Below are positions 1-64,000 of a stretch of 64,000 nt of DNA, piece by piece. Each line of letters opens with the position of its first letter. Position 1 is the stretch's first letter. The notes under the pieces were generated by a model. It was not told the origin of the DNA. It saw only the letters and a program-made list of their open reading frames with translations, and searched no databases. The stretch covers positions 1 to 64,000 of the forward strand of contig JAJDTB010000068.1 in assembly GCA_022827345.1 (NCBI GenBank). The letters run 5' to 3'. The DNA comes from Gemmatimonadota bacterium (GTDB lineage Bacteria; Gemmatimonadota; Gemmatimonadetes; Longimicrobiales; Gaopeijiaceae). The translations under genes were made by a program, and so were the position numbers.

Positions 1-159
1 ACAACTCAGGACGGCACTGGAAGGCCGCGGCAGGGCTCGGGGCTGAAATCCCGACCAGCGGGAATCATTCGGCGGGAATCCGGCTCATGAAATTCCTAAG
101 TTCATCGGCTGCAAATAGTTGCAGAATTCATGCATCTTGCCGCCTCGGCATCTCGAACG

Positions 160-354
160 CGCGGCTACCGCGTCTACCGTCGGCTCGACGAGCTCACCCT
201 ATCCCGGGGAGACGGATCGTATCCCAAGATCATACAGCGGCTCGCCAAGACGTTGCTCCTCATCCTCAACGACTGGGGGCTCGCTTCGCTCTCACGCCAG
301 GGACGACGCGACCTCCTCGAAGTCCTCGACGACCGCTATGCCCGCCGTGGCACG
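160..354 (+). pseudogene. IS21-family IstB ATPase remnant
   Basis: This is a decayed fragment of IstB, the AAA+ transposition helper of IS21-type insertion sequences. The frame reads RGYRVYRRLDELTL, then SRGDGSYPKIIQRLAKT, then the Walker B strand and SRQGRRDLLEVLDDRYARR, which follows the central IstB core closely. Decay shows in four ways: the N-terminal region with the Walker A P-loop is absent, the Walker B strand reads LLILNDWG where the family has LLILDDWG, a few residues are missing around RVYRRLDEL, and similarity stops after RYARRGTL. No IstA frame, terminal inverted repeat or target-site duplication was seen. It lies about 115 bp from a tRNA gene. The family match is seen directly; loss of function is inferred. 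Confidence 0.82.
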
Positions 355-469
355 CTCGACCGTCAGCTCTCCGATCTTCGCATGCAGCTCCCGGATGCTG
401 GAAAGGGGATGAACTGGATCCTGACCTGCATCAGCCTGGATGATCAAGATCCACTCAACATCCCCCAAG

Positions 470-543
470 TCGGGACGGCCGGATTCGAACCGGCGACCCC
501 CTGAACCCCATTCAGGTGCGCTACCGGACTGCGCCACGTCCCG
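470..543 (-). tRNA. tRNA-Pro (GGG anticodon)
   Basis: The minus strand folds as a 74-nt cloverleaf. The acceptor stem pairs CGGGACG with CGTCCCG, discriminator base A. The D arm contains GCGCAGTCCGGTAGCGC. The anticodon stem CCTGA/TCAGG encloses the loop ATGGGGT, giving anticodon GGG. The T arm has the GGTTCGAATCC signature. The 3' CCA is not encoded and would be added after transcription. A CGG-type acceptor start is usual for bacterial tRNA-Pro. It sits next to an IstB remnant, fitting tRNA genes as frequent neighbours of mobile DNA. Confidence 0.95.
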
Positions 544-650
544 TGAGTGGAGGAAGCTAAACCCTCGGGCGCAAACGGGGAAGCGGCCGGTAGTCCGCGA
601 ACTCGCAATCCGCAGGCACGAATCCGCGCGGCATTCGAGCGTCCGCGGGC

Positions 651-1358
651 CTATCGCGCCTCGTCGCTGTCCACGCGTCCGTCGACCAGGCGCACCACTC
701 GCTTGACGCGCTCGACGACCCGGTGGTCGTGGGTGGAGAAGAGGAAGGTGACGCCGCGGTCGCGGTTCAGGGTCTCCATGAGCGAGATCAGCGTCTCGGC
801 CGTTTCGGAGTCCACGTTGGCGGTAGGTTCGTCGGCGAGGACCACGGCCGGGTCTGAGGCGATGGCGCGGGCGATGGCGACGCGCTGCTGCTGGCCGCCG
901 GAGAGTTCGGTGGGCTTGCGGTCTTTCAGGCCCTCGAGCCCGACGGCGTTCAGCAGATCCATGACGCGCTTGCGCCGATCCGCCACCGGAACGCCCTGCA
1001 CCCACATCACCATCTCGGCGTTCTCGTAGGCGGTGAGGACGGGGATGAGGTTGTAGGACTGGAAGACGAACCCGATGCGGTCACGGCGGAGGCGGCTGAG
1101 TTGTTTCCGGTTGAGCGTGCCGAGGTCGACGCCTTCTACCCTGACCGATCCGCTGGTCGGCGAGTCGAGGCCGCCGATGAGGTTGAGGGTCGTGGTCTTT
1201 CCGGAGCCCGACGGACCGATGAGCGCGGTGAATTCGCCCTTGCGGACGGTCAGGTCGAGACCGCGGAGAGCCTGGACCTCGAGGCTTCCCTGCTGGTACA
1301 GCTTGGTCACGTCGCGGAGTGCGACGACTGTGCCGTCCTGCCGTTGTCCGTTCGTCAT
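651..1358 (-). CDS. ABC transporter ATP-binding protein, MacB/LolD type
   Basis: This 235-aa nucleotide-binding subunit belongs to the family that drives FtsX-type permeases (LolCDE, MacB). Such transporters move lipoproteins, peptides or drugs out of the inner membrane. Visible motifs are Walker A GPSGSGKTT, the Q-loop in FVFQSYNLIPVLTAYEN, the ABC signature LSGGQQQR, Walker B VVLADEPTANVD and the H-loop STHDH. The start at MTNGQRQ was chosen because its ATG overlaps the stop of the upstream permease by 4 bp (ATGA), implying translational coupling. It is the last gene of a three-gene unit with two permeases at 1355-2602 and 2688-3905. The substrate cannot be told from sequence. Confidence 0.93.
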   Translation of the reverse strand: MTNGQRQDGTVVALRDVTKLYQQGSLEVQALRGLDLTVRKGEFTALIGPSGSGKTTTLNLIGGLDSPTSGSVRVEGVDLGTLNRKQLSRLRRDRIGFVFQSYNLIPVLTAYENAEMVMWVQGVPVADRRKRVMDLLNAVGLEGLKDRKPTELSGGQQQRVAIARAIASDPAVVLADEPTANVDSETAETLISLMETLNRDRGVTFLFSTHDHRVVERVKRVVRLVDGRVDSDEAR

Positions 1359-2602
1359 CCGAGTCTGATGCTTTCCACGGGCTCGACACGGCCGGCCCGC
1401 CACGCTGGATAGATGCCCGCGAGGACCACCGCCACGAAGGCGAGGACCACGATGCGGACCACGTTCTCCGGATAGATGCCGAACCTGATCTGGGTCGCCA
1501 TGGCGACGCCCGAAATCTCGGTCGAGGTATCGCCCAACATGGCGCCCATGTCGATGCCGATCCGGCTGAGGTAGAGGTAAGGACCGATGGTCACGAGCGC
1601 GGCAACCACGAGGCCGATCACGCCGAGCCATACGCTCTCGTAGACCACCAGGCGGAAGAGCTTCGCCGGGCTGAAGCCCACCGCCATCATGATCCCGAAT
1701 TCGCGCAGGCGCTCCATGACGCTCACGAAGACGGTGTTGAAGATGCCCGCCGCGACCATCAGCGCGATGATGACGACCATGACCACACCGCCGCCCACCT
1801 TCATTGCGATGAACGCGTACAGGTCGGGCCGGCCTTCGAACCAGGGGATTGCCGCCGCCTCGTCGCCCAGCTGTTCCTGCAGACGGGCGGCGAGGGCTTC
1901 CGACTCACGGTGATCGTTGATGAAGAGCGCCACCTCGGTGGCTTCGTCGGGCGCAAAGCCGAGGACGTCGCGGGCCGCGGCGATCGGGAGGAGCACCACG
2001 CCGACGTCGATGCTGGGCGCTCCGGTGCGCATGAGCCCGGTGACGCGCCCGAGCCCGGCCACGATCTCGCCACCGCGGTCGGTGGCGGTGTAGACGACCC
2101 TGTCGCCGATTTCGGCGCCGAGGTTCCGCGCCAGTTGCGCCCCCAGCACCATTCCGGTGGGGTTGTCGGCCGCGAACATCTCACCCTCCGAGACTGCTTC
2201 GAGGTAGGACAGGGTGGTGGAATCCTCGGCCTCCGGGTCGAACGCGACGAAGCTCGCGCCGTAGCTCTCCCGGGCGGTGCTCACCATGAGCTGGCCGGCG
2301 ATGCGGTCGACGGCACGGGTCACCGCGGGTTCGCGCGCAACGGCCGCGAGAAGGGCACCCGTGCCGGTCACGGTCCGCGACAGGCTCGGTGTGTCCAGGT
2401 ACTCGGGATGCTGCACGGTGACGTGCCCGCCGCCCATGCGGGCGCCCAGGTCGATCATCTCCTGCCAATTGCGATCCTGGGAGGCCATCGAGAGGACCGC
2501 GAGGAAGACCCCGAAGGCGATCGACGCCAGGGTGAGCATGGTGCGCCGGCGGTTCCTGCCCAGGTTGCGCCAGGCCATGATCCAGAGGCTGGTTCCCTTC
2601 AT
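1355..2602 (-). CDS. ABC transporter permease, FtsX/MacB_PCD type
   Basis: This 415-aa inner-membrane permease has an N-terminal transmembrane segment after MAWRNLGRNRRRTML. A large periplasmic MacB_PCD-like domain follows (about residues 40-240), then three C-terminal membrane helices of the FtsX fold. A typical PVESIRLG tail ends the protein. It would form a heterodimer with the second permease (2688-3905), powered by the ATPase at 651-1358. The ATG has a GAGGA ribosome site four bases upstream. Directly ahead of it is an operator-like repeat at 2615-2643, so this gene and the ATPase may have their own promoter in addition to read-through from the upstream permease. Confidence 0.92.
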   Translation of the reverse strand: MKGTSLWIMAWRNLGRNRRRTMLTLASIAFGVFLAVLSMASQDRNWQEMIDLGARMGGGHVTVQHPEYLDTPSLSRTVTGTGALLAAVAREPAVTRAVDRIAGQLMVSTARESYGASFVAFDPEAEDSTTLSYLEAVSEGEMFAADNPTGMVLGAQLARNLGAEIGDRVVYTATDRGGEIVAGLGRVTGLMRTGAPSIDVGVVLLPIAAARDVLGFAPDEATEVALFINDHRESEALAARLQEQLGDEAAAIPWFEGRPDLYAFIAMKVGGGVVMVVIIALMVAAGIFNTVFVSVMERLREFGIMMAVGFSPAKLFRLVVYESVWLGVIGLVVAALVTIGPYLYLSRIGIDMGAMLGDTSTEISGVAMATQIRFGIYPENVVRIVVLAFVAVVLAGIYPAWRAGRVEPVESIRLG

Positions 2603-2614
2603 GGTATCCTCACA

Positions 2615-2643
2615 TGTGATATCACAATGCTATCACAATGATA
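2615..2643 (-). promoter_or_regulatory. operator-like palindromes ahead of ABC permease
   Basis: An AT-rich island lies in otherwise GC-rich DNA between the two permeases. It contains a perfect 12-bp palindrome TGTGATATCACA at 2615-2626. It also has a direct repeat ATCACAATG at 2621 and 2632, exactly 11 bp (one helical turn) apart, and a second palindrome TATCACAATGATA at 2631-2643. It ends about 12 bp upstream of the permease start. The arrangement looks like a binding site for a dimeric regulator; GntR-type repressors often use such sites, but no such gene is adjacent. Confidence 0.55.
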
Positions 2644-2687
2644 GCAACACGTCTTCACGACAGCCCCGGTCGCGGTCCGATGCGCAC

Positions 2688-3905
2688 TCATTGGTGCCGC
2701 ATGGCCTCGACGGGCTTGATACGCGCCGCCTTCAGGGCGGGATAGAGCATCGACAGCAGGACGATCACGAACATCGCGCTCAGCGGGCCGACGAATATCG
2801 TCGGATTGACGACACCCCGCATGTACGGGTCCATGCCGATCCCGGAAATGGAGATCTGGCCGCCGAGCGCTGCAAGGTCGATGCCGACGCGGGTGAAATA
2901 GAAGAGGAGAGGGACAGAGAGGATCAGCCCGGCCGCGGCGGCCAGCGCGGCCTGGAAAAGGCCCTCCCAGAGGATCAGCCACACCACCCGCGCCGGCGAC
3001 AGTCCGACCGCCTTGAGAAGTCCCAGCTCCTTGATGCGCTCGAAAACGGCCATGAGCGTCGCGTTGATGAGGAGGATCGCGATCGCCAGGTAGACGATGA
3101 AGAAGAGGATGTACATGGTGCTCTCCACCGAGTCGATCATGGTGGCGAGCGTCGGAAAGAGTTCGCGCCAGGTCAGGACGTCGAGGCCGGGGGCCGCCGC
3201 CCGGATCCGAGCGGCCGAAGCTTCGAGCGGCTGGTCCGCGGCGTTGCGGACGACCACCTGGTGCGCTCCGCCCGGGAGCACGAAGAAGTCGAGGAAGGCC
3301 TGGCGCACAAGGAAGACTCCGCCCCGGTCGGTCGCTTCGCTGAAGGGGGCGAGTATCCCTCGCACCGAGTAGAGGCCGTTGGCGATGCTTCCGTCCGTGG
3401 CCTGACCGAGGAGGACAAGCTCGTCCCCTACGCCTACGTCCAGCGTCCTGGCGAGCCTGCCACCGATCACGACCCCGGTCGGGTCGGAAGGGTCGAGCCA
3501 GCTGCCCTGCGCGACCCGGTCGTATACCACGCTCACCCGCGCGTCCTGCTCGGTCTCGACGCCCCGCAACGAGACGCCCGCGGATGCCTCGCCCGCCGCC
3601 GCCAGTCCGCCGCCCAGGAGGCGCGCCGAAGCCTCGAAGCCCATGGCGCCGAGGGTGTCCACCAGCTCCGTGGGGGTTCCGATGCGGTCGAAGATGGAGG
3701 GCTGCGTACGATAGTCCGGCGGGTAGACCTGCACGTCGCCGATCTCGACCTCGACGATCGTGGTCTCCAGGTCGCGGAGGAACCCCTGTACGAACGATGT
3801 CCAGACGATCAGGGTCAGCAGCGCCAGGGTCATCGCGGCGATGGTCGTGACCGTTCGCCTTCCGTAGCGCCACAGGTTGCGCCAGGCCATGGCGGCGAGT
3901 CTCAC
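2688..3905 (-). CDS. ABC transporter permease, FtsX/MacB_PCD type
   Basis: This 405-aa permease is a paralogue of the one at 1355-2602. It shares the opening motif MAWRNLWRYGRRT, an N-terminal membrane helix, a periplasmic domain of about 200 residues and three C-terminal helices. The last residues, IKPVEAMRHQ, match the family ending. The chosen start is GTG at 3905 with AAGGG six bases upstream; an internal ATG five codons in (MAWRN) is an alternative. It is first in the ABC unit, 67 bp downstream of the homocysteine methyltransferase on the same strand, so one long transcript is possible. Two different permeases with one ATPase match a LolCDE-like heteromeric layout. Confidence 0.92.
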   Translation of the reverse strand: MRLAAMAWRNLWRYGRRTVTTIAAMTLALLTLIVWTSFVQGFLRDLETTIVEVEIGDVQVYPPDYRTQPSIFDRIGTPTELVDTLGAMGFEASARLLGGGLAAAGEASAGVSLRGVETEQDARVSVVYDRVAQGSWLDPSDPTGVVIGGRLARTLDVGVGDELVLLGQATDGSIANGLYSVRGILAPFSEATDRGGVFLVRQAFLDFFVLPGGAHQVVVRNAADQPLEASAARIRAAAPGLDVLTWRELFPTLATMIDSVESTMYILFFIVYLAIAILLINATLMAVFERIKELGLLKAVGLSPARVVWLILWEGLFQAALAAAAGLILSVPLLFYFTRVGIDLAALGGQISISGIGMDPYMRGVVNPTIFVGPLSAMFVIVLLSMLYPALKAARIKPVEAMRHQ

Positions 3906-3972
3906 GGGGTGCCCTTCACGCGCTTCCTCCGAGGCTTGTAGTCAGCGTTGGGAACGGGGCGGCGACGATGAT

Positions 3973-4977
3973 TCAAGTGTGCGTCTCGTGCGACGGGGCG
4001 GCAAGCGCGGTCCGCATCGTGCCGATGTCTTCGGGTCCCACGCGGCAGCAGCCACCCACCGCCGCCGCCCCCGCGGCGACCCAGCGCCGGCACGCCCGGC
4101 CCCAATCGGGTTCGGCGTCGGCGCGACCCCAGGTCTTCGTCACGGCGTCCCACTCGCCGCCGCCGTTGGGGTAGGCGACGACGGGTTTCGCCGTCGCGGC
4201 GGCCAGCGCGCGGATGACCGGCGGCAGCAGGCGCGCGGGTGTGCAGTTGACGCCGACCGCGGACACGCTCGCGGTCTCGTCGGCCCACGCGGCCACCTCG
4301 TCGATCGGGGTCCCGTCGCTGAGGCGGCCCGCGTCACGGCAGGTGAAGGTGAACCATGCCGGCTTGTCGGTCGCGTCCTCGACGAGGGCGGCCAGCACCT
4401 GGGCTTCCGTGAAGGACGGGATCGTCTCGCAGGCCAGGATGTCGGCGGGGCTTTCCGCGAGGAGGCGCAGCCGCGGGCGATGGAAGTCGGCGAGCGCCTC
4501 CGGGGCGACCCCGTATTTGCCGTGGTATTCCGAGCCGTCGGCGAGGAAGGCGCCGTAGGGGCCGATGCTGGCCGCGACGAGGGGGCGGATCCGGGCGGTG
4601 GATTGTTTGGCCGGCCCCCCGCCGGGTCTCCGGACAGGCCATGTCCGGTTCGCCGGCTCCGCCCAGAAGCGGTCCCGTGCGCTTACCGCCAGGTCGACCG
4701 CGCTCCGCATGATGTCCGCGGCCTCGGCGCGGGCGACGCCTCGTGCCGCGAGGCCCTCGAAGGTGGCCTGGTAGGTGGCGGTGATCACGCAGTCGGCGCC
4801 CGCGCGCAGATACGCGGCGTGAGCGGCCCGTACGGCCTCGGGGGCTTGCAGGAGGACCTTCGCCGACCACAGCGGGTCGTTGAGGTCATGCCCGGCGCTC
4901 TCCAGTTCGGTCGCCAGTCCCCCGTCGACGAGGACGAAGCCCTGACTATGCAGGAAAGCGTCGAAGCAGGAAGGCAT
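3973..4977 (-). CDS. homocysteine S-methyltransferase family protein
   Basis: This 334-aa cytoplasmic enzyme is of the MmuM/BHMT barrel family. The family transfers a methyl group from S-methylmethionine, betaine or SAM to homocysteine, making methionine. Features seen are the N-terminal VLVDGGLATELE, the zinc-ligand motif GVNCTP and the paired-cysteine motif GGCCRVGPEDI near the C-terminus, which together give the three zinc cysteines. The ATG at 4977 was chosen because it begins just before the conserved N-terminal strand. It lies 32 bp inside the 3' end of the NSS transporter gene, so the two are likely co-transcribed and coupled. The transporter may import the methyl donor, which is an inference. 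No clear ribosome site is visible. Confidence 0.87.
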   Translation of the reverse strand: MPSCFDAFLHSQGFVLVDGGLATELESAGHDLNDPLWSAKVLLQAPEAVRAAHAAYLRAGADCVITATYQATFEGLAARGVARAEAADIMRSAVDLAVSARDRFWAEPANRTWPVRRPGGGPAKQSTARIRPLVAASIGPYGAFLADGSEYHGKYGVAPEALADFHRPRLRLLAESPADILACETIPSFTEAQVLAALVEDATDKPAWFTFTCRDAGRLSDGTPIDEVAAWADETASVSAVGVNCTPARLLPPVIRALAAATAKPVVAYPNGGGEWDAVTKTWGRADAEPDWGRACRRWVAAGAAAVGGCCRVGPEDIGTMRTALAAPSHETHT

Positions 4978-6373
4978 AAACCACGATGATCGCGGCGGCG
5001 CACCCGAGGAAGAGCGGCGGGTTGCCGGCCCCCACCCCGAAGCCGCCCAGCAGGACGAGGGCGACCGCGACCGGGATGATGAAGCGGAAGAAGAACCGCC
5101 AGACATCGCTCGCCCGCACGCGTCCGGCACCCTGGTTGGCCTCCTCCTGGAACCGGTTCCAGCCCCATTGCGACACGATGTAGAGGGAGATCAGCAACCC
5201 GCCCGCCGCAAGCATGTAGTCGCTGGACACGGTGTCGGCGAAATCGAAGAAGTTCATCCCGAAGATGTGGATGTCGGACCACGGACCCTGCGACAGGATG
5301 ACCGGGATGCCGACCAGGAACGATCCCACGGCGCAGAGGAGTACTGCCCTGCCGCGGCTCATCCGGAGGGAATCCACGACCGAGGCGACCAGGATCTCGA
5401 AGACGGCGACCTGCGAGGTGAACCCCGCGATGATCATCAGGAAGAAGAAGGCGGCCCCGAAGGCGATCCCGCCCGGCATCTCCTGGAAGAGCGACGTCAT
5501 CGTGACGAAGAGGAGGCCCGCGCCCTGGTCCGGGTTCATCCCGAAGGCGAAGAGGGCGGGGAAGAGGACCAGCCCGGCGACGACCGCCACCCCGGTGTCG
5601 AACGCTACGACCAGCGCGGCGTTGCCCGGGACATCGCTCTCGCGGCGGTCGAGGTAGCTGCCCAGCCCGAAGGCCCCCGCCATACCGATGCCGATCGAGA
5701 AGAAGGCCTGCCCGAGCGCGGCGAGGTAGGACGAGGGACGCAGGGCGGAGAAATCCGGCGTCAGGTACCAGGCCAGACCGGCGCCCGCTCCGGGAAGCGT
5801 CATCGCGCGCACCGCCAGCGCCACCAGGATCAGGACCAGCAGCGGCATGAGGAACTTGGCGTAGCGCTCGATGCCCTTGGCCACGCCCCGGCTGACCACG
5901 AACGCGATGAGGAAGATGACCAGCAGCGCGTAGCCGAACACGGGACCGGGCGTGGCCACGAAAGCGTCGAAGGCCGCCCGGGTCTCTTCCGGCGTCTGCC
6001 CCATTCCGCCGCCGCCGCCCGCCAGCATCACGAAATAGGCGGTCATCCACGCAATGATCATCACGTAGTACGAAGTGATGAGAACGGTCGCCGCGATCCC
6101 GAACCAGCCGATCAGGTTCCACGGACTGGTCCTCGAGCCGGTGAGTCGCGCCATCCCCGCGATCGGCGTGAGTTGCGACGCCCGCCCCAGGGTAATCTCG
6201 GCGGTCATCAGGGGAATCCCGATCAGGATCGCGAAGACCACATAGACGAGCAGGAAGGCGCCGCCCCCGTTCTCGCCCGCGAGGTAGGGGAAGCGCCAGA
6301 TGTTTCCGAGCCCGATCGAGAAGCCGGCGGTGGCGAGGATGAAGCCGACTCTGCTCGACCAATGTTCGCGCAT
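4946..6373 (-). CDS. neurotransmitter:sodium symporter (NSS/SLC6) family transporter
   Basis: This 475-aa membrane protein is of the LeuT-fold NSS family, which imports amino acids or amines with sodium. The family hallmark appears at once: GFSIGLGNIWRFPYLAGENG, the unwound TM1 that binds Na+ and substrate, and GAFLLVYVVF of TM2 follows. About eleven to twelve hydrophobic helices can be counted. The start MREHWSSRVG matches the usual short N-terminus; longer upstream reading would run into the divergent gene. Its 3' end overlaps the homocysteine methyltransferase by 32 bp. The substrate is unknown; a methylated compound used by that enzyme would make sense of the pairing. Confidence 0.93.
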   Translation of the reverse strand: MREHWSSRVGFILATAGFSIGLGNIWRFPYLAGENGGGAFLLVYVVFAILIGIPLMTAEITLGRASQLTPIAGMARLTGSRTSPWNLIGWFGIAATVLITSYYVMIIAWMTAYFVMLAGGGGGMGQTPEETRAAFDAFVATPGPVFGYALLVIFLIAFVVSRGVAKGIERYAKFLMPLLVLILVALAVRAMTLPGAGAGLAWYLTPDFSALRPSSYLAALGQAFFSIGIGMAGAFGLGSYLDRRESDVPGNAALVVAFDTGVAVVAGLVLFPALFAFGMNPDQGAGLLFVTMTSLFQEMPGGIAFGAAFFFLMIIAGFTSQVAVFEILVASVVDSLRMSRGRAVLLCAVGSFLVGIPVILSQGPWSDIHIFGMNFFDFADTVSSDYMLAAGGLLISLYIVSQWGWNRFQEEANQGAGRVRASDVWRFFFRFIIPVAVALVLLGGFGVGAGNPPLFLGCAAAIIVVYAFLLRRFPA

Positions 6374-6473
6374 GAGTGATCCGTTCGCTCGGGGGCGCTG
6401 TCCGAAAAGGCTCGGGAATACTAGTGTGTGGCCTGTGGTTGGGCGAGAACGAGCGTAGCAGCGAGGAGAAGTC

Positions 6474-8234
6474 ATGATGGGCAGACCAACGGAACGCGGA
6501 ATCACCGGCCGGCGTGCCTTCATCCGATCGACTGCGCTGGGGGCGGCCGCCGCCGGTCTGGGAGTGCGGGAACTGTCAGCAGCGTGGCCCGCGGCGGCCC
6601 CGACCGAAGGTTCAGCGGGTCCGTACCGTACCGACGACGACGAGCGCCTCGCCCTGATCGCCGAGGCCCATTTCGGGCCGAAGACACCTGCCACGTCGCA
6701 GACGGGGATGGCGATCTGTTCGCACCCGCTGGCAACCCGCGAGGCGGTGAAGATCCTGCGCGGCGGCGGCAACGCCTGCGACGCCGCCCTGGCCGCGTCC
6801 GTCACGCAGACCGTCGTCGAGCCCCACATGACGGGGATCACCGGCGTGCTCAGCATGCTCCATTACGATGCTGCGACGGGCGAGACCACCTACGTCAACG
6901 GCGGAGCGAACGCCCCGCTCGCACCGCTCACCGGCTTCTCCGCCGCCGATATCGCCACGGGGCGCGGCCCCGGCGTGCCCGGCTTCTGGGCCGGGTTCGA
7001 GGCCGCCCTCGCCCGCCACGGATCGCTCCCGCGGCGCCGCATCATGGAGGGCGCGATCACCTTCGCCCGGGACGGCTTCGAGACGCATCCCTTTCTCTGG
7101 GGCGAGCTCTTCATCATGTGCCACAAGATCGGCATGACCGAGGCCGGCCGGCGCATCTTCATGCCCGACGGCTACATTCCGCGGCCCGGCGAGCTACTCG
7201 TCCAGTCGGAAGCCGCCGACACCCTGGAGCGCCTGGCGGAGGAGGGCAACGACTACTACTACCACGGCGCGTTCGCCCAGGAGTACTCCGATGTCGTGCA
7301 GCAGGCCGGCGGCGTCATCACTCCCGAGGACTTCGCGCACTACGAGGCCCGCTGGCAGGAGCCCGCGTGGAGCACCTACCGGGGCTACCCGATCGCCGGA
7401 TCGCCGCCGCCCGACCACGGCGGCTCGCTGGTGATCGAGATGCTCAACATGATCGAGCTCATGGACCTGCAGGCGCTCGGTCCGCCGAACGAGTCGGCCG
7501 AGACGCTCTACCAGATGTCCCGGATCCACAACGTCGTCTTCGAAGAGGGCGGCAAGCAGAACGATCCCGACAGCCATCCGCTGCCGCTGGACGTGATCCT
7601 CTCGAAGGACTACGCGGAGATGCGCTTCAAGCTCCTGCAGATGGGCAGGTCGAACTCGGCGAGCAGCCCGCCGCCGCCCCCGCCCGCAGGAAGCAACCAC
7701 GTCACCGCCGTGGACGCCGCGGGAAACGTCGCCACCATCCTCCACTCGTGCATGTCGCTGCCCTGGAGCAACGGCCTCTTCGCCGCCGGCGTAACCGTAT
7801 GCGCGTCCGGCGCCCACTTCCTGCGCGTCATGCCCGAGCCGGGCCAGCGGGCCACCGCCTACGTCGCGCCGAACATCGTGTTCAACCGGGAGGGGACGCC
7901 GATGCTGGCTTCCGGCTCGCCGTCGGTGGGACTGCTCGCCAACATCGTCCAGAACACCACGAACATCGTCGACTTCGGGATCCCGATCGCGGAATCCGTG
8001 CTCAGGCCCCGGTTTGGAGGCCGGTCGCTGGAGGTGCCGGGCTCGACGATGGTCGAAGCGGATGTGGACGCCGCAGTCATCGACGCGGTGCGCAACCGCG
8101 GGCACGCGGTGGACGTGGTGAATCCCTGGAACTGGCACCACGGCGCGTTCGAGGGCATCCACATCGACCCGGATACGGGGGTGCGGAGTGCCTGCGGGGA
8201 TCCGAGGCGGTGTTCGAAGGCGGAGGCGGAGTAA
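6474..8234 (+). CDS. gamma-glutamyltransferase family protein, Tat-like signal
   Basis: This 586-aa member of the Ntn-hydrolase gamma-glutamyltranspeptidase family normally self-cleaves and transfers or hydrolyses gamma-glutamyl groups outside the cytoplasm. It begins with a twin-arginine-like signal, GRRAFIRSTALGAAAAGLG. The start ATG follows GAGGAG by five bases. Family landmarks include GGNACDAALAAS and HMTGITG. The processing site, where the family has a conserved Thr before Thr-His, reads GSNHVTAVDAAGNV, so Ser407 stands in the nucleophile position. A run of six prolines precedes it. It is divergent from the NSS gene. Whether it is processed is untested. A paralogue with the usual Thr lies at 45773-47548. 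Confidence 0.88.
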   Translation: MMGRPTERGITGRRAFIRSTALGAAAAGLGVRELSAAWPAAAPTEGSAGPYRTDDDERLALIAEAHFGPKTPATSQTGMAICSHPLATREAVKILRGGGNACDAALAASVTQTVVEPHMTGITGVLSMLHYDAATGETTYVNGGANAPLAPLTGFSAADIATGRGPGVPGFWAGFEAALARHGSLPRRRIMEGAITFARDGFETHPFLWGELFIMCHKIGMTEAGRRIFMPDGYIPRPGELLVQSEAADTLERLAEEGNDYYYHGAFAQEYSDVVQQAGGVITPEDFAHYEARWQEPAWSTYRGYPIAGSPPPDHGGSLVIEMLNMIELMDLQALGPPNESAETLYQMSRIHNVVFEEGGKQNDPDSHPLPLDVILSKDYAEMRFKLLQMGRSNSASSPPPPPPAGSNHVTAVDAAGNVATILHSCMSLPWSNGLFAAGVTVCASGAHFLRVMPEPGQRATAYVAPNIVFNREGTPMLASGSPSVGLLANIVQNTTNIVDFGIPIAESVLRPRFGGRSLEVPGSTMVEADVDAAVIDAVRNRGHAVDVVNPWNWHHGAFEGIHIDPDTGVRSACGDPRRCSKAEAE

Positions 8235-8237
8235 TCC

Positions 8238-8624
8238 CTAAAACAGCGGCTCCACTCCGCCGTCCGTCTCCCGCACCAGCGTCAGGATCGCCGCCTGCGG
8301 CACCACCAGGTACTCCTTGTTCTCGAAGCTGATTTCGACGGACGCCTTGCGGAAGAAAATCGCGAAGTCGCCGACCTGGGCCTGGACGGGCAGGTACCGG
8401 GCCTCGCCCGAGCCGATCTTCCATGGCTCGTCGTTCAGTTCGGCCGGCGCGCCGATGGGGGTTCCGGGGCCCACCGCCAGAACGCGGCCGCCCTGCACGG
8501 ACTGGTTGTCCACGGCCGACGCCGGCAGGTACAGCCCGACCTTGGACCGGCCCTCCCCGCCCTCGGGCTCGATCAGGACGCGGTCGCCGACCACGATCAA
8601 CTGCTTGCCGCTCTCACCGTCCAC
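8238..8624 (-). CDS. GroES-like (Cpn10) co-chaperonin
   Basis: This 128-aa protein has the chaperonin-10 fold. Near the N-terminus are VGDRVLIEPEG and the mobile-loop region with GLYLPASA, and GGRVLAVGPG follows. The C-terminal half has QVGDFAIFFR and ENKEYLVVPQAAILTLV. GroES normally caps the GroEL chamber with about 95 residues; here some 30 extra residues sit after VGPG (about residues 55-85), a region absent from standard GroES. The GTG start has AGGAAG four bases upstream. No groEL is adjacent, so this may be a second, specialised copy. The tripeptide that contacts GroEL (usually IVL) is LYL here. Confidence 0.82.
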   Translation of the reverse strand: MDGESGKQLIVVGDRVLIEPEGGEGRSKVGLYLPASAVDNQSVQGGRVLAVGPGTPIGAPAELNDEPWKIGSGEARYLPVQAQVGDFAIFFRKASVEISFENKEYLVVPQAAILTLVRETDGGVEPLF

Positions 8625-8695
8625 TGTGCTTCCTTTCCAGGGATTGACGCTCCCGGGCGACCCGCGCCCAGCGTGGCCGCGCCGAGTCCGTGGGC

Positions 8696-10078
8696 TCAGG
8701 TCCGCGGACGCTCGTCCTTGATGATCTGGCCGTCCTTCATGACGAAGTCAACCTGCTCCAGTTCGGTGATGTCGTCCAGCGGGTTGCCGTCGACCGCGAT
8801 GATGTCCGCCACCATGCCCGGCTGCAGCGTCCCCACCTCGTCCTCGATGCCGAGCACCTGGGCCGCGTTGTACGTCGCCGTGCGGATCGCGTCCATCGGA
8901 CTCATGCCCAGCCGCACCAGCTGCGCGAACTCGCGCGCCGCCCACTCGTGCGGGAAGATCGTGTCCGAGCCGAAGGCGATCTTCACCCCGGCCTCGATCG
9001 CGCGCCGGACGTTGTCGTCCCGGGTCTCCATCAGGACGCGGCCCTTCGCGATGCTTGCCTCGGGGTAGCCCAGCGCCGGCCCCTCCTCGACCACGTAGTT
9101 GAGCACGTAGATCGTCGGGATCAGCCACGTCCCGCGTGCCTTCATCATCTCGATCGCCTCGTCGTCGATCAGGATCCCGTGCTCGACGCTGTTGACGCCC
9201 GCCGCGACCGCCTGCTTGAGGCCCTCGGTGCCGATCGCGTGCACGGTGATCCGCCGCCCCAGCCGGTGCGTCTCGTCGACCGCGGCCCACATCTCCTCGT
9301 CGATGTAGGCCGTGTGCGTGGGGTCGTCGCCCGCCGACATGACCCCGCCCGTCGCCATCACCTTGATCCAGTCGGCGCCGTACTTGACCTGCTCGCGGAT
9401 CATGGCGCGGATCTCGTCGACGCCGTTCACGATGCGCGTGGGCGTCTGGATGGCCGCGTCCGGCGCCAGCGTGTTGAGGTCGCCGTGTCCGCCGGTCGGC
9501 CCCAGCGCGTGCGGGGCTACGAAGATACGCGGTCCCGGATGCTCCCCCGCCGCGATCGAGCGCTTGACCGACACCATCGCGTAGTGGGTGTCGTAATCGC
9601 CGGGGTTGCGCAGCGTGGTGAATCCCGCGTTCAGCATCTTCTGGGCCGCGTGGAGGCCGTCGAGGGCCCGGTCGGCGCTGGAGCGGTCGAGCTCGCTGAC
9701 CGGGCCGTCGGGCTTGATCAGCAGGTGCGTGTGCAGATCCATCATGCCGGGCAGGCAGGTGCCGCCGCGCATGTCGAGCGCGCGGTCGACGCCGTCGGGG
9801 ACGCCCGTGCCGTCGCGGATTTCGGCGACGCGGCCATCCCGCACGATGACGGTGACGTTCTCCCGCGCCTCGGCCGAGACGCCGTCGATGAGGCGTCCGC
9901 AGCGCAGCGCGGTGGTCTGGGCGGTGAGCGGGGTGGGGGGGAGGAGGGCCGCCGCCATGAGCGCGGCCACCGCGACGCACCGACTTGAGGGCCTCATGCA
10001 GGCGCGCCTGCGTGGACGGCCGGCCACGCGCGGGCGGTTGGCCGCGAGGATCCCATCGTGCTCGTTTCTCATCTCCAT
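8696..10078 (-). CDS. secreted amidohydrolase (imidazolonepropionase/prolidase-like)
   Basis: This metal-dependent amidohydrolase has a TIM-barrel and probably acts in the periplasm on a dipeptide or acyl amino acid. Metal and catalytic positions are visible: HTH in MMDLHTHLL, the Lys in DWIKVMATGG, His in TVHAIG, His in SVEHGI and Asp in FGSDTIFPHE. A hydrophobic signal segment runs VAVAALMAAALLPPTPLTAQ. The ATG at 10078 has AGGAAG eight bases upstream. This leaves about 27 residues before the signal core, so the internal ATG at 9997 (MRPSSRC) is a real alternative despite lacking a ribosome site. It lies 25 bp after the VapC-like toxin gene on the same strand. Confidence 0.86.
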   Translation of the reverse strand: MEMRNEHDGILAANRPRVAGRPRRRACMRPSSRCVAVAALMAAALLPPTPLTAQTTALRCGRLIDGVSAEARENVTVIVRDGRVAEIRDGTGVPDGVDRALDMRGGTCLPGMMDLHTHLLIKPDGPVSELDRSSADRALDGLHAAQKMLNAGFTTLRNPGDYDTHYAMVSVKRSIAAGEHPGPRIFVAPHALGPTGGHGDLNTLAPDAAIQTPTRIVNGVDEIRAMIREQVKYGADWIKVMATGGVMSAGDDPTHTAYIDEEMWAAVDETHRLGRRITVHAIGTEGLKQAVAAGVNSVEHGILIDDEAIEMMKARGTWLIPTIYVLNYVVEEGPALGYPEASIAKGRVLMETRDDNVRRAIEAGVKIAFGSDTIFPHEWAAREFAQLVRLGMSPMDAIRTATYNAAQVLGIEDEVGTLQPGMVADIIAVDGNPLDDITELEQVDFVMKDGQIIKDERPRT

Positions 10079-10103
10079 GGACAACTCTTCCTGGTTGAGT
10101 GCT

Positions 10104-10493
10104 TCAGCGGATGAGGACGACTCTCACGCCTCTGAGCTTGACCTGTGCCCACGCCCGGTCCGCCGTCAGGACGGGAAGGCGCAGCCGCCGCGCCGTCGCC
10201 AGACAGGCCCTGTCGCCGAGCCCAAGCCGGAGGTGGCGGGTGCGGGGACGATAGGCACCGCTGAGGAGTGCGGTCGCGCGATCGAACGGAAGGACATCGA
10301 TGCCCAGGTCGTCGAATACGTCCTTGACCTGGCCGGACCTCCAGTCGCGGGCGCGGAGGTGGGCGGAGACCTCGGCCACGTTCACCGTGGACATGGCCGC
10401 GCCCGCGCGGAGCGCTTCGTGGACCGTATTGCAACCCGGCTCTTCATACAGGGCCGCCAGGATCGCCGACGCGTCCAGAAGGCTGGTGGCCAC
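10104..10493 (-). CDS. PIN-domain toxin, VapC-like
   Basis: This 129-aa PIN-domain protein would be the RNase toxin of a type II toxin-antitoxin pair. The four acidic residues that hold Mg2+ are identifiable: Asp in SLLDASAILA, Glu in VNVAEVSAH, Asp in GLGDRACLA and Asp in LTADRAW. The GTG start abuts the TAG stop of the antitoxin gene with no gap, the tight coupling typical of vapBC pairs. Expected targets are tRNA or rRNA, but the specificity cannot be read from sequence. The secreted amidohydrolase follows at once and may share the transcript. Confidence 0.9.
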   Translation of the reverse strand: MATSLLDASAILAALYEEPGCNTVHEALRAGAAMSTVNVAEVSAHLRARDWRSGQVKDVFDDLGIDVLPFDRATALLSGAYRPRTRHLRLGLGDRACLATARRLRLPVLTADRAWAQVKLRGVRVVLIR

Positions 10494-10760
10494 CTACTCT
10501 CCCTCCGCCTCGTCCCGCCGCTCGGCGATGAACGCGTCAACGGTGCTCGCGCCGTCCGTTCCCTTGCGGCGGGCCAGGCGCTGCAGCCGCTCCAATGCTC
10601 CGTCAATCGTGCGTACCCGCAGGCTGTCGCCGACCATCCCGACCACCACCGTGCCGCGTCCGCGTATCCCCAGTGCCCTGCGGAAGCGCGCGGGAACCAC
10701 GAGCCGGCCCGCCGCGTCGATCACGACGCGTTCCGTATCCGGGTGGTCAACTTTCGACAT
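10494..10760 (-). CDS. AbrB/MazE-type antitoxin, VapB-like
   Basis: This 88-aa protein has an N-terminal SpoVT/AbrB swapped-hairpin DNA-binding domain, visible as VVIDAAGRLVVPARFRRALG, and a basic/acidic helical tail for binding the toxin. The pair order, antitoxin then toxin with touching stop and start codons, is standard. AbrB-type antitoxins usually repress their own promoter. A candidate operator with inverted repeat ATGGCA/TGCCAT lies 20-44 bp upstream at 10781-10804. Confidence 0.9.
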   Translation of the reverse strand: MSKVDHPDTERVVIDAAGRLVVPARFRRALGIRGRGTVVVGMVGDSLRVRTIDGALERLQRLARRKGTDGASTVDAFIAERRDEAEGE

Positions 10761-10780
10761 CGCGGTATTTTCCTCGTTTC

Positions 10781-10804
10781 ATGGCAAATCTGTAGAACTG
10801 CCAT
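10781..10804 (-). promoter_or_regulatory. candidate operator of the AbrB/PIN pair
   Basis: Inverted repeat ATGGCA - 12 nt - TGCCAT in an AT-rich island directly upstream of the antitoxin ATG (10760). Position and symmetry suit autoregulation by an AbrB-type antitoxin; this is an inference from spacing only. Confidence 0.45.
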
Positions 10805-10817
10805 ATTCTATGTTTAT

Positions 10818-10840
10818 TGGTAGATAATTGTAATCTACCA
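10818..10840 (-). terminator. hairpin between DegT gene and toxin-antitoxin pair
   Basis: Perfect 8-bp inverted repeat TGGTAGAT / ATCTACCA with a 7-nt loop, beginning 8 bp after the stop codon of the DegT-type aminotransferase. The position fits a terminator for that gene, but no run of T follows. It could equally be part of the toxin-antitoxin control region. Confidence 0.4.
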
Positions 10841-10847
10841 TTCGCCG

Positions 10848-11966
10848 TCACGCCGGTGCGAGCGTCCGTGCCACATGCCGGATCTGCCCGGCCGTCAATT
10901 CGGGGAAGATCGGGAGCGCGAGAACTTCCTGCGCGGCGCGCTCGCTGTTGGGCAGGTCGCCCGGCCCGTATCCGAGTCCGGCGAAGCACTCCTGCAGGTG
11001 GAGCGGGAGCGGGTAGTAGATCGCGGTGCCGATGTCGGCGGCTTCGAGGCGCAGCCTTGTGCGGTTGCGGTCGGGGAGGCGGACGACGAACTGGTTGAAA
11101 ACGTGACGATCGGTGACCGTGCGCGGCAGGGTGAGGGCGTTTGGATGCCGCGTGGCCAGGTCGCCGAGGTAGCCGCGGTATAGCGATGCGTTGGCGATGC
11201 GCTGGTCAGTCCAACGGTCCAGATGCGGCAGCTTCGCGTGGATGACGGCGGCTTGCAGGGCGTCGAGGCGGAAGTTGCCGCCGACGAAACGGTGGTGGTA
11301 GCGGGTGGTCTCGCCGTGGACGCGCAGGGCGAGCAGCTTGTCGGCTCGCGCGGGATCGTCGGTGACCACGATGCCGCCGTCGCCGTAGCCGCCGAGGTTC
11401 TTGGTGGGGAAGAAGGAGAAGCAGCCGTAGTGGCCGGCCGAGCCGGCGGTTTGGCCGTCGCGGCGGGCGCCGATGGCCTGGGCGGCGTCCTCGATGACGA
11501 CGAGGCCGTGGCGCCGGGCGATCTCCATGATCGGGGCCATGTCGGCCATTTGGCCGAAGAGGTGGACGGGGAGGATCGCACGCGTTCGCGTGGTGATGCG
11601 GTCCTCGATGAGGGCGGGGTCGATGTTGAAGGTCGCCGGGTCGATGTCGACGAAAACCGGAGTGGCGCCGACCCGTGCGATGGCGCCCGCGGTGGCGAAG
11701 AAGGAGAAGGGCGTGGTGACGACCTCGTCGCCCGGCCCGATGTCCTCGGCCATGAGCGCCACGAGCAGTGCGTCGGTGCCCGAGGACACGCCGACGCCGT
11801 GGGCGCTGCCGACGTATGCGGCGACCGCTTCCTCGCACGCTTCCACGACCGGGCCCAGCACGAAGCGCTGGGAGGCGACCACGCGGGCGATCGCCGCGTC
11901 GATCTCGGCCTTGATCGAGGCGTACTGCCCGGTGAGGTCCAGCAGGGGTACTTTCATGGGTGCCAT
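10848..11966 (-). CDS. DegT/DnrJ/EryC1 family aminotransferase
   Basis: This 372-aa PLP-dependent sugar aminotransferase-like protein is of the family that aminates keto-sugar nucleotides for surface polysaccharides or antibiotics. Seen motifs: the N-terminal VPLLDLTGQYASIK, GTDALLVAL, DAAQAIGA and the PLP-lysine region FSFFPTKNLGGYGDGG, where Lys forms the Schiff base. The substrate loop HHRFVGGNFRLDALQAAV is also typical. Length is normal. The first ATG (11966) or the ATG three codons in (MKVPLLDL) could start it; neither has a strong ribosome site. There is no sugar-nucleotide gene nearby, so its pathway is not evident. It is divergent from a permease gene whose start nearly overlaps. Confidence 0.93.
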   Translation of the reverse strand: MAPMKVPLLDLTGQYASIKAEIDAAIARVVASQRFVLGPVVEACEEAVAAYVGSAHGVGVSSGTDALLVALMAEDIGPGDEVVTTPFSFFATAGAIARVGATPVFVDIDPATFNIDPALIEDRITTRTRAILPVHLFGQMADMAPIMEIARRHGLVVIEDAAQAIGARRDGQTAGSAGHYGCFSFFPTKNLGGYGDGGIVVTDDPARADKLLALRVHGETTRYHHRFVGGNFRLDALQAAVIHAKLPHLDRWTDQRIANASLYRGYLGDLATRHPNALTLPRTVTDRHVFNQFVVRLPDRNRTRLRLEAADIGTAIYYPLPLHLQECFAGLGYGPGDLPNSERAAQEVLALPIFPELTAGQIRHVARTLAPA

Positions 11967-11988
11967 AAACTACAAGGCCCGGCCCATC

Positions 11989-13830
11989 ATGCCATTGCAC
12001 CGGATCGCCACAGGGAGCCTGATTGCGCTGGCGGCCATGCTGCTCGCCGCCGCGCTCCTCTACGGTGGGCGCGGCGGTGCTTTCCACATCGTCCGGACGG
12101 AGCCGACCCCCACGGTGGAGGTGGCGGGGCTGGCCGCGCCGGACGTTCCCGCGGCGAGCGCCGAGCGGGCCGATCTCGACCGCCTGGCCGGGACGAGCCT
12201 GACCTTGCTGCTGCTCGCGTCGACAACCGTGCTGGCGGTGCTGCTCGGAGCGATCGCGTCGGAGAATCTGCTCCGGCAGGGTCGCCGGGTGATCGAGGTG
12301 ATGCTGGGGGCGCCGCCGGCGTGGCTGGTTGGCCGCGCGGCGCGGCGGTGGGGTAGGCGGGTGGTGGTGGGGCTGGCGCTGGGAGCGGTGGCGTGCGCGG
12401 CCGCCGCGGTCGTCCTGACCTCGGCGGCGCCACCGGGAACGCTGTTTGCACGGCCCGCGGGCTGGCCGGCTGTCTCGGCGGCGGTTGTCGTCGCCGCGGT
12501 GGTGCTGGCGATCGGGGTGCTTCCGGTGGCGGGGCTCTATCGGCGGGATCGGTCGCTTCACGGGCGGGCGGAGAGCCGGCACAATACGGATCCGCGGCCG
12601 CGCCAGTTCGGGCGGGTGGTGCTGATCACGGTGCAGCTCTGCGTGTCCGTGACGGTCCTGACCGGGTCGGGATTGTTGCTGCTTTCGGATTCGTCCGGAG
12701 TCTCGCGGGCGACGGGTATGGGCGGAGGGGGGTCGGTCGCCGATTTCGCAGTCGTCGGGCTTTTGTCTCCCACCGGCGAAGCGGCCCGCGATCCCGAGCG
12801 GCGAGCGGCCCTGTTCGAAGCTGCGGCGGTCGTGCTGCGCAACGACCCCGGGCTCGCCGCGGAGAGCCTTGGGACTCCGGGTGCATGGATCGGTCGAGGC
12901 CCCGAGGCATTTGCGCTGAACGAGTGCGGCCGGTGCTCCACCGGAGGCCTGCCCCACCCGATTCACGCGGCTCAGGTCATGCAGCACACCGTGATGCCCG
13001 GGTTTTTCGCCGAGCGCGGGCTTGCCTTCGTGGCCGGCGGCGGATTCGCCCCGGGCGGACCGGGACCGGGTCAGGCCGTCATCAACGAGTCGTATGCGCG
13101 CGCCCACTTCCAGGACCCGCCGGTGGTCGGCAGGAGCGTAACGATCGGGGGGCTCGGCGGTCCTTCGCACGTGGTGGTGGGGGTCGTCCGCGACGTTGCG
13201 CGAGGAGGGCTGGGTGCGTCGGGGTCACCGTACTCCGTCTACTACTCCGCCCTTCAGCATCCGCCCGCGCAGATCGAGTTGGTTGCTTCGGTGGAAGCGG
13301 CGGCCGGCCCCGAGTGGGATCTGGAGGACTCGCTCGAAGTGGTACGCGCCGCGCTGGGGTCCCTGCCGGCGGACGAATTGGCGATCGGGAGCTTCAGGGC
13401 GGCGGAGGACGAACTCCGGCGCGTGGTCGGGACGGCCGGATGGATGGGAAGCGGAGGGCGCGCCGCCGGATTGATTGCGGCGGTGGCCGCGCTGGCCGGC
13501 ATGATCGGCACGCTCGGGACGCATGTGCGGGCGCGCCGGAGGGAGATGGGGATCAGGTCGGCCCTCGGGGCGCAACCGCGCGCTCTCTACCGGATGGTGC
13601 TCGGCGAGGCGCTCCGGATCGGCGGGGTCGGGGTGGGGCTGGGACTATGGCTGACGACGCTTGTCGTGGGCGTCATGGGGCCGCCGGGCGTGCGGGTCTT
13701 CAGCGCGCCGCTCTACCTGCTGGTTGCGGTCGTGTTCGTTGTCGCGGCGGTGGGGGCGGCCCGTCCGAGTGCGCGCATCGCAGCTTCGGCCGACCCCAGG
13801 TCGGTGATGGACGGCCAGGTTCCCGGCTAA
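11989..13830 (+). CDS. FtsX-like ABC permease, ADOP-type, no ATPase partner
   Basis: This 613-aa membrane protein ends in a clear FtsX/MacB module. A periplasmic domain (about residues 240-480) with QAVINESYARAHF and VVGVVRDVARGG is followed by HVRARRREMGIRSALGAQ and three helices. The N-terminal half has helices near residues 10, 60, 130 and 165, but its own periplasmic domain is missing. It therefore looks like a shortened version of the 800-residue two-module permeases common in Acidobacteria and Gemmatimonadota. The ATG at 11989 is conservative; ATG 11956 has AGGGG seven bases upstream but overlaps the divergent DegT start. No ABC ATPase gene is adjacent. Confidence 0.8.
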   Translation: MPLHRIATGSLIALAAMLLAAALLYGGRGGAFHIVRTEPTPTVEVAGLAAPDVPAASAERADLDRLAGTSLTLLLLASTTVLAVLLGAIASENLLRQGRRVIEVMLGAPPAWLVGRAARRWGRRVVVGLALGAVACAAAAVVLTSAAPPGTLFARPAGWPAVSAAVVVAAVVLAIGVLPVAGLYRRDRSLHGRAESRHNTDPRPRQFGRVVLITVQLCVSVTVLTGSGLLLLSDSSGVSRATGMGGGGSVADFAVVGLLSPTGEAARDPERRAALFEAAAVVLRNDPGLAAESLGTPGAWIGRGPEAFALNECGRCSTGGLPHPIHAAQVMQHTVMPGFFAERGLAFVAGGGFAPGGPGPGQAVINESYARAHFQDPPVVGRSVTIGGLGGPSHVVVGVVRDVARGGLGASGSPYSVYYSALQHPPAQIELVASVEAAAGPEWDLEDSLEVVRAALGSLPADELAIGSFRAAEDELRRVVGTAGWMGSGGRAAGLIAAVAALAGMIGTLGTHVRARRREMGIRSALGAQPRALYRMVLGEALRIGGVGVGLGLWLTTLVVGVMGPPGVRVFSAPLYLLVAVVFVVAAVGAARPSARIAASADPRSVMDGQVPG

Positions 13831-14393
13831 AACAGTGTCCCCTGGCTGGCCCCGGTCTCCAACTCGAGGAGCCTGCGCTTTTGCCTCAGGCCTCCCCCAT
13901 AGCCTCCCAGGTCGCCGTTGGCCTGCACGACGCGGTGGCACGGCACGACGATCGCAATCCGGTTTGCGCCGTTCGCGCTCCCGACTGCCCGCGACCCGCC
14001 CCGCGATCCGACGCGGCGCGCCAGCTCGGCGTAGCTGATGGTGCCGCCGTAGGGGATGCCGAGCAGTGTGCGCCAGACTCGCTCCTGAAAGTCCGTACCG
14101 GCCAACAGGAGCGGAAGGTCGAAGTCGCGCCGGGTTCCTTCGAAGTACTCGTCGAGCTGCCCCCGCAGGTCGGTGAGCAGGGGGTGGGACCCTGCCTCGG
14201 GAACGCCAACGTGTCGCTCCAGCCGGGCCATCTGGTCCGCGAAGGTCCTTCGGTGAACGAACTCGAGGAGGCAGATCCCGTCGTCGGTGGCGCCCGCGAT
14301 CATCTCCCCCACCGGCGTCTGCAGATTGCGGGTCACCACCGTGCGGTGCGCCGTGATCCCACGCGCATTGACACTCCGGGATTCCGGCGTCAT
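13827..14393 (-). CDS. ogt: methylated-DNA--protein-cysteine methyltransferase
   Basis: This 188-aa suicide DNA repair protein removes alkyl groups from O6-alkylguanine by moving them to its own cysteine. The acceptor site is intact in IVVPCHRVVQANGDLGGYGGG, with the helix-turn-helix region GTISYAELARRVG upstream. Length is that of the Ogt/AGT type without the Ada DNA-binding domain. The ATG overlaps the stop of the AlkA-like glycosylase by 4 bp (ATGA), making a two-gene alkylation-repair operon. The gene end overlaps the convergent permease end by 4 bp. Confidence 0.94.
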   Translation of the reverse strand: MTPESRSVNARGITAHRTVVTRNLQTPVGEMIAGATDDGICLLEFVHRRTFADQMARLERHVGVPEAGSHPLLTDLRGQLDEYFEGTRRDFDLPLLLAGTDFQERVWRTLLGIPYGGTISYAELARRVGSRGGSRAVGSANGANRIAIVVPCHRVVQANGDLGGYGGGLRQKRRLLELETGASQGTLF

Positions 14394-15037
14394 TCCGCCG
14401 GCCCGGCCTCGTCGACGAGCCGGTACAGCACCCAGGTCGCCACCGACCGCAGCGGCCGCCACGGCTCGGCTCGCTCCAGCACGGCCCTTGGCGCGGGGCG
14501 CTCGTCCAGACCGTCGAGGATCCGCGCGCCCTCGCGCACGCCGAGGTCGCCCACCGGCATCACGTCCAGGCGCCCGAGCCGAAACATCAGGAACATCTGC
14601 GCCGTCCACTCCCCGATCCCCCACACCGAGGACAGCATCTCCACGATCTCGGCGTCGTTCATGCGGCCGACCGCGCGCAGCCGCACGGACCCGCTGCGGG
14701 ACTCCGCGGCGAGGTCCTTGATCGCGCGCGTCTTGGCGGCCGAGAGACCCGCGCCCCGGAAGGCCTCGTCGGGCATCTCCAGGCACTCGATGGCCGTCGG
14801 GAAGCGCGGCCCGGGAGTCAGTGCGGCGACCCGTCCGTAGATGGTGCGGGCGGCCGCGCCGGCAAGCTGCTGGAAGGTGATCGAACGCGCGATGGCCTGA
14901 AAGTGCGAACCGCGCGCGAGGGGGCCGGTGGGGAAGCCGGGATAGGGGGTAACGCGGGCCATGGCGGCACCCAGCACGGGGTCGCGCTCGGCCAGCGCGT
15001 CGAGTTGGGGCCGGGTCGGAAGGACGCGCTTCGGCAT
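14390..15037 (-). CDS. DNA-3-methyladenine glycosylase, AlkA-like HhH-GPD
   Basis: This 215-aa base-excision enzyme removes alkylated purines. The helix-hairpin-helix and Gly/Pro-Asp loop is seen as SSVWGIGEWTAQMFLMF followed by DVMPVGDLGVREG, where the Asp of VGD is the expected catalytic residue. It lacks the N-terminal domain of E. coli AlkA and resembles the shorter type. MPKRVLPTRPQLD was taken as the start. It is translationally coupled to ogt downstream and lies 13 bp after fabV on the same strand. Confidence 0.9.
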   Translation of the reverse strand: MPKRVLPTRPQLDALAERDPVLGAAMARVTPYPGFPTGPLARGSHFQAIARSITFQQLAGAAARTIYGRVAALTPGPRFPTAIECLEMPDEAFRGAGLSAAKTRAIKDLAAESRSGSVRLRAVGRMNDAEIVEMLSSVWGIGEWTAQMFLMFRLGRLDVMPVGDLGVREGARILDGLDERPAPRAVLERAEPWRPLRSVATWVLYRLVDEAGPAE

Positions 15038-15050
15038 GTTGCGCGGCCGC

Positions 15051-16244
15051 TCAGGCCCCGACGAGCGACGGGATTTCGACCATCGGATCGACATCGGCGC
15101 CGTAGTCGACGCCCGGCACCTCGAAGCCGAACAGGCGCAGGAACGCGGTGCGGTAGCCGTCGAAGTCGGTGTCGGCACGGAGCGTTTCCGTCGAGATCGA
15201 CTCCCACGCGCGCAGCACGGCGGCCTGCGTGTCCGGCTTCATCTCGAGATCGTCGAGACGGAGGAAGCCGTGCGGGTCGGTCACGACTCCATCCGCACCG
15301 TACACCTTATGGGCGTAGAGGCGCGCGGCCTGCTCCATCGGGCCCTCGTGGTCGCCCTTCTCCTTCATGATCCTGAACAGGATGGACATGTAGAGGGGGA
15401 CGACCGGGATCGCCGCGCTCGCCTGCGTGACCACCGCCTTCATCACCGCGATGTGCGCGCCGCCGCCCGTGCGGGACAGCGCGGCGTCGAGATCGCGGGC
15501 GGTGCGGTGCAGGTCCGCCTTGGCCCGGCCGATGGCCCCGTCGCGGTAGATCGGCCAGGTGAGCTCGGGACCGATGTAGCTGTAGGCGAAGGTGCGGCAG
15601 TCGGGCGCGAGGACGCCGCCGTCGCGGAGCGCGTTCATCCAGCGGCGCCAGTCGTCCCCGCCCATGACGGCGACGGTTGCGTCGACCTCCTCGGGGGTCG
15701 CGGGGGGCAGCTCAACGTCGGTCACTTCGGCGCGGTCGGTATTCAGCGTCTTCGAGCGGTAGGGCGCACCGATCGGTTTGAGGACGGAGGTGAAGGTCTG
15801 TCCGGTGTCGGGGTCGGTTCGCCTGGGGGCGGCCAGCGAGTTGACCACGCAGTCTACCGGTGGAAAATCGCGCAGCGCGGCGACGACCGCTTCCTTGGCC
15901 TCGTTGGAGAAGGCGTCGCCGTTGTAGCAGGCCGACTGGAGGCCGCGCTCGGCGGCGGCGGCTTCGAAGGCGGCGGTGTTGTACCAGCCCGCCGTGCCCG
16001 CTTTCCTGGGCCGGGGCGGCCGGTCGAAGAAGACGCCGAAGCTGGCCGCGCCTCCGCCGAATGCCAGTGCGATGCGCGATCCCAGCCCGTAGCTGGTGGA
16101 AGATCCAAGCACCAGAACGGAGCGGGGAGGATTGGCCACCGGGTTGGCCCCGGCGTGGGCGATCTGCGCCTCGACGTTGCGCGCGCAGCCGGTGGGGTGT
16201 GTGGTGACGCAGACGAAGCCGCGCACTCGGGGGCGAATGATCAT
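15051..16244 (-). CDS. fabV: trans-2-enoyl-ACP/CoA reductase (FabV type)
   Basis: This 397-aa NADH-dependent reductase completes the fatty-acid elongation cycle; FabV replaces FabI in some bacteria and is naturally triclosan-tolerant. The N-terminus MIIRPRVRGFVCVTTHPTGC is characteristic, followed by the cofactor loop VLVLGSSTSYGLGSRIA. The family's Tyr-x8-Lys catalytic pair is visible as Y-RDGAIGRA-K, next to TFAYSYIGPELTWPIY. Length is that of the family. The start overlaps the stop of the NhaC-type antiporter by 4 bp (ATGA). Confidence 0.96.
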   Translation of the reverse strand: MIIRPRVRGFVCVTTHPTGCARNVEAQIAHAGANPVANPPRSVLVLGSSTSYGLGSRIALAFGGGAASFGVFFDRPPRPRKAGTAGWYNTAAFEAAAAERGLQSACYNGDAFSNEAKEAVVAALRDFPPVDCVVNSLAAPRRTDPDTGQTFTSVLKPIGAPYRSKTLNTDRAEVTDVELPPATPEEVDATVAVMGGDDWRRWMNALRDGGVLAPDCRTFAYSYIGPELTWPIYRDGAIGRAKADLHRTARDLDAALSRTGGGAHIAVMKAVVTQASAAIPVVPLYMSILFRIMKEKGDHEGPMEQAARLYAHKVYGADGVVTDPHGFLRLDDLEMKPDTQAAVLRAWESISTETLRADTDFDGYRTAFLRLFGFEVPGVDYGADVDPMVEIPSLVGA

Positions 16245-17758
16245 ATCCGGGGGTCGGGGTCGGTTGGATCCTGGGTCGAGTCCGCTTCGGTCCGGCCCAG
16301 GCCCGTCAGGATCGCGATGACGAGGACGCAGAGGAGGGCCCACGAATAGGGGTTCGCGAGCCCGGCCTCGAGCGCCGACACCCGCGGGATTCCGTAGGGT
16401 TCGCCCGAACCGGTGGCCGAAGACGCCAGAATGGTAGGGATGAAGAAGGGAAGCAGGAAGGGGTAGGTGCACACCGTCATGTCGAGCAGGTTGGCGCGTC
16501 GGAAGCGGCCGATGCCCGCGCTGCGCCCGGCCCTGCGCACCAGATCGCCGACCGCCAGAATGGCCATGACCGAGTGCGTGGTGACGACGACGGCCACGCT
16601 GGTGACGCCGAAGATGCGCAGTTCCGTGCGGCGTGGCGACTCGGGCGTGCCGGCGCGTTCCTGCAGCACCCGGTCCAGCATGCCGGAGTCCTGCACGGCC
16701 CCCACCACGCCCATCAGCAGCACGGTGAAGACGACGATCCCGACCGCGCCCTCCATCCCGTCGAGGATCAGCCCCTGGGCGCGGAAGGCGGCCGGGTCGA
16801 TGTGGATGAGGTCGGCCGGGGCGAGAAGGCCGGCCGCGAGCGCGACAGCCACCGCCGCGACGACCCCGGTGAAGAGGCTTTCCACCAGGCCCTTGCCCCG
16901 CCAGAGCATGAAAAAGGTGGCCAGGGGCGCGAGCAGCATGGGGAAGGCTCCCGGGTCGCCGGTGATCGCGGCCGCGGCGCGGGCTTGACCGGCTTCGGCC
17001 GCGTCCGCCGCCGGCCCGGTCGAGGCTGCTCCCGAACCGACAGCCTCGGCAGCCGCTCCGACACTCTCCGCTCCGCCGAAGAGCAGCACCGCCAGCGCCG
17101 CGACGAGCGCCGCGGGCACCGCGTACCGCAGCCGCGAGCGCACCACGCCACCCATGGGCGCGCGCTGGGTGCTGGCCGAGGCGATGGTCGTATCGGAGAC
17201 GGGCGAGACGTTGTCGCCGAAGGTGGCCCCGGCCAGGATCGCGCCGATGAGCATGGCCGGGCTGGCTTCGAGGATCCCGGCCGCGGGGTAGAGGAGGGGC
17301 GCGCATATCAGGATGGTCCCGAGGCTGGTGCCGGTCGCGGTGGAGAAAAGGACCGCGATCAGGAAGGCCATGAGCACGAACCCGCCGCCGCGCAATCCCA
17401 GTTCGCCACCACCCCACACGAGCGCGCCGACAAGCCCGGACTCGCGGAGCAACACCGACAGGATGCCCGCCAGCAGCCACGCCATCACCATCAGCATGAC
17501 GATGGGCCGGGACATCCCGCGGATCGCGGCCGCGCTGTACGCCGAGGCGCGGCGGGCCAGGAGCAGCCCCGCACCGAGGGCCGCGATGAGGATCGGCCAG
17601 AGCCCGCGTTCGTCCGGTGCGCCCGAAAAGCCGAGCCACGCTGCCCCGGCGGCGAAGACGAGGATGGGGATGGAAGCGCCGGCGAGGCCGAAGTGGAAGT
17701 CGAGCCGCGTGTCCCGGCCTGGTTCGTGGGTGGGGTGTGGTGGGGTGAGGTCGGCCAA
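16241..17758 (-). CDS. Na+/H+ antiporter, NhaC family
   Basis: This membrane antiporter or related ion-coupled carrier has about twelve hydrophobic segments. The family hallmark GATFGDNVSPVSDTTIASAS lies near residue 180. A Gly/Ala-rich loop interrupts the middle. NhaC proteins exchange Na+ for H+ and in some cases organic acids. The start is uncertain: no ATG lies before the first helix. TTG at 17758 (ALADLTPP) is proposed, giving 505 aa; reading further upstream gives low-complexity sequence that looks non-coding. Its stop overlaps the fabV start. Confidence 0.86.
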   Translation of the reverse strand: MADLTPPHPTHEPGRDTRLDFHFGLAGASIPILVFAAGAAWLGFSGAPDERGLWPILIAALGAGLLLARRASAYSAAAIRGMSRPIVMLMVMAWLLAGILSVLLRESGLVGALVWGGGELGLRGGGFVLMAFLIAVLFSTATGTSLGTILICAPLLYPAAGILEASPAMLIGAILAGATFGDNVSPVSDTTIASASTQRAPMGGVVRSRLRYAVPAALVAALAVLLFGGAESVGAAAEAVGSGAASTGPAADAAEAGQARAAAAITGDPGAFPMLLAPLATFFMLWRGKGLVESLFTGVVAAVAVALAAGLLAPADLIHIDPAAFRAQGLILDGMEGAVGIVVFTVLLMGVVGAVQDSGMLDRVLQERAGTPESPRRTELRIFGVTSVAVVVTTHSVMAILAVGDLVRRAGRSAGIGRFRRANLLDMTVCTYPFLLPFFIPTILASSATGSGEPYGIPRVSALEAGLANPYSWALLCVLVIAILTGLGRTEADSTQDPTDPDPRI

Positions 17759-17891
17759 GGCGGCGGTTGCGTTTCGAGTGTGAACGAGAGCGCGCGGCGG
17801 CGCGGGAAGGTGTATGATCGGGTGTCGGCTCCGGCTGGTCCAGCCTGCCCGCCGACCGCGCACGCGGACAATTCGACCGAGGAGCTGACAG

Positions 17892-18239
17892 ATGGCCGAT
17901 TCCGACGCCTTCGAACTCTACGACCTCCGCGTGGAAGTCGTGGCCGGAGAGAAGGAGATGGTCTGCAATCACCGCGAAGGCGACTACTTCGAACTGAGTG
18001 GCGAGAACCTCTCGCTCCCACCCGGGCAGAGCTTCCCCATCTACCCGCTGGCGGCGCTCCTCCCGCTCCTGCCGGCCAAGCAGCGCAAGACCGAACCCAA
18101 CGACTGGATGACCACCGACGCCGAAATCGCCTGCCCCGATCCGCACTGCGGAGGCCGCTTCCGGATCACGCGCACCGGCGTTACCACCTTCCGCCACGGG
18201 GAGGTGACGCGGGTCCCGCTCGAGCCGGTATCGCCGTGA
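17892..18239 (+). CDS. TIGR04076-family protein
   Basis: This 115-aa small protein of unknown function has the pattern of the TIGR04076 family. An N-terminal strand with VEVVAGEKEMVCNHREGDYF is followed by the FPIYPLAALLPLLPAKQR centre and a CPDPHCGGRFRITR tail. Cysteines at CNH and CPDPHC could bind a metal or cofactor, but this is not established. The following aldo/keto reductase begins inside its stop codon (GTGA), so the two genes are probably translated together. Confidence 0.8.
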   Translation: MADSDAFELYDLRVEVVAGEKEMVCNHREGDYFELSGENLSLPPGQSFPIYPLAALLPLLPAKQRKTEPNDWMTTDAEIACPDPHCGGRFRITRTGVTTFRHGEVTRVPLEPVSP

Positions 18240-19246
18240 ACCGACCGCCCCGCCCATGGCGGTCCCCTTCCAGGATGATCCGGGGGTGCTGGCAGCTGTC
18301 CCGCGGCCATGGCCCCGGTTGGAGCCGCGATCTCGCCTTCGCCGCGCTCGACGACGCCGCCGGGCGGCCCGGTCCGCTGGTGCTGGACTGCGCCGATATC
18401 TACGTAGGCGTCGAAGAGCTGCTGGGGGAGTGGATGGAGAGCCGGGGGGATGCGGCCGGGAGGGTGGTCGTTCACACCAAGTTCGTGCCGGACCTGGGGG
18501 CGCTGGACGGGATCGACAGGGGGTACGTGCGCCGCATCGTGCAGCGTTCGCGCCGTCGGCTGAGGGTGGACGCGCTCGACCTGGTCCAGTTTCACTGGTG
18601 GGATTTTGCCGTGCCGGGATGGGTACAGGCCGCGGAGTGGCTTGCGGAACTGCGGGAGGAGGGTCTCGTTCGCCAGGTTGGGGTGACCAACTTCGACGCC
18701 CGCAGCCTGCGGGTCCTGCTCGAAACGGGGATTCCCGTCGTCTCGAACCAGGTCCAGCTGTCGCTGTTGGATCGCCGGCCGCTGGGCGGGCTCACGGCAC
18801 TGTGCCTCGAACGGGGCGTAACGCTCCTCTGCTACGGCACGTTGGCCGGCGGCCTTCTGACGAGCGGCCATTCACAGGAATCCCGCTCCCTCACCAAGTA
18901 TCGCGCGATTGTGGACGAGATCGGCGGACCCGGGGTACTCGCGCGGGGACGAGCCGCGCTGGCGGAGATCGCCGTCCGGGAGGGTGCCACCACAGCCGAC
19001 GTGGCGCTTGCCTACGCCCTGAGCCGCCCGGCGGCCGGCGCGGCGATCGTTGGGCTCAGCCGCCGCGGCCTTTCGCCCGACCCGCTCGCGGTGACGCTGA
19101 CACCGGCCGACATCGCCCGCCTCGAGGCGGCGGTCCCCACCACAGTCCCCGGCCCCGTATACGAAGCCGAACGAAACCGCGCCGGCCCACACGGCCGAAT
19201 CATGCGGTACGACCTCAACCGGGACGGGGACGCCCACCGTGCCTGA
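18236..19246 (+). CDS. aldo/keto reductase
   Basis: This NADPH-dependent oxidoreductase has an (alpha/beta)8 barrel. Catalytic-site residues are recognisable: Asp and Tyr in CADIYVGVE, Lys in VHTKFVP and His in LVQFHWWD. The cofactor-end motifs VGLSRRG and VSNQVQLSLLD are also typical. GTG at 18236 overlaps the previous stop by 4 bp and was chosen for coupling; ATG at 18275 (MIRGCWQLSRG) fits the usual N-terminus of the family just as well. The 3' end overlaps the Fpg-like gene by 8 bp. Confidence 0.88.
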   Translation: MNRPPRPWRSPSRMIRGCWQLSRGHGPGWSRDLAFAALDDAAGRPGPLVLDCADIYVGVEELLGEWMESRGDAAGRVVVHTKFVPDLGALDGIDRGYVRRIVQRSRRRLRVDALDLVQFHWWDFAVPGWVQAAEWLAELREEGLVRQVGVTNFDARSLRVLLETGIPVVSNQVQLSLLDRRPLGGLTALCLERGVTLLCYGTLAGGLLTSGHSQESRSLTKYRAIVDEIGGPGVLARGRAALAEIAVREGATTADVALAYALSRPAAGAAIVGLSRRGLSPDPLAVTLTPADIARLEAAVPTTVPGPVYEAERNRAGPHGRIMRYDLNRDGDAHRA

Positions 19247-20150
19247 GCTGCCCGAGGTCACCCTCTACCTCCACGCTCTGCGCGCGCGCATCCTCGGCGA
19301 GGAACTGCAAGCGGTGCGGATCCGGTCGCCCTCTCTCCTCAAGAGCTTCGATCCACCGATCGCGCACGTTCACGGCAAGGTGGTCGAGTCGCTGGAGCGC
19401 CTCGGCAAGCGCGTCGTGATCGGTCTCGAAGGGGACCTCTTCCTCGTCATCCACCTCATGATCGCGGGCCGCTTTCAGTGGAGGAAGCCCGCCGCGCCGA
19501 TCCCCCGCAAGCTCGGCCACGCGGCCTTCGACTTTGCACGGGGCACCCTACTCCTCACCGAGGCGAGCAGCCACAAGCGCGCGTCCCTTCACCTGGTGCG
19601 CGGCACGGCGGCGCTCCAGCACCACGACCCGGGCGGGATCGATCCACTCGACGCGACCCGCGCGGACTTCACGGCAGCGATCCGGCGCGAGAACCGCACC
19701 CTGAAGCGCGCCCTCACCGACCCCCGCATCCTGTCCGGGATCGGCAACGCCCATTCGGACGAGATCCTCCTGCGCGCGCGCCTGTCTCCCGTCAAGCTCA
19801 CCTCGCGGCTGACCGACCGCGACATCGACCGCCTCCACGCGGCCGCGCGGTCATCGCTCACCGAATGGTCGCAGCGGCTGATCGAGGAGGCCGGCGACTC
19901 CTTCCCGGCCAGGATCACCGCATTTCACCCGGCCATGAGCGCCCACGGGAAGTACGGCGACCCCTGCACCCAGTGCGGCATTCCCATACAACGCATCGTA
20001 TATGCCACGCGCGAGACGAACTACTGCCCCGAGTGCCAGACAGGGGGGCGATTGCTGGCCGACCGTGCCCTGTCGCGGCTATTGCGGCGGGCCTGGCCGC
20101 GGAAGCTGGAGGATCTGGAGGCGCTGAAGCGCGCTCCGGAGGTCGGCTGA
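19239..20150 (+). CDS. Fpg/Nei family DNA glycosylase
   Basis: This 303-aa base-excision repair glycosylase is of the formamidopyrimidine-DNA glycosylase family, which excises oxidised bases and nicks the strand. The mature N-terminus PELPEV with its catalytic Pro and Glu is exact. The zinc-finger cysteines appear in PCTQCGIPIQRIVYA and NYCPECQTGG. The usual Lys region and the H2TH segment (LSGIGNAHSDEILLRARL) are present. It starts with GTG. The central part differs enough from MutM that the preferred lesion is uncertain. It is last in a three-gene plus-strand unit. Confidence 0.92.
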   Translation: MPELPEVTLYLHALRARILGEELQAVRIRSPSLLKSFDPPIAHVHGKVVESLERLGKRVVIGLEGDLFLVIHLMIAGRFQWRKPAAPIPRKLGHAAFDFARGTLLLTEASSHKRASLHLVRGTAALQHHDPGGIDPLDATRADFTAAIRRENRTLKRALTDPRILSGIGNAHSDEILLRARLSPVKLTSRLTDRDIDRLHAAARSSLTEWSQRLIEEAGDSFPARITAFHPAMSAHGKYGDPCTQCGIPIQRIVYATRETNYCPECQTGGRLLADRALSRLLRRAWPRKLEDLEALKRAPEVG

Positions 20151-20200
20151 TGTGCTCACTGGGGCGAGCGCACCGGACGGTGGCTGATGCCCCGGCCTGG

Positions 20201-20818
20201 CTAGCGCTCCGAGTGCTGTGAGGGAGTGAACGCCGGCAGGCGGATCACCACCGGGGGACGGCAGACCTTCCCGCCCCCGGTCCCCATTCCGACCTTGCCC
20301 CAGGCGTTCCCGAGGGCGCTCCAGAAGCCTTCGCCCTCTTCCTCTTCGTCGCCGTGGTCGTGCCCGGCGTGCGGGTCCACAATGGCCAGGCCCGTGAACG
20401 CGCCGGGGATGTTCCGCTGGGCCGTGGGCCGCATGGCCAGGCTGGCCGACGACAGCGTCGAGCCCATGAGATCGGCGACGGTGAGGGTCGTGACCTCGGC
20501 CGCCGAGGCGGCCGCGGCCATGCTGCTCGATGTCGGTTCCGGCAGGTCCTCGGGAGCGGGCGAAACGACCACGGGGCGGTCAGTCGCGGCAACGTCGGGG
20601 GGCTCGACCTCGGGGACTTCCCGGACGTCCACGACTTCCAGCGCCACTACCTCGAAGGGCGCGGCCTGCCGCCCCGCTTCGGCTGCTGTGGATCCCGGGG
20701 AATCGGCGGTTTGAAAGCTGAGAGCTCCGAAGACCACGCCGTGCAGAACGATCGAGGCGCCAACGCCCACGAGCAGCACGCGCCGTTGCCCTTTTTCCCT
20801 GGCCTTCCTCGGATCCAT
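20201..20818 (-). CDS. TonB-like N-terminal protein, proline-rich, no TonB C-terminus
   Basis: This 205-aa protein has a cytoplasmic basic start (MDPRKAREKGQRR), one membrane helix (VLLVGVGASIVLHGVVFGAL) and a Pro/Glu/Val-rich stretch like the periplasmic linker of TonB. The last part, with HAGHDHGDEEEEGEGFWSAL, does not look like the TonB C-terminal domain that contacts outer-membrane receptors. It could be a degraded or repurposed TonB. The ATG is preceded by GGAGG. A 9-bp inverted repeat lies 24-59 bp upstream. Function is not assigned. Confidence 0.6.
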   Translation of the reverse strand: MDPRKAREKGQRRVLLVGVGASIVLHGVVFGALSFQTADSPGSTAAEAGRQAAPFEVVALEVVDVREVPEVEPPDVAATDRPVVVSPAPEDLPEPTSSSMAAAASAAEVTTLTVADLMGSTLSSASLAMRPTAQRNIPGAFTGLAIVDPHAGHDHGDEEEEGEGFWSALGNAWGKVGMGTGGGKVCRPPVVIRLPAFTPSQHSER

Positions 20819-20841
20819 GTCATCCCTCCGCGTTGTTCGAG

Positions 20842-20877
20842 CCACTATGGCCGCCCAACTGTTGTATACCATAGTGG
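20842..20877. promoter_or_regulatory. 9-bp inverted repeat upstream of TonB-like gene
   Basis: CCACTATGG at 20842-20850 and its exact complement CCATAGTGG at 20869-20877 are separated by 18 nt. The element lies between exonuclease III and the TonB-like gene, both on the minus strand. It could be a regulator site, a 5'-UTR hairpin or a terminator for exonuclease III; no T-run is present. Confidence 0.45.
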
Positions 20878-20911
20878 CACCTCAAGGTTCCAATCGCCAG
20901 TCACGGCTCCG

Positions 20912-21685
20912 TCAGAGTTCGAAATCCGCCACTACGGGAGCATGGTCCGACGGAACGTCCGTCTTCCGTCCCTTCCTCTGGTCCCGGTCGACCCAGGCGC
21001 CGGCCGATGTTGCCGCGATGGCCGCCGTCGCGAACACATGGTCGATCCGCAGACCGTCGTTCCGCGGGAAGGCCAGCCGCCGATAGTCCCACCAACTGTA
21101 GAGCCGCCCCTCGGGGTTGTGCTTGCGTACCACATCGACGAAGCCCCAGTCCCGAATCCTCTCCAGCGCCTCCCGCGCCAGCGGATGGCAGAGGACGCTC
21201 GGAGCCCACTTATCGGGATCCGCCGCGTCGAGATCGTCCGGCGCCACGTTGAAGTCGCCGGTCAGCACCACGGGGTCGGCGGGATCATGGCGGCTCTCCA
21301 GCAGGTCCAGAAGGCGTCCCATCCACGCCAGCTTGTACTCCCAGGCCTCGGATCCGACGGAACGGCCATTGGGGAAATACGCGGAGTAGACGGTCACGCC
21401 CCGCACGACTCCCCCGATCAGGCGAGCCTGCGGATCGTCGTCAGCCAGCCCCCGCTGGACCGCCTCGATCGGATGCGGGCTGATCAGCGCGACCCCGTTG
21501 AACGCTTTCTGGCCGTAGACTGCCGAGTCGTAGCCTTCCCCCCGGACCGCATCGACCGGATATGCCTCGTCGGTAGTCTTCAGTTCCTGCAGGCAGAGCA
21601 CGTCGGGCCGGTGGTTCCGAAGCCATCCCAGGAGCCGCGCCTTTCGCGCCTTGACCGAGTTCACATTCCAGGTTGCGATTCTCAT
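20912..21685 (-). CDS. xth: exodeoxyribonuclease III / AP endonuclease
   Basis: This 257-aa Mg2+-dependent nuclease acts in base-excision repair, cutting at abasic sites and trimming 3' ends. Family motifs are complete: ATWNVNSVKAR, CLQELKTTD with the metal Glu, VYSAYFPNG, LTGDFNVAP, YSWWDYR, GLRIDHVFAT and the final SDHAPV with the catalytic Asp-His. Length is normal for XthA. It ends 94 bp before the TonB-like gene. Confidence 0.96.
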   Translation of the reverse strand: MRIATWNVNSVKARKARLLGWLRNHRPDVLCLQELKTTDEAYPVDAVRGEGYDSAVYGQKAFNGVALISPHPIEAVQRGLADDDPQARLIGGVVRGVTVYSAYFPNGRSVGSEAWEYKLAWMGRLLDLLESRHDPADPVVLTGDFNVAPDDLDAADPDKWAPSVLCHPLAREALERIRDWGFVDVVRKHNPEGRLYSWWDYRRLAFPRNDGLRIDHVFATAAIAATSAGAWVDRDQRKGRKTDVPSDHAPVVADFEL

Positions 21686-21776
21686 GACTGCCTGGTGCCC
21701 GCGGGTTGGGTGACCGACCGCGCGCCGCGGGTTTGCGCGCCGCCGGGGAGGAGATCGCCGTTCACCGACGGCGGAA

Positions 21777-21804
21777 ATGTAAACCCGGATTTACATTATG
21801 TAAC
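21777..21804 (-). promoter_or_regulatory. TTACA-type operator-like site 3
   Basis: On the minus strand the sequence reads GTTACATAATGTAAATCC and then GGGTTTACAT. The core is a near-perfect TTACAtaaTGTAA palindrome, and a second TTTACA half-site lies about two helical turns away. The same arrangement occurs at 31018-31045 and 39462-39489. It sits 47-75 bp upstream of the deacylase gene and 92-120 bp upstream of exonuclease III, in an AT-rich gap. Confidence 0.5.
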
Positions 21805-21851
21805 GTCGGGATTACCCGGTTTCCCTGCTGACAAGAACCCCCGGAGAACCC

Positions 21852-23459
21852 ATGCGATCCGCACTGGCACCGCTCGCCCTGGCTTTTGCCCTGACCTTCG
21901 CCCCCGCGCCGGACGCCTCCATCGCAGCGCAGAGCTACGATGTGCTGATCACCGGCGGCACCGTCGTCGACGGCACCGGGGCCGACCGCTTCCGCGCCGA
22001 CATCGCCGTTGTCGACGGGCGCATTGCTCTCGTTTCACAGGAACCCATCGACCCCTCGCTGGCGCGCACGGTCATCGACGCCACCGGACAGGTCGTCACG
22101 CCCGGCTTCATCGATAACCACTCGCACGTCCAGCAGACGATCGCCGACTACCCCCTCGCCGAGAACTTCCTCCGGCAGGGGATCACCTCGCTGATCGTGT
22201 CGCTGCACTCCGGGGACCAGCCCTGGCCGCTGGAGGAGTTTGCGTCCGGTCTGGAGATAGCGCCCAACGTGGGGTTCTTCGCCGGGCACACCTGGACCCG
22301 CAAGCAGGTGCTGGGCATGGAAAACCGCGCGCCCACGCCGACCGAACTCGACGAGATGAGGGCGCTCGTCGACCAGTCCATGCGCGAAGGGGCGCTGGGC
22401 CTTTCGACGGGGCTGCTGTACGTGCCCGCCAACTTCGCCGAGACCGAGGAGGTGATCGAACTCGCCAAGGTGGCGTCGGCGCACGGCGGCATCTACGTGA
22501 GCCACATGCGCAACGAGGGCAGCGGGTTGCTGGAATCGGTGGCCGAGGTGATCCGCATCGCCGAGGAGGCGGACATCCCGGCCCAGATCAATCACCACAA
22601 GGCTTCGGGAGCGGGGCAGTGGGGCTGGAGCGAGCGGAGCCTGGCGATGATCGACTCGGCCAACGCGGCCGGCCTGACCGTCACCCACGACCTCTACCCC
22701 TACGCGGCTTCGAGCACCAGTTCCGCCATCCTGTTCCCGCAGTGGGCGCTGGCCGGGGGCCCGGCGGACTTCGCGGCGCGGGCCGCCGACCCCGAAACCC
22801 GAGCGCGCATGGAGGCCGACATGGCCACCATCTTCATGACCGACCGCGTCGGCGCGGACATGTCGCGCATCCAGTTCCGCGTCCTCGGCTCCGACGAGTC
22901 GTACAACGGCAGGACGCTTGCCGACTACGCCGCCGACAGGGGGCTGCCGAACGACCTGGAGACGGGCATCCAGCTCGCGATCGAGCTGCAGCTCCAGGGC
23001 GGGTTCAGCGCGATCTACCACGCCATGGATGAAGGCGACGTCATCAGGATCATGCAGCATCCGCTGGCGATGATCGAGACGGACGGGGACGCGGTGGGGT
23101 ACGGTATCGGCTACCCGCACCCGCGCAGCTACGGCGCCTTCCCCCGGGTGCTCGCGCGCTACGTGCGGGAACTGGGCGTGCTTACGCTGGAGGAGGCCGT
23201 GATGAAGATGACTTCGATGCCGGCCCGGTGGATCGGCCGCGACGACATGGGCGTCATCGCCGAGGGGATGCGCGCCGACGTCGCCGTGTTCGATCCGGAT
23301 GTGATCGCGGACCGTGCGACCTTCTCGGACCCGCACCAGTACAGCGTGGGGATCAACGATCTGCTGGTGAACGGCGTGCCGGTGATACGGAACGGCGGCC
23401 TGACCGGCGAGAAGCCCGGCCGTTGGCTGCGAGGGCCGGTGCGAACGCCCGTCAGTTAG
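21852..23459 (+). CDS. secreted N-acyl-D-amino-acid deacylase family amidohydrolase
   Basis: This 535-aa amidohydrolase is of the D-aminoacylase type, which removes acyl groups from N-acyl-D-amino acids. A cleavable signal runs from the start to about AIAAQS. The metal-binding motif is seen in VVTPGFIDNHSHVQQ, with further sites in YVSHMRNEG, INHHKASG and IETDGDAVGYG. The C-terminal MPARWIGRDDMGVIAEGMRADVAVFD is characteristic. A paralogue lies at 60264-61931. It is preceded by an AT-rich gap holding a shared operator-like motif. Confidence 0.92.
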   Translation: MRSALAPLALAFALTFAPAPDASIAAQSYDVLITGGTVVDGTGADRFRADIAVVDGRIALVSQEPIDPSLARTVIDATGQVVTPGFIDNHSHVQQTIADYPLAENFLRQGITSLIVSLHSGDQPWPLEEFASGLEIAPNVGFFAGHTWTRKQVLGMENRAPTPTELDEMRALVDQSMREGALGLSTGLLYVPANFAETEEVIELAKVASAHGGIYVSHMRNEGSGLLESVAEVIRIAEEADIPAQINHHKASGAGQWGWSERSLAMIDSANAAGLTVTHDLYPYAASSTSSAILFPQWALAGGPADFAARAADPETRARMEADMATIFMTDRVGADMSRIQFRVLGSDESYNGRTLADYAADRGLPNDLETGIQLAIELQLQGGFSAIYHAMDEGDVIRIMQHPLAMIETDGDAVGYGIGYPHPRSYGAFPRVLARYVRELGVLTLEEAVMKMTSMPARWIGRDDMGVIAEGMRADVAVFDPDVIADRATFSDPHQYSVGINDLLVNGVPVIRNGGLTGEKPGRWLRGPVRTPVS

Positions 23460-23495
23460 CCGGCTGACCGGAACGCCGGTCGATGCGCGGCCCCC

Positions 23496-25571
23496 TCAGC
23501 CGTCCGCCGTGGGTCGGTCCGATCGCAGGTACCGGTTGAACCACACCAGAATTCGCTCGGAGACATCCATCAGGAACTTCGGCTCCGTGGGTCCATGGGG
23601 CGTGCGCGGATAGACCACCATCTCGGTGTCGACGCCAAGCCGCCGCAGCGAGTTGAAGAACTCCTGGCCCTGGGTGAACGGGACCCGCAGATCCTGCGCG
23701 CCGTGGATCACCTGTGTCGGGGTCGTGACGTTCCTGATGTGATACACGGCGGAGTGCTTCTCGTAGGTCTCGTAGTCGTCGAAGTACTCGCCGCCCAGAT
23801 GCCCGGCCAGGTAGTCGCCGATGTCGGTGGTCGTCACCATGCTGACGAGGTTGGGCAGCCCGGCACCCATCGACGCCGCACGGAACCGGTCGGTCTGGGT
23901 GACCGCGAAGGAGGTCATGTAGCCGCCGTAGCTCCATCCCATCAGGAGCAGGCTGTCGGCGTGGGCGACCCCCATTTCGATGACTTCGTCGACGCCGGAA
24001 AGCAGGTCCGAAAGGTCGCCGTAACCCCAGTCCATGATGTTGGCGTAGCGGAATTCCTTCCCATACCCCGTGCTTCCGCGCGGATTGGGGCGGAGGACCG
24101 CGAACCCTTCCTGCGCGAAGTACTGGATCATGTAGATGCTCGGGGCGCCGGTGAAGGACTGGCTGAAGACCCCGGCCGGACCGCCGTGCACGTTCAGGAT
24201 CAGCGGCACCCGCGTGCCGTCCTCGTAGTCCACGGGGTAGGTCAGCAGCCCCTCTACCGGGGTGCCGTCTGGCGCGGTCCAGGCCAGGAGCTCGGTGCGG
24301 CCCATGGGCGGGCGCGGCGCGTCGGCGGTCACCGAACTCAGCTGCGCGGGCTCGAACGCTCCCATGCCGGTGATGTAGACCTCGGCGGGATCGTCGCTGG
24401 TCTGCCAGGTCAGTGCCAGCATCCCCGCCTCGGCCGCGAGCGCGGTCGATCCGACTACGCCGGCGCCCTCCGTCACCTGGGTGATCGACTCGCCCTCGAC
24501 AGGCACGCCGATCACGTGGCGGGTCGTCCCGAGCGATTCGTTGAGGTAGACCATGTCGGAGCCCGCCGACCACCCCAGAATGAACACGTTGCGGTTCGGC
24601 GTCTCCGCCAGCATCCGCGACTCGCCGCTCCCGGGATCCACGACGTAGAGATCCCCGAGGCCGACCGGTTCCGGCTGATTGCCGGTCGATGAATAGGCGA
24701 TCAGCGAGCCGTCGGGCGACCAGCGCGGCGACGACTCGATGCCGCCTCCGGTCACAAGCTGTGTGACATCGCCGCCCGCGCTCCCGACGACGGCGATGTC
24801 GCCGGACAGCCGCCCGGTGTTGATGCGGGGGTCCGCCTGGTGCCCGAAAACGATCCGCTCACCGTCCGGGGACCAGTCGAAACCGGTCACGTGGAAGTCA
24901 CCCTCCGTCAGGCGCGTCGCCTCGGCCGTCTCAGTGGTCAGGGGATCGAACGGGACCGAGTAGATGTGACCGTACTTGTAGTTCTGGTCGACCAGAATCA
25001 CATCGCGCTTCTCCTTGACGGCCGTCTCCTCCTCCTCCGTTTGCGGATCCCGCATGACGAAGGCGAGCGCGTCTCCGGCAGGGGACCACCGAAACTGGCC
25101 CACCCCCGGCTCCGCATCCGTTACCTGTCGCGCCTCGCCGCCGTCCATCGGAAGAACCCAGATCTGGTTGCTCCCGGAACGCGAGGTCGTGAAGGCCAGC
25201 CACCGGCCATCGGGGGAGAATGCGGGGCCGGACGCGGACGACGCGCCCCGGGTGAACTGCGTGTTGCGGCTCCCGTCCGCGTTCGCCAGCCAGATGTGGG
25301 TCAGGTATTCGGACTTTTCGCCCTCCATGAGGGGTTCCCGCACCGTGTAGGCGACCCGGGAGCCGTCGGGGGAGATCGCCACCGCGCCAACCTGGTGGTA
25401 GCGCATGCTCAGGGCCGGGGTCCAGCGATCGTCGGGGACGACTTCGGCGCCGGCGCCGGAGGCCTCCTGGGCGATGATCGGCGGTGCAATCCAGCACAGG
25501 GCCATCCCTGCCGCGACGAAGCCGCGAAGCAGGCGAGCGGATGCGAATGGGGAGCCTTTCGGTGTTGTCAT
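23496..25571 (-). CDS. secreted S9-family prolyl oligopeptidase-like peptidase
   Basis: This 691-aa serine peptidase is of the acylaminoacyl/dipeptidyl-peptidase group. A signal peptide (FVAAGMALCWIAPPIIAQ) leads into a TolB/WD40-like beta-propeller (about residues 50-400) with repeated ISPDGSRVAY and FSPDGRWLAF blades. The alpha/beta hydrolase domain follows. The catalytic triad can be placed as Ser in MGWSYGGYM, Asp in HGAQDLRVPF and His in RTPHGPTEP. It would degrade short peptides in the periplasm. It converges on the D-aminoacylase gene. Confidence 0.94.
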   Translation of the reverse strand: MTTPKGSPFASARLLRGFVAAGMALCWIAPPIIAQEASGAGAEVVPDDRWTPALSMRYHQVGAVAISPDGSRVAYTVREPLMEGEKSEYLTHIWLANADGSRNTQFTRGASSASGPAFSPDGRWLAFTTSRSGSNQIWVLPMDGGEARQVTDAEPGVGQFRWSPAGDALAFVMRDPQTEEEETAVKEKRDVILVDQNYKYGHIYSVPFDPLTTETAEATRLTEGDFHVTGFDWSPDGERIVFGHQADPRINTGRLSGDIAVVGSAGGDVTQLVTGGGIESSPRWSPDGSLIAYSSTGNQPEPVGLGDLYVVDPGSGESRMLAETPNRNVFILGWSAGSDMVYLNESLGTTRHVIGVPVEGESITQVTEGAGVVGSTALAAEAGMLALTWQTSDDPAEVYITGMGAFEPAQLSSVTADAPRPPMGRTELLAWTAPDGTPVEGLLTYPVDYEDGTRVPLILNVHGGPAGVFSQSFTGAPSIYMIQYFAQEGFAVLRPNPRGSTGYGKEFRYANIMDWGYGDLSDLLSGVDEVIEMGVAHADSLLLMGWSYGGYMTSFAVTQTDRFRAASMGAGLPNLVSMVTTTDIGDYLAGHLGGEYFDDYETYEKHSAVYHIRNVTTPTQVIHGAQDLRVPFTQGQEFFNSLRRLGVDTEMVVYPRTPHGPTEPKFLMDVSERILVWFNRYLRSDRPTADG

Positions 25572-25627
25572 GACTGGCCTTCCGGTCGGTGTGCGGAATC
25601 AGGCGAACGAGCGCGGGCTGGAGTGCC

Positions 25628-26659
25628 ATGATGCGGCGTGGCCCTGCCGGGGACAAGTTGCCGAGCGCCGCGGCCAGCGCGGACGCATCGCAAGCTGAAC
25701 GCAGAGGAGGACCTGTTCCCCGGACCGCGGGAGGCGGAACCTGCTTGTCGCCCGGTGCCGGGCCCCGCAACAATTCAGGCCGGTATCCTTCCCCGGATGA
25801 CAACCCGCCCCCCTGCCAGGAGACGCGCAACCTGTCTGCCCGCATCCTCTCCTCGATCCGTGTCGGAGATCCCGCCGCCTCGGAGCGGGACCGGTTCCCG
25901 TTCACCATTCCGGCGCTCCAGGGGCTGGAGGAGGTGGCCTTCCCCGGACCGGTGACCTTCTTCGCCGGAGAGAACGGGTCCGGCAAATCCACCCTCCTGG
26001 AGGCGCTGGCGATCGCGGCGGAGCTGCCGGCGGTGGGCCGCGCCGACGCGTCGGCCGATGACTCGCTCGTCAGCCAGCGCAGGCTGGCCGCGACGCTGAA
26101 GGGCGTCTGGCGACGGCGGACCCACCGCGGCTTCTTCCTGCGGGCCGAGGACTTCTTCGGGTTCGTACAGCGCCTGCAGCAGACGCGAGCCGAAATGGAG
26201 GCGCGGATCGAAGAGGTGGAGCGTGAGTACGCGGGCCGCTCAGCGCTCGCGAAACAGCTGGCAAAGGGCCCCGCGGCCGCATCGCTGGGGGCGATGGAGG
26301 CCACCTACGGGCGCGACCTGGACGCGAATTCGCACGGCGAGAGCTTCCTGCGCCTCTTCCGCGCGCGTTTCGTGCCGGACGGACTGTACCTGCTCGACGA
26401 GCCGGAGGCGGCGCTCTCGCCCCAAAGCCAGCTCGGGTTCGTCGCGATGATGGGTGACATGGTCAGGCAGGGCGCCCAGTTCATCATCGCGACCCATTCC
26501 CCGGTGTTGATGGCCGTTCCCGGCGCGACGATCTACAGCTTCGACGCGACCCCGCTACAGGAAGTCGAATTCGACGCGCTCGATGGCGTCACGCTGCTCA
26601 GGAGCTTCCTGGCGGCGCCGGAACGGTACATGCGCAGGCTGTGGGAGGAGCCGGGATAG
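25628..26659 (+). CDS. AAA family ATPase (predicted ABC-type ATPase)
   Basis: This stand-alone ATPase of unknown role is related to SMC/ABC-type predicted ATPases. Walker A is FAGENGSGKSTLLEALAI, Walker B is LYLLDEPEAALSPQSQL, and the switch His lies in FIIATHSPVLM. A helical insert with RLQQTRAEMEARIEEVERE separates the halves. The start is poorly supported: the chosen ATG precedes about 70 low-complexity, Pro-rich residues, and the conserved part only begins near SIRVGDPAASERDRFPF. A non-standard start further in cannot be excluded. It is divergent from the S9 peptidase gene. Confidence 0.78.
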   Translation: MMRRGPAGDKLPSAAASADASQAERRGGPVPRTAGGGTCLSPGAGPRNNSGRYPSPDDNPPPCQETRNLSARILSSIRVGDPAASERDRFPFTIPALQGLEEVAFPGPVTFFAGENGSGKSTLLEALAIAAELPAVGRADASADDSLVSQRRLAATLKGVWRRRTHRGFFLRAEDFFGFVQRLQQTRAEMEARIEEVEREYAGRSALAKQLAKGPAAASLGAMEATYGRDLDANSHGESFLRLFRARFVPDGLYLLDEPEAALSPQSQLGFVAMMGDMVRQGAQFIIATHSPVLMAVPGATIYSFDATPLQEVEFDALDGVTLLRSFLAAPERYMRRLWEEPG

Positions 26660-26715
26660 GAGTCCGCCGAACCGAAGCCGGTCGAATACCGGGGGCCAGG
26701 GGCTCCTCAGCGGCG

Positions 26716-27330
26716 TCAGTCCGTTTTGTCGGACGGCGTCTCGGCCCTGGCCGCACGCCGCCGCTCGCGCGCCGCGTCCCAGGCCGCGTCCATGTCCTTG
26801 ACGGCCCGGTCCAGCACGGCCTTCATGTCGCTGAACAGCTCCTCGTCCTCGAACCAGCTCACCGCGCCCTGGAAGGTGGTGCGGCTCAGCCGGGCGAGCC
26901 TCCGCGTCAGCGCGCTCATGTCCCTGCCGAGGCGGTCGCCGAACTGCGCGACGCGATCGAAGATCCTCTTGACGTGGTCCCGGTTGTCGCTCAGGTACTC
27001 GCGGCCGGTGTCCGTGATGGAGTACACCTTCCTGCCGCCGTAATCCTCGGAGGTGAGGTGACCCTGGTCCTCGAGCAGCTGCAGGGTGGGGTAGACGGAC
27101 CCGGGGCTCGCCTTGTAGCTCCCCGCCGATTCCTCCTCCAGCGCCTGCATGACTTCGTAGCCGTGCATGGGCTTCTCGGCGATCAGCGCGAGGATGGCGA
27201 ACTTGAGGTCGCCCCGCTCGAACCACCGCCAGCGCCGCCGCCGCCGATGGGGACGGCCGGGGCGTCGGCGCTGGGAGGAACCGAAGGGCCAGGGAAGGTT
27301 GTCGAAATCGAAATAGTCTTCGAAGCGCAT
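26716..27330 (-). CDS. PadR-family transcriptional regulator
   Basis: This 204-aa regulator has a PadR winged helix at about residues 40-115. It begins LKFAILALIAEKPMHGYEVM and continues with SPGSVYPTLQLLEDQGHL and GRKVYSITDTGREYL. A helical C-terminal dimerisation part follows. The first 40 residues are unusual: an aromatic/acidic MRFEDYFDFDNLPWPFG segment, then an Arg-rich stretch. PadR proteins usually repress their own and nearby genes and respond to small molecules. The ATG has AAGGA eight bases upstream, and an 18-bp palindrome overlaps that region. It is divergent from the Ig/LVIVD gene. Confidence 0.93.
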   Translation of the reverse strand: MRFEDYFDFDNLPWPFGSSQRRRPGRPHRRRRRWRWFERGDLKFAILALIAEKPMHGYEVMQALEEESAGSYKASPGSVYPTLQLLEDQGHLTSEDYGGRKVYSITDTGREYLSDNRDHVKRIFDRVAQFGDRLGRDMSALTRRLARLSRTTFQGAVSWFEDEELFSDMKAVLDRAVKDMDAAWDAARERRRAARAETPSDKTD

Positions 27331-27340
27331 GGTATTGATC

Positions 27341-27358
27341 CTTAACATTGGGGTTAAG
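27341..27358 (-). promoter_or_regulatory. palindrome at the PadR translation start
   Basis: CTTAAC - 6 nt - GTTAAG, a perfect 6-bp inverted repeat starting 10 bp upstream of the PadR ATG and touching its ribosome site. The placement suits autorepression. Confidence 0.45.
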
Positions 27359-27426
27359 TGTCTTCGGATTTCAGGGCGGGGTTGGCTGGTGAAGTCGCGC
27401 GGTTTCCCCGTAACCCGATGTTATGT

Positions 27427-27478
27427 GATATATCTTAAGGGTAATAACGACATATCGAGAAGTAAAGAGACATGTCGC
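27427..27478. promoter_or_regulatory. phased GATATATC-like sites in divergent PadR region
   Basis: Three related half-palindromic sites lie in the AT-rich gap between the PadR gene and the Ig/LVIVD gene: GATATATC at 27427, GACATATC at 27449 and GACATGTC at 27469. Their 22- and 20-bp spacing is about two helical turns, placing them on one DNA face. PadR operators often have ATAT-type dyads, so these are candidate binding sites for control of the divergent gene. Confidence 0.4.
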
Positions 27479-27621
27479 GATAGGTCGCTTGTGGGCCTTT
27501 GGGTCGTCGCTGGACACCGGTGCGGGGGTCGCGGGCCCCCCCGGTGCATGGCTGGCTCGGAGTGTCCCGCCGCCGCATTATTTCAGCTGACCTGTCCGCG
27601 TCCCAGGAAGGATTGCCAGCC

Positions 27622-29715
27622 ATGCCCCGTTCGCCCGCCTGCCCCGCCCGGCCTGCCGCCGCCGTTCTCGGAGTGCTCGCATGTACGGCCGCCCTGCCCG
27701 CGATGGGCGACCAAACCGGCGCCGTCCTGCGCGCGCAAACCGCATCGCGAATCGAAGTGGACCCGCCCAGCCTGGTTCTCGAGCGTGGCGGGAGCGCCAC
27801 CCTGACCATCCGGGTCGTGGACGACGCCGGACGGGCCGTGGCCGAACCTGTCCGCGTGGTTGGAGCGCGCCGCAGCCTGTCGATCGACGCAGGCGGGGGC
27901 GGTGGAGGCGGGGGCGTGCAGCGGTCCACCGTCACCGCGCTGGAGGTGGGCGAGTGGGAGGTCGTCGTCACGACGGTGCGCCCCGGGCCCGATGGCGCGC
28001 CGCTGCAGCTCGCCGTGCCGGTCGTGGTGGAGTGGCCGCCGGTCGTGCGGGTCGAAGTGGAGCGGCCGGGCCCGATCTTCGAGGGCAGCACGGTGACGCA
28101 CACCGCGGTCGCGCTGCACGCCGACGGCACCGAGCGCCCGGGCGCCGAGTTCGCATGGACGACCAGCGATGCGACGCGGGCGGTGGCCGACGCCTTCGGG
28201 CACGTTCGGGGGGTGGCCCCGGGGGAGGTGCGCATCGAAGCCGCCTTCGAGGGGGTGACGGGGGCGCTCGACGGGGCGGTGCGCGAGTTCACCGGAGCCA
28301 CGCTGGAGGTCGTCGGCGGGCCCGGCGACGAGGTCGTGCGAGCCGGCGACGTGCAGACCTTCACGGCGATCGTGCGCGACGCGGCCGGCGACGTGCTCGG
28401 GGACGCGCCGATCGAGTGGAGCCATTCCTACCTGCCCGCGCCCGGGGTGATTGCGCCGGCCGCGCCCGGTCAGATGCTCGACGGGAAGATCGTGGCCGAT
28501 GTGGAGGGCGAGTTCACCGTCGTGGCGCGCTCGGGCCACCTGCGGGCCACCAGCAGCTTCGAGGCTGTGCCGCGCGAGGCGGCGCGTTCGATGGAGATCG
28601 TGGGGCGCGGCCATCAGGAGCGCGTCTACAGCACCGATTTCTGGGTTTTCACGGGGGTGGACGGGCGCGACTATGCCCTGGTCGGGGCCAAGCAGTCCGA
28701 CGGGCACGCCTTCGTATTCGACGTCACCGATCCCGACAACGTGGTCAAGACCGACTCCATCCAGGTCGACGCACGGTCGGTCAACGACGTGAAGGTGTCC
28801 CCCGACGGGCGCTACGCGTCCCTCACGCGCGAGGGGGCGTCGAACCGGAGGAACGGCGTGGTGATCCTCGACCTGGCCGATCCGGCCCACCCCGTCATCG
28901 CCGCCGAATACACGGAGGGGCTGACCGGCGGCGTCCACAACGCCTATCCCACCAACGACCATCTCTTCGCCCTCGCCAACGGCGACAAGTATGTGATCCT
29001 CGACGTGCGCGACATCTACAACCCGACGTATGTCTCCGAGTACGACCACCCGAACAGCCGCGTGCACGACGTTTGGGTGCACGACGGGATCGCGTATTCG
29101 GCCGAATGGGGAACCGGCCTGGTCGTCGTCGACGTGGGGAACGGGCGCTGGGGAGGCACGATCGAAAACCCGGTATTCGTGACCAACTACCCCGTGCCGA
29201 CCGGCGCTACGCACGCGGTCTTCCCGTACTACTCCGAGTCGGCGGGCAAGTTCTACGTCTTCATCGGCGACGAGATCCTGACGCGCGAAGGAATGGCGTG
29301 GGAAGGCGTCGGCCCCGACTTCCGCCAGAAGTACGATCCCGAGACGGGGCGGGGCGGCTACCCGCGGGCCAGCTGGGGCTACATCCAGGTGATCGACTTC
29401 GACGACCCCGGGAACCCCAGGATGGTCGCGCGCTACGAGGTCTCGGAGTTCGGTACGCACAACATCTGGGTCGAGAACGACATCCTCTACCAGGCCTACT
29501 ACGAGGGCGGAATGCGGCTGGTCGACGTTTCCGGCGAGCTGATGGGCAACCTGTACACGCAGGGCCGCGAGATCTCGGTCTACAAGGCGTTCGACCCGGT
29601 GGGGTTCGTTCCCAATTCGCCGGGGGCGTGGAGCGTGATGCCGCACGGTGACCTCGTGTGGTTCGCCGACATCAATTCGGGGCTGTGGGCGATGAGGTTC
29701 TCGGAGTCGCCGTAG
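27622..29715 (+). CDS. secreted Ig-like / LVIVD beta-propeller protein
   Basis: This 697-aa exported protein carries a signal peptide (AAAVLGVLACTAALPAMG). The first 300 or so residues form several bacterial Ig-like strand-rich domains, with the repeated pattern of EVDPPSLVLERGGSATLTI and GATLEVVGGPGDEVVRAGD. From about residue 323 there is a propeller of LVIVD-type repeats, with segments such as HAFVFDVTDPDNVVKT, VVILDLADPAHPVIAAEY and LVDVSGELMG. No catalytic residues are recognisable, so it may bind a surface or substrate. The ATG is preceded by AGGAAGGA. It probably shares a transcript with the M20 peptidase that starts 5 bp after its stop. Confidence 0.83.
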   Translation: MPRSPACPARPAAAVLGVLACTAALPAMGDQTGAVLRAQTASRIEVDPPSLVLERGGSATLTIRVVDDAGRAVAEPVRVVGARRSLSIDAGGGGGGGGVQRSTVTALEVGEWEVVVTTVRPGPDGAPLQLAVPVVVEWPPVVRVEVERPGPIFEGSTVTHTAVALHADGTERPGAEFAWTTSDATRAVADAFGHVRGVAPGEVRIEAAFEGVTGALDGAVREFTGATLEVVGGPGDEVVRAGDVQTFTAIVRDAAGDVLGDAPIEWSHSYLPAPGVIAPAAPGQMLDGKIVADVEGEFTVVARSGHLRATSSFEAVPREAARSMEIVGRGHQERVYSTDFWVFTGVDGRDYALVGAKQSDGHAFVFDVTDPDNVVKTDSIQVDARSVNDVKVSPDGRYASLTREGASNRRNGVVILDLADPAHPVIAAEYTEGLTGGVHNAYPTNDHLFALANGDKYVILDVRDIYNPTYVSEYDHPNSRVHDVWVHDGIAYSAEWGTGLVVVDVGNGRWGGTIENPVFVTNYPVPTGATHAVFPYYSESAGKFYVFIGDEILTREGMAWEGVGPDFRQKYDPETGRGGYPRASWGYIQVIDFDDPGNPRMVARYEVSEFGTHNIWVENDILYQAYYEGGMRLVDVSGELMGNLYTQGREISVYKAFDPVGFVPNSPGAWSVMPHGDLVWFADINSGLWAMRFSESP

Positions 29716-29719
29716 CAGC

Positions 29720-30994
29720 GTGAAGGCGAGACGGGCGGGGTCGCTGGACGCGCGCGAAAGAGCGGCGCTGTCCCTCGTCGACGAGGACTGGCTGCTCGAC
29801 ACGCTGGCCGGGTTGGTGGCGATCCCCAGCTGGGAAGGCCGGGAACGGCCCGCGCAGGAATACGTCGCCGACGTCCTCGCCCAACTGGGCCTCGATCTCG
29901 ACGTCTGGGAGATCGACGAGGCCGCATTGAGCCGCCATCCGGACTACACGACCGAGATCGCCAGGACGGATCCGCTGGGGGTGGTGGGGATGATGAAGAG
30001 CGCCGATGCGGGCCCGGTGCTGGTCCTGAACGGGCACGTCGACGTGGTTCCGCCCGGCGACCGGGAACGGTGGACGTCGCCGCCCTTCGAGATGGACGTC
30101 AGGGGAGGACGCGTCTACGGGCGCGGTGTGCTGGACATGAAGGGGCCGCTCGTCGCCGGACTGGCCGGGGTCAGGGCCGTCCTCGATTCGGGCGCCGCGC
30201 TGCGCGGGTCGCTTCTGGTCCAGTCGGTCATCGGGGAGGAGGACGGCGGTCTCGGCACCCTCGCAGCCGTGCTGCGGGGCCACGTGGGCGACGGGGCGAT
30301 CGTGCTCGAACCGACCCGGCTGGAGGTCGCGACGGCGCAGGCGGGGGCGCTCAACTTCCGACTCACCGTCCCGGGTCGCGCCGCGCATGGAGCGATGCGC
30401 CATGAGGGGGTGAGCGCGCTCGAGAACTTCATGCTCCTCTACCAGGACCTCATGGGCTTCGAGGCCGAGCGCAACGCGGCCGTGACGGAGCCGCGCCTGG
30501 CCGGCTATCCATCCCCCTATCCCATCTGCATCGGGACGGTGCGGGGCGGGGAGTGGGCTTCGTCGGTGCCGGAGACGGTGCGGGCGGAGGGGCGGTTCGG
30601 GGTGGCGGTGCAGGAAGATGTGACGGCCGCCCGAACCGCATTCGAGGCGCGCGTCGCCGCGTGTTGCGAGGGGCACGATTTCCTGCGCGACCACCCTGCC
30701 CGGGTCGACTGGTGGGGAGGACAGTTTGCGCCCTGCGACACGCCCGCCGATGCCGCCATCGTGACGGCGGTGCGGGGTGCGGCGCGCGATCTGGGACTGG
30801 GCGGCAGCGGCCTGGTGGGGGTGCCCTACGGCTCCGACCTCCGCCACCTGGTCAACGCGGGACGAACTCCCGGCGTGCTCTTCGGCCCGGGGGATGTGAC
30901 CGGCGCCCACCGCGATAACGAGTCCATCGCGCTGCGCGACCTGGTGGACGGCGCGCGGGCGGTTGCGCTGTCGATACTGCGTTACCTGGGTTGA
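29720..30994 (+). CDS. M20 family metallopeptidase (ArgE/DapE/CPG2-like)
   Basis: This 424-aa di-zinc hydrolase removes an acyl or amino-acid group from small substrates. Zinc and catalytic sites are visible: His and Asp in LNGHVDVVPPGD, Asp in GRGVLDMKGP, Glu-Glu in QSVIGEEDGG, and His in VTGAHRDNES. A lid/dimerisation domain sits between about residues 205 and 310, beginning GALNFRLTVPGRAAHGAM. There is no signal peptide, so it is likely cytoplasmic. It starts with GTG four bases after the upstream stop codon, implying coupling to the LVIVD protein. Confidence 0.93.
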   Translation: MKARRAGSLDARERAALSLVDEDWLLDTLAGLVAIPSWEGRERPAQEYVADVLAQLGLDLDVWEIDEAALSRHPDYTTEIARTDPLGVVGMMKSADAGPVLVLNGHVDVVPPGDRERWTSPPFEMDVRGGRVYGRGVLDMKGPLVAGLAGVRAVLDSGAALRGSLLVQSVIGEEDGGLGTLAAVLRGHVGDGAIVLEPTRLEVATAQAGALNFRLTVPGRAAHGAMRHEGVSALENFMLLYQDLMGFEAERNAAVTEPRLAGYPSPYPICIGTVRGGEWASSVPETVRAEGRFGVAVQEDVTAARTAFEARVAACCEGHDFLRDHPARVDWWGGQFAPCDTPADAAIVTAVRGAARDLGLGGSGLVGVPYGSDLRHLVNAGRTPGVLFGPGDVTGAHRDNESIALRDLVDGARAVALSILRYLG

Positions 30995-31017
30995 GCGACT
31001 CGTAATGTACGGTAAAC

Positions 31018-31045
31018 ATTACAAAATGTCATGTCAGGATTACAT
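31018..31045 (+). promoter_or_regulatory. TTACA-type operator-like site 1
   Basis: Reads ATTACAAAATGTCATGTC then AGGATTACAT. It shares the 14-mer ACATTACAAAATGT with the site at 39460, and the second TTACA half-site is about 20 bp away in both. Here it lies between two convergent genes, an odd place for an operator. An overlapping 7-bp inverted repeat GTAATGT/ACATTAC (31002-31022) might act in termination. Confidence 0.45.
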
Positions 31046-31067
31046 TGTGGGTGCCGCCGGCATACGA

Positions 31068-31439
31068 TCAGTTGATCCTGGTGGCGCTGAAGCCGCCGCC
31101 CTCCTCCCCCATCGCCCATGTCCCCTCGATCATGGCTTCGGTGGCCACGAATTCGATGACGATGGGGCCGGCGGGTCCGGCGGCCTCGATGACGCCGGTC
31201 TGCCCCTCCACAACCACGGACGTGATGGAGATGGGCGGGAACACGTCGCTGCGGATGGTGCCCTCGTATCCATCCTCCCCTTGCGCAATGGTCATCGTCC
31301 CGGGGAGGGGCTGTCCCTCCATATGGGCCGTGTAGGTGTAGCTGCCGATCGGGTCGAAGGGCGGCGGGCCGGCGGGCGTGGTGGCGCAGGCGGCGGTCAA
31401 TGCAGCGGCGGCGATGGCGGTCAGGATCGATCTGGTCAT
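31068..31439 (-). CDS. small predicted lipoprotein
   Basis: This 123-aa protein has a lipoprotein signal ending in LTAAC, with Cys as the acylated residue. The rest is a compact beta-rich domain with SYTYTAHMEGQPLPGTMTI and EGTIRSDVFPPISITSVVV. It resembles small hypothetical lipoproteins of a lipocalin-like or allergen-like barrel type, but no family is firmly recognised. The start MTRSILTAIA was preferred because it gives a standard lipoprotein signal. Confidence 0.72.
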   Translation of the reverse strand: MTRSILTAIAAAALTAACATTPAGPPPFDPIGSYTYTAHMEGQPLPGTMTIAQGEDGYEGTIRSDVFPPISITSVVVEGQTGVIEAAGPAGPIVIEFVATEAMIEGTWAMGEEGGGFSATRIN

Positions 31440-31497
31440 GGGCTGGGTCAGTTGCTGGGGTGACAATCGGCGACCGAACAATGGTAATGGGACCGGG

Positions 31498-32304
31498 TCA
31501 CCGCGGGCGTGTGGCTCTCTGCCAGGTCGGGACCGTCGCCGGATCGATCCCGTGGCGGCGGGTGAAGTCGTCGATCAGCGCCCGTGCAATGCTGTAGGAC
31601 GGTGGCACGGGCGGAAGCGAATCCGCCGTGAACCAGTCCACGTCTTCCAGTTCATCATCCTCGTTCCGCAAGTCACCACCGGCGTACACGGCGGTGAAGC
31701 CGACCATCAGCGAGTCCGGGAACGGCCATGGCTGGCTTCCAAAATACCGGATGTCGCGCACACGGATCCCCGATTCCTCCTCGATTTCCCGCCGCACGGC
31801 GGCCTCCAGGCTCTCCCCCGGGTCGACGAACCCCGCCAGAACCGAATATGAGCCCTGTGGATGACGGTGTGACCGTCCGAGGAGAATCTCCCGCCCCCTC
31901 GTGACCTGGACGATCACGGCCGGCGACACCTTCGGGAACGCAAGATGGCCACACGATGCACAGTGCATGGCCTGGTGCCTTGGCGATGGCCGGGTTCGCG
32001 CGCCGCAGACCCCGCAGAAGCGGGACGTGCGGCGCCAGCGAGCGAGGTGCGCGGCGGTAAGCACAAGGGAGAGGGATGGTTCGGGGAGCAGCGGCAGCAC
32101 CGCGCGCAGACCCATGGCCGTAGCACCCTGTGCGGGTTTCCAACGCGGGCTCGCCTGGGCCGCCATCACGGAGGCCGCGCCGTCACCGACCCGAAACCAC
32201 TCGCCTTCCCCTGCATCCCATGCCTTCGCTTCCTCCAGGGAGGGCAGGTCCCCGGCCCCTGCGGCGAGGACGAGGCGATCACCGGCGAACAGACAAGCCT
32301 TCAT
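31498..32304 (-). CDS. nudC: NADH pyrophosphatase, NudC type
   Basis: This Nudix hydrolase splits NADH (and removes NAD caps from RNA in E. coli). A four-cysteine zinc ribbon is seen in CGVCGARTRP and HCASCGHLAF. The Nudix box follows the consensus in AGFVDPGESLEAAVRREIEEE with SGI after it. The NudC-specific SQPWPFP motif follows. The start is uncertain. ATG 32304 (MKACLFAGDRLVL) has GGAGG rather far upstream and gives 268 aa; an in-frame ATG at 32379 would add 25 residues. It is divergent from the Fe-S/NrfD operon. Confidence 0.92.
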   Translation of the reverse strand: MKACLFAGDRLVLAAGAGDLPSLEEAKAWDAGEGEWFRVGDGAASVMAAQASPRWKPAQGATAMGLRAVLPLLPEPSLSLVLTAAHLARWRRTSRFCGVCGARTRPSPRHQAMHCASCGHLAFPKVSPAVIVQVTRGREILLGRSHRHPQGSYSVLAGFVDPGESLEAAVRREIEEESGIRVRDIRYFGSQPWPFPDSLMVGFTAVYAGGDLRNEDDELEDVDWFTADSLPPVPPSYSIARALIDDFTRRHGIDPATVPTWQRATRPR

Positions 32305-32491
32305 GTTTCGAGTCGGGACCTCCGTGTCGAGAGGATCGATTCCGGCAGCGATACCCCGGTTCGAGCGTGGCACCAACATACCGCATGTCTTCGATCGCCA
32401 AAACCGGATCACCTGTTCACATCCCGCGCCTGCGTCTATTGTGAAGGGACGCTGGCAACCGCGACCAAACGACCGAGGCCGAACACTTCAC

Positions 32492-34069
32492 GTGTCCGTC
32501 GAATCCGAACCCGCAACCCCGACCCGCCGCCCCGCGTGGGCGAAGGTGGTCGACCAGACCCGCTGCATCGGCTGCCACGCCTGCACCACCGCCTGCAAGT
32601 CCGAGAACGAGGTGCCCCTCTCGGTCACGCGCACGTACGTGAAATACGTCGACACCGGTGCCTTCCCGCAGGCGCGGCGCTCGTTCCAGGTTACCCGCTG
32701 CAACCAGTGCGAGGCACCGCCGTGCGTCTCCGCCTGTCCGACCTCGGCCATGTTCAAGAGGGAGGACGGGATCGTCGATTTCGACAAGGACGCGTGCATC
32801 GGGTGCAAGGCGTGCATCGCGGCGTGTCCGTACGACGCGATCTTCATCAATCCGGACGACCATTCGGCCGAGAAATGCAACTTCTGCGCGCATCGGCTGG
32901 ACATCGGTCTGGAGCCGGCGTGCGTGGTGGTGTGCCCGACCGAAGCGCTCCTGGTGGGAGACATGAACGACCCGTCGTCGCGGGTCGCGCAGATCATCAA
33001 CCGCGACCCGGTGGCGGTGCGGCGGCCCGAGAAGGAGACGCGGCCGAAGCTGTACTACAAGGGTGGGGACCAGGTGACCCTCGATCCGCTCGCGGCGCAG
33101 CGGCCGCCGGGGGGACTCTTCATGTGGAGCGAGCAGGGCGAGGTGGACCACGGCGTGAAGGCCGGGCATCCGGGGCCGTGGAACTCGTCCGCGGCGGCGG
33201 TGCTAAGCTATGACATTCCGCACCGGGCGCCATGGGACTTTCGCGTGTCGCTCTACACCTGGACCAAATCCATCGGCGCGGGAGCGTACCTGGCGCCGCT
33301 GCTGTTGTTGCTTGCCGGAGTGATCGGCCCGGAGAGTCCGCTCTGGACCTTCGCTGCGCCGATTGTGGCCGGTGTCTGCCTGGCGCTGACCGGCGCGATC
33401 CTGATCTGGGACCTGGAACACCCCACGCGCTTCCACCTCATCTTCCGGCGCCCGCAGTGGCGCAGCTGGCTGGTCCGCGGCGGCTTCATCATCGGCGGCT
33501 ACGGCGCCGTGCTGGCGGCCCACTTCGCGGTCGCCTGGACGGGCGCGTCGCCGCCGCTCTGGCTCGGGCTGGCGGGCGGTGCCCTCGCGATCCTCACTGC
33601 TGTGTACACCGCCTTCCTTTTCGGCCAGGCCAAAGCGCGGGACATGTGGCAGAACCCGCTGCTTCCCGCGCATTTCCTGGTCCAGGCGCTCATGGCGGGG
33701 GCCGGCGCGATCGTGCTGGCGGCGATGGCTCTGCCCGTCCTGAGCGGTGCCGCGGGGGCCGGTGCGGCCACGGTTTCCACCGGCACCACCACCGCCGCCC
33801 TGCAGCTCTTCGCTCTCGGCAGCGGTGCCCACGCCCTGATGATCCTCGGCGAGGTCCTCATGCCGCCGCCCACCGCCCACGCCCGCCTCGCCGAACGCGA
33901 GATGACCCACGGCCGCTTCTGCGGCTGGTTCCGGCTGGGGCTGGCCGGTGCGCTGATCGGCGCGGCCGCGCCCTGGCTCGGCTGGATCGTCGTTCCCATC
34001 GGCCTCGTCGCGCTTCTCGCGTACGAGCACGCCTACGTGCAGGCCGGCCAGTCGGTGCCGCTCGCATGA
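32492..34069 (+). CDS. 4x[4Fe-4S] ferredoxin-NrfD membrane subunit fusion
   Basis: This 525-aa fusion combines the two electron-transfer subunits of a complex iron-sulfur molybdoenzyme. Residues 20-160 hold sixteen cysteines in four ferredoxin motifs (Cys 25/28/31/35, 70/73/78/82, 102/105/108/112, 129/132/144/148), as in NrfC/PsrB/DmsB. From about residue 235 to the end are some eight membrane helices of the NrfD/PsrC type, which exchange electrons with quinone. These are normally two separate genes. The GTG start was chosen directly upstream of the first domain. No Tat signal is seen, so the Fe-S domain probably faces the cytoplasm. The stop overlaps the next gene (ATGA). Confidence 0.9.
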   Translation: MSVESEPATPTRRPAWAKVVDQTRCIGCHACTTACKSENEVPLSVTRTYVKYVDTGAFPQARRSFQVTRCNQCEAPPCVSACPTSAMFKREDGIVDFDKDACIGCKACIAACPYDAIFINPDDHSAEKCNFCAHRLDIGLEPACVVVCPTEALLVGDMNDPSSRVAQIINRDPVAVRRPEKETRPKLYYKGGDQVTLDPLAAQRPPGGLFMWSEQGEVDHGVKAGHPGPWNSSAAAVLSYDIPHRAPWDFRVSLYTWTKSIGAGAYLAPLLLLLAGVIGPESPLWTFAAPIVAGVCLALTGAILIWDLEHPTRFHLIFRRPQWRSWLVRGGFIIGGYGAVLAAHFAVAWTGASPPLWLGLAGGALAILTAVYTAFLFGQAKARDMWQNPLLPAHFLVQALMAGAGAIVLAAMALPVLSGAAGAGAATVSTGTTTAALQLFALGSGAHALMILGEVLMPPPTAHARLAEREMTHGRFCGWFRLGLAGALIGAAAPWLGWIVVPIGLVALLAYEHAYVQAGQSVPLA

Positions 34070-36996
34070 ACCCGCGCCGCAACCTCGACGACCTCAACCG
34101 TCGCGTCTCCGCGGCCCGCGCCGAGGTCGAAGCACGCGGCGAGACCTTCTACCCGGGCGCCAGCCGCGTCCACCTGGCCGCCTTCCCCCCGAAGGAGCGC
34201 TGGAGCGACTGGGTCGAACTCGACTCGAAGGCGTGGCCGGAGCGGGTCGAGCGGCGCTACATGCTGGTCCCGACCACCTGCTTCAACTGCGAATCGGCGT
34301 GCGGGCTGCTGGCCTACGTCGACCGCGACACCCTCGAGGTGCGCAAGTTCGAGGGCAACCCGGAACACCCGGGGTCGCGCGGGCGCAACTGCGCGAAGGG
34401 GCCGGCCACCGTCACGCAGCTCACCGACCCGGACCGGATCCTCACGCCGCTCAAGCGGGCCGGGGAGCGGGGCGAGGGCAAGTGGGAGCCGGTCGGCTGG
34501 GACGAGGCGCTCGACGACATCGCCGGGCGGATCCGCGCGGCCATCGACGAGGACCGCCACCGCGAGATCATGTACCATGTCGGACGCCCCGGCGAGGACG
34601 GGTTCACCGAGCGCACGCTGGCCGCCTGGGGCGTGGACGGCCACAACTCACACACCAACATCTGTTCCTCGGGCGCGCGCGCCGGCTATCACCTGTGGAT
34701 GGGGATGGACCGCCCCAGTCCGGACCACGAGAACGCCGACGTCATCCTGCTGGTGAGCAGTCACCTGGAGGCAGGCCACTACTTCAACCCCCACGCCCAG
34801 CGGGTCATGGAAGGCAAGGCGCGGGGTGCGAAGCTGATCGTCTTCGACACGCGGCTCTCCAATACGGCCACCCACGCGGACCACTGGCTGTCCACCTACC
34901 CGGGCTCCGAGGCGGCGGTGCTGCTCGCGATCGCCAACCACCTGATCCGGACGGGCAGCTACAACGCCGGATTTGTGGAGCGGTGGTGGAATTGGGGCGA
35001 ATACATGGCCGAAAACCACCCGGGCAAGCCCGCCACCTTCGAGGCGTTCCAGCGTGTGCTGCACGACCTCTACGAGGGCTATTCCTTCGACTTCGCCGCG
35101 GCCGAGAGCGGCGTCCCGGCCGAGACCATCGAGGCGGCGGCCGAGATCGTCGCCGGGGCCGGCACCCGCCTGTCGACTCACAACTGGCGCAGCGCGGCCG
35201 CGGGCAACCTCGGCGGCTGGCAGGTGGCGCGGACGCTTTTCCTGCTCAACGCGCTCCTGGGAGCGGTGGCCGTGCCAGGCGGAACCTACCCGAACGCCTG
35301 GAACAAGTTCGTGCCGCGTCCGATCCGCATGCCCCCGCGCCATCCCGAAAGCTGGAACGAGCTCACCTGGCCCGCCGACTACCCGCTGAGCCTGATGGAG
35401 ATGTCGTTCCTTCTGCCGCACCTGACCGCCGAGCGAGACGGGCGTCTGGACGTCTATTTCACCCGCGTCTACAACCCCGTATGGACCAATCCCGACGGCT
35501 TCTCGTGGCTCGAGATGCTGACCGATCCCGAACGCATCGGGCTCCACGTCGCGCTCACCCCGACCTGGAACGAGACCGCCTTCTTCGCCGACTACGTGCT
35601 CCCGATGGGCCATTCGTCGGAGCGCCACGACCTGACCTCGTACGAGCAGTACGACGGCCTCTGGATCGGATTCCGCCAGCCGGTTCTGCGGGCGGCGCGC
35701 GAGCGCCTCGGCGAGAAGGTGTCGTCCACCCGCGACGTCACGCCTGGCGAGGTTTGGGAGGAGAACGAGTTCTGGATTGAACTGACGTGGAGGATCGATC
35801 CGGACGGCTCACGGGGCATCAGGCGGTTCTTCGAGTCGCGGGAGCGGCCGGGGGAGAAGATGACCGTGGACGAGTACTACGGGTGGATCTTCGAGAACTC
35901 CGTGCCGGGTCTGCCGGAGAAGGCGGCGGAAGAAGGACTCTCACCGCTCGGGTACATGCGGCGCTACGGCGCCTTCGAGGTCGGCTCGGGGGTGGGGCCC
36001 GTCTACGAGCAGCAGGTGCCGGAGGCCGAGCTCGAGGATGTCAAGGTCGATGCGGCGGGGCGGGCCTACACGCGGGCCGCGCCGCCGCCGTCGCCGAATG
36101 TGGTGCCGATCCCGCCGCTCGACGGTGACGACGAGGGGCGCCGCCATGTGGGCGTCGCGGTGAACGGCGAGGTGCGGCGGGGCTTTCCGACGCCGTCGGG
36201 CCGGCTCGAGTTCTGGTCCCGGACGCTGGCCGAGTGGGGATGGCCGGAGATGGCCGTGCCCGGATACGTGCGCAGCCATGTGCACCGCGACACGCTGGAG
36301 CCCGGACAGATGTGTCTCATCTCGACATTCCGTCTGCCCGTCCAGATCCACACCCGCAGTGCGAACGCGAAGTGGCTCAACGAAATCGCGCACACCAATC
36401 CGCTGTGGCTCAACCCGGGCGATGCGGCGCGGATCGGTGTGGGGACGGGCGACCTGGTGAAGGTCGAGACGCAGATCGGCCACTTCGTGGTGAAGGCGTG
36501 GGTGACCGAGGGCATCCACCCCGGGGTCGTCGCGTGCTCGCATCACATGGGGCGGTGGAAAACGGGGGACGGGCCGCGGCAGACGATGGCGACCGTGTCG
36601 CTCGACCGCGAAGGGACCGATTGGGGTATCTCCCGCAAGAACGGCACGGGCCCCTTCCAGTCCGACGATCCCGACACGGCCCGCATCTGGTGGACGGATG
36701 TCGGGGTTCACCAGAACATGACCTTCCCGGTCCAGCCCGACCCGATCTCGGGCGCGCACTGCTGGCACCAGGCCGTGCGGGTGACGAAAGCGGGACCGGG
36801 CGACCGCTACGGCGACATCTCGGTCGACACGGCAAAGTCCCGCGAGGCCTTCCACCAGTGGCTGCGGCTGACCCGGCACGCAGCCCGGCATTCACCCGAC
36901 GGGACCCGGCGCCCCTGGTGGCTTTTGCGCCCGGTGCGGCCGGAGCGTGACGCCTACAAACTCCCATGGAACTCTTCCGAGCCCTCGGCTCCCTGA
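34066..36996 (+). CDS. molybdopterin oxidoreductase catalytic subunit
   Basis: This 976-aa member of the DMSO-reductase superfamily holds a bis-MGD molybdenum (or tungsten) cofactor. The N-terminal [4Fe-4S] ligands are Cys72, 75, 79 and 109 (TCFNCESACG and RGRNCAKG). The likely metal ligand is Cys200 in TNICSSGARAGY, as in Cys-ligated nitrate/polysulfide-type enzymes. MoCo-binding motifs such as VILLVSSHLEAG and the C-terminal dinucleotide-binding domain (LNPGDAARIGVGTGDLVKVE) are present. The N-terminus lacks a Tat signal, so it should work in the cytoplasm. Substrate is unknown. Phenylacetyl-CoA, polysulfide and thiosulfate enzymes share this architecture. Confidence 0.93.
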   Translation: MNPRRNLDDLNRRVSAARAEVEARGETFYPGASRVHLAAFPPKERWSDWVELDSKAWPERVERRYMLVPTTCFNCESACGLLAYVDRDTLEVRKFEGNPEHPGSRGRNCAKGPATVTQLTDPDRILTPLKRAGERGEGKWEPVGWDEALDDIAGRIRAAIDEDRHREIMYHVGRPGEDGFTERTLAAWGVDGHNSHTNICSSGARAGYHLWMGMDRPSPDHENADVILLVSSHLEAGHYFNPHAQRVMEGKARGAKLIVFDTRLSNTATHADHWLSTYPGSEAAVLLAIANHLIRTGSYNAGFVERWWNWGEYMAENHPGKPATFEAFQRVLHDLYEGYSFDFAAAESGVPAETIEAAAEIVAGAGTRLSTHNWRSAAAGNLGGWQVARTLFLLNALLGAVAVPGGTYPNAWNKFVPRPIRMPPRHPESWNELTWPADYPLSLMEMSFLLPHLTAERDGRLDVYFTRVYNPVWTNPDGFSWLEMLTDPERIGLHVALTPTWNETAFFADYVLPMGHSSERHDLTSYEQYDGLWIGFRQPVLRAARERLGEKVSSTRDVTPGEVWEENEFWIELTWRIDPDGSRGIRRFFESRERPGEKMTVDEYYGWIFENSVPGLPEKAAEEGLSPLGYMRRYGAFEVGSGVGPVYEQQVPEAELEDVKVDAAGRAYTRAAPPPSPNVVPIPPLDGDDEGRRHVGVAVNGEVRRGFPTPSGRLEFWSRTLAEWGWPEMAVPGYVRSHVHRDTLEPGQMCLISTFRLPVQIHTRSANAKWLNEIAHTNPLWLNPGDAARIGVGTGDLVKVETQIGHFVVKAWVTEGIHPGVVACSHHMGRWKTGDGPRQTMATVSLDREGTDWGISRKNGTGPFQSDDPDTARIWWTDVGVHQNMTFPVQPDPISGAHCWHQAVRVTKAGPGDRYGDISVDTAKSREAFHQWLRLTRHAARHSPDGTRRPWWLLRPVRPERDAYKLPWNSSEPSAP

Positions 36997-37913
36997 TCGA
37001 GGTCCCAGCCCCGGAACACCGGAGGATTGCGGAAGCGCTCGGTCTCCCGTCCGTCCCGGACCCGTCGGTGCACGGCGCGGTGGTCGCATTCCAGCGGTAT
37101 CCATACGCATCCGTGTATCTGGGTGCGGAAGGGATGATGGGAGGCGAGGCCAGGGACCGGATCGCGGGGTTTCGAAGGGCGCTGGGCATCGGGGACGGTC
37201 CGACAGGCGGGAGCCCGGGGGACGCGGCCGTGACGGGAGAAGATCCCGGGCCAGGCCGATCTGCGGGCGTCGCGGAATCCGATCACCTTGCCGCGCTGCT
37301 GGCGCTCCTGTGCGCGCTCGATCGCTGGCAGCGCGATGAATCCGACCCGGCGCGCGCGGCCCTCATGGCCGAGGCGCGCGTCACCCTGGTCTGGGAGCAC
37401 ATCGTCTCGTGGACGGGGCCATACCTGGCGTCCTTCGAGCGGTGCGGCTCACCGTTCCATGAGGCGTGGGCGGCGCTGCTCTCCGAGGCTCTGGCGCGGC
37501 TCGAGGCCGAGATGCCTTTCCCGGACTACCTGCCGGCCGCGTTCCGGACGGCTCCCGCACTGGCCGACCCGCGCGACGAGGGAGGCGCCGCCTTCCTCGC
37601 CACGCTGCTCGCGCCGGTCCGCTCGGGTATGATCCTGCTGCGCGACGACCTGGTGCGTCTTGGCGAGGAGGCCGGGCTTGCATGCCGCGCGGGAGAGCGC
37701 CGGTACGTGCTCGGCTCGTTCCTGGCGCAGGATCCGGGGGCGGCGCTGCAGTGGCTGGCAGGTCATGCGCGCGAGTGGAGCGGGAGGATGGTGGGGCGGG
37801 GTCCGGCGCCGGTCGCGCGGTGGTGGGCCGATCGCGCGGCGGAGTCGGCTGTGCTGCTGTCGCGGTTGGCAGACGGCGCGGGTACGGTTGTGAGCGCGGT
37901 CAGTGTACCGTGA
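36966..37913 (+). CDS. TorD/DmsD-type molybdoenzyme chaperone
   Basis: This 315-aa all-helical protein is of the TorD family, which inserts cofactor into, or protects, a molybdoenzyme partner. Family signs are the helical N-terminus MELFRALGSLIEVP, the segment WEHIVSWTGPYLASFERCG (compare the usual DHlg.el.fl region) and the late position in a Mo-enzyme operon. A low-complexity Gly/Pro loop (about residues 78-100) makes it longer than typical TorD. Its ATG lies 31 bp inside the oxidoreductase gene, so the two are tightly coupled. The family call rests mainly on context and helical pattern. Confidence 0.82.
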   Translation: MELFRALGSLIEVPAPEHRRIAEALGLPSVPDPSVHGAVVAFQRYPYASVYLGAEGMMGGEARDRIAGFRRALGIGDGPTGGSPGDAAVTGEDPGPGRSAGVAESDHLAALLALLCALDRWQRDESDPARAALMAEARVTLVWEHIVSWTGPYLASFERCGSPFHEAWAALLSEALARLEAEMPFPDYLPAAFRTAPALADPRDEGGAAFLATLLAPVRSGMILLRDDLVRLGEEAGLACRAGERRYVLGSFLAQDPGAALQWLAGHAREWSGRMVGRGPAPVARWWADRAAESAVLLSRLADGAGTVVSAVSVP

Positions 37914-39454
37914 CCGGGGCGTCGTCGTCTTCGCAGGGGTGGAGGGACCGGCGCGGCACGTCGCGCGATGTGGTCGCCGGGCTCAGTGTCGCGCTCCTCA
38001 TCATCCCCCAGAGCATGGCCTACGCCGAACTGGCGGGGCTGCCGAGCGTGCACGGACTCTACGCTTCAGCGGTGCCGCTGCTGGCTGCGGGGCTGCTGGC
38101 GTCGTGTCCCTACCTGCAAACGGGGCCGGTCGCGCTTACCGCGCTGCTGACCCACGGTGCGCTCGTCACGATCGCCGTGCCGGGCAGCCCACAGTACGTC
38201 GGAGCGGCGGCGCTGCTTGCTCTGATCGTCGGGCTCGCGCGGCTGTTGATCGGATTCATCGCCGCCGGCAAGGTCACCTACCTGATGTCGCAGCCGGTGC
38301 TGAGGGGGTTCACCTCGGGCGCTTCGATCCTGATCCTGCTTTCGCAGTTCCCGTCCACGCTCGGGATGACCGGTGCTTCCGAGAGCGGGCTGGTGGGAAG
38401 GACGCTGCAGGTCCTGGGCAGCCCGGGGTCGTGGAGCCTGGCTGCGGCCGTGCTCACCACGCTCACGGTGGCGGCGACGCTGCTCGCCCGCCGGATTCAC
38501 GTTCTCTTTCCCGGTGCGCTGGTCGCGGTGGTCGGGGGCGTCCTGTTCGCCGTCCTGTTCGGCTACACGGGGCCGGTCGTGGGAGAGATTCCCGGTTCGT
38601 TCCCTCCCTTCAGCGTGGCGCTGCCCTGGGAGTTGGTGCCGCAGCTGGTGGTGCCGGGTGCGGTCATCGCCTTCGTGGGCTTTGCCGAGTCGACGGCCAT
38701 CTCGCGCAGCTTCGCCACGCAGGACCGGGTGACGTGGAACCCGGACCGCGAATTCGTGGCGCAGGGGGCGGCGAACGTCGCGTCGGGCCTGTTCGGCGGC
38801 ATGCCGGTGGACGGGTCGTTTTCGCGCAGCAGCCTGAACCACCTCTCGGGCGCGCAGTCGCGCTGGTCGGGGGCCGTGACGGGTCTGGCCGTGCTGGTGT
38901 TCCTGCCCTTTGCTGGGGTGCTCTCGTCACTGCCGAGGGCTGTGCTGGCAGGGATCGTGATCGCGGCCGTGGCGGGCCTGGTCAAGCCGCGGCTGCTGGT
39001 CAGCGTCTGGAGGCTGTCCCGCATCCAGGGCCTGGTGGTCTGGTTCACTCTGGCCATGTGTCTGCTGCTGGCTCCGCGGATCGAGCAGGCGCTGCTGCTG
39101 GGGATCCTCGTTTCGCTGGCGATTCATGTGTGGCGTGAACGGCGGGCCGGCTTCCACAGCTGGGTGAAGGATGACGTGCTCCACCTGGAGGTGATCGGCA
39201 TCCTCTGGTTCGCCTCTGCACCCAGGCTCGAGGAGACGATCACGGCGCGGTTGGCGCGTGCGGAGAACATCAGTGAGGTTGTGATCCACCTCGAGGGGCT
39301 GGGCAGGATCGACCTGACGGGCGCTCTGGTCCTGAAGCGCCTGGTGGAGGAAGTTGGTCAGTCCGGGATCGCCGCATCGCTCAAGGGCGTGCCGCCACAG
39401 GCCCAGGAACTCATCGACAACGTATTCGGGATGCTTCCGCGGAAATCACTGTAA
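37910..39454 (+). CDS. SulP family anion transporter with STAS domain
   Basis: This 514-aa membrane transporter is of the SulP/SLC26 family (sulfate, bicarbonate or dicarboxylate). The TM1 signature is DVVAGLSVALLIIPQSMAYAEL in two parts, followed by LPSVHGLYAS. Residues FVGFAESTAISRSFA and GGMPVDGSFSRSSLN are typical. The C-terminal STAS domain begins about residue 415 and includes HLEGLGRIDLTGALVLKRLV. The GTG start overlaps the TorD-like stop by 4 bp, which places an anion transporter in the same operon as the Mo-enzyme. Confidence 0.94.
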   Translation: MTGASSSSQGWRDRRGTSRDVVAGLSVALLIIPQSMAYAELAGLPSVHGLYASAVPLLAAGLLASCPYLQTGPVALTALLTHGALVTIAVPGSPQYVGAAALLALIVGLARLLIGFIAAGKVTYLMSQPVLRGFTSGASILILLSQFPSTLGMTGASESGLVGRTLQVLGSPGSWSLAAAVLTTLTVAATLLARRIHVLFPGALVAVVGGVLFAVLFGYTGPVVGEIPGSFPPFSVALPWELVPQLVVPGAVIAFVGFAESTAISRSFATQDRVTWNPDREFVAQGAANVASGLFGGMPVDGSFSRSSLNHLSGAQSRWSGAVTGLAVLVFLPFAGVLSSLPRAVLAGIVIAAVAGLVKPRLLVSVWRLSRIQGLVVWFTLAMCLLLAPRIEQALLLGILVSLAIHVWRERRAGFHSWVKDDVLHLEVIGILWFASAPRLEETITARLARAENISEVVIHLEGLGRIDLTGALVLKRLVEEVGQSGIAASLKGVPPQAQELIDNVFGMLPRKSL

Positions 39455-39461
39455 ACATAAC

Positions 39462-39489
39462 ATTACAAAATGTAAAGTTGTCTTTACGC
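39462..39489 (+). promoter_or_regulatory. TTACA-type operator-like site 2
   Basis: Reads ATTACAAAATGTAAAGTT then GTCTTTACGC: a near-perfect TTACAaaaTGTAA palindrome and a TTTAC half-site two helical turns on. It lies 27-54 bp upstream of the secreted cupin gene and just after the SulP stop codon. Related sites are at 21777-21804 and 31018-31045. Confidence 0.52.
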
Positions 39490-39515
39490 TTCTTGGCTGG
39501 CACTGGAGGTCCGCC

Positions 39516-40040
39516 ATGACAAAATCAGTTTTCGTTCTCCTCGCCGTCTCGCTTCTGTGGACATCGGGGCCCCGGCATCAGGAGAATCCGGTGGGGACCC
39601 ACATCTCCGCTGCCGACATCCTCGCCACGATCGAAAGCGCGCCCGAGGGACGGGTGAGCGACCAGCAGATCCGGCACATCGACGCGGGCGGACACAACGT
39701 CGGCGTCGGGCTCGTGCAGCGGCCGCCCACCACGTCGCTGGGTGCGATCCAGCACCACAACCAGACCGAGGTGTACTACGTGGTTTCCGGGCGGGGGACG
39801 ATGGTGACCGGCGGCGAGCTTACCAACGGGCGCGCGCTCGATCCCGACGGCGGGACCGTGCGGAGGCTCACCGGGCCGAGTTCCGTCGGGGGCATCGAGG
39901 GCGGCGTCAGCCGGGACGTGGGGCCGGGCGACATGGTGATCGTGCCGGCGAACGCTCCGCACGGGTTCAGCGCGATCACCGAGACGATCACCTATATCGT
40001 GGTGCGGGTCGATCCGGATCAGCTGGTGGAGTTGAAGTAG
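39516..40040 (+). CDS. secreted cupin-domain protein
   Basis: This 174-aa protein has an N-terminal signal segment (SVFVLLAVSLLWTSG) and a single cupin barrel. The metal-binding cupin motif 1 is visible as AIQHHNQTEVYYVVSGRG, and motif 2 as GDMVIVPANAPHGFSAI. Between the motifs is an insert that looks like an extra loop. Cupins of this kind bind a metal and may be isomerases, dioxygenases or binding proteins; the reaction cannot be told. GGAGG lies six bases before the ATG. Confidence 0.84.
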   Translation: MTKSVFVLLAVSLLWTSGPRHQENPVGTHISAADILATIESAPEGRVSDQQIRHIDAGGHNVGVGLVQRPPTTSLGAIQHHNQTEVYYVVSGRGTMVTGGELTNGRALDPDGGTVRRLTGPSSVGGIEGGVSRDVGPGDMVIVPANAPHGFSAITETITYIVVRVDPDQLVELK

Positions 40041-40062
40041 GACCGGACAACCCCCGCAAGGA

Positions 40063-42582
40063 TCACGGCGAACCGGGGTCGAAGATGGCGTCGATCCGCG
40101 CCACAACGTCGCGCAGGTGGGCCTCGGTCACACGGTCGGTGATCTGCCGGTTCAGCCGCTCCGAGACGCCCCGGCGCAGGATCTGCAGCTGTTCCCTGAC
40201 CAGCGGACGGATGTCGGAGTTGCTCACGTCCGGGGCGGCGCCCTGGAAGGGGTTGCCGGCCGGCTCCTCGGTCATGAGATACTGCATCCGCTCCAGATGT
40301 GCGCGTTGCAGGGCCCGGCGGTAGGGACCGATCTCGGAGACCTCGTCCAGATCCGGCCACACCGCGCCGCGCACGTCGTCCAGGAACTCGACCAGGGGAT
40401 AGGGGTCTTCGTCCGCAGCGGCTTCCAGTTCCGCGAGAATGGCCAGACGGCGCGGCGTCAGAAGCTGGTTGAGGACCGAGGACTGGAGCCTGGCGAGGTT
40501 GGCGACGCCGGGTCCGTTGGGACCGATGCGTTCCAGGATCGCGGGATCGTTCAGCCAGGTGGGTGCGGTGAACGCTTCACGCGAAAGCCACTCCATGGCC
40601 CGCTTCTGTTCGGTGCGCGGGAGCCCGTCGAAGACCGGCCCGTCCTGGTCGGCGGTCTTGAGGTCGACATGGACCCCGCCCACGAGCGTGACGATGTGGC
40701 GCACGTAACGAGACCACTGGCTGACCGCCTCGCCGTAGATCTCGGCCAGATCGGTGTAGTCCTCGCCCGGCTGCGTCGTCCACGCGACCAGGTTGGGCAC
40801 GATCCGCCGGAGATTGTCCATTCCGTAGGTGTTGGCGCGCACCAGATCGTCGCCCATGTCCTCGGTCTGGGCCCGCGGATCCGTCACGCCCATTCCTCCC
40901 TGCGGCAGGTACTTGTACATGCGGTCGCCCGCGCGCTCCACGATCCATCGGTTCAGGGTCGGAATCTCGTCCTGGGGCGTAGCGGCGCCCGGCAGCACGC
41001 GGTACCCCCAGTTGACCGAGTAGTGGTCGTACACGCCGATGCGCCTGAGGAAGTCCTCCGGCCTCAGGCCGTCCTCGGGCTGGGCGATGTAGTTCTGCCG
41101 GGCGTAGTCCATGATCGTCGGCGCGACACCCATGCGGCTCGCGAAGCTCTGCGAGCGCAGCGAGTCCACGGGGTAGGACGAGCTTGCCACCATGTTGTGC
41201 GGCAGCCCGATCGCGTGGCCGATCTCGTGGGTGATGACCTGTTCCATCGCTTCTTCCATCAGTTGGTCGGTCAGCGGCAACTGGCGCGCGTCGCGGTTTG
41301 CAGCACCGGTCTGCACCATCATCCAGTTGCGGTAGGAGCGCATGTGGTTGTGGTACCACACGATGTCCGACTCGATGATCTCGCCGGTGCGGGGGTCGGA
41401 TGTGCTGGGACCCTGCGCGTTCCGCGTCTCGCTCGCCGACCAGCGCGCGACCGAATAGCGCACATCCTCGGGATCCCAATCGGGGTCCTCGGCCGGGGAA
41501 GGCGCCTCGAGTGCGATGATCGCGTTGCTGAATCCCGCCGTCTCGAATGCGGGCTGCCAGTTCTCGATCCCGCGCCTGACAGCGTCCACATAGCGCTCCG
41601 GAGTCGCCGGATCCACGTAGTAGGTGATCGGCTTGACGGGGTCGACAACCTCTCCCCGCGCATACGCCTCCGGGTCGGACGGCTCCAGGCGCCAGCGGCG
41701 GATGAAGGTCTCGGTGGCGGCCTTCTGCTCATCGAGGCCGTAGTTGATGCGGTCGACGGTGAAGTAGCCGACGCGCGGATCCGCGTAGCGGGGGCGCATC
41801 GGTTCGGCGGGCAGCAACACCAGCGACTGGTTCATCTCCAGCGACACGGTGTTGGCCCGCGTATCGGTGGGGGGCGCTCCCGCGTCATAGGTGAGAGTAT
41901 GGCGCACGTTCACGTTCAGCGGATAGCTGCGCACACTCCCGATGAAGCTCCGGTCGGCATCGAGGCGGCGAACCTGGTAGGTCCGCCGCTGGTCCGGGCT
42001 GAGTCCCGAGAGCGCGGGCGTGTCACCTCCGAAGAAATCGGTCACATCCACGACGGAACTCGTCGAATCGCCGCCGCGCGCCTCGATTGCCCATGATGCG
42101 AGGATGGGAGCGAAGTAGTTGGCCCTGACCGACGCCGCGATCGCCAGCGTGTCGTCCGCGACGGCTTCTTCGGAGTACTTGCGCAGGAGAATGCGCTCTC
42201 CGTGCCGCTCGAAGCGCACCATCTGGCGGTTGGTGGCCACACCGGCCGGAGCGAATCCTCCCAGCCCATCCATCTTGCCGGCGATGCGGCTGATGAGAAG
42301 CATGTCGCGCCCCAGCAGCGAGTCGGGAATCTCGAAAAGGAAGTCGTCGTCCTTGTGGTGAACGATGAAGAGGCCTTCGTCGGACTCGGCGCCCTCGGTG
42401 ATGTCCGCATATGTGGGCTCGCCCGCGTCCGGTGCCGGCGGGTCCGGTTCGCCGGGCGCAGCCTCCGGGGCCGCGGCGGTCCCCATGGTGGCCGACCCGC
42501 CGCAGGCTGAGGCGAGGAAGATGGGGATGCCCAGGAGGATCGCGGCCACCCGCGCCTGCTTTGAGGGATTTGCATGCGTCAT
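40063..42582 (-). CDS. zinc-dependent metalloprotease lipoprotein (DUF5117/DUF5118 type)
   Basis: This 839-aa exported protease carries a lipoprotein signal ending FLASACGG, with Cys as the lipid anchor. The domain order fits the DUF5118-DUF5117-DUF4953 family found in Bacteroidota and Gemmatimonadota. An N-terminal beta-rich part (LFIVHHKDDDFLFEIPDSLL, RQMVRFERHGERILLRKY) precedes the catalytic domain. The zinc site is VITHEIGHAIGLPHNM, an HExxHxxGxxH-like motif, with a later TIMDYAR where a Met-turn would be expected. The start MTHANPSKQARV gives a clean signal. It is divergent from the nitrile hydratase operon. Confidence 0.92.
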   Translation of the reverse strand: MTHANPSKQARVAAILLGIPIFLASACGGSATMGTAAAPEAAPGEPDPPAPDAGEPTYADITEGAESDEGLFIVHHKDDDFLFEIPDSLLGRDMLLISRIAGKMDGLGGFAPAGVATNRQMVRFERHGERILLRKYSEEAVADDTLAIAASVRANYFAPILASWAIEARGGDSTSSVVDVTDFFGGDTPALSGLSPDQRRTYQVRRLDADRSFIGSVRSYPLNVNVRHTLTYDAGAPPTDTRANTVSLEMNQSLVLLPAEPMRPRYADPRVGYFTVDRINYGLDEQKAATETFIRRWRLEPSDPEAYARGEVVDPVKPITYYVDPATPERYVDAVRRGIENWQPAFETAGFSNAIIALEAPSPAEDPDWDPEDVRYSVARWSASETRNAQGPSTSDPRTGEIIESDIVWYHNHMRSYRNWMMVQTGAANRDARQLPLTDQLMEEAMEQVITHEIGHAIGLPHNMVASSSYPVDSLRSQSFASRMGVAPTIMDYARQNYIAQPEDGLRPEDFLRRIGVYDHYSVNWGYRVLPGAATPQDEIPTLNRWIVERAGDRMYKYLPQGGMGVTDPRAQTEDMGDDLVRANTYGMDNLRRIVPNLVAWTTQPGEDYTDLAEIYGEAVSQWSRYVRHIVTLVGGVHVDLKTADQDGPVFDGLPRTEQKRAMEWLSREAFTAPTWLNDPAILERIGPNGPGVANLARLQSSVLNQLLTPRRLAILAELEAAADEDPYPLVEFLDDVRGAVWPDLDEVSEIGPYRRALQRAHLERMQYLMTEEPAGNPFQGAAPDVSNSDIRPLVREQLQILRRGVSERLNRQITDRVTEAHLRDVVARIDAIFDPGSP

Positions 42583-42707
42583 GGTATCCGTGCCTGTGGA
42601 GGTTGCCGGTGTCGTCGCAAGGTAGCGGGTAATTGATCCTGCCGGCACGGACTTGCGCCACCCATGCGCACATGCGCAGGATACTCGGCGAAACAGGGGG
42701 GTGTTCC

Positions 42708-43493
42708 ATGAACGAATCGGGAGGGCGACCGGTCGACCGGCGCGGGTTCATCAGGGACTCGGCGGTCGGGGCGGCGGCGTTCACGGCTCCGGGGAAGATG
42801 ATGACCGAGCGGACGGAGGAGGCCGAGGTGCACGACGCGCACGGACACGAGCACGGTCATGGACATGGCCACGGTCACGACCACGAACATGACCACCAGG
42901 ACGTGCCGTCCGATATCGCGCTGCGGGTGAGGGCGCTCGAGTCGGTGCTGATCGAGAAGGAGATGGTGGATCCGGCCGCGCTCGACGAGATCGTCGACAA
43001 CTTCGAGAACCGGATCGGGCCGCAGAACGGGGCGCGGGTGGTGGCGCGCGCCTGGGTCGACCCCGACTTCCGGGATCGCCTGCTCGCCGATGGCACCTCG
43101 GCGGTCGGCGAACTGGACTACCTGGGCGGGCAGGGCGAACACATGAAGGTGGTCGCGAACACCGACACCGTGCACAATCTCATCGTATGCACTCTCTGCT
43201 CCTGCTATCCCTGGCCGACGCTGGGTCTGCCGCCGGTCTGGTACAAGTCGTCGGCGTATCGGGCAAGGGCGGTGATCGAGCCGCGCGAGGTGTTGCGGGA
43301 GTTCGGACTTGACCTGTCCGGGGATGTCGAAGTGCGTGTCTGGGACAGCACGGCGGAAATCCGCTACCTGGTGCTGCCGCAGCGGCCTCCCGGTACCGAA
43401 GACATGACGGAAGAGGAGCTGGCGGAGCTGGTGACCCGCGACTCGATGATCGGTACGGCCAGGGTCACGCCACCGCCGGGAGGCGGAGCATGA
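42708..43493 (+). CDS. nthA: nitrile hydratase alpha subunit, cobalt type, with His-rich N-terminus
   Basis: This 261-aa catalytic subunit hydrates nitriles to amides. The metal site is [11 protein letters not shown] (Cys161, 164, 166); Thr in the second place and Tyr after the last Cys mark the cobalt form rather than the iron form (VCSLCSCT). The N-terminus is unusual in two ways. Residues 9-29 resemble a twin-arginine signal ([21 protein letters not shown]), and residues 42-63 hold eleven histidines alternating with Gly, Asp or Glu. Standard alpha subunits have neither. The ATG overlaps nothing upstream and has a G-rich ribosome site. The beta-subunit gene follows with ATGA overlap. Thiocyanate hydrolase is an alternative relative. 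Confidence 0.93.
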
Positions 43494-44143
43494 ACACGAT
43501 CCACGACATGGGCGGCATGGACGGCTTCGGCCCCGTCGGGCCCGAAGAGAACGAGCCGGTCTTCCACCACCGCTGGGAAGGCCGGGTCTTCGCACTGACA
43601 CGGGCCGTCGGACGATGGGGCCGCGGACGCAATTGGCCGGGGTTCCGCTTCACCCTCGAGAGCATCCCGCCCGAAGAGTACCTGCGGATGTCGTACTACG
43701 AGCGCTGGTTCCACATGGTGGCCAGCCGACTCCTCGGCAGCGGCCTCGTCACGGAGGCCGAACTCGAGACCGGCTATGCCGACTCCGGCGCGTCGCCGCC
43801 CGAGGTCCTGCCCGCGTCCCGCTCCGGGTCGCTTGGATTCGGCTTGCTCGACCTCGATGTTCCCGCGCGTTTTCGCGCCGGCGACCGGGTGCGTGCCCGG
43901 AACCTTCACCCGCGCGGCCACACCCGCCAGCCGCGTTACGTACGCGGCCGGGTCGGAGCCGTCGTCGAGGACTACGGCGTCTACGCCCTGCAGGACAGCG
44001 ATGCGGCCGGCCAGCAACCGGCCGACCAACCGCAGCATGTCTACTCGGTGTGCTTCGAGGCCCGGGAGCTGTGGGGCGACCGGGCGGCCGCGGGCGATTC
44101 GGTGTACGTGGACCTGTGGGAAGAGTACCTGGAGCCGGCGTGA
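43490..44143 (+). CDS. nthB: nitrile hydratase beta subunit
   Basis: This 217-aa structural subunit pairs with alpha to form the active alpha-beta dimer. The family N-terminus [16 protein letters not shown] is exact, followed by a helical part ([20 protein letters not shown]) and the SH3-like C-terminal barrel with [21 protein letters not shown] and the closing [11 protein letters not shown]. The active-site arginines of the family are plausible in the [12 protein letters not shown] region. Start and stop overlap both neighbours (ATGA and GTGA), typical of stoichiometric expression. Confidence 0.95.
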
Positions 44144-44547
44144 CGGAACCCGGTCCCTTGCGCCCCGCCGGAGCGGCTCCGCCGGAGGTCGATGCCGGGC
44201 GTCTGGCCGCCCTCCCCCCGGTGCCGCGCGACGAGGAAGGCCCGGTGTTCGACGAGCCCTGGCAGGCCCAGGCCTTCGCGCTCGCGGTCAAGTTGTCCGA
44301 GCAGGGACATTTCACCTGGTCGACCTGGGCGCAGGCGCTGGCCGAAGAACTGGCGGCCGCCGAAGCACGCGGCGACCCGGACGACGGCTCCAACTACTAT
44401 CACCACTGGGTATCGGCGCTGGAGCGACTGGTTGTCGAGCGGGGACTCAGCGATGCGGCCGCACTCGAAGACAGGAAGGAAGCCTGGGCGGATGCGTACC
44501 GCCACACCCCGCACGGTCAGCCCGTCGAACTGAAGCGGCACGGGTGA
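44140..44547 (+). CDS. nitrile hydratase accessory (activator-like) protein
   Basis: This 135-aa protein is homologous to the N-terminal half of beta subunits, the pattern of the small activators (P14K, NhlE-like) that deliver cobalt into nitrile hydratase. Shared features are GPVFDEPWQAQAFALAVKL, then HFTWSTWAQALAEEL and the helical YYHHWVSALERLVVERGL. Its GTG overlaps the beta stop by 4 bp. Having a separate activator and a His-rich alpha subunit in one operon would give two possible metal-handling devices. Signs of a metal motif (CxxC) are absent here. Confidence 0.87.
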   Translation: MTEPGPLRPAGAAPPEVDAGRLAALPPVPRDEEGPVFDEPWQAQAFALAVKLSEQGHFTWSTWAQALAEELAAAEARGDPDDGSNYYHHWVSALERLVVERGLSDAAALEDRKEAWADAYRHTPHGQPVELKRHG

Positions 44548-44548
44548 G

Positions 44549-45079
44549 CTACGCGGAAGCCGTTCCCCCGTAGACGTGCACGCGAAAGTCCTCCCTGAAA
44601 TCCTGCAGCGAGCGGTTCATGCCCTTGAATTCGCCTCGCAACTCGGCGAGCCCTTCACGGACCTCACCGATGTCGTCGCGCACCTTCGCGAAATTGGCGT
44701 CCATGTCGCTGCGCAGACCTGCGGTGTCGCCGCTCAGCCTTGAGACATGGCTGTCCATGTCCTTTCGCAGACCCGCGATGTCGCCACACAGGTCGCTGCG
44801 CACCTTTTCGATGTTGCCGCTGAGGTCTCTATGCACCTTTCCGATGTCGCTGCTGAGATCGCTACGCACCTTTCCGATGTCGCTGCTGAGGTCGCTACGC
44901 ACCTTGGCGATGTCGCCGCTCAGGTCCTCTCTTAGCTTGACGATGCTCTCGCCGATCTTGTCGTGCGCGATCTGGTTCTCGATGCGCATTCGTTCGAGTA
45001 CTCGCCAGCCCAGGGTAGCCAACGCCGTCATCATCACCGCGACGCTGCCCACCATGCTGACCGGCTGCCACCACTCCAT
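44549..45079 (-). CDS. membrane-anchored 11-residue-repeat coiled-coil protein
   Basis: This 176-aa protein has one N-terminal membrane helix (MEWWQPVSMVGSVAVMMTAL) and then a long coiled coil. Residues 60-120 contain an 11-residue repeat, with copies such as DLSGDIAKVRS, DLSSDIGKVRS (twice in near-identical form), DLSGNIEKVRS and DLCGDIAGLRK. Hendecad periodicity suggests a right-handed or straight coiled coil. The DNA shows matching 33-bp repeats at about 44770-44935. The protein could be a scaffold or tether; related short proteins are known only as coiled-coil or DUF1640-like proteins. GGAGGGAG lies eight bases before the ATG. Confidence 0.75.
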   Translation of the reverse strand: MEWWQPVSMVGSVAVMMTALATLGWRVLERMRIENQIAHDKIGESIVKLREDLSGDIAKVRSDLSSDIGKVRSDLSSDIGKVHRDLSGNIEKVRSDLCGDIAGLRKDMDSHVSRLSGDTAGLRSDMDANFAKVRDDIGEVREGLAELRGEFKGMNRSLQDFREDFRVHVYGGTASA

Positions 45080-45262
45080 GTCCTGTTCTCCCTCCACGCG
45101 TTTCAAGGAAGTCATGCGACCCCAGGCGCGCATCATGCACATATGATGATACGGTAGCCTGTACGTCAAGCATCCGGGTTTGGTGGTACGGTATCAGGGA
45201 TGGCGGGGCGCCTCCATGGCTCGATGGGACTATTTGTGCTCCACCTGGCGAGCCCCCCGGTC

Positions 45263-45296
45263 TTGTCGGCCATTCCGAGCCGGGACTGGCCGACAG
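45263..45296. repeat. 34-nt palindromic repeat, single copy
   Basis: One copy of a dispersed palindrome: left arm TTGTCGGCCA, right arm TGGCCGACAG, with a 14-nt centre. The same 34-nt element occurs twice at 48324-48408 and three times at 57920-58057. It lies between the coiled-coil gene and the DUF423 gene, both on the minus strand. The rest of this 255-bp gap shows no gene. Confidence 0.75.
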
Positions 45297-45334
45297 ATCC
45301 TTCTTCGCCGTCCGGATAGCACCGCGGGCAGTGC

Positions 45335-45727
45335 TTATGGAGTCTCGGCAGGCCGCTGCACCGATCCCAGGAGCACCAGGAGCCATCCGGCCAGCTGCAT
45401 AACGCCCCCGACCGGCGTGACCGCCCCCAGCCAGCTCGCGCCGGAGAGGACCAGCAGATACAGGGTGCCGGAAAACACAGCCGTCCCCGCGACGAGGAGC
45501 CATCCTCCGCGGACGACCAGTGCATGGCCGGTCCCGTCGGCCAGCCAGGCTACGCCGAAGAGACCCAGCGCATGGTACATCTGGTATCGGACGGCCGTCT
45601 CGAAGGTGCCGAGATCGGCGGGCGAGAGCCGTGACTCCAGCCCATGGGCACCGAAGGCTCCCAGCGCCACGCCCAACAGTGCCAGACCCGCACCGCTGGC
45701 GGCCAGTCTCCGTGCTGATTCAGTCAT
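45335..45727 (-). CDS. DUF423 family small membrane protein
   Basis: This 130-aa protein has four hydrophobic helices and matches the YgdD/YwdK (DUF423) family. It begins with a short helix (GAGLALLGVALGAFGAHGLE), and the conserved GAFGAHGLE and FETAVRYQMYHALGLF segments are present. Function in the family is unknown. It is separated from the second GGT gene by 45 bp on the same strand. Confidence 0.9.
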   Translation of the reverse strand: MTESARRLAASGAGLALLGVALGAFGAHGLESRLSPADLGTFETAVRYQMYHALGLFGVAWLADGTGHALVVRGGWLLVAGTAVFSGTLYLLVLSGASWLGAVTPVGGVMQLAGWLLVLLGSVQRPAETP

Positions 45728-45772
45728 CTGCCAAGCCCGGACGGGTCGGGGCACGCCCCGGGCACTGCTCCC

Positions 45773-47548
45773 TCAATGCGCGATCGCATACGCCTCCCGG
45801 CGCGGGTCCGATGCGGCGGTGAGCGTGCCGTCGCGGTCCCGCAGGATCATGTGCGCTCCGCCGAAGGTGGCGGTCCAGCCGTGCACGACCTCGACCTCAT
45901 GGCCGAGCGCTCCCAGTTCGGCCAGCACCGCGCCCGTCACCCGGTCCTCGAAGGCGATCCGCAGCCCGCCGTAGCTGCGGAAGCGGGGCGCTTCGATCGC
46001 CGCCTGGGGCGTCATGCCGAAGAGGGTGAAGTTGTTGACGATCTGGAGCAGGCTCTGCGGCTGACTGTCGCCGCCGGGCGTGCCCAGGGTGAAGGCGAAG
46101 CTGCCGTCGCCGTGGAGCGCCATCATGGGGGTCAGGGTGTGATAGGGGCGCTTCCCGGGCGCGATGATGTTCGGATGGCCCGGATCGAGGTTGAAGAGCG
46201 CCCCCCGGTTGTGCAGGACGATCCCCGTTTCGGGTTCGAGCAGTCCGGAGCCGAAACCGGCGAACAGGCTCTGGATCCAGCTCACCGCGTTGCCCCACTG
46301 GTCCACCGCCGTGAGATACACCGTGTCGCCCGAGTCGTCGCTCGCGGATCCTCCCGCCACGGCTGCCACGTCGGCCGGGATCCCGGGCGTCCGCGCGGCG
46401 GCTGCGGCGGCGGGGTCCACCATCGCCGCCCGCGCCGCCAGGTAGTCGGGATCGAGCAGATCGTCCAGCGGCAGGTCGGTGAAGTCGGGATCGGCCGCCC
46501 ACTGGTCGCGGTCCGCGAAGGCGAGCTTCTTCATCTCGACGAGCGTGTGCAGGTAGCTCGCGCTGTTGTGGCCCATCGCCGTCAGGTCGAAGGACTTCGC
46601 CATCTCGAAGAGCTGCAGCTGGGCGATCCCCTGGGTATTGGGCGGGAGCACCAGCATGCTGTAGTCCCGGTAGCCGCCTCGCAGCGGCTCGACCCAGGTC
46701 GTGGTGTGCGCGGCCAGGTCGGGCGCGCGGACATACCCGCCTTCCGCTTCGAGGAACGAGGAAATCCGTTCGGCCACCCAGCCGCGGTAGAAGCCGTCCC
46801 TGCCGTCGGCGGCGATCCGCTCCAGGGTGGCCGCCAGCGCGGGGTTGCGCAGCAGGCTGCCGACCGGCGGCGGCTTGCCGCCGGGAGTGTAGAGAGCGCG
46901 CGCGGGGTCGTTGAGTGCGCCGGACGACGCAACAATGTCGCTGGCGAGCCGGGTCGAGACCGGAAAGCCGTCGCGGGCGTAGCCGATTGCAGGTGCGAGC
47001 AGTTCCTCCCGCGGCAGGGTGCCGAAGCGGTCCAGGGCGTCCACCCAGGCCGCGACCGCCCCGGGGACCGACACCGAGAGGGGGCCGTTGCCGGGCATCT
47101 CGTCCAGCCCGCGTTCGGCGAACAGGGCCGGGGTGGCCAGGGCGCCGGCGCGGCCGCTGCCGTTCATCGCATGTACCTGGCCGGTTGCCGCCTCGTAGTA
47201 GAGGGCGAAGGCATCGCCGCCGATCCCGTTCATGTGGGGGCGAACCACGGCCAGCACCCCGGCCATCGCGATCGCGGCGTCCATCGCGTTGCCGCCCCGG
47301 CGCAGCACGTCGTGGCCCGCCGCGGCGGCGAGTGGGTGGCCGGCTGAAACCGCCCCGGAAGTTCCGCGCACGTCCGGCCGATTGGTCGCAGGGAAAGTCA
47401 TCTCGCCAGACTCCGTCTCCGGGCCGTCCGGCCGTGCCGCCTCCGCGGCAGGCCCGCAGCCAGCCGAAAAAAGAAACGCCGCCGACAGAAGCGCCGCCAA
47501 GGCCGCGCATGCGAGGGTCGGCCTCACATCACTCGATACTTCCAGCAT
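45773..47548 (-). CDS. ggt: gamma-glutamyltransferase, lipoprotein type
   Basis: This 591-aa Ntn hydrolase cleaves gamma-glutamyl bonds such as that of glutathione. It has a lipoprotein signal ending FLFSAGC, placing it in the periplasm or outer membrane. The precursor-cleavage site reads GDTVYLTAVDQWGNAVSWIQS with the catalytic Thr in place, unlike the paralogue at 6474-8234. Further landmarks are GGNAMDAAIAM, HMNGIGGDAFALYY, TLTPMMALH and GTPGGDSQPQ. GAGGAG precedes the ATG. It is divergent from a small hypothetical gene, with a 258-bp gap that shows no gene. Confidence 0.94.
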   Translation of the reverse strand: MLEVSSDVRPTLACAALAALLSAAFLFSAGCGPAAEAARPDGPETESGEMTFPATNRPDVRGTSGAVSAGHPLAAAAGHDVLRRGGNAMDAAIAMAGVLAVVRPHMNGIGGDAFALYYEAATGQVHAMNGSGRAGALATPALFAERGLDEMPGNGPLSVSVPGAVAAWVDALDRFGTLPREELLAPAIGYARDGFPVSTRLASDIVASSGALNDPARALYTPGGKPPPVGSLLRNPALAATLERIAADGRDGFYRGWVAERISSFLEAEGGYVRAPDLAAHTTTWVEPLRGGYRDYSMLVLPPNTQGIAQLQLFEMAKSFDLTAMGHNSASYLHTLVEMKKLAFADRDQWAADPDFTDLPLDDLLDPDYLAARAAMVDPAAAAAARTPGIPADVAAVAGGSASDDSGDTVYLTAVDQWGNAVSWIQSLFAGFGSGLLEPETGIVLHNRGALFNLDPGHPNIIAPGKRPYHTLTPMMALHGDGSFAFTLGTPGGDSQPQSLLQIVNNFTLFGMTPQAAIEAPRFRSYGGLRIAFEDRVTGAVLAELGALGHEVEVVHGWTATFGGAHMILRDRDGTLTAASDPRREAYAIAH

Positions 47549-47806
47549 GGATCGGTACTCCTCGGTCCGTTGGGATGCTGCGCCCGCCTCAATTCGGGGC
47601 CGTCTGGACGATGCCGCGTTCCGTCCGTCCGCGCCAGACCGCGCCCCCGGGGCATCGATCGCGGGAACGGGGGAACAGATCCGGACGGGCCGTGAATGAA
47701 GCGGGCAGGGGAATGTGCCCCACACTGGAGGACGATCTCTGCGCCTCCGGAGCAACGGCAATCAATGTACCTCCATGCACGGGCAGGGGAGGGGAGGAGG
47801 ATCGGG

Positions 47807-48238
47807 ATGGCGATACTACTGGCACTCACGGGACGCGACAGCCTGGACGTGGCACCGGCGGGGATACCCGATGAGTTGAAGCGGGTGCTCGACGTGCGGG
47901 GATTGTCCCTGGAGGAGTTCATTCCACCGGGGGAGGAGGCCGGAGATCTCCTGTTCGATGTGATCACGGGGGTGACCGCCGAGGGCGAGAGCGTGGCGAT
48001 CGTGAGGAGCAGCCGGGAGTTGCACGAACTGGCGGCGTATGACGGCCCCCTCACCGTGAGGACGTTCCGGGTGACGCCGCGGGGCCCGCAGCTGATGACG
48101 CAGGAAACCTATTCGCCCGACTACATGGACGAGTTGCAGCGCAGCATGATTTCGCGCGGCCGGGCGCGGCTCATCGACGAATTCGGGGCCGAGTGGTACC
48201 ACGAGGTGAGACGCATGATCTACCGGCGCCGCGCGTAG
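47807..48238 (+). CDS. hypothetical protein
   Basis: This 143-aa protein of unrecognised family has no signal peptide or membrane helix. It starts MAILLALTGRDSLDVAPAG and ends in a basic helix (EVRRMIYRRRA). Between is an acidic alpha/beta-looking domain with LLFDVITGVTAEGESVAIV and LTVRTFRVTPRGPQLMTQE. The start is well supported by a long purine-rich site (GGAGGAGG) seven bases upstream. Codon use matches its neighbours. It is followed by a short gap holding two palindromic repeats. Confidence 0.75.
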   Translation: MAILLALTGRDSLDVAPAGIPDELKRVLDVRGLSLEEFIPPGEEAGDLLFDVITGVTAEGESVAIVRSSRELHELAAYDGPLTVRTFRVTPRGPQLMTQETYSPDYMDELQRSMISRGRARLIDEFGAEWYHEVRRMIYRRRA

Positions 48239-48323
48239 CCGCGGTTGTCTGCCGGGCCCGTGGTTGCGGCGCCCTCGGCCGACGGCTAGTCTGGCCAAAC
48301 CCGGAGTCGCCGGCGAGGCCGGA

Positions 48324-48408
48324 TTGTCGGCCAAAAACGGGATGAATTGGCGGACAACGGGCGCCAGCCGGACTTTGTCGGCCAAAAATGGGGCGAATTG
48401 GCCGACAA
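48324..48408. repeat. tandem pair of 34-nt palindromic repeats
   Basis: Two copies (48324-48357 and 48375-48408) with a period of exactly 51 bp. Arms are TTGTCGGCCAA and TTGGCCGACAA; the first copy has one mismatch in its right arm. The 17-nt spacers are also alike, each ending in CCGGAC. The array ends 28 bp upstream of the APC transporter start, within its likely leader region. Confidence 0.82.
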
Positions 48409-48436
48409 GAGTGCCCAACCGGACCCAAACAGGCAG

Positions 48437-49807
48437 ATGACCGGCGACAGAACCACCACGGAGTCCGGCCGACGCCCCGCCACGCTCGGGCTGTGGACCT
48501 GCACCTCGCTGGTCGCGGGGAGCATGATCGGCGTAGGTGTGTTCCTGCTGCCGGCCTCGCTGGCGCCCTTCGGCGGAATCGGCGTCGTCGGATGGCTCGT
48601 GAGCGCCGGAGGGGCCCTGTGCCTGGCATTCGTCCTGGCGCGGCTGAGCGCCACGATGCCCCGCGTCGGCGGGCCCTACGCGTACGGTCGCGAGGGGTTC
48701 GGGGACTTCGTCGGCTTCTGGATCGCGTGGTCCTACTGGATCTCGCTCCTCACGGGCAACGCGGCGCTGGCCGTCGCCACCGCGAGCTACGCGTCGGTGT
48801 TCCTGCCGGGCATCGGCGGCGCGCCGGCGGCGGGGCTGGTTGCGGCGCTGGCCGCGCTCTGGACCCTGACGCTCGTCAACGCCCATGGACTTCGCACCGC
48901 GGGGCGTGTGCAGCTCGTCACCACCGTCCTCAAGCTGCTGCCCCTGGCCGCGATCGGCACCGTGGGCTTTCTGTACTTCGAGCCCGGCCACTTCGTGCCC
49001 TTCAACCCGACGGGCGGCACAGCCATCAGCGCGGTGACGGCGACCGTCACCCTCACCCTGTGGGCGTTCCTGGGCCTGGAGGTCGCGACAATCCCCGCGG
49101 ACGGCGTGCGCGATCCCCGGCGAACCATCCCGCGCGCAACGGTCCTGGGGACGACCGTCGCGGCCCTGATCTACATCACCTGCACCTTCGCGGTGATGGG
49201 GATCATCGCGCCGGCGGAGCTCTCCGTCACTGTGGCCCCCTTCGCCGACGCAGCCGGGTCGATCTGGGGCCCGTGGGGTCGGTGGCTCATCGGCGCCGGC
49301 GCCACGATCTCGTGTTTCGGAGCGCTCAACGGCTGGGTCCTGCTCACCGGCCAGATCCCCCGTGCCGCGTCGCTCGACGGTCTTCTGCCGGGCCGGTTCG
49401 CACGCTTGAGCCCCCGTGGCACCCCGACCGCCGGCCTCTACCTCTCCAGCATCCTGGTGACGCTGCTGATCGCGATGAACTACACGCGCGGCCTGGTGGA
49501 CGCCTTCACCTTCCTCATCCGCCTCGCCACCCTGGCGACCCTCGTGCCGTACGTCTTCGCGAGCATGACGGGGCTGATCTTCGCGCTGCGCGATGGGAAC
49601 GCCGCACGCGGCGGCAGGCCCGCAATTTCACCGGGCAGCGTAGCGGCAGCCGTCCTCGCCTTCGGGTTCTCCGTATGGGCGATCGCGGGCGCCGGTACCG
49701 AGACGGTGTACTGGGGCTTCCTGCTCCTGGTGGCCGGTATCCCCGTGTTCGCGCTGATGAGGTGGAGGATGGCGGCGTCGGCCGGCGCGGGGCGAGGTCC
49801 GCAATGA
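48437..49807 (+). CDS. APC superfamily amino acid permease
   Basis: This 456-aa membrane carrier has twelve predicted helices. TM1 contains the substrate-binding loop SLVAGSMIGVGVFLLP, the hallmark G-S-G-like element of the APC fold; FLGLEVATIPADGVRDPRRT in TM6 is typical of the AdiC-like group (arginine, agmatine, lysine). The ATG lies close after a pair of palindromic repeats. Its 3' end overlaps the DDAH-like gene by 4 bp, which makes arginine or a methylated arginine a reasonable substrate. That last step is inference. Confidence 0.9.
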   Translation: MTGDRTTTESGRRPATLGLWTCTSLVAGSMIGVGVFLLPASLAPFGGIGVVGWLVSAGGALCLAFVLARLSATMPRVGGPYAYGREGFGDFVGFWIAWSYWISLLTGNAALAVATASYASVFLPGIGGAPAAGLVAALAALWTLTLVNAHGLRTAGRVQLVTTVLKLLPLAAIGTVGFLYFEPGHFVPFNPTGGTAISAVTATVTLTLWAFLGLEVATIPADGVRDPRRTIPRATVLGTTVAALIYITCTFAVMGIIAPAELSVTVAPFADAAGSIWGPWGRWLIGAGATISCFGALNGWVLLTGQIPRAASLDGLLPGRFARLSPRGTPTAGLYLSSILVTLLIAMNYTRGLVDAFTFLIRLATLATLVPYVFASMTGLIFALRDGNAARGGRPAISPGSVAAAVLAFGFSVWAIAGAGTETVYWGFLLLVAGIPVFALMRWRMAASAGAGRGPQ

Positions 49808-50721
49808 GCGGAGACACCCCGGTCCCGCCCACGGAGGATGCCGCGCGGCCCGCCCGGTTCGGTGTGGGAAGCATGGTGGCGCCCCTGCGCCGGGTCGCGA
49901 TGCGGCGCCCGGGCTCATCCACCTTCCGCGCCGATCCGGCCCGTTGGCATTACGCGGGACCGCTCGACGCGGCGCGAATGGAGGCCCAGTACGACGCCTT
50001 CGCCCGGTGCGTCGCGGATTCCGGCGCCGACATCGAGTGGATCCCGGGCGGCGACGACGGCCTCGCCGACTCCATCTTCGTCTTCGACCCCTCGTTCATG
50101 ACGCCGGCGGGGGCGATTCTGCTCCGGCCCGGCAAGGCCCTGCGGCGCCCGGAGGTGGCGCTGCACGCAGCGCTGTACGAACGGCTGCGCGTGCCCGTCA
50201 TCGGCGCAATCGAGCCGCCGGGCACGGCTGAGGGCGGCGACCTCATCTGGCTCGACGACCGGACGCTTGCTGCCGGACGCACCTTTCGCACCAACCAGGA
50301 GGGCATCGAGCAACTGCAGGCCATCGTGGCCCCCATGGGTGTAGAGGTCCATACCTTCGACCTTCCCATGTGGCACGGCGCATCGGCCTGCCTGCACCTG
50401 CTGTCGGTCGTCAGCCCGCTGGACCGGGATCTGGCGCTCGTCTACCCGCGGCTGGTGCCGGTGGCGCTGCATCGGCTGATGCAAGAGCGCGGGGTCCAGT
50501 GCCTGGAGGCGCCCGATACCGAGTTCGAGGCGTCGGGTGGCCTGACCCTGAATGTGCTGGCGCTGGGGCCCCGCAGATGTATTGCCTTGAGCGGATTTCC
50601 GGAAACGGTGAGACTGATGCAGGACGCGGGTTGCGAGGTCACCTGCTTCGACGCGGACGCGCTGTGCATTCCGTGCGAGGGGGGTCCGACGTGCTTGACG
50701 CTGCCGGTTTGGCGGGGGTGA
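49804..50721 (+). CDS. dimethylarginine dimethylaminohydrolase (DDAH)-like amidinohydrolase
   Basis: This 305-aa protein is of the guanidino-group-modifying superfamily, which hydrolyses methylarginines or arginine at a catalytic Cys. The C-terminal nucleophile is Cys in CEGGPTCLTLPVW, and the His partner lies in GASACLHLLSVVSP. The conserved GTAEGGDLIWL supplies the carboxylate. The N-terminus GSMVAPLRRVAMRRPG matches the family start. It overlaps the APC permease, so uptake and breakdown of a guanidino compound are likely linked. The exact substrate is not provable here. Confidence 0.88.
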   Translation: MSGDTPVPPTEDAARPARFGVGSMVAPLRRVAMRRPGSSTFRADPARWHYAGPLDAARMEAQYDAFARCVADSGADIEWIPGGDDGLADSIFVFDPSFMTPAGAILLRPGKALRRPEVALHAALYERLRVPVIGAIEPPGTAEGGDLIWLDDRTLAAGRTFRTNQEGIEQLQAIVAPMGVEVHTFDLPMWHGASACLHLLSVVSPLDRDLALVYPRLVPVALHRLMQERGVQCLEAPDTEFEASGGLTLNVLALGPRRCIALSGFPETVRLMQDAGCEVTCFDADALCIPCEGGPTCLTLPVWRG

Positions 50722-50730
50722 GGGAGCGCC

Positions 50731-51102
50731 TCAGGCAGCTATCCGCCGCGCCCCCCAGTAGTGCAGCCCGATCCACGCGATCGACGCTACGCCCAGGATG
50801 GAGAACCCCATGATCGATGGGGTCAGCGCGAGCCGGATCATGCTCCACACGAGCGCGGTGCTCACTTCGCCCGCGCTGGTGATGGCGCCGGCACTCACCC
50901 ATACCCCGATGAGGGTGCCGAGGAGCCCGATACACGCGCCCATCACCCCCACCACGAGGACTGCTCCGATCCGTGAGCCGACGGCAGGGTCCGGGACCCC
51001 GCGAACCCGTCCCCGCACCACCCAGCCGACCTGGAGGAGCACGATCATCAGAATCACCAACAGCGGGATTCCCACGATACCGGTTGACTGAAAAAACGAC
51101 AT
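50731..51102 (-). CDS. MotA/TolQ/ExbB-like small membrane protein
   Basis: This 123-aa protein has three helices: VGIPLLVILMIVLLQVGWVV, AVLVVGVMGACIGLLGTLIGVW (read in parts) and GFSILGVASIAWIGLHYW. The central GLLGTLIGVWVSAGAI and MIRLALTPSIMG resemble the conserved core of MotA/TolQ/ExbB proton-channel proteins, but the large cytoplasmic loop is missing and no partner (TolR/ExbD/MotB) is nearby. ATG 51102 is five bases after GGAGG; the ATG just upstream overlaps the previous stop. It is third in a PadR mini-operon. Confidence 0.68.
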   Translation of the reverse strand: MSFFQSTGIVGIPLLVILMIVLLQVGWVVRGRVRGVPDPAVGSRIGAVLVVGVMGACIGLLGTLIGVWVSAGAITSAGEVSTALVWSMIRLALTPSIMGFSILGVASIAWIGLHYWGARRIAA

Positions 51103-51854
51103 CATTGCCTCCTTGCCTCGGCCCGCTTGCCTGCGAACCGGAATGGAAGTGTGACGAGCGCCGAAATCCGACGCTCGCATGCCTCGTCGGTGACAAGGCG
51201 GGGAAGAAGGGCCAGCCAGCCGAGCAGACCGAACGCGGCGGCTCCGACCCCGAGAACTCCGAAGAAGACCACCCGCTGGACGGCTGCCCAGACTTCGCCG
51301 GAGGACGTTTCAACCGCACCGAGCGCGATGTACCCCTGCCAGGCCGCCCCGAGCCCACCCAGCGACACTGCCGCGAGGATCAGGCCGACCTGACGTTCCC
51401 ACAGAGTCCGTCGCTTCTCCACGGGCAGGTCCCCATCGATCCACAACCCCTTCGCCGCCCGCGCCCAGTTGGAGGAGAGGAGGGCGACCACCCCGGCCAG
51501 GGACCATCCCAGCAAACCCCCGGCCGCCCCCGGATCCTGCCGCCAGAGCACAGCCAGCATTGCCGCCCCGGCCAAAACGGCCGTCACGGCGGCTCCCATC
51601 CGCTCGATTCCGGTCGCCACACCGGTTCTTCGGGTCCACCGCCCCAGCCGCGGTGCGTGCCGTGCCTCCAGCTCGGCCAGCACTTCACCCGACGGCACCA
51701 CCCGGCCCGCCGCAATCCGTCGCGCGGTCCTCGCATCGTATCCGCGCCGCTCCAGCTCCTCCTGCAGGGCCTCGGCGTCCGCGCCCAACTCCTCGATCAG
51801 CTCCAGCCGGCGCCGGGGAGGCGCCTTCAGCTTCCGCGCGAGCGCCTCCAGCAT
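51102..51854 (-). CDS. PadR-operon membrane protein of unknown function
   Basis: This 250-aa protein has an N-terminal helical cytoplasmic part (RRRLELIEELGADAEALQEE, then LERRGYDARTARRIA) followed by four to five membrane helices. The N-terminal part resembles the short helical region attached to many PadR-linked membrane proteins in Acidobacteria and Gemmatimonadota. No enzyme motif is present. Its start is 5 bp after the PadR stop codon, and its stop overlaps the start of the MotA/TolQ-like gene, so all three form one operon. Confidence 0.75.
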   Translation of the reverse strand: MLEALARKLKAPPRRRLELIEELGADAEALQEELERRGYDARTARRIAAGRVVPSGEVLAELEARHAPRLGRWTRRTGVATGIERMGAAVTAVLAGAAMLAVLWRQDPGAAGGLLGWSLAGVVALLSSNWARAAKGLWIDGDLPVEKRRTLWERQVGLILAAVSLGGLGAAWQGYIALGAVETSSGEVWAAVQRVVFFGVLGVGAAAFGLLGWLALLPRLVTDEACERRISALVTLPFRFAGKRAEARRQ

Positions 51855-51858
51855 GTTC

Positions 51859-52185
51859 TCACGCCACACGGTTCGGTCCCACCAGCTCGAGGAGCACCCT
51901 GAACTGCTCCTCCAGCTCCGCCGCCCCCGCCTGCAGGGTGGCTCGCCCCGCGGCGGTGATGTGGTAGGTCTTGCGGCGGCGTCCTTCGCCGTGCCACTCG
52001 CCCCGCAGCTTGGCCTCCGCCTCGAGGCGGTGGAGGATGGGGTACAGCGTGCCGTGCTGAAAAACGAAAAGCCCGCCGGACCGCTCCTCGACCGACAGGG
52101 CGATCTGGTAGCCGTGCGCGGGGGCGGCCTCGAGAACCGCCAGCACGAGGAGCTCGTTGATTCTCCTGGAAAGCGTGATCTGCAC
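51859..52185 (-). CDS. PadR-family transcriptional regulator
   Basis: This 108-aa short PadR protein consists almost entirely of the winged helix. INELLVLAVLEAAPAHGYQI leads into HGTLYPILHRLEAEAKLRGEW and RRRKTYHITAAGRATL, then a short dimerisation helix. The GTG start has GGAGG eight bases upstream. A 25-bp near-perfect palindrome 51-75 bp upstream looks like its own operator. It heads the operon of two membrane proteins, which it probably represses. Confidence 0.94.
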   Translation of the reverse strand: MQITLSRRINELLVLAVLEAAPAHGYQIALSVEERSGGLFVFQHGTLYPILHRLEAEAKLRGEWHGEGRRRKTYHITAAGRATLQAGAAELEEQFRVLLELVGPNRVA

Positions 52186-52235
52186 GGCGGGTTCCTCCAG
52201 GCCAGGGTGTCGGCCACGCGAATCGAACGGAATCA

Positions 52236-52260
52236 CGATATACAGATGATCTATATATCG
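52236..52260. promoter_or_regulatory. 25-bp palindrome, probable PadR operator
   Basis: CGATATA at 52236 pairs with TATATCG ending at 52260, and the inner AGAT/ATCT also pair, giving 11 of 12 matched positions around a central G. It lies in an AT-rich gap upstream of the PadR gene and its operon. ATAT-rich dyads of this size are typical of PadR repressors. Confidence 0.68.
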
Positions 52261-52321
52261 CAAGTCTATATGAAGGGTTACACGGGGACACCCGGGCGAC
52301 AACCGGAAAACCGGCCGGCTT

Positions 52322-53530
52322 CTACCGGGAGGCGATCTGGCTCGGCACCCCCGCGACGGGCTGCGCAACTGGCGAAGCGATGCCTGCGACCGGCGCGGCC
52401 CGGCGCGGCCAGCGACCGCGGCCATCCTGGCCCTCAACGATCTTCAGGAGCCGCGGAAACCGCATCACTGCAGGCCGTCGTCCCCGAGGCGGCGCGATCT
52501 CCTCGACCGTACCCGACTCCTCCAGACCCGCGAGCAGCCTGCGTCCTGACCGCGCGGGGAGGCCGGTTGCGACGATGAAGCCGCTTGCGGGAAAGATCGG
52601 CCTCGAGAAGAGTGCTCCCAGAGCCGCGCGGAGACCGCGGTCGCCCGTGAGTTCTCGCACCCGCAATTCGGTGCTTCGGTAGAGGCCCAGGATTGCCGTC
52701 AGAACCTGGACCCCGTGATCCGCCTGCGCGCGTACGGCGTCGAGGAAGTACAGACAGAACCCGGTCCAGTCATCGTCACGGGATACACCGAGCAGGCGAT
52801 CGAAGTAGATGCCCTGCCTCGACGCCATCATGACACTGAGGCAAAAGACCGGCATCCGAATGAGACCGTGTCGCCACATCAGATGCGGAATCAGCATTCG
52901 GCCCAGCGGGCCGTTGCCGTCCATGAACGGATGCACCGCCTCGAACTCGGCATGCTGAACCGCGATCTGCACAAGGCGATCCCGGGCGTCCGAGTGTATG
53001 TAGCGTTCCCAGGCACTCATCGCGTCGGCGATTCGGGGCACCTGGGCGCCAACGAAACTGGCCGTTTCCGTAGTCGACCCGGTCCGCCCGATCCAGACGG
53101 GCTCCCTCCGGAATTCGCCCGGTGACTTCTTCTGTCCACGGGGTGCGTCGAGCAACACGGCATGGGCCTCGCGAACAAGCCCGAGAGACAACGGCTTCGA
53201 CCCGGGTCGCCCGGCCAGGAGGTTCTGGGCGGCAAGATGGTTCTGAACATCGCGGATGTCGTCGCGCGTGTAGCGGTTTTCGGGCTCGATGCCCGCTTCC
53301 GTTTCCAGCACGGACGTCACGCCGGCGTAGATGTTCTCTATCCGCGACGAGTGCGAGGCCTCGTGGATGCGCGGCACTGCGAGGAGCGACCGAGGATCGG
53401 GAAGGGCCCCCAGGACCGCGTCGTATCGCGCAACCGCCGCCGCGGCCGGGCCGATCAGCGGAGCCAGGCGCCGCCAGTCCAGCCGTGCATCCGGTGGAAA
53501 GCGGCCTTCGTGGTAGTGGACGGGTGGCAT
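52322..53530 (-). CDS. Fic domain protein with altered core motif
   Basis: This 402-aa protein is of the Fic/DUF4172 type, which usually transfers AMP from ATP to target proteins. An inhibitory-helix motif, SSRIEN at residues 61-66, matches the class II (S/T)xxxE(G/N) pattern. The active-site loop reads HPFMDGNGPLGRM (His200 onward). The expected first Arg of HxFx(D/E)GNGRxxR is Pro208, a CCG codon at 52907-52909; the second Arg is kept. A C-terminal winged-helix-like part (GLPARSGRRLLAGLEESGTV) follows. The start MPPVHYHEG was chosen; an upstream in-frame ATG at 53620 would place an AT-rich promoter-like stretch inside the gene. Confidence 0.9.
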   Translation of the reverse strand: MPPVHYHEGRFPPDARLDWRRLAPLIGPAAAAVARYDAVLGALPDPRSLLAVPRIHEASHSSRIENIYAGVTSVLETEAGIEPENRYTRDDIRDVQNHLAAQNLLAGRPGSKPLSLGLVREAHAVLLDAPRGQKKSPGEFRREPVWIGRTGSTTETASFVGAQVPRIADAMSAWERYIHSDARDRLVQIAVQHAEFEAVHPFMDGNGPLGRMLIPHLMWRHGLIRMPVFCLSVMMASRQGIYFDRLLGVSRDDDWTGFCLYFLDAVRAQADHGVQVLTAILGLYRSTELRVRELTGDRGLRAALGALFSRPIFPASGFIVATGLPARSGRRLLAGLEESGTVEEIAPPRGRRPAVMRFPRLLKIVEGQDGRGRWPRRAAPVAGIASPVAQPVAGVPSQIASR

Positions 53531-53585
53531 GGGCGCTGCAGCCGGTATGAAACGGGGACGATTGACGTACAGGCACAGTATATCT

Positions 53586-53600
53586 ATTTGATCGTCAAAT
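53586..53600. promoter_or_regulatory. inverted repeat upstream of Fic gene
   Basis: ATTTGA - TCG - TCAAAT, a perfect 6-bp dyad 56 bp upstream of the Fic start, in the AT-rich gap between the Fic gene and the M20 peptidase. It may be an operator; no partner regulator is adjacent. Confidence 0.4.
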
Positions 53601-53688
53601 CGAAAGGCTATTGGCGACAAAAGGAATCAAGCACAGGTATATTCGTCAGTTGCGGCCGAGTTACGGGATTGCGGAAATCGTGTCGATG

Positions 53689-55008
53689 CTACGGAATCAT
53701 TCCGGCCATACCCGCTTCGGCCACCAGCAGCAGCAGCGCCCGCTGGATCGCCAGATGTCCGTTCACGTTGATCCAGTACTCCTCCGGCGAGTGCCCGCCG
53801 ACGCCGATCCCGCCGCGTCCAATTGTCACCGCGGGGACGCCCAGGGCGATCGGAATGTTCGAGTCGGTGGACGAGCGGCCGAACTCACCTCGGACGCCGA
53901 ACACGGCCGTTGTCGCCAGTGCGCGCTGAAGCAGCGGCGCGCTCCGGTCGCCCTCGCCGGACGGGCGGTCGCCGATCTTGAGCTTCTCCACCGTGAGGGG
54001 CGGGCCGTCGCGGCGCAGTGCATTTTCCTCCACCAGCGCCCGGTCCATGGCCCGGAGGAACACCTCTTCGATGCGGGCCAGCCTCTCGGGGCTCACCGAG
54101 CGCATGTCGACCTCCATCCAGCTGTCGAAGGGAATGGCGTTGACGGAGGTGCCGCCTCCGATGCGTCCGACGTTGTAGCTGGTGCGCGGGCCGGTGCGCG
54201 TGAGCGTGTCGGCCGCGTCCTGGAAGTAACGCACTGCCCGGCCCATCGCGTGGGCGGGGTTGGCGAGGCCGAAGGCCCCCCAGGAATGACCGCCCGGGCC
54301 GGCGAAGGTCACCCGATAGCGCACCGATCCGAGGCCATCGGTGACGAGGCCGGTCAGTCCGCCTCCGTCGACTTCGATCCAGGCGTCCGGCGCGGTCTCC
54401 GGGGCGCTGTAGATGTGCTTCATGCCGCGCAGGTCGCCCAGGCCCTCCTCGCCGACGACACCGACGAAGTGCACGTCGTCGTCCGTCTCGATTCCGGCCT
54501 CCTCCATCGCGCGCAGCACCGCCAGCACCACCACCAGGCCGCGCGTGTCGTCCCCCACGCCGGGGGCGAAGAGGGTGTCGCCGCGCTGCCGCACCGTCAC
54601 GTCCGTGCCTTCCGGGAAGACCGTGTCGAGGTGGCCGCCGAACCCGATGGTGCGCCCGCCTCGCCGTCCCTTGCGCAGCCCGATCACATTCCCCTCCGCG
54701 TCGGTCCACACAGAGTCGGCGCCGAGTTCCATGAGCAGTTCGGCGAAGCGGCGTCCCCGGGCCTCCTCCATGAACGGCGGTGCCGGGATCTCGGTCAGCT
54801 CGATGAGCGTCTCCAGCGCCCACGCGTCCAGCTCCTCGACGATCCGGAACGCACTGCGGATCCGGGTATTGTCAGCGAGTTCGCGGGCTTCGCGGGCGTA
54901 CTCGGCGGAAGCGGTCTGGGCGATTGCGGGTCTGGCAGGCATGGGCATCACGCAACACACGAGGATGGGGGCCGCGCGAACCAGGCTCGTTGAAGGCAGT
55001 CGGGGCAC
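53689..55008 (-). CDS. secreted M20 family metallopeptidase
   Basis: This 439-aa di-zinc peptidase has a signal peptide (VRAAPILVCCVMPMPARPAIA). Metal sites are intact: His/Asp in FGGHLDTVFPEG, Asp in PGVGDDTRG, Glu-Glu in GVVGEEGLGD, Asp in WIEVDGGG and the C-terminal His in GVGGHSPEEY. A dimerisation domain (about residues 195-310) has RYRVTFAGPGGHSWGAFG. GTG is used as start, with GGAAG seven bases upstream. Together with the other secreted peptidases here it suggests scavenging of small peptides or acyl amino acids. Confidence 0.92.
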   Translation of the reverse strand: MPRLPSTSLVRAAPILVCCVMPMPARPAIAQTASAEYAREARELADNTRIRSAFRIVEELDAWALETLIELTEIPAPPFMEEARGRRFAELLMELGADSVWTDAEGNVIGLRKGRRGGRTIGFGGHLDTVFPEGTDVTVRQRGDTLFAPGVGDDTRGLVVVLAVLRAMEEAGIETDDDVHFVGVVGEEGLGDLRGMKHIYSAPETAPDAWIEVDGGGLTGLVTDGLGSVRYRVTFAGPGGHSWGAFGLANPAHAMGRAVRYFQDAADTLTRTGPRTSYNVGRIGGGTSVNAIPFDSWMEVDMRSVSPERLARIEEVFLRAMDRALVEENALRRDGPPLTVEKLKIGDRPSGEGDRSAPLLQRALATTAVFGVRGEFGRSSTDSNIPIALGVPAVTIGRGGIGVGGHSPEEYWINVNGHLAIQRALLLLVAEAGMAGMIP

Positions 55009-55045
55009 GATGGCACTTCCGGTCGGGGGGGTGTTTGCAAAGGAT

Positions 55046-55921
55046 CTACAGGACCGCGGATCCGGGATCGTCCGCCATCGGCTCGTCGCGGCGGACAACG
55101 CGCGTGGCCGGCCCGGCGATGAGGGGATCGGGTCCGGTCGCGACCTCGGTGTCCTTGTCGGGGTACTCGAGTCCGGACAGGAAGTGCTGCATGGCGGCGA
55201 TCCGCGCCCGCTTCTTGTCGTCGGACATGATAACGGTCCAGGGCGCGTCGGCGGTGTCGGTGTAGAAGAACATCGCCTCCTTCGCCTCCGTGTAGTCGGA
55301 CCACTTGTCGAGCGACGCCAGGTCGATGGGCGAGATCTTCCACTGCTTGAGCGGGTCGGTCTTGCGCCGGTCGAAACGGTGCAGCTGTTCGTCCTGGGAC
55401 ACCGAGAACCAGAACTTGAAGAGGGTGATGCCGCTGTTTACCAGCATCCGCTCGAGCTCGGGGCACTGACGGAGGAACTCGAGGTACTCCTGCCCCGTGC
55501 AGAAGCCCATCACGCGCTCCACGCCCGCCCGGTTGTACCAGGAGCGGTCGAAGAAGACCATCTCGCCGGCGGTCGGCAGGTGCTGCACATAGCGCTGGAA
55601 GTACCACTGGCCCCGCTCGACGTCGCCGGGCTTGTCGAGGGCGACAACGCGCGCGCCGCGGGGGTTGAGGTGCTCCATGAACCGCTTGATGGTACCGCCC
55701 TTGCCGGCTGCGTCGCGTCCCTCGAAGAGGATGACGATGCGCTCTCCCGATTCCTTCACCCAGCGCTGAACCTTCAGCAGTTCGACCTGCAGACCCGCTT
55801 TCAGCCGCTCGTAGTCGCGCCGCTTCATCTTGTGTTCATAGGGGTAGATGCCCTCCCGGAAGACCCGGGCGAGCGCATCGCCGCCGAGTTCGTCGTTCCG
55901 CTGTGTCGCCTTGCTGGCCAC
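55046..55921 (-). CDS. ppk2: polyphosphate kinase 2
   Basis: This 291-aa kinase transfers phosphate between polyphosphate and nucleotides. The Walker A is FEGRDAAGKGGTIKRFMEHL, the lid/Walker B region VFFDRSWYNRAGVERVMGF, and the family segments HLPTAGEMVFF and SPIDLASLDKWSDYTEAK are present. It is a one-domain, class I-like PPK2. The GTG start has GGAGG five bases upstream and is preferred to a GTG 21 codons earlier. It is followed by the secreted M20 gene on the same strand. Confidence 0.95.
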   Translation of the reverse strand: MASKATQRNDELGGDALARVFREGIYPYEHKMKRRDYERLKAGLQVELLKVQRWVKESGERIVILFEGRDAAGKGGTIKRFMEHLNPRGARVVALDKPGDVERGQWYFQRYVQHLPTAGEMVFFDRSWYNRAGVERVMGFCTGQEYLEFLRQCPELERMLVNSGITLFKFWFSVSQDEQLHRFDRRKTDPLKQWKISPIDLASLDKWSDYTEAKEAMFFYTDTADAPWTVIMSDDKKRARIAAMQHFLSGLEYPDKDTEVATGPDPLIAGPATRVVRRDEPMADDPGSAVL

Positions 55922-56062
55922 TGCCGCCTCCAGTGCCTGCCGCCCGGATCTCCAGGACCAAGCTAACGCCGGAGCAGGGGCCACGCGATCAGCGCGGGGC
56001 CAGCCCGCCCGGGCGGTCGTCGGGACGGCAATCGGGGCGGTTGTCGCCGGCGGTCGGGCCGG

Positions 56063-56575
56063 CTACTCCAGCCTCCTCGGCAGGATGTAGTGCCTGAGCT
56101 CGCCGCCCTTGTCGGCGCCGGCCCAGCTGTTCGCGGACAGGTCCACCACCGCGACTGCGCCCGTGGGGAACTTGGTGCGGACCAGGTCGATCTCGCGGGG
56201 ATCCCCCTTGCGCGACAGGTAGGCCGCCAGGGCGTGCGTCGAGGGATTGTGACCGAGAACCATGAGTGTTTCGGCATCGGCCGGGGCGTCGGCGATGGCA
56301 GCCAGCACCGTGCGGGGCGCCGCGAGATAGAGGCCGCGGTGGTATTCGATGCGGGGGTGGCCGCCGAAGTGGGGCTCCATCCGGGCCCAGGTCTCGCGGG
56401 TCCGGGCCGCGGTGCTCGAGAGCACGATGTCCGGCACGCAATCGAGTTCGTTGAGGGCCGCGCCCACCAGCTGCGCCGCGCGATATCCCCGTGCATTCAG
56501 CGGACGGTCGTGGTCGGTGAGGGCGGGATTGCCCCAGCTCGACTTGGCGTGCCGTGCCAGCAAGAGGCGCCTCAT
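56063..56575 (-). CDS. histidine phosphatase, SixA-like
   Basis: This 170-aa phosphohistidine phosphatase-like protein of the RHG fold begins with LLLARHAKSSWGNPALTDHDR, the catalytic Arg-His. The second conserved His lies in LMVLGHNPSTHALA, and STAARTRETW supplies another conserved Arg. SixA removes phosphate from the phospho-His domain of sensor kinases in E. coli. Actual targets here are unknown. It is divergent from the serine hydrolase. Confidence 0.92.
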   Translation of the reverse strand: MRRLLLARHAKSSWGNPALTDHDRPLNARGYRAAQLVGAALNELDCVPDIVLSSTAARTRETWARMEPHFGGHPRIEYHRGLYLAAPRTVLAAIADAPADAETLMVLGHNPSTHALAAYLSRKGDPREIDLVRTKFPTGAVAVVDLSANSWAGADKGGELRHYILPRRLE

Positions 56576-56743
56576 GAGTCCGTCCGTGGTTTCCTGGTGT
56601 CGATGCCGTGTGAAACGCGGTCGTTCCCGCCGTGTCCCTCATATGAAGTGCGACACCACAGCAGGGTAGAATGTTGCAGGCAAACGGCGCCAGAGGCAGG
56701 TTGAAGCGCGAACCGTGGACCTGGCCGGAAGAAGGAGGAATTC

Positions 56744-57934
56744 ATGCGTGGGACCAACACCTGGTGGTGTGCCGCAGCGCGGCGCTCCGCCCTCGACCGC
56801 CTTCGCGGGGCCGTGGTGCTGGCCGTGGCGGGGGCCGCCGCGTCGTGGGCGTGCGCGGCGCCCGAGACTACGCAGCTTCCCGCCGAGTGGCACCCGGCGC
56901 TGTCGAACTTCGCGGAGACCGTCGCCGCCGATGTGGAGGCCGATGCGGTGGGCGGCATGACGGTCGCGCTGGCCCGCGACGGGGAGGTCCTGTGGTGGGA
57001 CGCCTTCGGGTGGGCCGACCCGGAAGCCGAGATCCCCGCCGCGCGCGAGACGATCTACCGCACGGGCTCGATCTCGAAATCGGTGACGGCCGTGCTGATG
57101 GCGATCCTGGTCGACGACGGCGTCGTGTCGCTGGACACCCCGCTCGAGGCGCTGGTTCCCGAGATCGTGGAGATGGCGGAGAGGCCGCCGGGCGCGAGTC
57201 CGGACCTGCGGCAGGTCACCAGTCATACCGCAGGCTTCGCGCGTGAACCGGATCTCGACGGCGCCGCGACAGGGCCCATCGAGGGGTGGACATCGCGCAT
57301 CCTGGAATCCATCCCCACCACCCGCTACCAGACTCCGCCGGGGACCGGGTATTCGTACTCGAACATCGGCTTCGGGATTCTGGGGTTCGGGCTGGAGCGT
57401 GCGGCCGGCGAGCCGTTCATGGACCAGGTCGAGGCGCGGATCTTCGAGCCGCTGGAGATGACGAGCAGCACCTTCGTGATCGACGATGCGCTCAGGCCGG
57501 CGCTCTCGCGGGGGCACGCCAACGGCGGCGACGGCGAGGTGAATACGGAGCAGCCGGCCCGCGAGCACGCGGGGCGAGGGTACAAGGTGCCGAACGGGGG
57601 CGTGTATTCGACGGTCGATGACCTGGCGCGGTTCGCGGCGGGGGTGATGGGCCGGGGCGGCGTGTCGCTGCTGAGTGAAGGGGTGCGGGCGGAGGTGCTG
57701 AGCGTGCAGACGCCCGAGGACCCGGAGCAGGGGTACGGACTCGGGTTCAGCGTCGGCGACGCGGACGGGCGGTGGTTCGCGGGGCACGGAGGGTCCGTTG
57801 CGGGGTACACGGCCTACCTGGTCTTCGAGCCGGCGACGGGGCTGACGGTGGTGCTGCTGAGGAACTACAACCGGGGACGGACGAACCTCGGCGGTGCCGC
57901 GCGGGAGCTTTTGGCGGGCTTGTCGGCCAATTGA
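56744..57934 (+). CDS. serine hydrolase, class C beta-lactamase-like lipoprotein
   Basis: This 396-aa member of the penicillin-binding-protein/beta-lactamase fold has a lipoprotein-like signal with WAC as the lipobox. The SxxK motif is SISK, with YSN in TGYSYSNIGFG and HGG in FAGHGGSVAG. Substrates may be beta-lactams, D-amino peptides or esters; this cannot be told. AAGGAGG precedes the ATG. The gene's last codons (Leu-Ser-Ala-Asn) and stop are formed by the first 34-nt repeat copy of the array that follows, so the repeat may have replaced or trimmed the original C-terminus. Confidence 0.9.
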   Translation: MRGTNTWWCAAARRSALDRLRGAVVLAVAGAAASWACAAPETTQLPAEWHPALSNFAETVAADVEADAVGGMTVALARDGEVLWWDAFGWADPEAEIPAARETIYRTGSISKSVTAVLMAILVDDGVVSLDTPLEALVPEIVEMAERPPGASPDLRQVTSHTAGFAREPDLDGAATGPIEGWTSRILESIPTTRYQTPPGTGYSYSNIGFGILGFGLERAAGEPFMDQVEARIFEPLEMTSSTFVIDDALRPALSRGHANGGDGEVNTEQPAREHAGRGYKVPNGGVYSTVDDLARFAAGVMGRGGVSLLSEGVRAEVLSVQTPEDPEQGYGLGFSVGDADGRWFAGHGGSVAGYTAYLVFEPATGLTVVLLRNYNRGRTNLGGAARELLAGLSAN

Positions 57935-58057
57935 GGGCTTGCTTGGCGGCCAAATCTGACCCACCTGACGCATTGTCGGCCAATTCCGGGCTTTTTTGGC
58001 GAACAAACCTCACCAATTCGTCGTTGTCGGCCATTTCGGGCGTTTATTGGCCGACAA
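57920..58057. repeat. tandem array of three 34-nt palindromic repeats
   Basis: Copies at 57920-57953, 57973-58006 and 58024-58057, each exactly 34 nt, with spacers of 19 and 17 nt. Arms are TTGTCGGCCAA-like and TTGGCCGACAA-like with mismatches in copies 1 and 2. The first copy overlaps the end of the serine hydrolase gene. The array ends 9 bp before the cytochrome P450 start, so it fills the whole intergenic space. Confidence 0.85.
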
Positions 58058-58066
58058 ATCGGGCCG

Positions 58067-59380
58067 ATGACCGTGCCTGACCGGCGGGAGCGATACCCTC
58101 TGGGGGCCACCGTCACCTTCGACGCGCTCGCCGACGATCCCTATCCGCTCTTCCACGAGTTGCGCGCGGCGGAACCGGTGACGTGGGCGCCGCAACTCGG
58201 GATGTGGCTGCTCACTCGGCGCGACGACATCGTGCGGGTGCTGGCCGACTGGGAGCGCTTTACGACCGACTCACCCAGGTCGACGATCCGCGACATCTTC
58301 GGATCGCACATGCTCACCACCGACGGCGACACGCAGATCCGGTACAAGCGGCGCTTCATCGGCCCGTTCAGGCGGGGGAGGCTGGAGGAGAGCCTGCTGG
58401 CGACGGTGCAGGGAGTGCTCGACGGGCTGATGGGCGACCTGCGGCGCGCGGCATCCGACATGGGCGGGCGAAAGCGCGCTGATCTGCGTAGCCGGATCGC
58501 GCGGCCGCTCTCGGTGCGGAGCATCTGCCGTGTGCTCGGGCTGCCGGACGGGGACGGGGACACGCTGCTCGGGTGGTACGACCACTTCGCCGCCGCGCTG
58601 GAGAACTTTGCCGGCGATCCGGCGGTGCGGGCGCGGGGGAAGGCGGCGGCGCGGGAGTTCAGGGAGTACGTGACCCCGTTTCTGCGCGCGGAGCGGGAGG
58701 TGCCCGAGGGGTCGATGATCGCCGCGCTGCAAAGCGAAGCGGACCCGTACCGGCCCGGGCGTCCCGGGGAGCGGGGCGGGGGAGATCCGCTTTCCGAGAC
58801 GGAAATGGTGGCGAATCTGCTGGTGGTGCTCTTCGGCGGCATCGAGACCACGGAGTCGATGATCGGCAATGCGCTGTGGGCGGTGCTGTCGCATCCCGAG
58901 GTGGCGGAGCGGGTGGCGGCGGCGTGCTCCGGGGAAGGGGATCCGGCGGCGGGCGGGCCAGACGCGGGACGCCGCACCGCAAACCCGTTGCTGGTCGCTG
59001 CCATCGAGGAGTCGATGCGGTGGGAACCGGCCGTGCAGTCCTGCATGCGGTTTACGACCGAGGATGTCGAGATCCGGGGCGTGCCGATCGCGAAGGGCGA
59101 GACGGTCCACTGTTTTCTCGGCGCGGCGAACCGGGATCCGGCTCACTTCCCCGACCCCGACCGCTTCGATCTCGATCGCGGCAATGTGCGGGACCACCTG
59201 GCCTTTGGGGCGGGACGCCATTTCTGTCTCGGGGCGTCGCTGGCGCGGATCGAGGCCGAGGAGTCGCTGAGGAGCGTGTTCGGTCGGCTGCCCGGGCTGA
59301 GGCTGGATCCGGAACGGCCCACGCGGCCCTACGGGCACGAGTTTCGGACGCCGCCCGCGGTGTGGGTGCGGTGGGGGTGA
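58067..59380 (+). CDS. cytochrome P450
   Basis: This 437-aa soluble haem monooxygenase is of the bacterial class I type. The I-helix oxygen-activation motif is LFGGIETTES, the ExxR motif is EESMR, and the haem-binding loop is LAFGAGRHFCLGASLAR with the axial Cys. The closest-looking families are CYP107/CYP105-like tailoring enzymes, but the substrate is open. No ferredoxin or reductase gene is adjacent. The start sits directly after the array of palindromic repeats. Confidence 0.96.
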   Translation: MTVPDRRERYPLGATVTFDALADDPYPLFHELRAAEPVTWAPQLGMWLLTRRDDIVRVLADWERFTTDSPRSTIRDIFGSHMLTTDGDTQIRYKRRFIGPFRRGRLEESLLATVQGVLDGLMGDLRRAASDMGGRKRADLRSRIARPLSVRSICRVLGLPDGDGDTLLGWYDHFAAALENFAGDPAVRARGKAAAREFREYVTPFLRAEREVPEGSMIAALQSEADPYRPGRPGERGGGDPLSETEMVANLLVVLFGGIETTESMIGNALWAVLSHPEVAERVAAACSGEGDPAAGGPDAGRRTANPLLVAAIEESMRWEPAVQSCMRFTTEDVEIRGVPIAKGETVHCFLGAANRDPAHFPDPDRFDLDRGNVRDHLAFGAGRHFCLGASLARIEAEESLRSVFGRLPGLRLDPERPTRPYGHEFRTPPAVWVRWG

Positions 59381-59484
59381 GGCCCCCGCCGTCATCCTCG
59401 ATTGGCCGATGGATCGGGCGGGATTAGTATTCTGGCGCCTTTGGACACGATTCCTTCACCTCCTCGGATTAACCCGGAGACGAC

Positions 59485-60261
59485 ATGTCGAACAAACCCC
59501 TGGGCCGTTTTGGCTGGCACGAAGTGATGACGACGGATACAGACGCGGCCCGCGATTTCTATCCGAAGATCACCGGCTGGGGCACCAGCGTGTGGAACGG
59601 CGGCGGCGAACCGTACGAGATGTGGATGAACGGCGAGATGCCCGTCGGAGGGCTGATGCACCTGCCCGCTCCGGAAGTTCCCCCGTGCTGGCTGGCCTAT
59701 CTCACCACGCCCGATCTGGACGAGACGCTTGACAGGGTCCGCACACATGGCGGCGCGGTGCTGAAGGAGATGGCGGTCCCCGAGGTGGGACGCTTTGCGG
59801 TGATCGCCGACCCCCAGGGCGGCGTGATCGCGGTACTCGAACCCGAGGGCGAGACGCCGGGCCACGACGGGGCGCCGAACATCGGCGAATTCTCGTGGCA
59901 CGAACTGGCGACCACCGACGCCGACGGCGCGTGGGCGTTCTACTCCGCCGTCTTCGGGTGGGAGGCGACGAGCCGGATGGACATGGGGGAGATGGGGTTC
60001 TACCAGATGTTCGGCCGGGGTGCCCGCCCGCTCGGCGGCATCTTCAACGGCCCGCCGGGGATGCCCGCGGTCGGGTGGTTGCCGTACGTCCTGGTGCGCG
60101 ACGTGCAAGCCGCGGCGGAAACGGTCAAGGCCCTGGGCGGCAAGATCCTGCAGGGTCCCATGGAGGTTCCTGGCGGCGACTTCATCGCGCATTGCATGGA
60201 TCCGCAGGGAGTTGCCTTCGCGGTGCACGCCACCGCCAGTGACGGAGAGGAAGAGGAGTAG
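59485..60261 (+). CDS. VOC (glyoxalase/bleomycin-resistance) family protein, two domains
   Basis: This 258-aa protein is made of two vicinal-oxygen-chelate modules, residues about 7-115 and 125-250. Each opens with a matching FGWHEVMTTDTDAARDFYPK- or FSWHELATTDADGAWAFYSA-type segment. Residues FAVIADPQGGVIAVLEPEG and FIAHCMDPQGVAFAVHA close the modules. Such proteins bind a metal and may be dioxygenases, isomerases or drug-binding proteins. The amidohydrolase gene starts 2 bp after it, so they are probably co-expressed. Confidence 0.92.
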   Translation: MSNKPLGRFGWHEVMTTDTDAARDFYPKITGWGTSVWNGGGEPYEMWMNGEMPVGGLMHLPAPEVPPCWLAYLTTPDLDETLDRVRTHGGAVLKEMAVPEVGRFAVIADPQGGVIAVLEPEGETPGHDGAPNIGEFSWHELATTDADGAWAFYSAVFGWEATSRMDMGEMGFYQMFGRGARPLGGIFNGPPGMPAVGWLPYVLVRDVQAAAETVKALGGKILQGPMEVPGGDFIAHCMDPQGVAFAVHATASDGEEEE

Positions 60262-60263
60262 CC

Positions 60264-61931
60264 ATGAGGTACCGGGCAAGCCTGTTGCTGGCCGCGCTGC
60301 TGTGCGGCGCATGCGCACGGGGCGGCGAGGTGGCCGACCTCCTCATCGTCGGGGGCGTGATCGTGGACGGCTCCGGGGACGGGCCGCGCAGCGGAACGGT
60401 CGTGATCGCGGGCAACCGCATCGTCACGGTCGGTGGCGCCGCGGCCGATGGCGGCGGCGTGGAGGCCTTCGACACCATCGATGCCACCGGCCTGGTGGTC
60501 GCGCCCGGCTTCATCGACGTGCACAACCACACTCCGCCGGCCATCGTGCTGCCTGGCAACCACCTCAACGAGGGGTTCATCCGGCAGGGGGTGACGACGG
60601 TCTTCGGCGGGCCCGACGGCGGGTTCGCCCCAGCCCACATCCGCCGCTTCTCGGAGTTGTACGCGACGCAGGGAATCGGGACCAACGTGGCCTTCTACGT
60701 CGGCCACAACGGCATCCGCAACGAGGTCATGGGGGACGACCAGCGGCGGGCGCCGACGGACGAGGAGCTGCAGGCGATGCGTGCGCTGGTCCGCGAAGGG
60801 ATGGAACTCGGCGCCTTCGGACTCTCGACCGGGCTGATGTACGAGCCGGGCATGTTCTCGGAAACGGCCGAGGTGATCGCGCTTGCGCAGGAGGCTGCGG
60901 CGCAGGGGGGCGTCTACGACTCGCACGTGCGCAATCCGGTGCACGATTTCGTGGGGTCGGACCGTGAGGTGGTTGAGGTCGCGGAGGCGGCGGGGCTAGC
61001 CGGGAAGATCGGCCACCTGAAGGCGGTGGGACTGCACAACGAGGGCGTGATCGCGGACATCGTGGAGCTGGTGGAGGCGGCGCGGCGGCGCGGGATCGTG
61101 ATCGTCTCCGACCAGTACCCGTACGACGGCGCGGCGACCGCCAGTCTGACGGGGATCGTGGTGGCGCCGCCCGATGTGGAGGGGCTGGACGCCTTCCGCC
61201 AGATGGCGCGGCAGGGGCGCACGGAGGCGGGCATGGCCGAGCTGAAGGCGGCCCTTGCGGATCCCGAGTCGCGGGCCCTGATCAGGCAGGCCAGCGAAAA
61301 CGGCGTGGACGGCGGCTTCGCATGGCTGAAGGCCACCGGGTATACGAGCATGCGGATCACCAGTTCGACGGACTACCCGGAACTCGTCGGGATGTACCTG
61401 AGCGAGATCGCGGAGCAGCGTGCCCAGGACCCCTTCGACGCGGTGGCCGACCTGCTCACCGGCGCCTCGTCGCCCGTCAACCTGACCCTGGGTGCAATCA
61501 AGGAGCACGACGTCCGGCGCCTCATGGTCCAGCCCTGGAACATGATCGCCAGCGACGGCGGCTACGCAGACGGCTCCGATGCGCCCGGCGGACACCCGCG
61601 CAGCGCCGGCACATTCCCGCGCCTGCTGGGCCACTACGCCCGGGACGAGGGCGTGCTGTCGCTCCAGGAGGCGGTGCGCAAGATCACATCGCTGCCCGCG
61701 GACTTCCACGGCATCAGCGACCGGGGCCGCCTGGGCGCGGGGATGCGCGCCGACATTGCGGTCTTCGATCCGGCGACGATCATCGACCGCTCGGACTGGG
61801 ACTACCCGCAGCGCTTCGCCGACGGTGTGGTCCACGTTCTCGTCAACGGCATCCCGGTGCTTCGCGACGGAGCCATGACGGGCGCGGCGCCGGGCGAGAT
61901 CGTGCGGCGCGCGTCCGGAGCGGGGCGGTAA
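60264..61931 (+). CDS. N-acyl-D-amino-acid deacylase family amidohydrolase, lipoprotein
   Basis: This 555-aa amidohydrolase is of the D-aminoacylase type, paralogous to 21852-23459. It has a lipoprotein signal with LLCGAC as the lipobox. The metal motif is VVAPGFIDVHNHTPPAIV; further conserved parts are LSTGLMYEPGMFSE, YDSHVRNP, KIGHLKAVG, MIASDGGYADGSD and LGAGMRADIAVFD. It would release amino acids from N-acyl-D-amino acids in the periplasm. Its stop codon is directly followed by the GTG of the GNAT gene. Confidence 0.92.
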   Translation: MRYRASLLLAALLCGACARGGEVADLLIVGGVIVDGSGDGPRSGTVVIAGNRIVTVGGAAADGGGVEAFDTIDATGLVVAPGFIDVHNHTPPAIVLPGNHLNEGFIRQGVTTVFGGPDGGFAPAHIRRFSELYATQGIGTNVAFYVGHNGIRNEVMGDDQRRAPTDEELQAMRALVREGMELGAFGLSTGLMYEPGMFSETAEVIALAQEAAAQGGVYDSHVRNPVHDFVGSDREVVEVAEAAGLAGKIGHLKAVGLHNEGVIADIVELVEAARRRGIVIVSDQYPYDGAATASLTGIVVAPPDVEGLDAFRQMARQGRTEAGMAELKAALADPESRALIRQASENGVDGGFAWLKATGYTSMRITSSTDYPELVGMYLSEIAEQRAQDPFDAVADLLTGASSPVNLTLGAIKEHDVRRLMVQPWNMIASDGGYADGSDAPGGHPRSAGTFPRLLGHYARDEGVLSLQEAVRKITSLPADFHGISDRGRLGAGMRADIAVFDPATIIDRSDWDYPQRFADGVVHVLVNGIPVLRDGAMTGAAPGEIVRRASGAGR

Positions 61932-62441
61932 GTGACGCGGATGGAAGTCACCTTCCGCCCTCTGGTCGCCTCGGACTGGCCCGCCGTGGCGGAGATCTAC
62001 CGTCAGGGAATCGAGTCGGGCAACGCCACCTTCGAGACCGAAGTGCCGGAGTGGGAAAGCTGGGACGCCGCGCGCCACCCGGATTGCCGCATCGTCGCCG
62101 AACTCGACGGCGAGGTCGCCGGATACGCTGGGCTCAGCCCGGTTTCGAGCCGGTGCGTGTACGGGGGGGTGTGCGAGGTCATGATCTACATTGCGGAGTC
62201 GGCCCGGGGGAAAGGAGTGGGGGGCAAGCTGCTCCGGCACCTTGTGGCCGGGACCGAAGCCCTCGGCATCTGGACGCTGCAGGCGGGGATCTTTCCCGAA
62301 AACAAGGCCTCGATCAGGATCTTCGGGAAGGCGGGCTTCAAGATCCTGGGAACGCATGAACGCCTGGGCCGTTTTCACGACGGTCGGTGGCGCGACGTGG
62401 TGATGATGGAGCGGCGGAGCGAAGTCGTCGGGGTGGACTGA
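61932..62441 (+). CDS. GNAT N-acetyltransferase, phosphinothricin/methionine-sulfone type
   Basis: This 169-aa acetyltransferase is of the Pat/MnaT type. The N-terminus RPLVASDWPAVAEIYRQGIE with GNATFETEVP and the acetyl-CoA-binding ARGKGVGGKLLRHLV are typical, as is the later NKASIRIFGKAGFKILGTH. Such enzymes acetylate amino-acid analogues with toxic effect. The gene starts with GTG directly after the deacylase stop. An acetylase next to a deacylase suggests an acetylation cycle on amino acids. Confidence 0.9.
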   Translation: MTRMEVTFRPLVASDWPAVAEIYRQGIESGNATFETEVPEWESWDAARHPDCRIVAELDGEVAGYAGLSPVSSRCVYGGVCEVMIYIAESARGKGVGGKLLRHLVAGTEALGIWTLQAGIFPENKASIRIFGKAGFKILGTHERLGRFHDGRWRDVVMMERRSEVVGVD

Positions 62442-62507
62442 AGGCCACCCCTGACGGGCATCAATCGGGGGCTACACAGCGCCCGGCCGAGTGCCGCCGA
62501 TCCCGGG

Positions 62508-63560
62508 CTACGCCACCTCGATCGACTCGTCGAGGAACACGTCCTGGATCAGGTTCAGCAGCTTGACTCCTTCGGCCATCGGACGCTGGAACGCCTTGCG
62601 CCCCGAAATCAGCCCCATCCCCCCGGCCCGCTTGTTGATCACCGCCGTGCGCGCCGCCTGCGCGAAGTCGTCTGCCCCGCTGGACCCTCCTGAATTGATC
62701 AGCCCTACCCGGCCCATGTAGCAGTTGGCCACCTGGTAGCGCGTCAGCTCGATCGGGTGATCGCCGGGGACCAGCTCCGAATACACCTTGTCGTGCGTGC
62801 GGCCGAAGCCGACCGCCGTGTAACCGTGGTTGTTGGTGGCCTGCTTCTGCTTGACGATGTCGGCCTCGATGGTGACGCCGAGGTGGTTGGCCTGCCCGGT
62901 GAGGTCGGCGGCGGCGTGGTAGTTGACCCCGCCGGTGTTGAAGGCGGACTGCCGCAGGTAGCACCACAGCACAGTGACCATGCCCAGCTCGTGCGCCATC
63001 TGGAAGGCTTCCGAGGTCTCCTGGAGCTGGCGCATCCCCTGGTCGGAGCCGAAGTAGATCGTCGAGCCCACTGCGACCGCTCCCAGCTCCCACGCCTGCT
63101 GGACGCTCGCGAACATGACCTGGTCGTAGCGGTTGGGGTAGGTGAGCAGCTCGTTGTGGTTGAGCTTGACCAGGAAGGGGATCCGGTGCGCGTACCTGCG
63201 CGAGACCGAGCCTAGGACGCCAAGGGTGGACGCGACCGCGTTGCAGCCGCCCTCGATCGCCAGCTCGACGATGTTGCCCGGGTCGAAGAAGGGCGGATTG
63301 GGCGCGAACGAAGCCCCGGCCGAGTGCTCGATGCCCTGGTCGACCGGCAGGATCGAGACGTACCCGGTCCCGGCCAGCCGTCCATGGCCGAGTATCTGGT
63401 TCATGCTGCGCATCACCTGCGGGTTGCGGTCCGTCTGCGCGACGACCCGGTCCACGAAATCGGGTCCGGGAAGGTGGAGCTGGTCCCTGGGGAAGCCCCT
63501 GGCCCGGTAGGTGAGGAGGTCTTCGGCTTCGGCGCCCAGAAGGTCTTCGATTCGGCTCAC
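62508..63560 (-). CDS. fbaB: class I fructose-bisphosphate aldolase (FbaB/DhnA type)
   Basis: This 350-aa Schiff-base aldolase is of the archaeal/DhnA type used in glycolysis and gluconeogenesis. Signature segments are [37 protein letters not shown] and the C-terminal [20 protein letters not shown], which binds phosphate. The catalytic Lys lies in the barrel strand region of [12 protein letters not shown]. Length is typical. There is a 73-bp gap to the upstream gene on the same strand. Confidence 0.94.
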
Positions 63561-63633
63561 TTGGCGGTGCTCGGGTTCGGGTTATTGCCTGGCGTGCTCA
63601 TTCGATCAATCGACTGCGACACTATAACACGGA

Positions 63634-64000
63634 TCAAGATACGGGACGTCCCCGCGGACGCACGCTGATCGGCTGGACTCCGCTCTCGGTGAGGAAGTCG
63701 TTGAACGCGCCGACCGCCTGCAGCAGCTGTCCCAGCGTGTTCTCGTGGGCCGCCCATTCCTCCTGTAGATCGGTCCAGCGTTCGCGGGCACCGGCTGTCA
63801 GCGGGGGCTCCGTTCCGTCGACGGAGCCGATCAGCGCCAGGATCTGGGCGTCCAGCTTGTTGCGGAAATTGATCACGTCCTGGAAGGTCTGCTGCCGGCG
63901 CTGGATCAGCTCCTCCTCCCACTCCGTGATCCGGCTGGTCAGCGATTCGCCGGAGGCGCGGATCGAGTCGGCGAGGGGGTGCTCCTCCGTGCGCTCGACG
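63634..64000 (-). CDS. C-terminus of a sortilin/VPS10-like beta-propeller protein, 5' end cut off by window
   Basis: Only the final 121 residues are in the window. They form a helical bundle: EEELIQRRQQTFQDVINF, NKLDAQILALIGSVDGTEP, GARERWTDLQEEW and LLQAVGAFNDFLTESGV. This matches the tail of long BNR/VPS10-type propeller proteins (annotated as glycosyl hydrolases) that are frequent in Gemmatimonadota. The propeller itself would lie beyond position 64000, so the call rests on the tail alone. Confidence 0.7.
   Translation of the reverse strand, partial: VERTEEHPLADSIRASGESLTSRITEWEEELIQRRQQTFQDVINFRNKLDAQILALIGSVDGTEPPLTAGARERWTDLQEEWAAHENTLGQLLQAVGAFNDFLTESGVQPISVRPRGRPVS

What the first reader, a model, noticed from the sequence alone, without database searches (positions are those of the whole stretch)
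52322..53530. Fic protein with Pro in place of the first conserved core Arg
The motif reads HPFMDGNGPLGR. The first Arg of GNGRxxR, which contacts nucleotide phosphate, is Pro (CCG, one base change from CGG). The class II inhibitory motif and the rest of the protein look intact. Either AMP transfer is lost, the reaction is altered, or the site is a sequencing error.
Basis: seen in the sequence. Interest (0 to 1): 0.58.

Follow-up and report, generated by a model that had tools for sequence, protein, structure and literature searches.

The report
Fic enzyme lacking a core arginine
A bacterial Fic protein, of a family that usually attaches AMP to other proteins, has a proline where nearly all relatives have a phosphate-gripping arginine; a sister species has the same proline, so it is a real inherited change that probably cripples the usual chemistry.

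Summary
The minus-strand gene 52322-53530 encodes a 402-residue class II Fic protein with HPFMDGNGPLGR; Pro208 (CCG, 52907-52909) replaces the first motif Arg (R1). It is neither a sequencing error nor a private mutation: a syntenic, 90% identical ortholog in a second species of the genus also has Pro, with another codon (CCC). Between the two, dN/dS is 0.27, and residues 183-251 around the motif show no amino-acid change but nine synonymous ones. In the genus 136 of 138 HPFxDGNGxxxR sites carry Arg; the exceptions are this pair. Positional orthologs in three congeners keep Arg, so Arg-to-Pro happened on the pair's stem, together with loss of three other residues invariant in 34 relatives (E94D, R239Q, W258F/L). 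By homology R1 grips the ATP beta-phosphate and its backbone NH belongs to the anion nest; Pro removes both. Human FICD R371S, at the same position, loses deAMPylation and keeps weak AMPylation. Most likely this is a retained Fic with crippled, possibly write-only, AMPylation; a binding-only pseudoenzyme is nearly as likely. No activity was measured. A rare variant of a known kind, moderately interesting.

The parts
52322..53530 (-). Fic gene, 402 aa, class II (Fic_N + Fic domains)
   Evidence: start supported by relatives
53225..53458 (-). Fic_N domain, residues 25-102
   Evidence: Pfam PF13784, 51.1 bits
53333..53350 (-). inhibitory motif S61-S-R-I-E65-N66, kept
   Evidence: sequence, alignment of relatives
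52886..53194 (-). Fic domain, residues 113-215
   Evidence: Pfam PF02661, 50.3 bits
52898..52933 (-). Fic core motif HPFMDGNGPLGR, residues 200-211
52907..52909 (-). Pro208 codon CCG in place of the first motif Arg (R1); CCC in the congener
52778..52984 (-). residues 183-251: no amino-acid change and 9 synonymous codon changes against the congener
53249..53251 (-). residue 94, Asp where the 34 relatives compared have Glu
52814..52816 (-). residue 239, Gln where the 34 relatives compared have Arg (Lys in SoFic)
52757..52759 (-). residue 258, Phe here and Leu in the congener, where the 34 relatives compared have Trp
52433..52633 (-). C-terminal region, residues about 300-366, winged-helix-like (inference from the order of elements in the model)
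   Evidence: AlphaFold2 model

Best explanation
A SoFic-like class II Fic protein in which the first Arg of the core motif was replaced by Pro on the stem of two sister Gemmatimonadota species, and has been kept since. Shown here: the substitution is real, shared, inherited at a conserved locus, and sits in an active-site stretch under purifying selection. Inferred by homology: Pro removes the side chain that salt-bridges the ATP beta-phosphate and also one backbone NH of the anion nest that holds the phosphates (and, in FICD, the water that removes AMP). Adenylylation should therefore be strongly reduced and AMP removal abolished. With the catalytic His, metal-binding Asp, Asn, R2 and inhibitory Glu all kept, the protein most likely survives as a slow, write-only AMPylase.
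For: Shared Pro with a different codon in a 90% identical ortholog at a syntenic locus. dN 0.047, dS 0.175, dN/dS 0.27; amino-acid-changing codons fewer than neutral, 40 of 85, p = 3.5e-6. No amino-acid change in residues 183-251 (a gap that long has p = 0.014 under random placement) with 9 synonymous changes there. Arg orthologs near the same arginine-deiminase-family gene in G017, G021, G006; tree support 100/100 for the Pro pair and for the five-member clade. R1 binds the beta-phosphate: PMC3667792, passages. FICD R371S, same position: AMPylation partly lost, deAMPylation undetectable: PMC9994480, abstract, passages and section 7 part 1. FICD's catalytic water may bond to backbone NH groups of the nest and to Arg371: PMC8373988, passages.
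Against: No activity, target or nucleotide binding is known for this protein or was found for a close relative; the mechanism is carried over from distant homologs. FICD R371S keeps its backbone NH, so it is an imperfect model for Pro. The loss of three further invariant residues is more than simple attenuation needs and fits a pseudoenzyme or a changed reaction as well. dN/dS is higher than in 5 of 5 neighbours measured (0.133-0.257) and than in two intact Fic paralogs (0.189, 0.188). The 183-251 stretch was picked after seeing the data; with residues 1-367 only, p = 0.030, and an intact paralog has only 2 changes in the matching stretch, so this region is slow in ordinary Fic proteins too.
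Confidence: 0.48

Rival explanations
1. Pseudoenzyme: catalysis is gone and the protein is kept for binding, as a target-binding or DNA-binding regulator (through its C-terminal winged-helix-like part) or as a partner of another Fic protein.
For: R1 plus three other family-invariant residues lost together, more strict losses than in any of the other 34 sequences compared. In Bartonella, BepC has a non-canonical motif, no enzymatic activity found, and acts by relocating GEF-H1 (PMC8401265, passages). The predicted FIC loop is less certain than in an Arg relative modelled from the same seven sequences (pLDDT under 50 at 203-205; helix alpha-5 starts two residues later).
Against: Catalytic His, metal Asp, Asn, both Gly, R2 and inhibitory Glu are all kept and unchanged between the species, although the divergence is short. 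The C-terminal part evolves fastest (residues 269-402, dN 0.072). The model comparison is weak evidence.
Confidence: 0.3
2. Gene under relaxation: the enzyme lost its role in this lineage and is slowly decaying without yet being broken.
For: Longest branch in the five-member clade (clade base to tip about 0.49-0.51 against 0.27, 0.35 and 0.42 for the Arg members, from the lengths), loss of invariant residues, dN/dS higher than 5 of 5 neighbours measured and than two intact paralogs.
Against: dN/dS far under 1 (p = 3.5e-6) and close to the amino-acid permease nearby (0.257); relative-rate tests not significant in 9 of 9 comparisons (lowest p 0.06); frame open in both species; motif residues unchanged with synonymous changes among them.
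Confidence: 0.13
3. Changed reaction: the pocket now takes another donor (a different nucleotide or a diphosphate-linked metabolite) whose leaving group needs no R1.
For: R1, R239 (Lys in SoFic) and W258 lost together while the catalytic His and metal-binding Asp stay; some Fic proteins with non-canonical motifs phosphorylate or phosphocholinate (PMC8401265 passage).
Against: No direct evidence of any other donor; where R239 and W258 sit relative to the nucleotide could not be measured because no coordinates were available; the motif groups listed by PMC4454073 all keep Arg at R1 (passages).
Confidence: 0.08

Closest known systems
SoFic (SO_4266, Shewanella oneidensis; PDB 3EQX, 3ZCN, 3ZEC), class II Fic AMP transferase
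   Same: Best Foldseek match (TM 0.71/0.78); N-terminal inhibitory Glu; catalytic His, Asp, Asn, R2 (alignment)
   Different: SoFic has Arg206 at R1 where this has Pro208; Lys where this has Gln239; Trp where this has Phe258 (alignment). The NCBIfam SoFic equivalog model scores 110.2 bits, far under its cut-off of 550
Human FICD R371S (disease variant)
   Same: Same motif position changed with the rest of the motif intact; the variant protein still folds and dimerises (PMC9994480 section 7)
   Different: Ser keeps the backbone NH, Pro does not; FICD is a distant eukaryotic ER enzyme (Foldseek E 4.5e-5 or weaker for FICD entries)
Degenerate Fic proteins: Bartonella BepC and Bep8, Campylobacter fetus Fic2
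   Same: Natural Fic proteins that depart from HxFx(D/E)GNGRxxR
   Different: Fic2 changes G2 and R2 (PMC5651007 passages); Bep8-type proteins are reduced to PFxxGNE (PMC8401265 passages and section 3.3). Here R1 is the only motif residue changed
Arg orthologs in the same genus (L018, L019, L020)
   Same: 56-61% identical, near the same arginine-deiminase-family gene, same SSRIENI stretch and Val145
   Different: Arg at R1; keep E94, R239 and W258

Membership tests
Fic (Fido) fold, Fic_N/Fic subfamily | Pfam Fic_N and Fic domains over their cut-offs | tested here: met
   51.1 and 50.3 bits; fold match to SoFic
Class II Fic protein | N-terminal inhibitory motif (S/T)xxxE(G/N) | tested here: met
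   S61-S-R-I-E65-N66; motif definition from PMC5651007 passages
Canonical Fic AMP transferase | HxFx(D/E)GNGRxxR signature | tested here: not met
   HPFMDGNGPLGR: Pro at R1 in both species
Canonical Fic AMP transferase | AMP transfer from ATP to a protein hydroxyl | not testable with these tools
   needs an assay
SoFic equivalog (NCBIfam NF046030) | score over the curated cut-off of 550 bits | tested here: not met
   110.2 bits
Pseudogene | broken frame or neutral substitution | tested here: not met
   open in both species; dN/dS 0.27, p = 3.5e-6 against neutrality

The most novel reading that the evidence does not exclude
The loss of R1 together with E94, R239 and W258 marks a switch to another donor or another reaction at an otherwise complete Fic active site: a natural Fic enzyme that works without the beta-phosphate arginine.
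Probability: 0.08. Interest if true: 0.65.

Novelty: new variant of a known kind. Interest (0 to 1): 0.36.

Why it matters
R1 is kept in each of the large Fic/Doc motif groups listed in PMC4454073 (passages), and in human FICD its loss causes disease by leaving an enzyme that writes but cannot erase (PMC9994480, abstract and passages). A natural protein with R1 as its only motif change, kept across two species and with Arg-bearing orthologs at the same locus in congeners, is a ready-made before/after pair for asking what R1 does in writing and erasing AMP. It is not a new kind of system.

Tried and rejected
Sequencing error: rejected (same Pro, another codon, in a congener). Private mutation: rejected (same). 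Pseudogene: rejected. Recent duplication with an intact copy retained: not supported, since the next best match listed in G000 is only 35% identical (C32) and in G009 36% (C50). Horizontal origin of the Pro form: not supported, since flanks are syntenic with G009 and the Arg orthologs of G017, G021 and G006 sit near the same arginine-deiminase-family gene. Rate acceleration: 9 of 9 relative-rate comparisons not significant.

Pro elsewhere: the viral contigs pattern found 0. Other non-Arg residues at R1 in 96 genomes of the family: none for codons starting with G or T, and for codons starting with A or C with second base A, C or T only the window gene itself. Ser codons AGY were not tested, and G009 was not among those 96 genomes. 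The scan of public genomes returned 7 loci; L009 is the same DNA as L017 (G009), so they count once. Other phyla could not be surveyed. Position of residues 94, 239 and 258 in space: not measured, no coordinates available. Literature: a text search for Fic + GNGP + AMPylation found 0 papers in the held open-licence library only; searches for first-arginine, degenerate, arginine-mutant and pseudoenzyme Fic papers gave listings or nothing. The SoFic structure paper is not held.

The synteny run translated several neighbours out of frame; it was repeated with open frames and only the latter is used for the neighbours. L033 (N-terminally incomplete) was dropped from the invariance count and the tree. 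Two of four paralog pairings were not orthologs (32-41% identity) and are not used.

Full report
What is there. The gene lies on the minus strand, 52322-53530, 402 residues. Pfam gives Fic_N over residues 25-102 and Fic over 113-215, both over cut-off. The start is supported by relatives: L009-L012 and L014 begin MPPVHYHEGRFPP, L013 differently. The core motif is HPFMDGNGPLGR, with Pro208 encoded by CCG at 52907-52909. The N-terminal inhibitory motif SSRIEN is present, so this is class II. AlphaFold2 from seven sequences gives mean pLDDT 78.6 and pTM 0.80; Foldseek puts SoFic first (3eqx, E 1.4e-15, TM 0.71/0.78).

Is the Pro real? Yes. The window lies in G000, a genome of 4.79 Mb in 75 contigs. 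In G009, a second species of the same genus, the ortholog is 90% identical, shares Pro, and uses CCC instead of CCG. Locus L009, the public record JAJDUP010000003.1 (titled a Gemmatimonadetes MAG), carries the identical gene and flanks and its contig has the same length as the G009 contig, so it is one genome, not a third witness. Nine neighbouring genes tested in open frame all match in order in G009, eight of them at 84-97% identity and the ExbB-like one at 57% over 77 residues.

How rare is it? In all 23 genomes of the genus there are 138 HPFxDGNGxxxR sites; 136 have Arg and 2 have Pro, these two genes (counted). The Pro form of the pattern is found in 2 of 395 genomes of the phylum, the same two, and in 0 viral contigs. 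In 96 genomes of the family no other residue was found at this place for the codons tested, which leave out AGY Ser. Among the 45 loci first fetched, the only Pro ones are the window gene, G009 and its duplicate record. G000 itself carries 13 Fic matches; its other 8 sites of this pattern have Arg.

When did it arise? A maximum-likelihood tree of 36 proteins groups the Pro pair (100/100) with three Arg proteins from congeners G017, G021 and G006 in a clade supported 100/100. In all five members the Fic gene lies within a few kilobases of the same arginine-deiminase-family gene; in the five other Fic loci examined no such match was found, one of them being cut by a contig end. These are therefore positional orthologs, and Arg-to-Pro most simply happened on the stem of the pair. 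No close intact paralog is listed in either genome.

Is it under selection? Between G000 and G009 the gene has dN 0.047, dS 0.175, ratio 0.27; the Fic core (113-268) has 0.035/0.211. Forty of 85 changed codons change the amino acid, against an expected share of 0.71 (p = 3.5e-6). Five neighbours give 0.133-0.257 and two intact Fic paralogs 0.189 and 0.188, so constraint is real but slightly looser here. Two further pairings were not orthologs (32-41% identity) and are not used. Residues 183-251 have no amino-acid change and nine synonymous ones, one of them in the Pro codon. The stretch was chosen after the fact: a gap that long has p = 0.014 over the whole protein and 0.030 over residues 1-367; an intact paralog has 2 changes in the matching stretch.

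What else changed? Of 36 aligned proteins (L033 dropped), the Pro pair has lost four residues invariant in the other 34: E94D, R208P, R239Q, W258F or L; the next most in any other sequence is two. At a 95% threshold L013 equals the pair with five, so the excess is clear only for strict invariants. SoFic has Lys and Trp at 239 and 258 (alignment), so those two reach beyond the subfamily, while E94 does not. In the model residue 239 begins a helix after alpha-5; helix alpha-6 helps form the base pocket in the solved structures (PMC3667792 passage). That residue 239 touches nucleotide is inference only.

How it most likely works. In SoFic, VbhT and NmFic with ATP or analogue in the competent pose, R1 makes a salt bridge to the beta-phosphate, R2 to the gamma-phosphate, and backbone amides at the start of helix alpha-5 hold the alpha and beta phosphates (PMC3667792 passages). 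In FICD the water that removes AMP is held by Glu234 and possibly by backbone NH groups of G368-N-G370 and Arg371 (PMC8373988 passages), and R371S loses all detectable deAMPylation but keeps some AMPylation (PMC9994480; section 7 part 1). Pro at this place has neither the side chain nor an NH. I therefore expect weak or no AMP transfer and no AMP removal. In the model of the Pro protein the FIC loop is uncertain (pLDDT under 50 at 203-205) and helix alpha-5 starts at 208; in an Arg relative (L010) modelled from the same seven sequences there is no such dip and the helix starts at its residue 205, which is residue 206 here. This is weak support because the two proteins differ at half their residues.

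Rivals. A binding-only pseudoenzyme is nearly as likely; kept His, Asp, Asn, R2 and Glu speak mildly against it, but the divergence is short. Decay under relaxation is less likely given dN/dS and the non-significant relative-rate tests. A changed donor or reaction is not excluded and is the most novel reading.

Known or new? It is a member of the Fic fold family and of class II by the features tested, but not a canonical Fic AMP transferase because the signature is not met. Other natural degenerate Fic proteins are known (Fic2 of Campylobacter fetus; Bep8 and BepC); in the passages I read none is described with R1 as its only motif change. A search for Fic + GNGP + AMPylation in the held library gave no paper; this does not cover subscription journals. 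Verdict: new variant of a known kind, interest 0.36.

Noticed in passing
whole genome G000: Thirteen Fic-domain matches in one 4.8 Mb genome, and 138 HPFxDGNGxxxR sites over 23 genomes of the genus: the genus is rich in Fic proteins.
   Followed up: partly
49837-50718 (+): Arginine-deiminase-family (PF02274) gene near this Fic gene in all five species of the clade and not found at five other Fic loci examined; whether the link is functional is unknown.
   Followed up: partly
51862-52191 (-): PadR-family regulator directly downstream of the Fic gene on the same strand, 97% identical in G009, no match at the three Arg loci examined.
   Followed up: no
L018-L020 and the window gene, residues 66-67 and 145: The whole five-member clade has SSRIENI where most relatives have SSRIEGT, and Val for Asn145 in the stretch that aligns with the flap, so the clade had already diverged before Pro arose.
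   Followed up: no
L035: Another Fic relative (G040) has HPFLDENGRIGR, with Glu for the first motif Gly.
   Followed up: no
50734-51180 (-): Small MotA/TolQ/ExbB-like protein, just under the Pfam cut-off (21.1 against 22.9 bits); only 57% identical over 77 residues in G009 while its neighbours are 84-97%.
   Followed up: no
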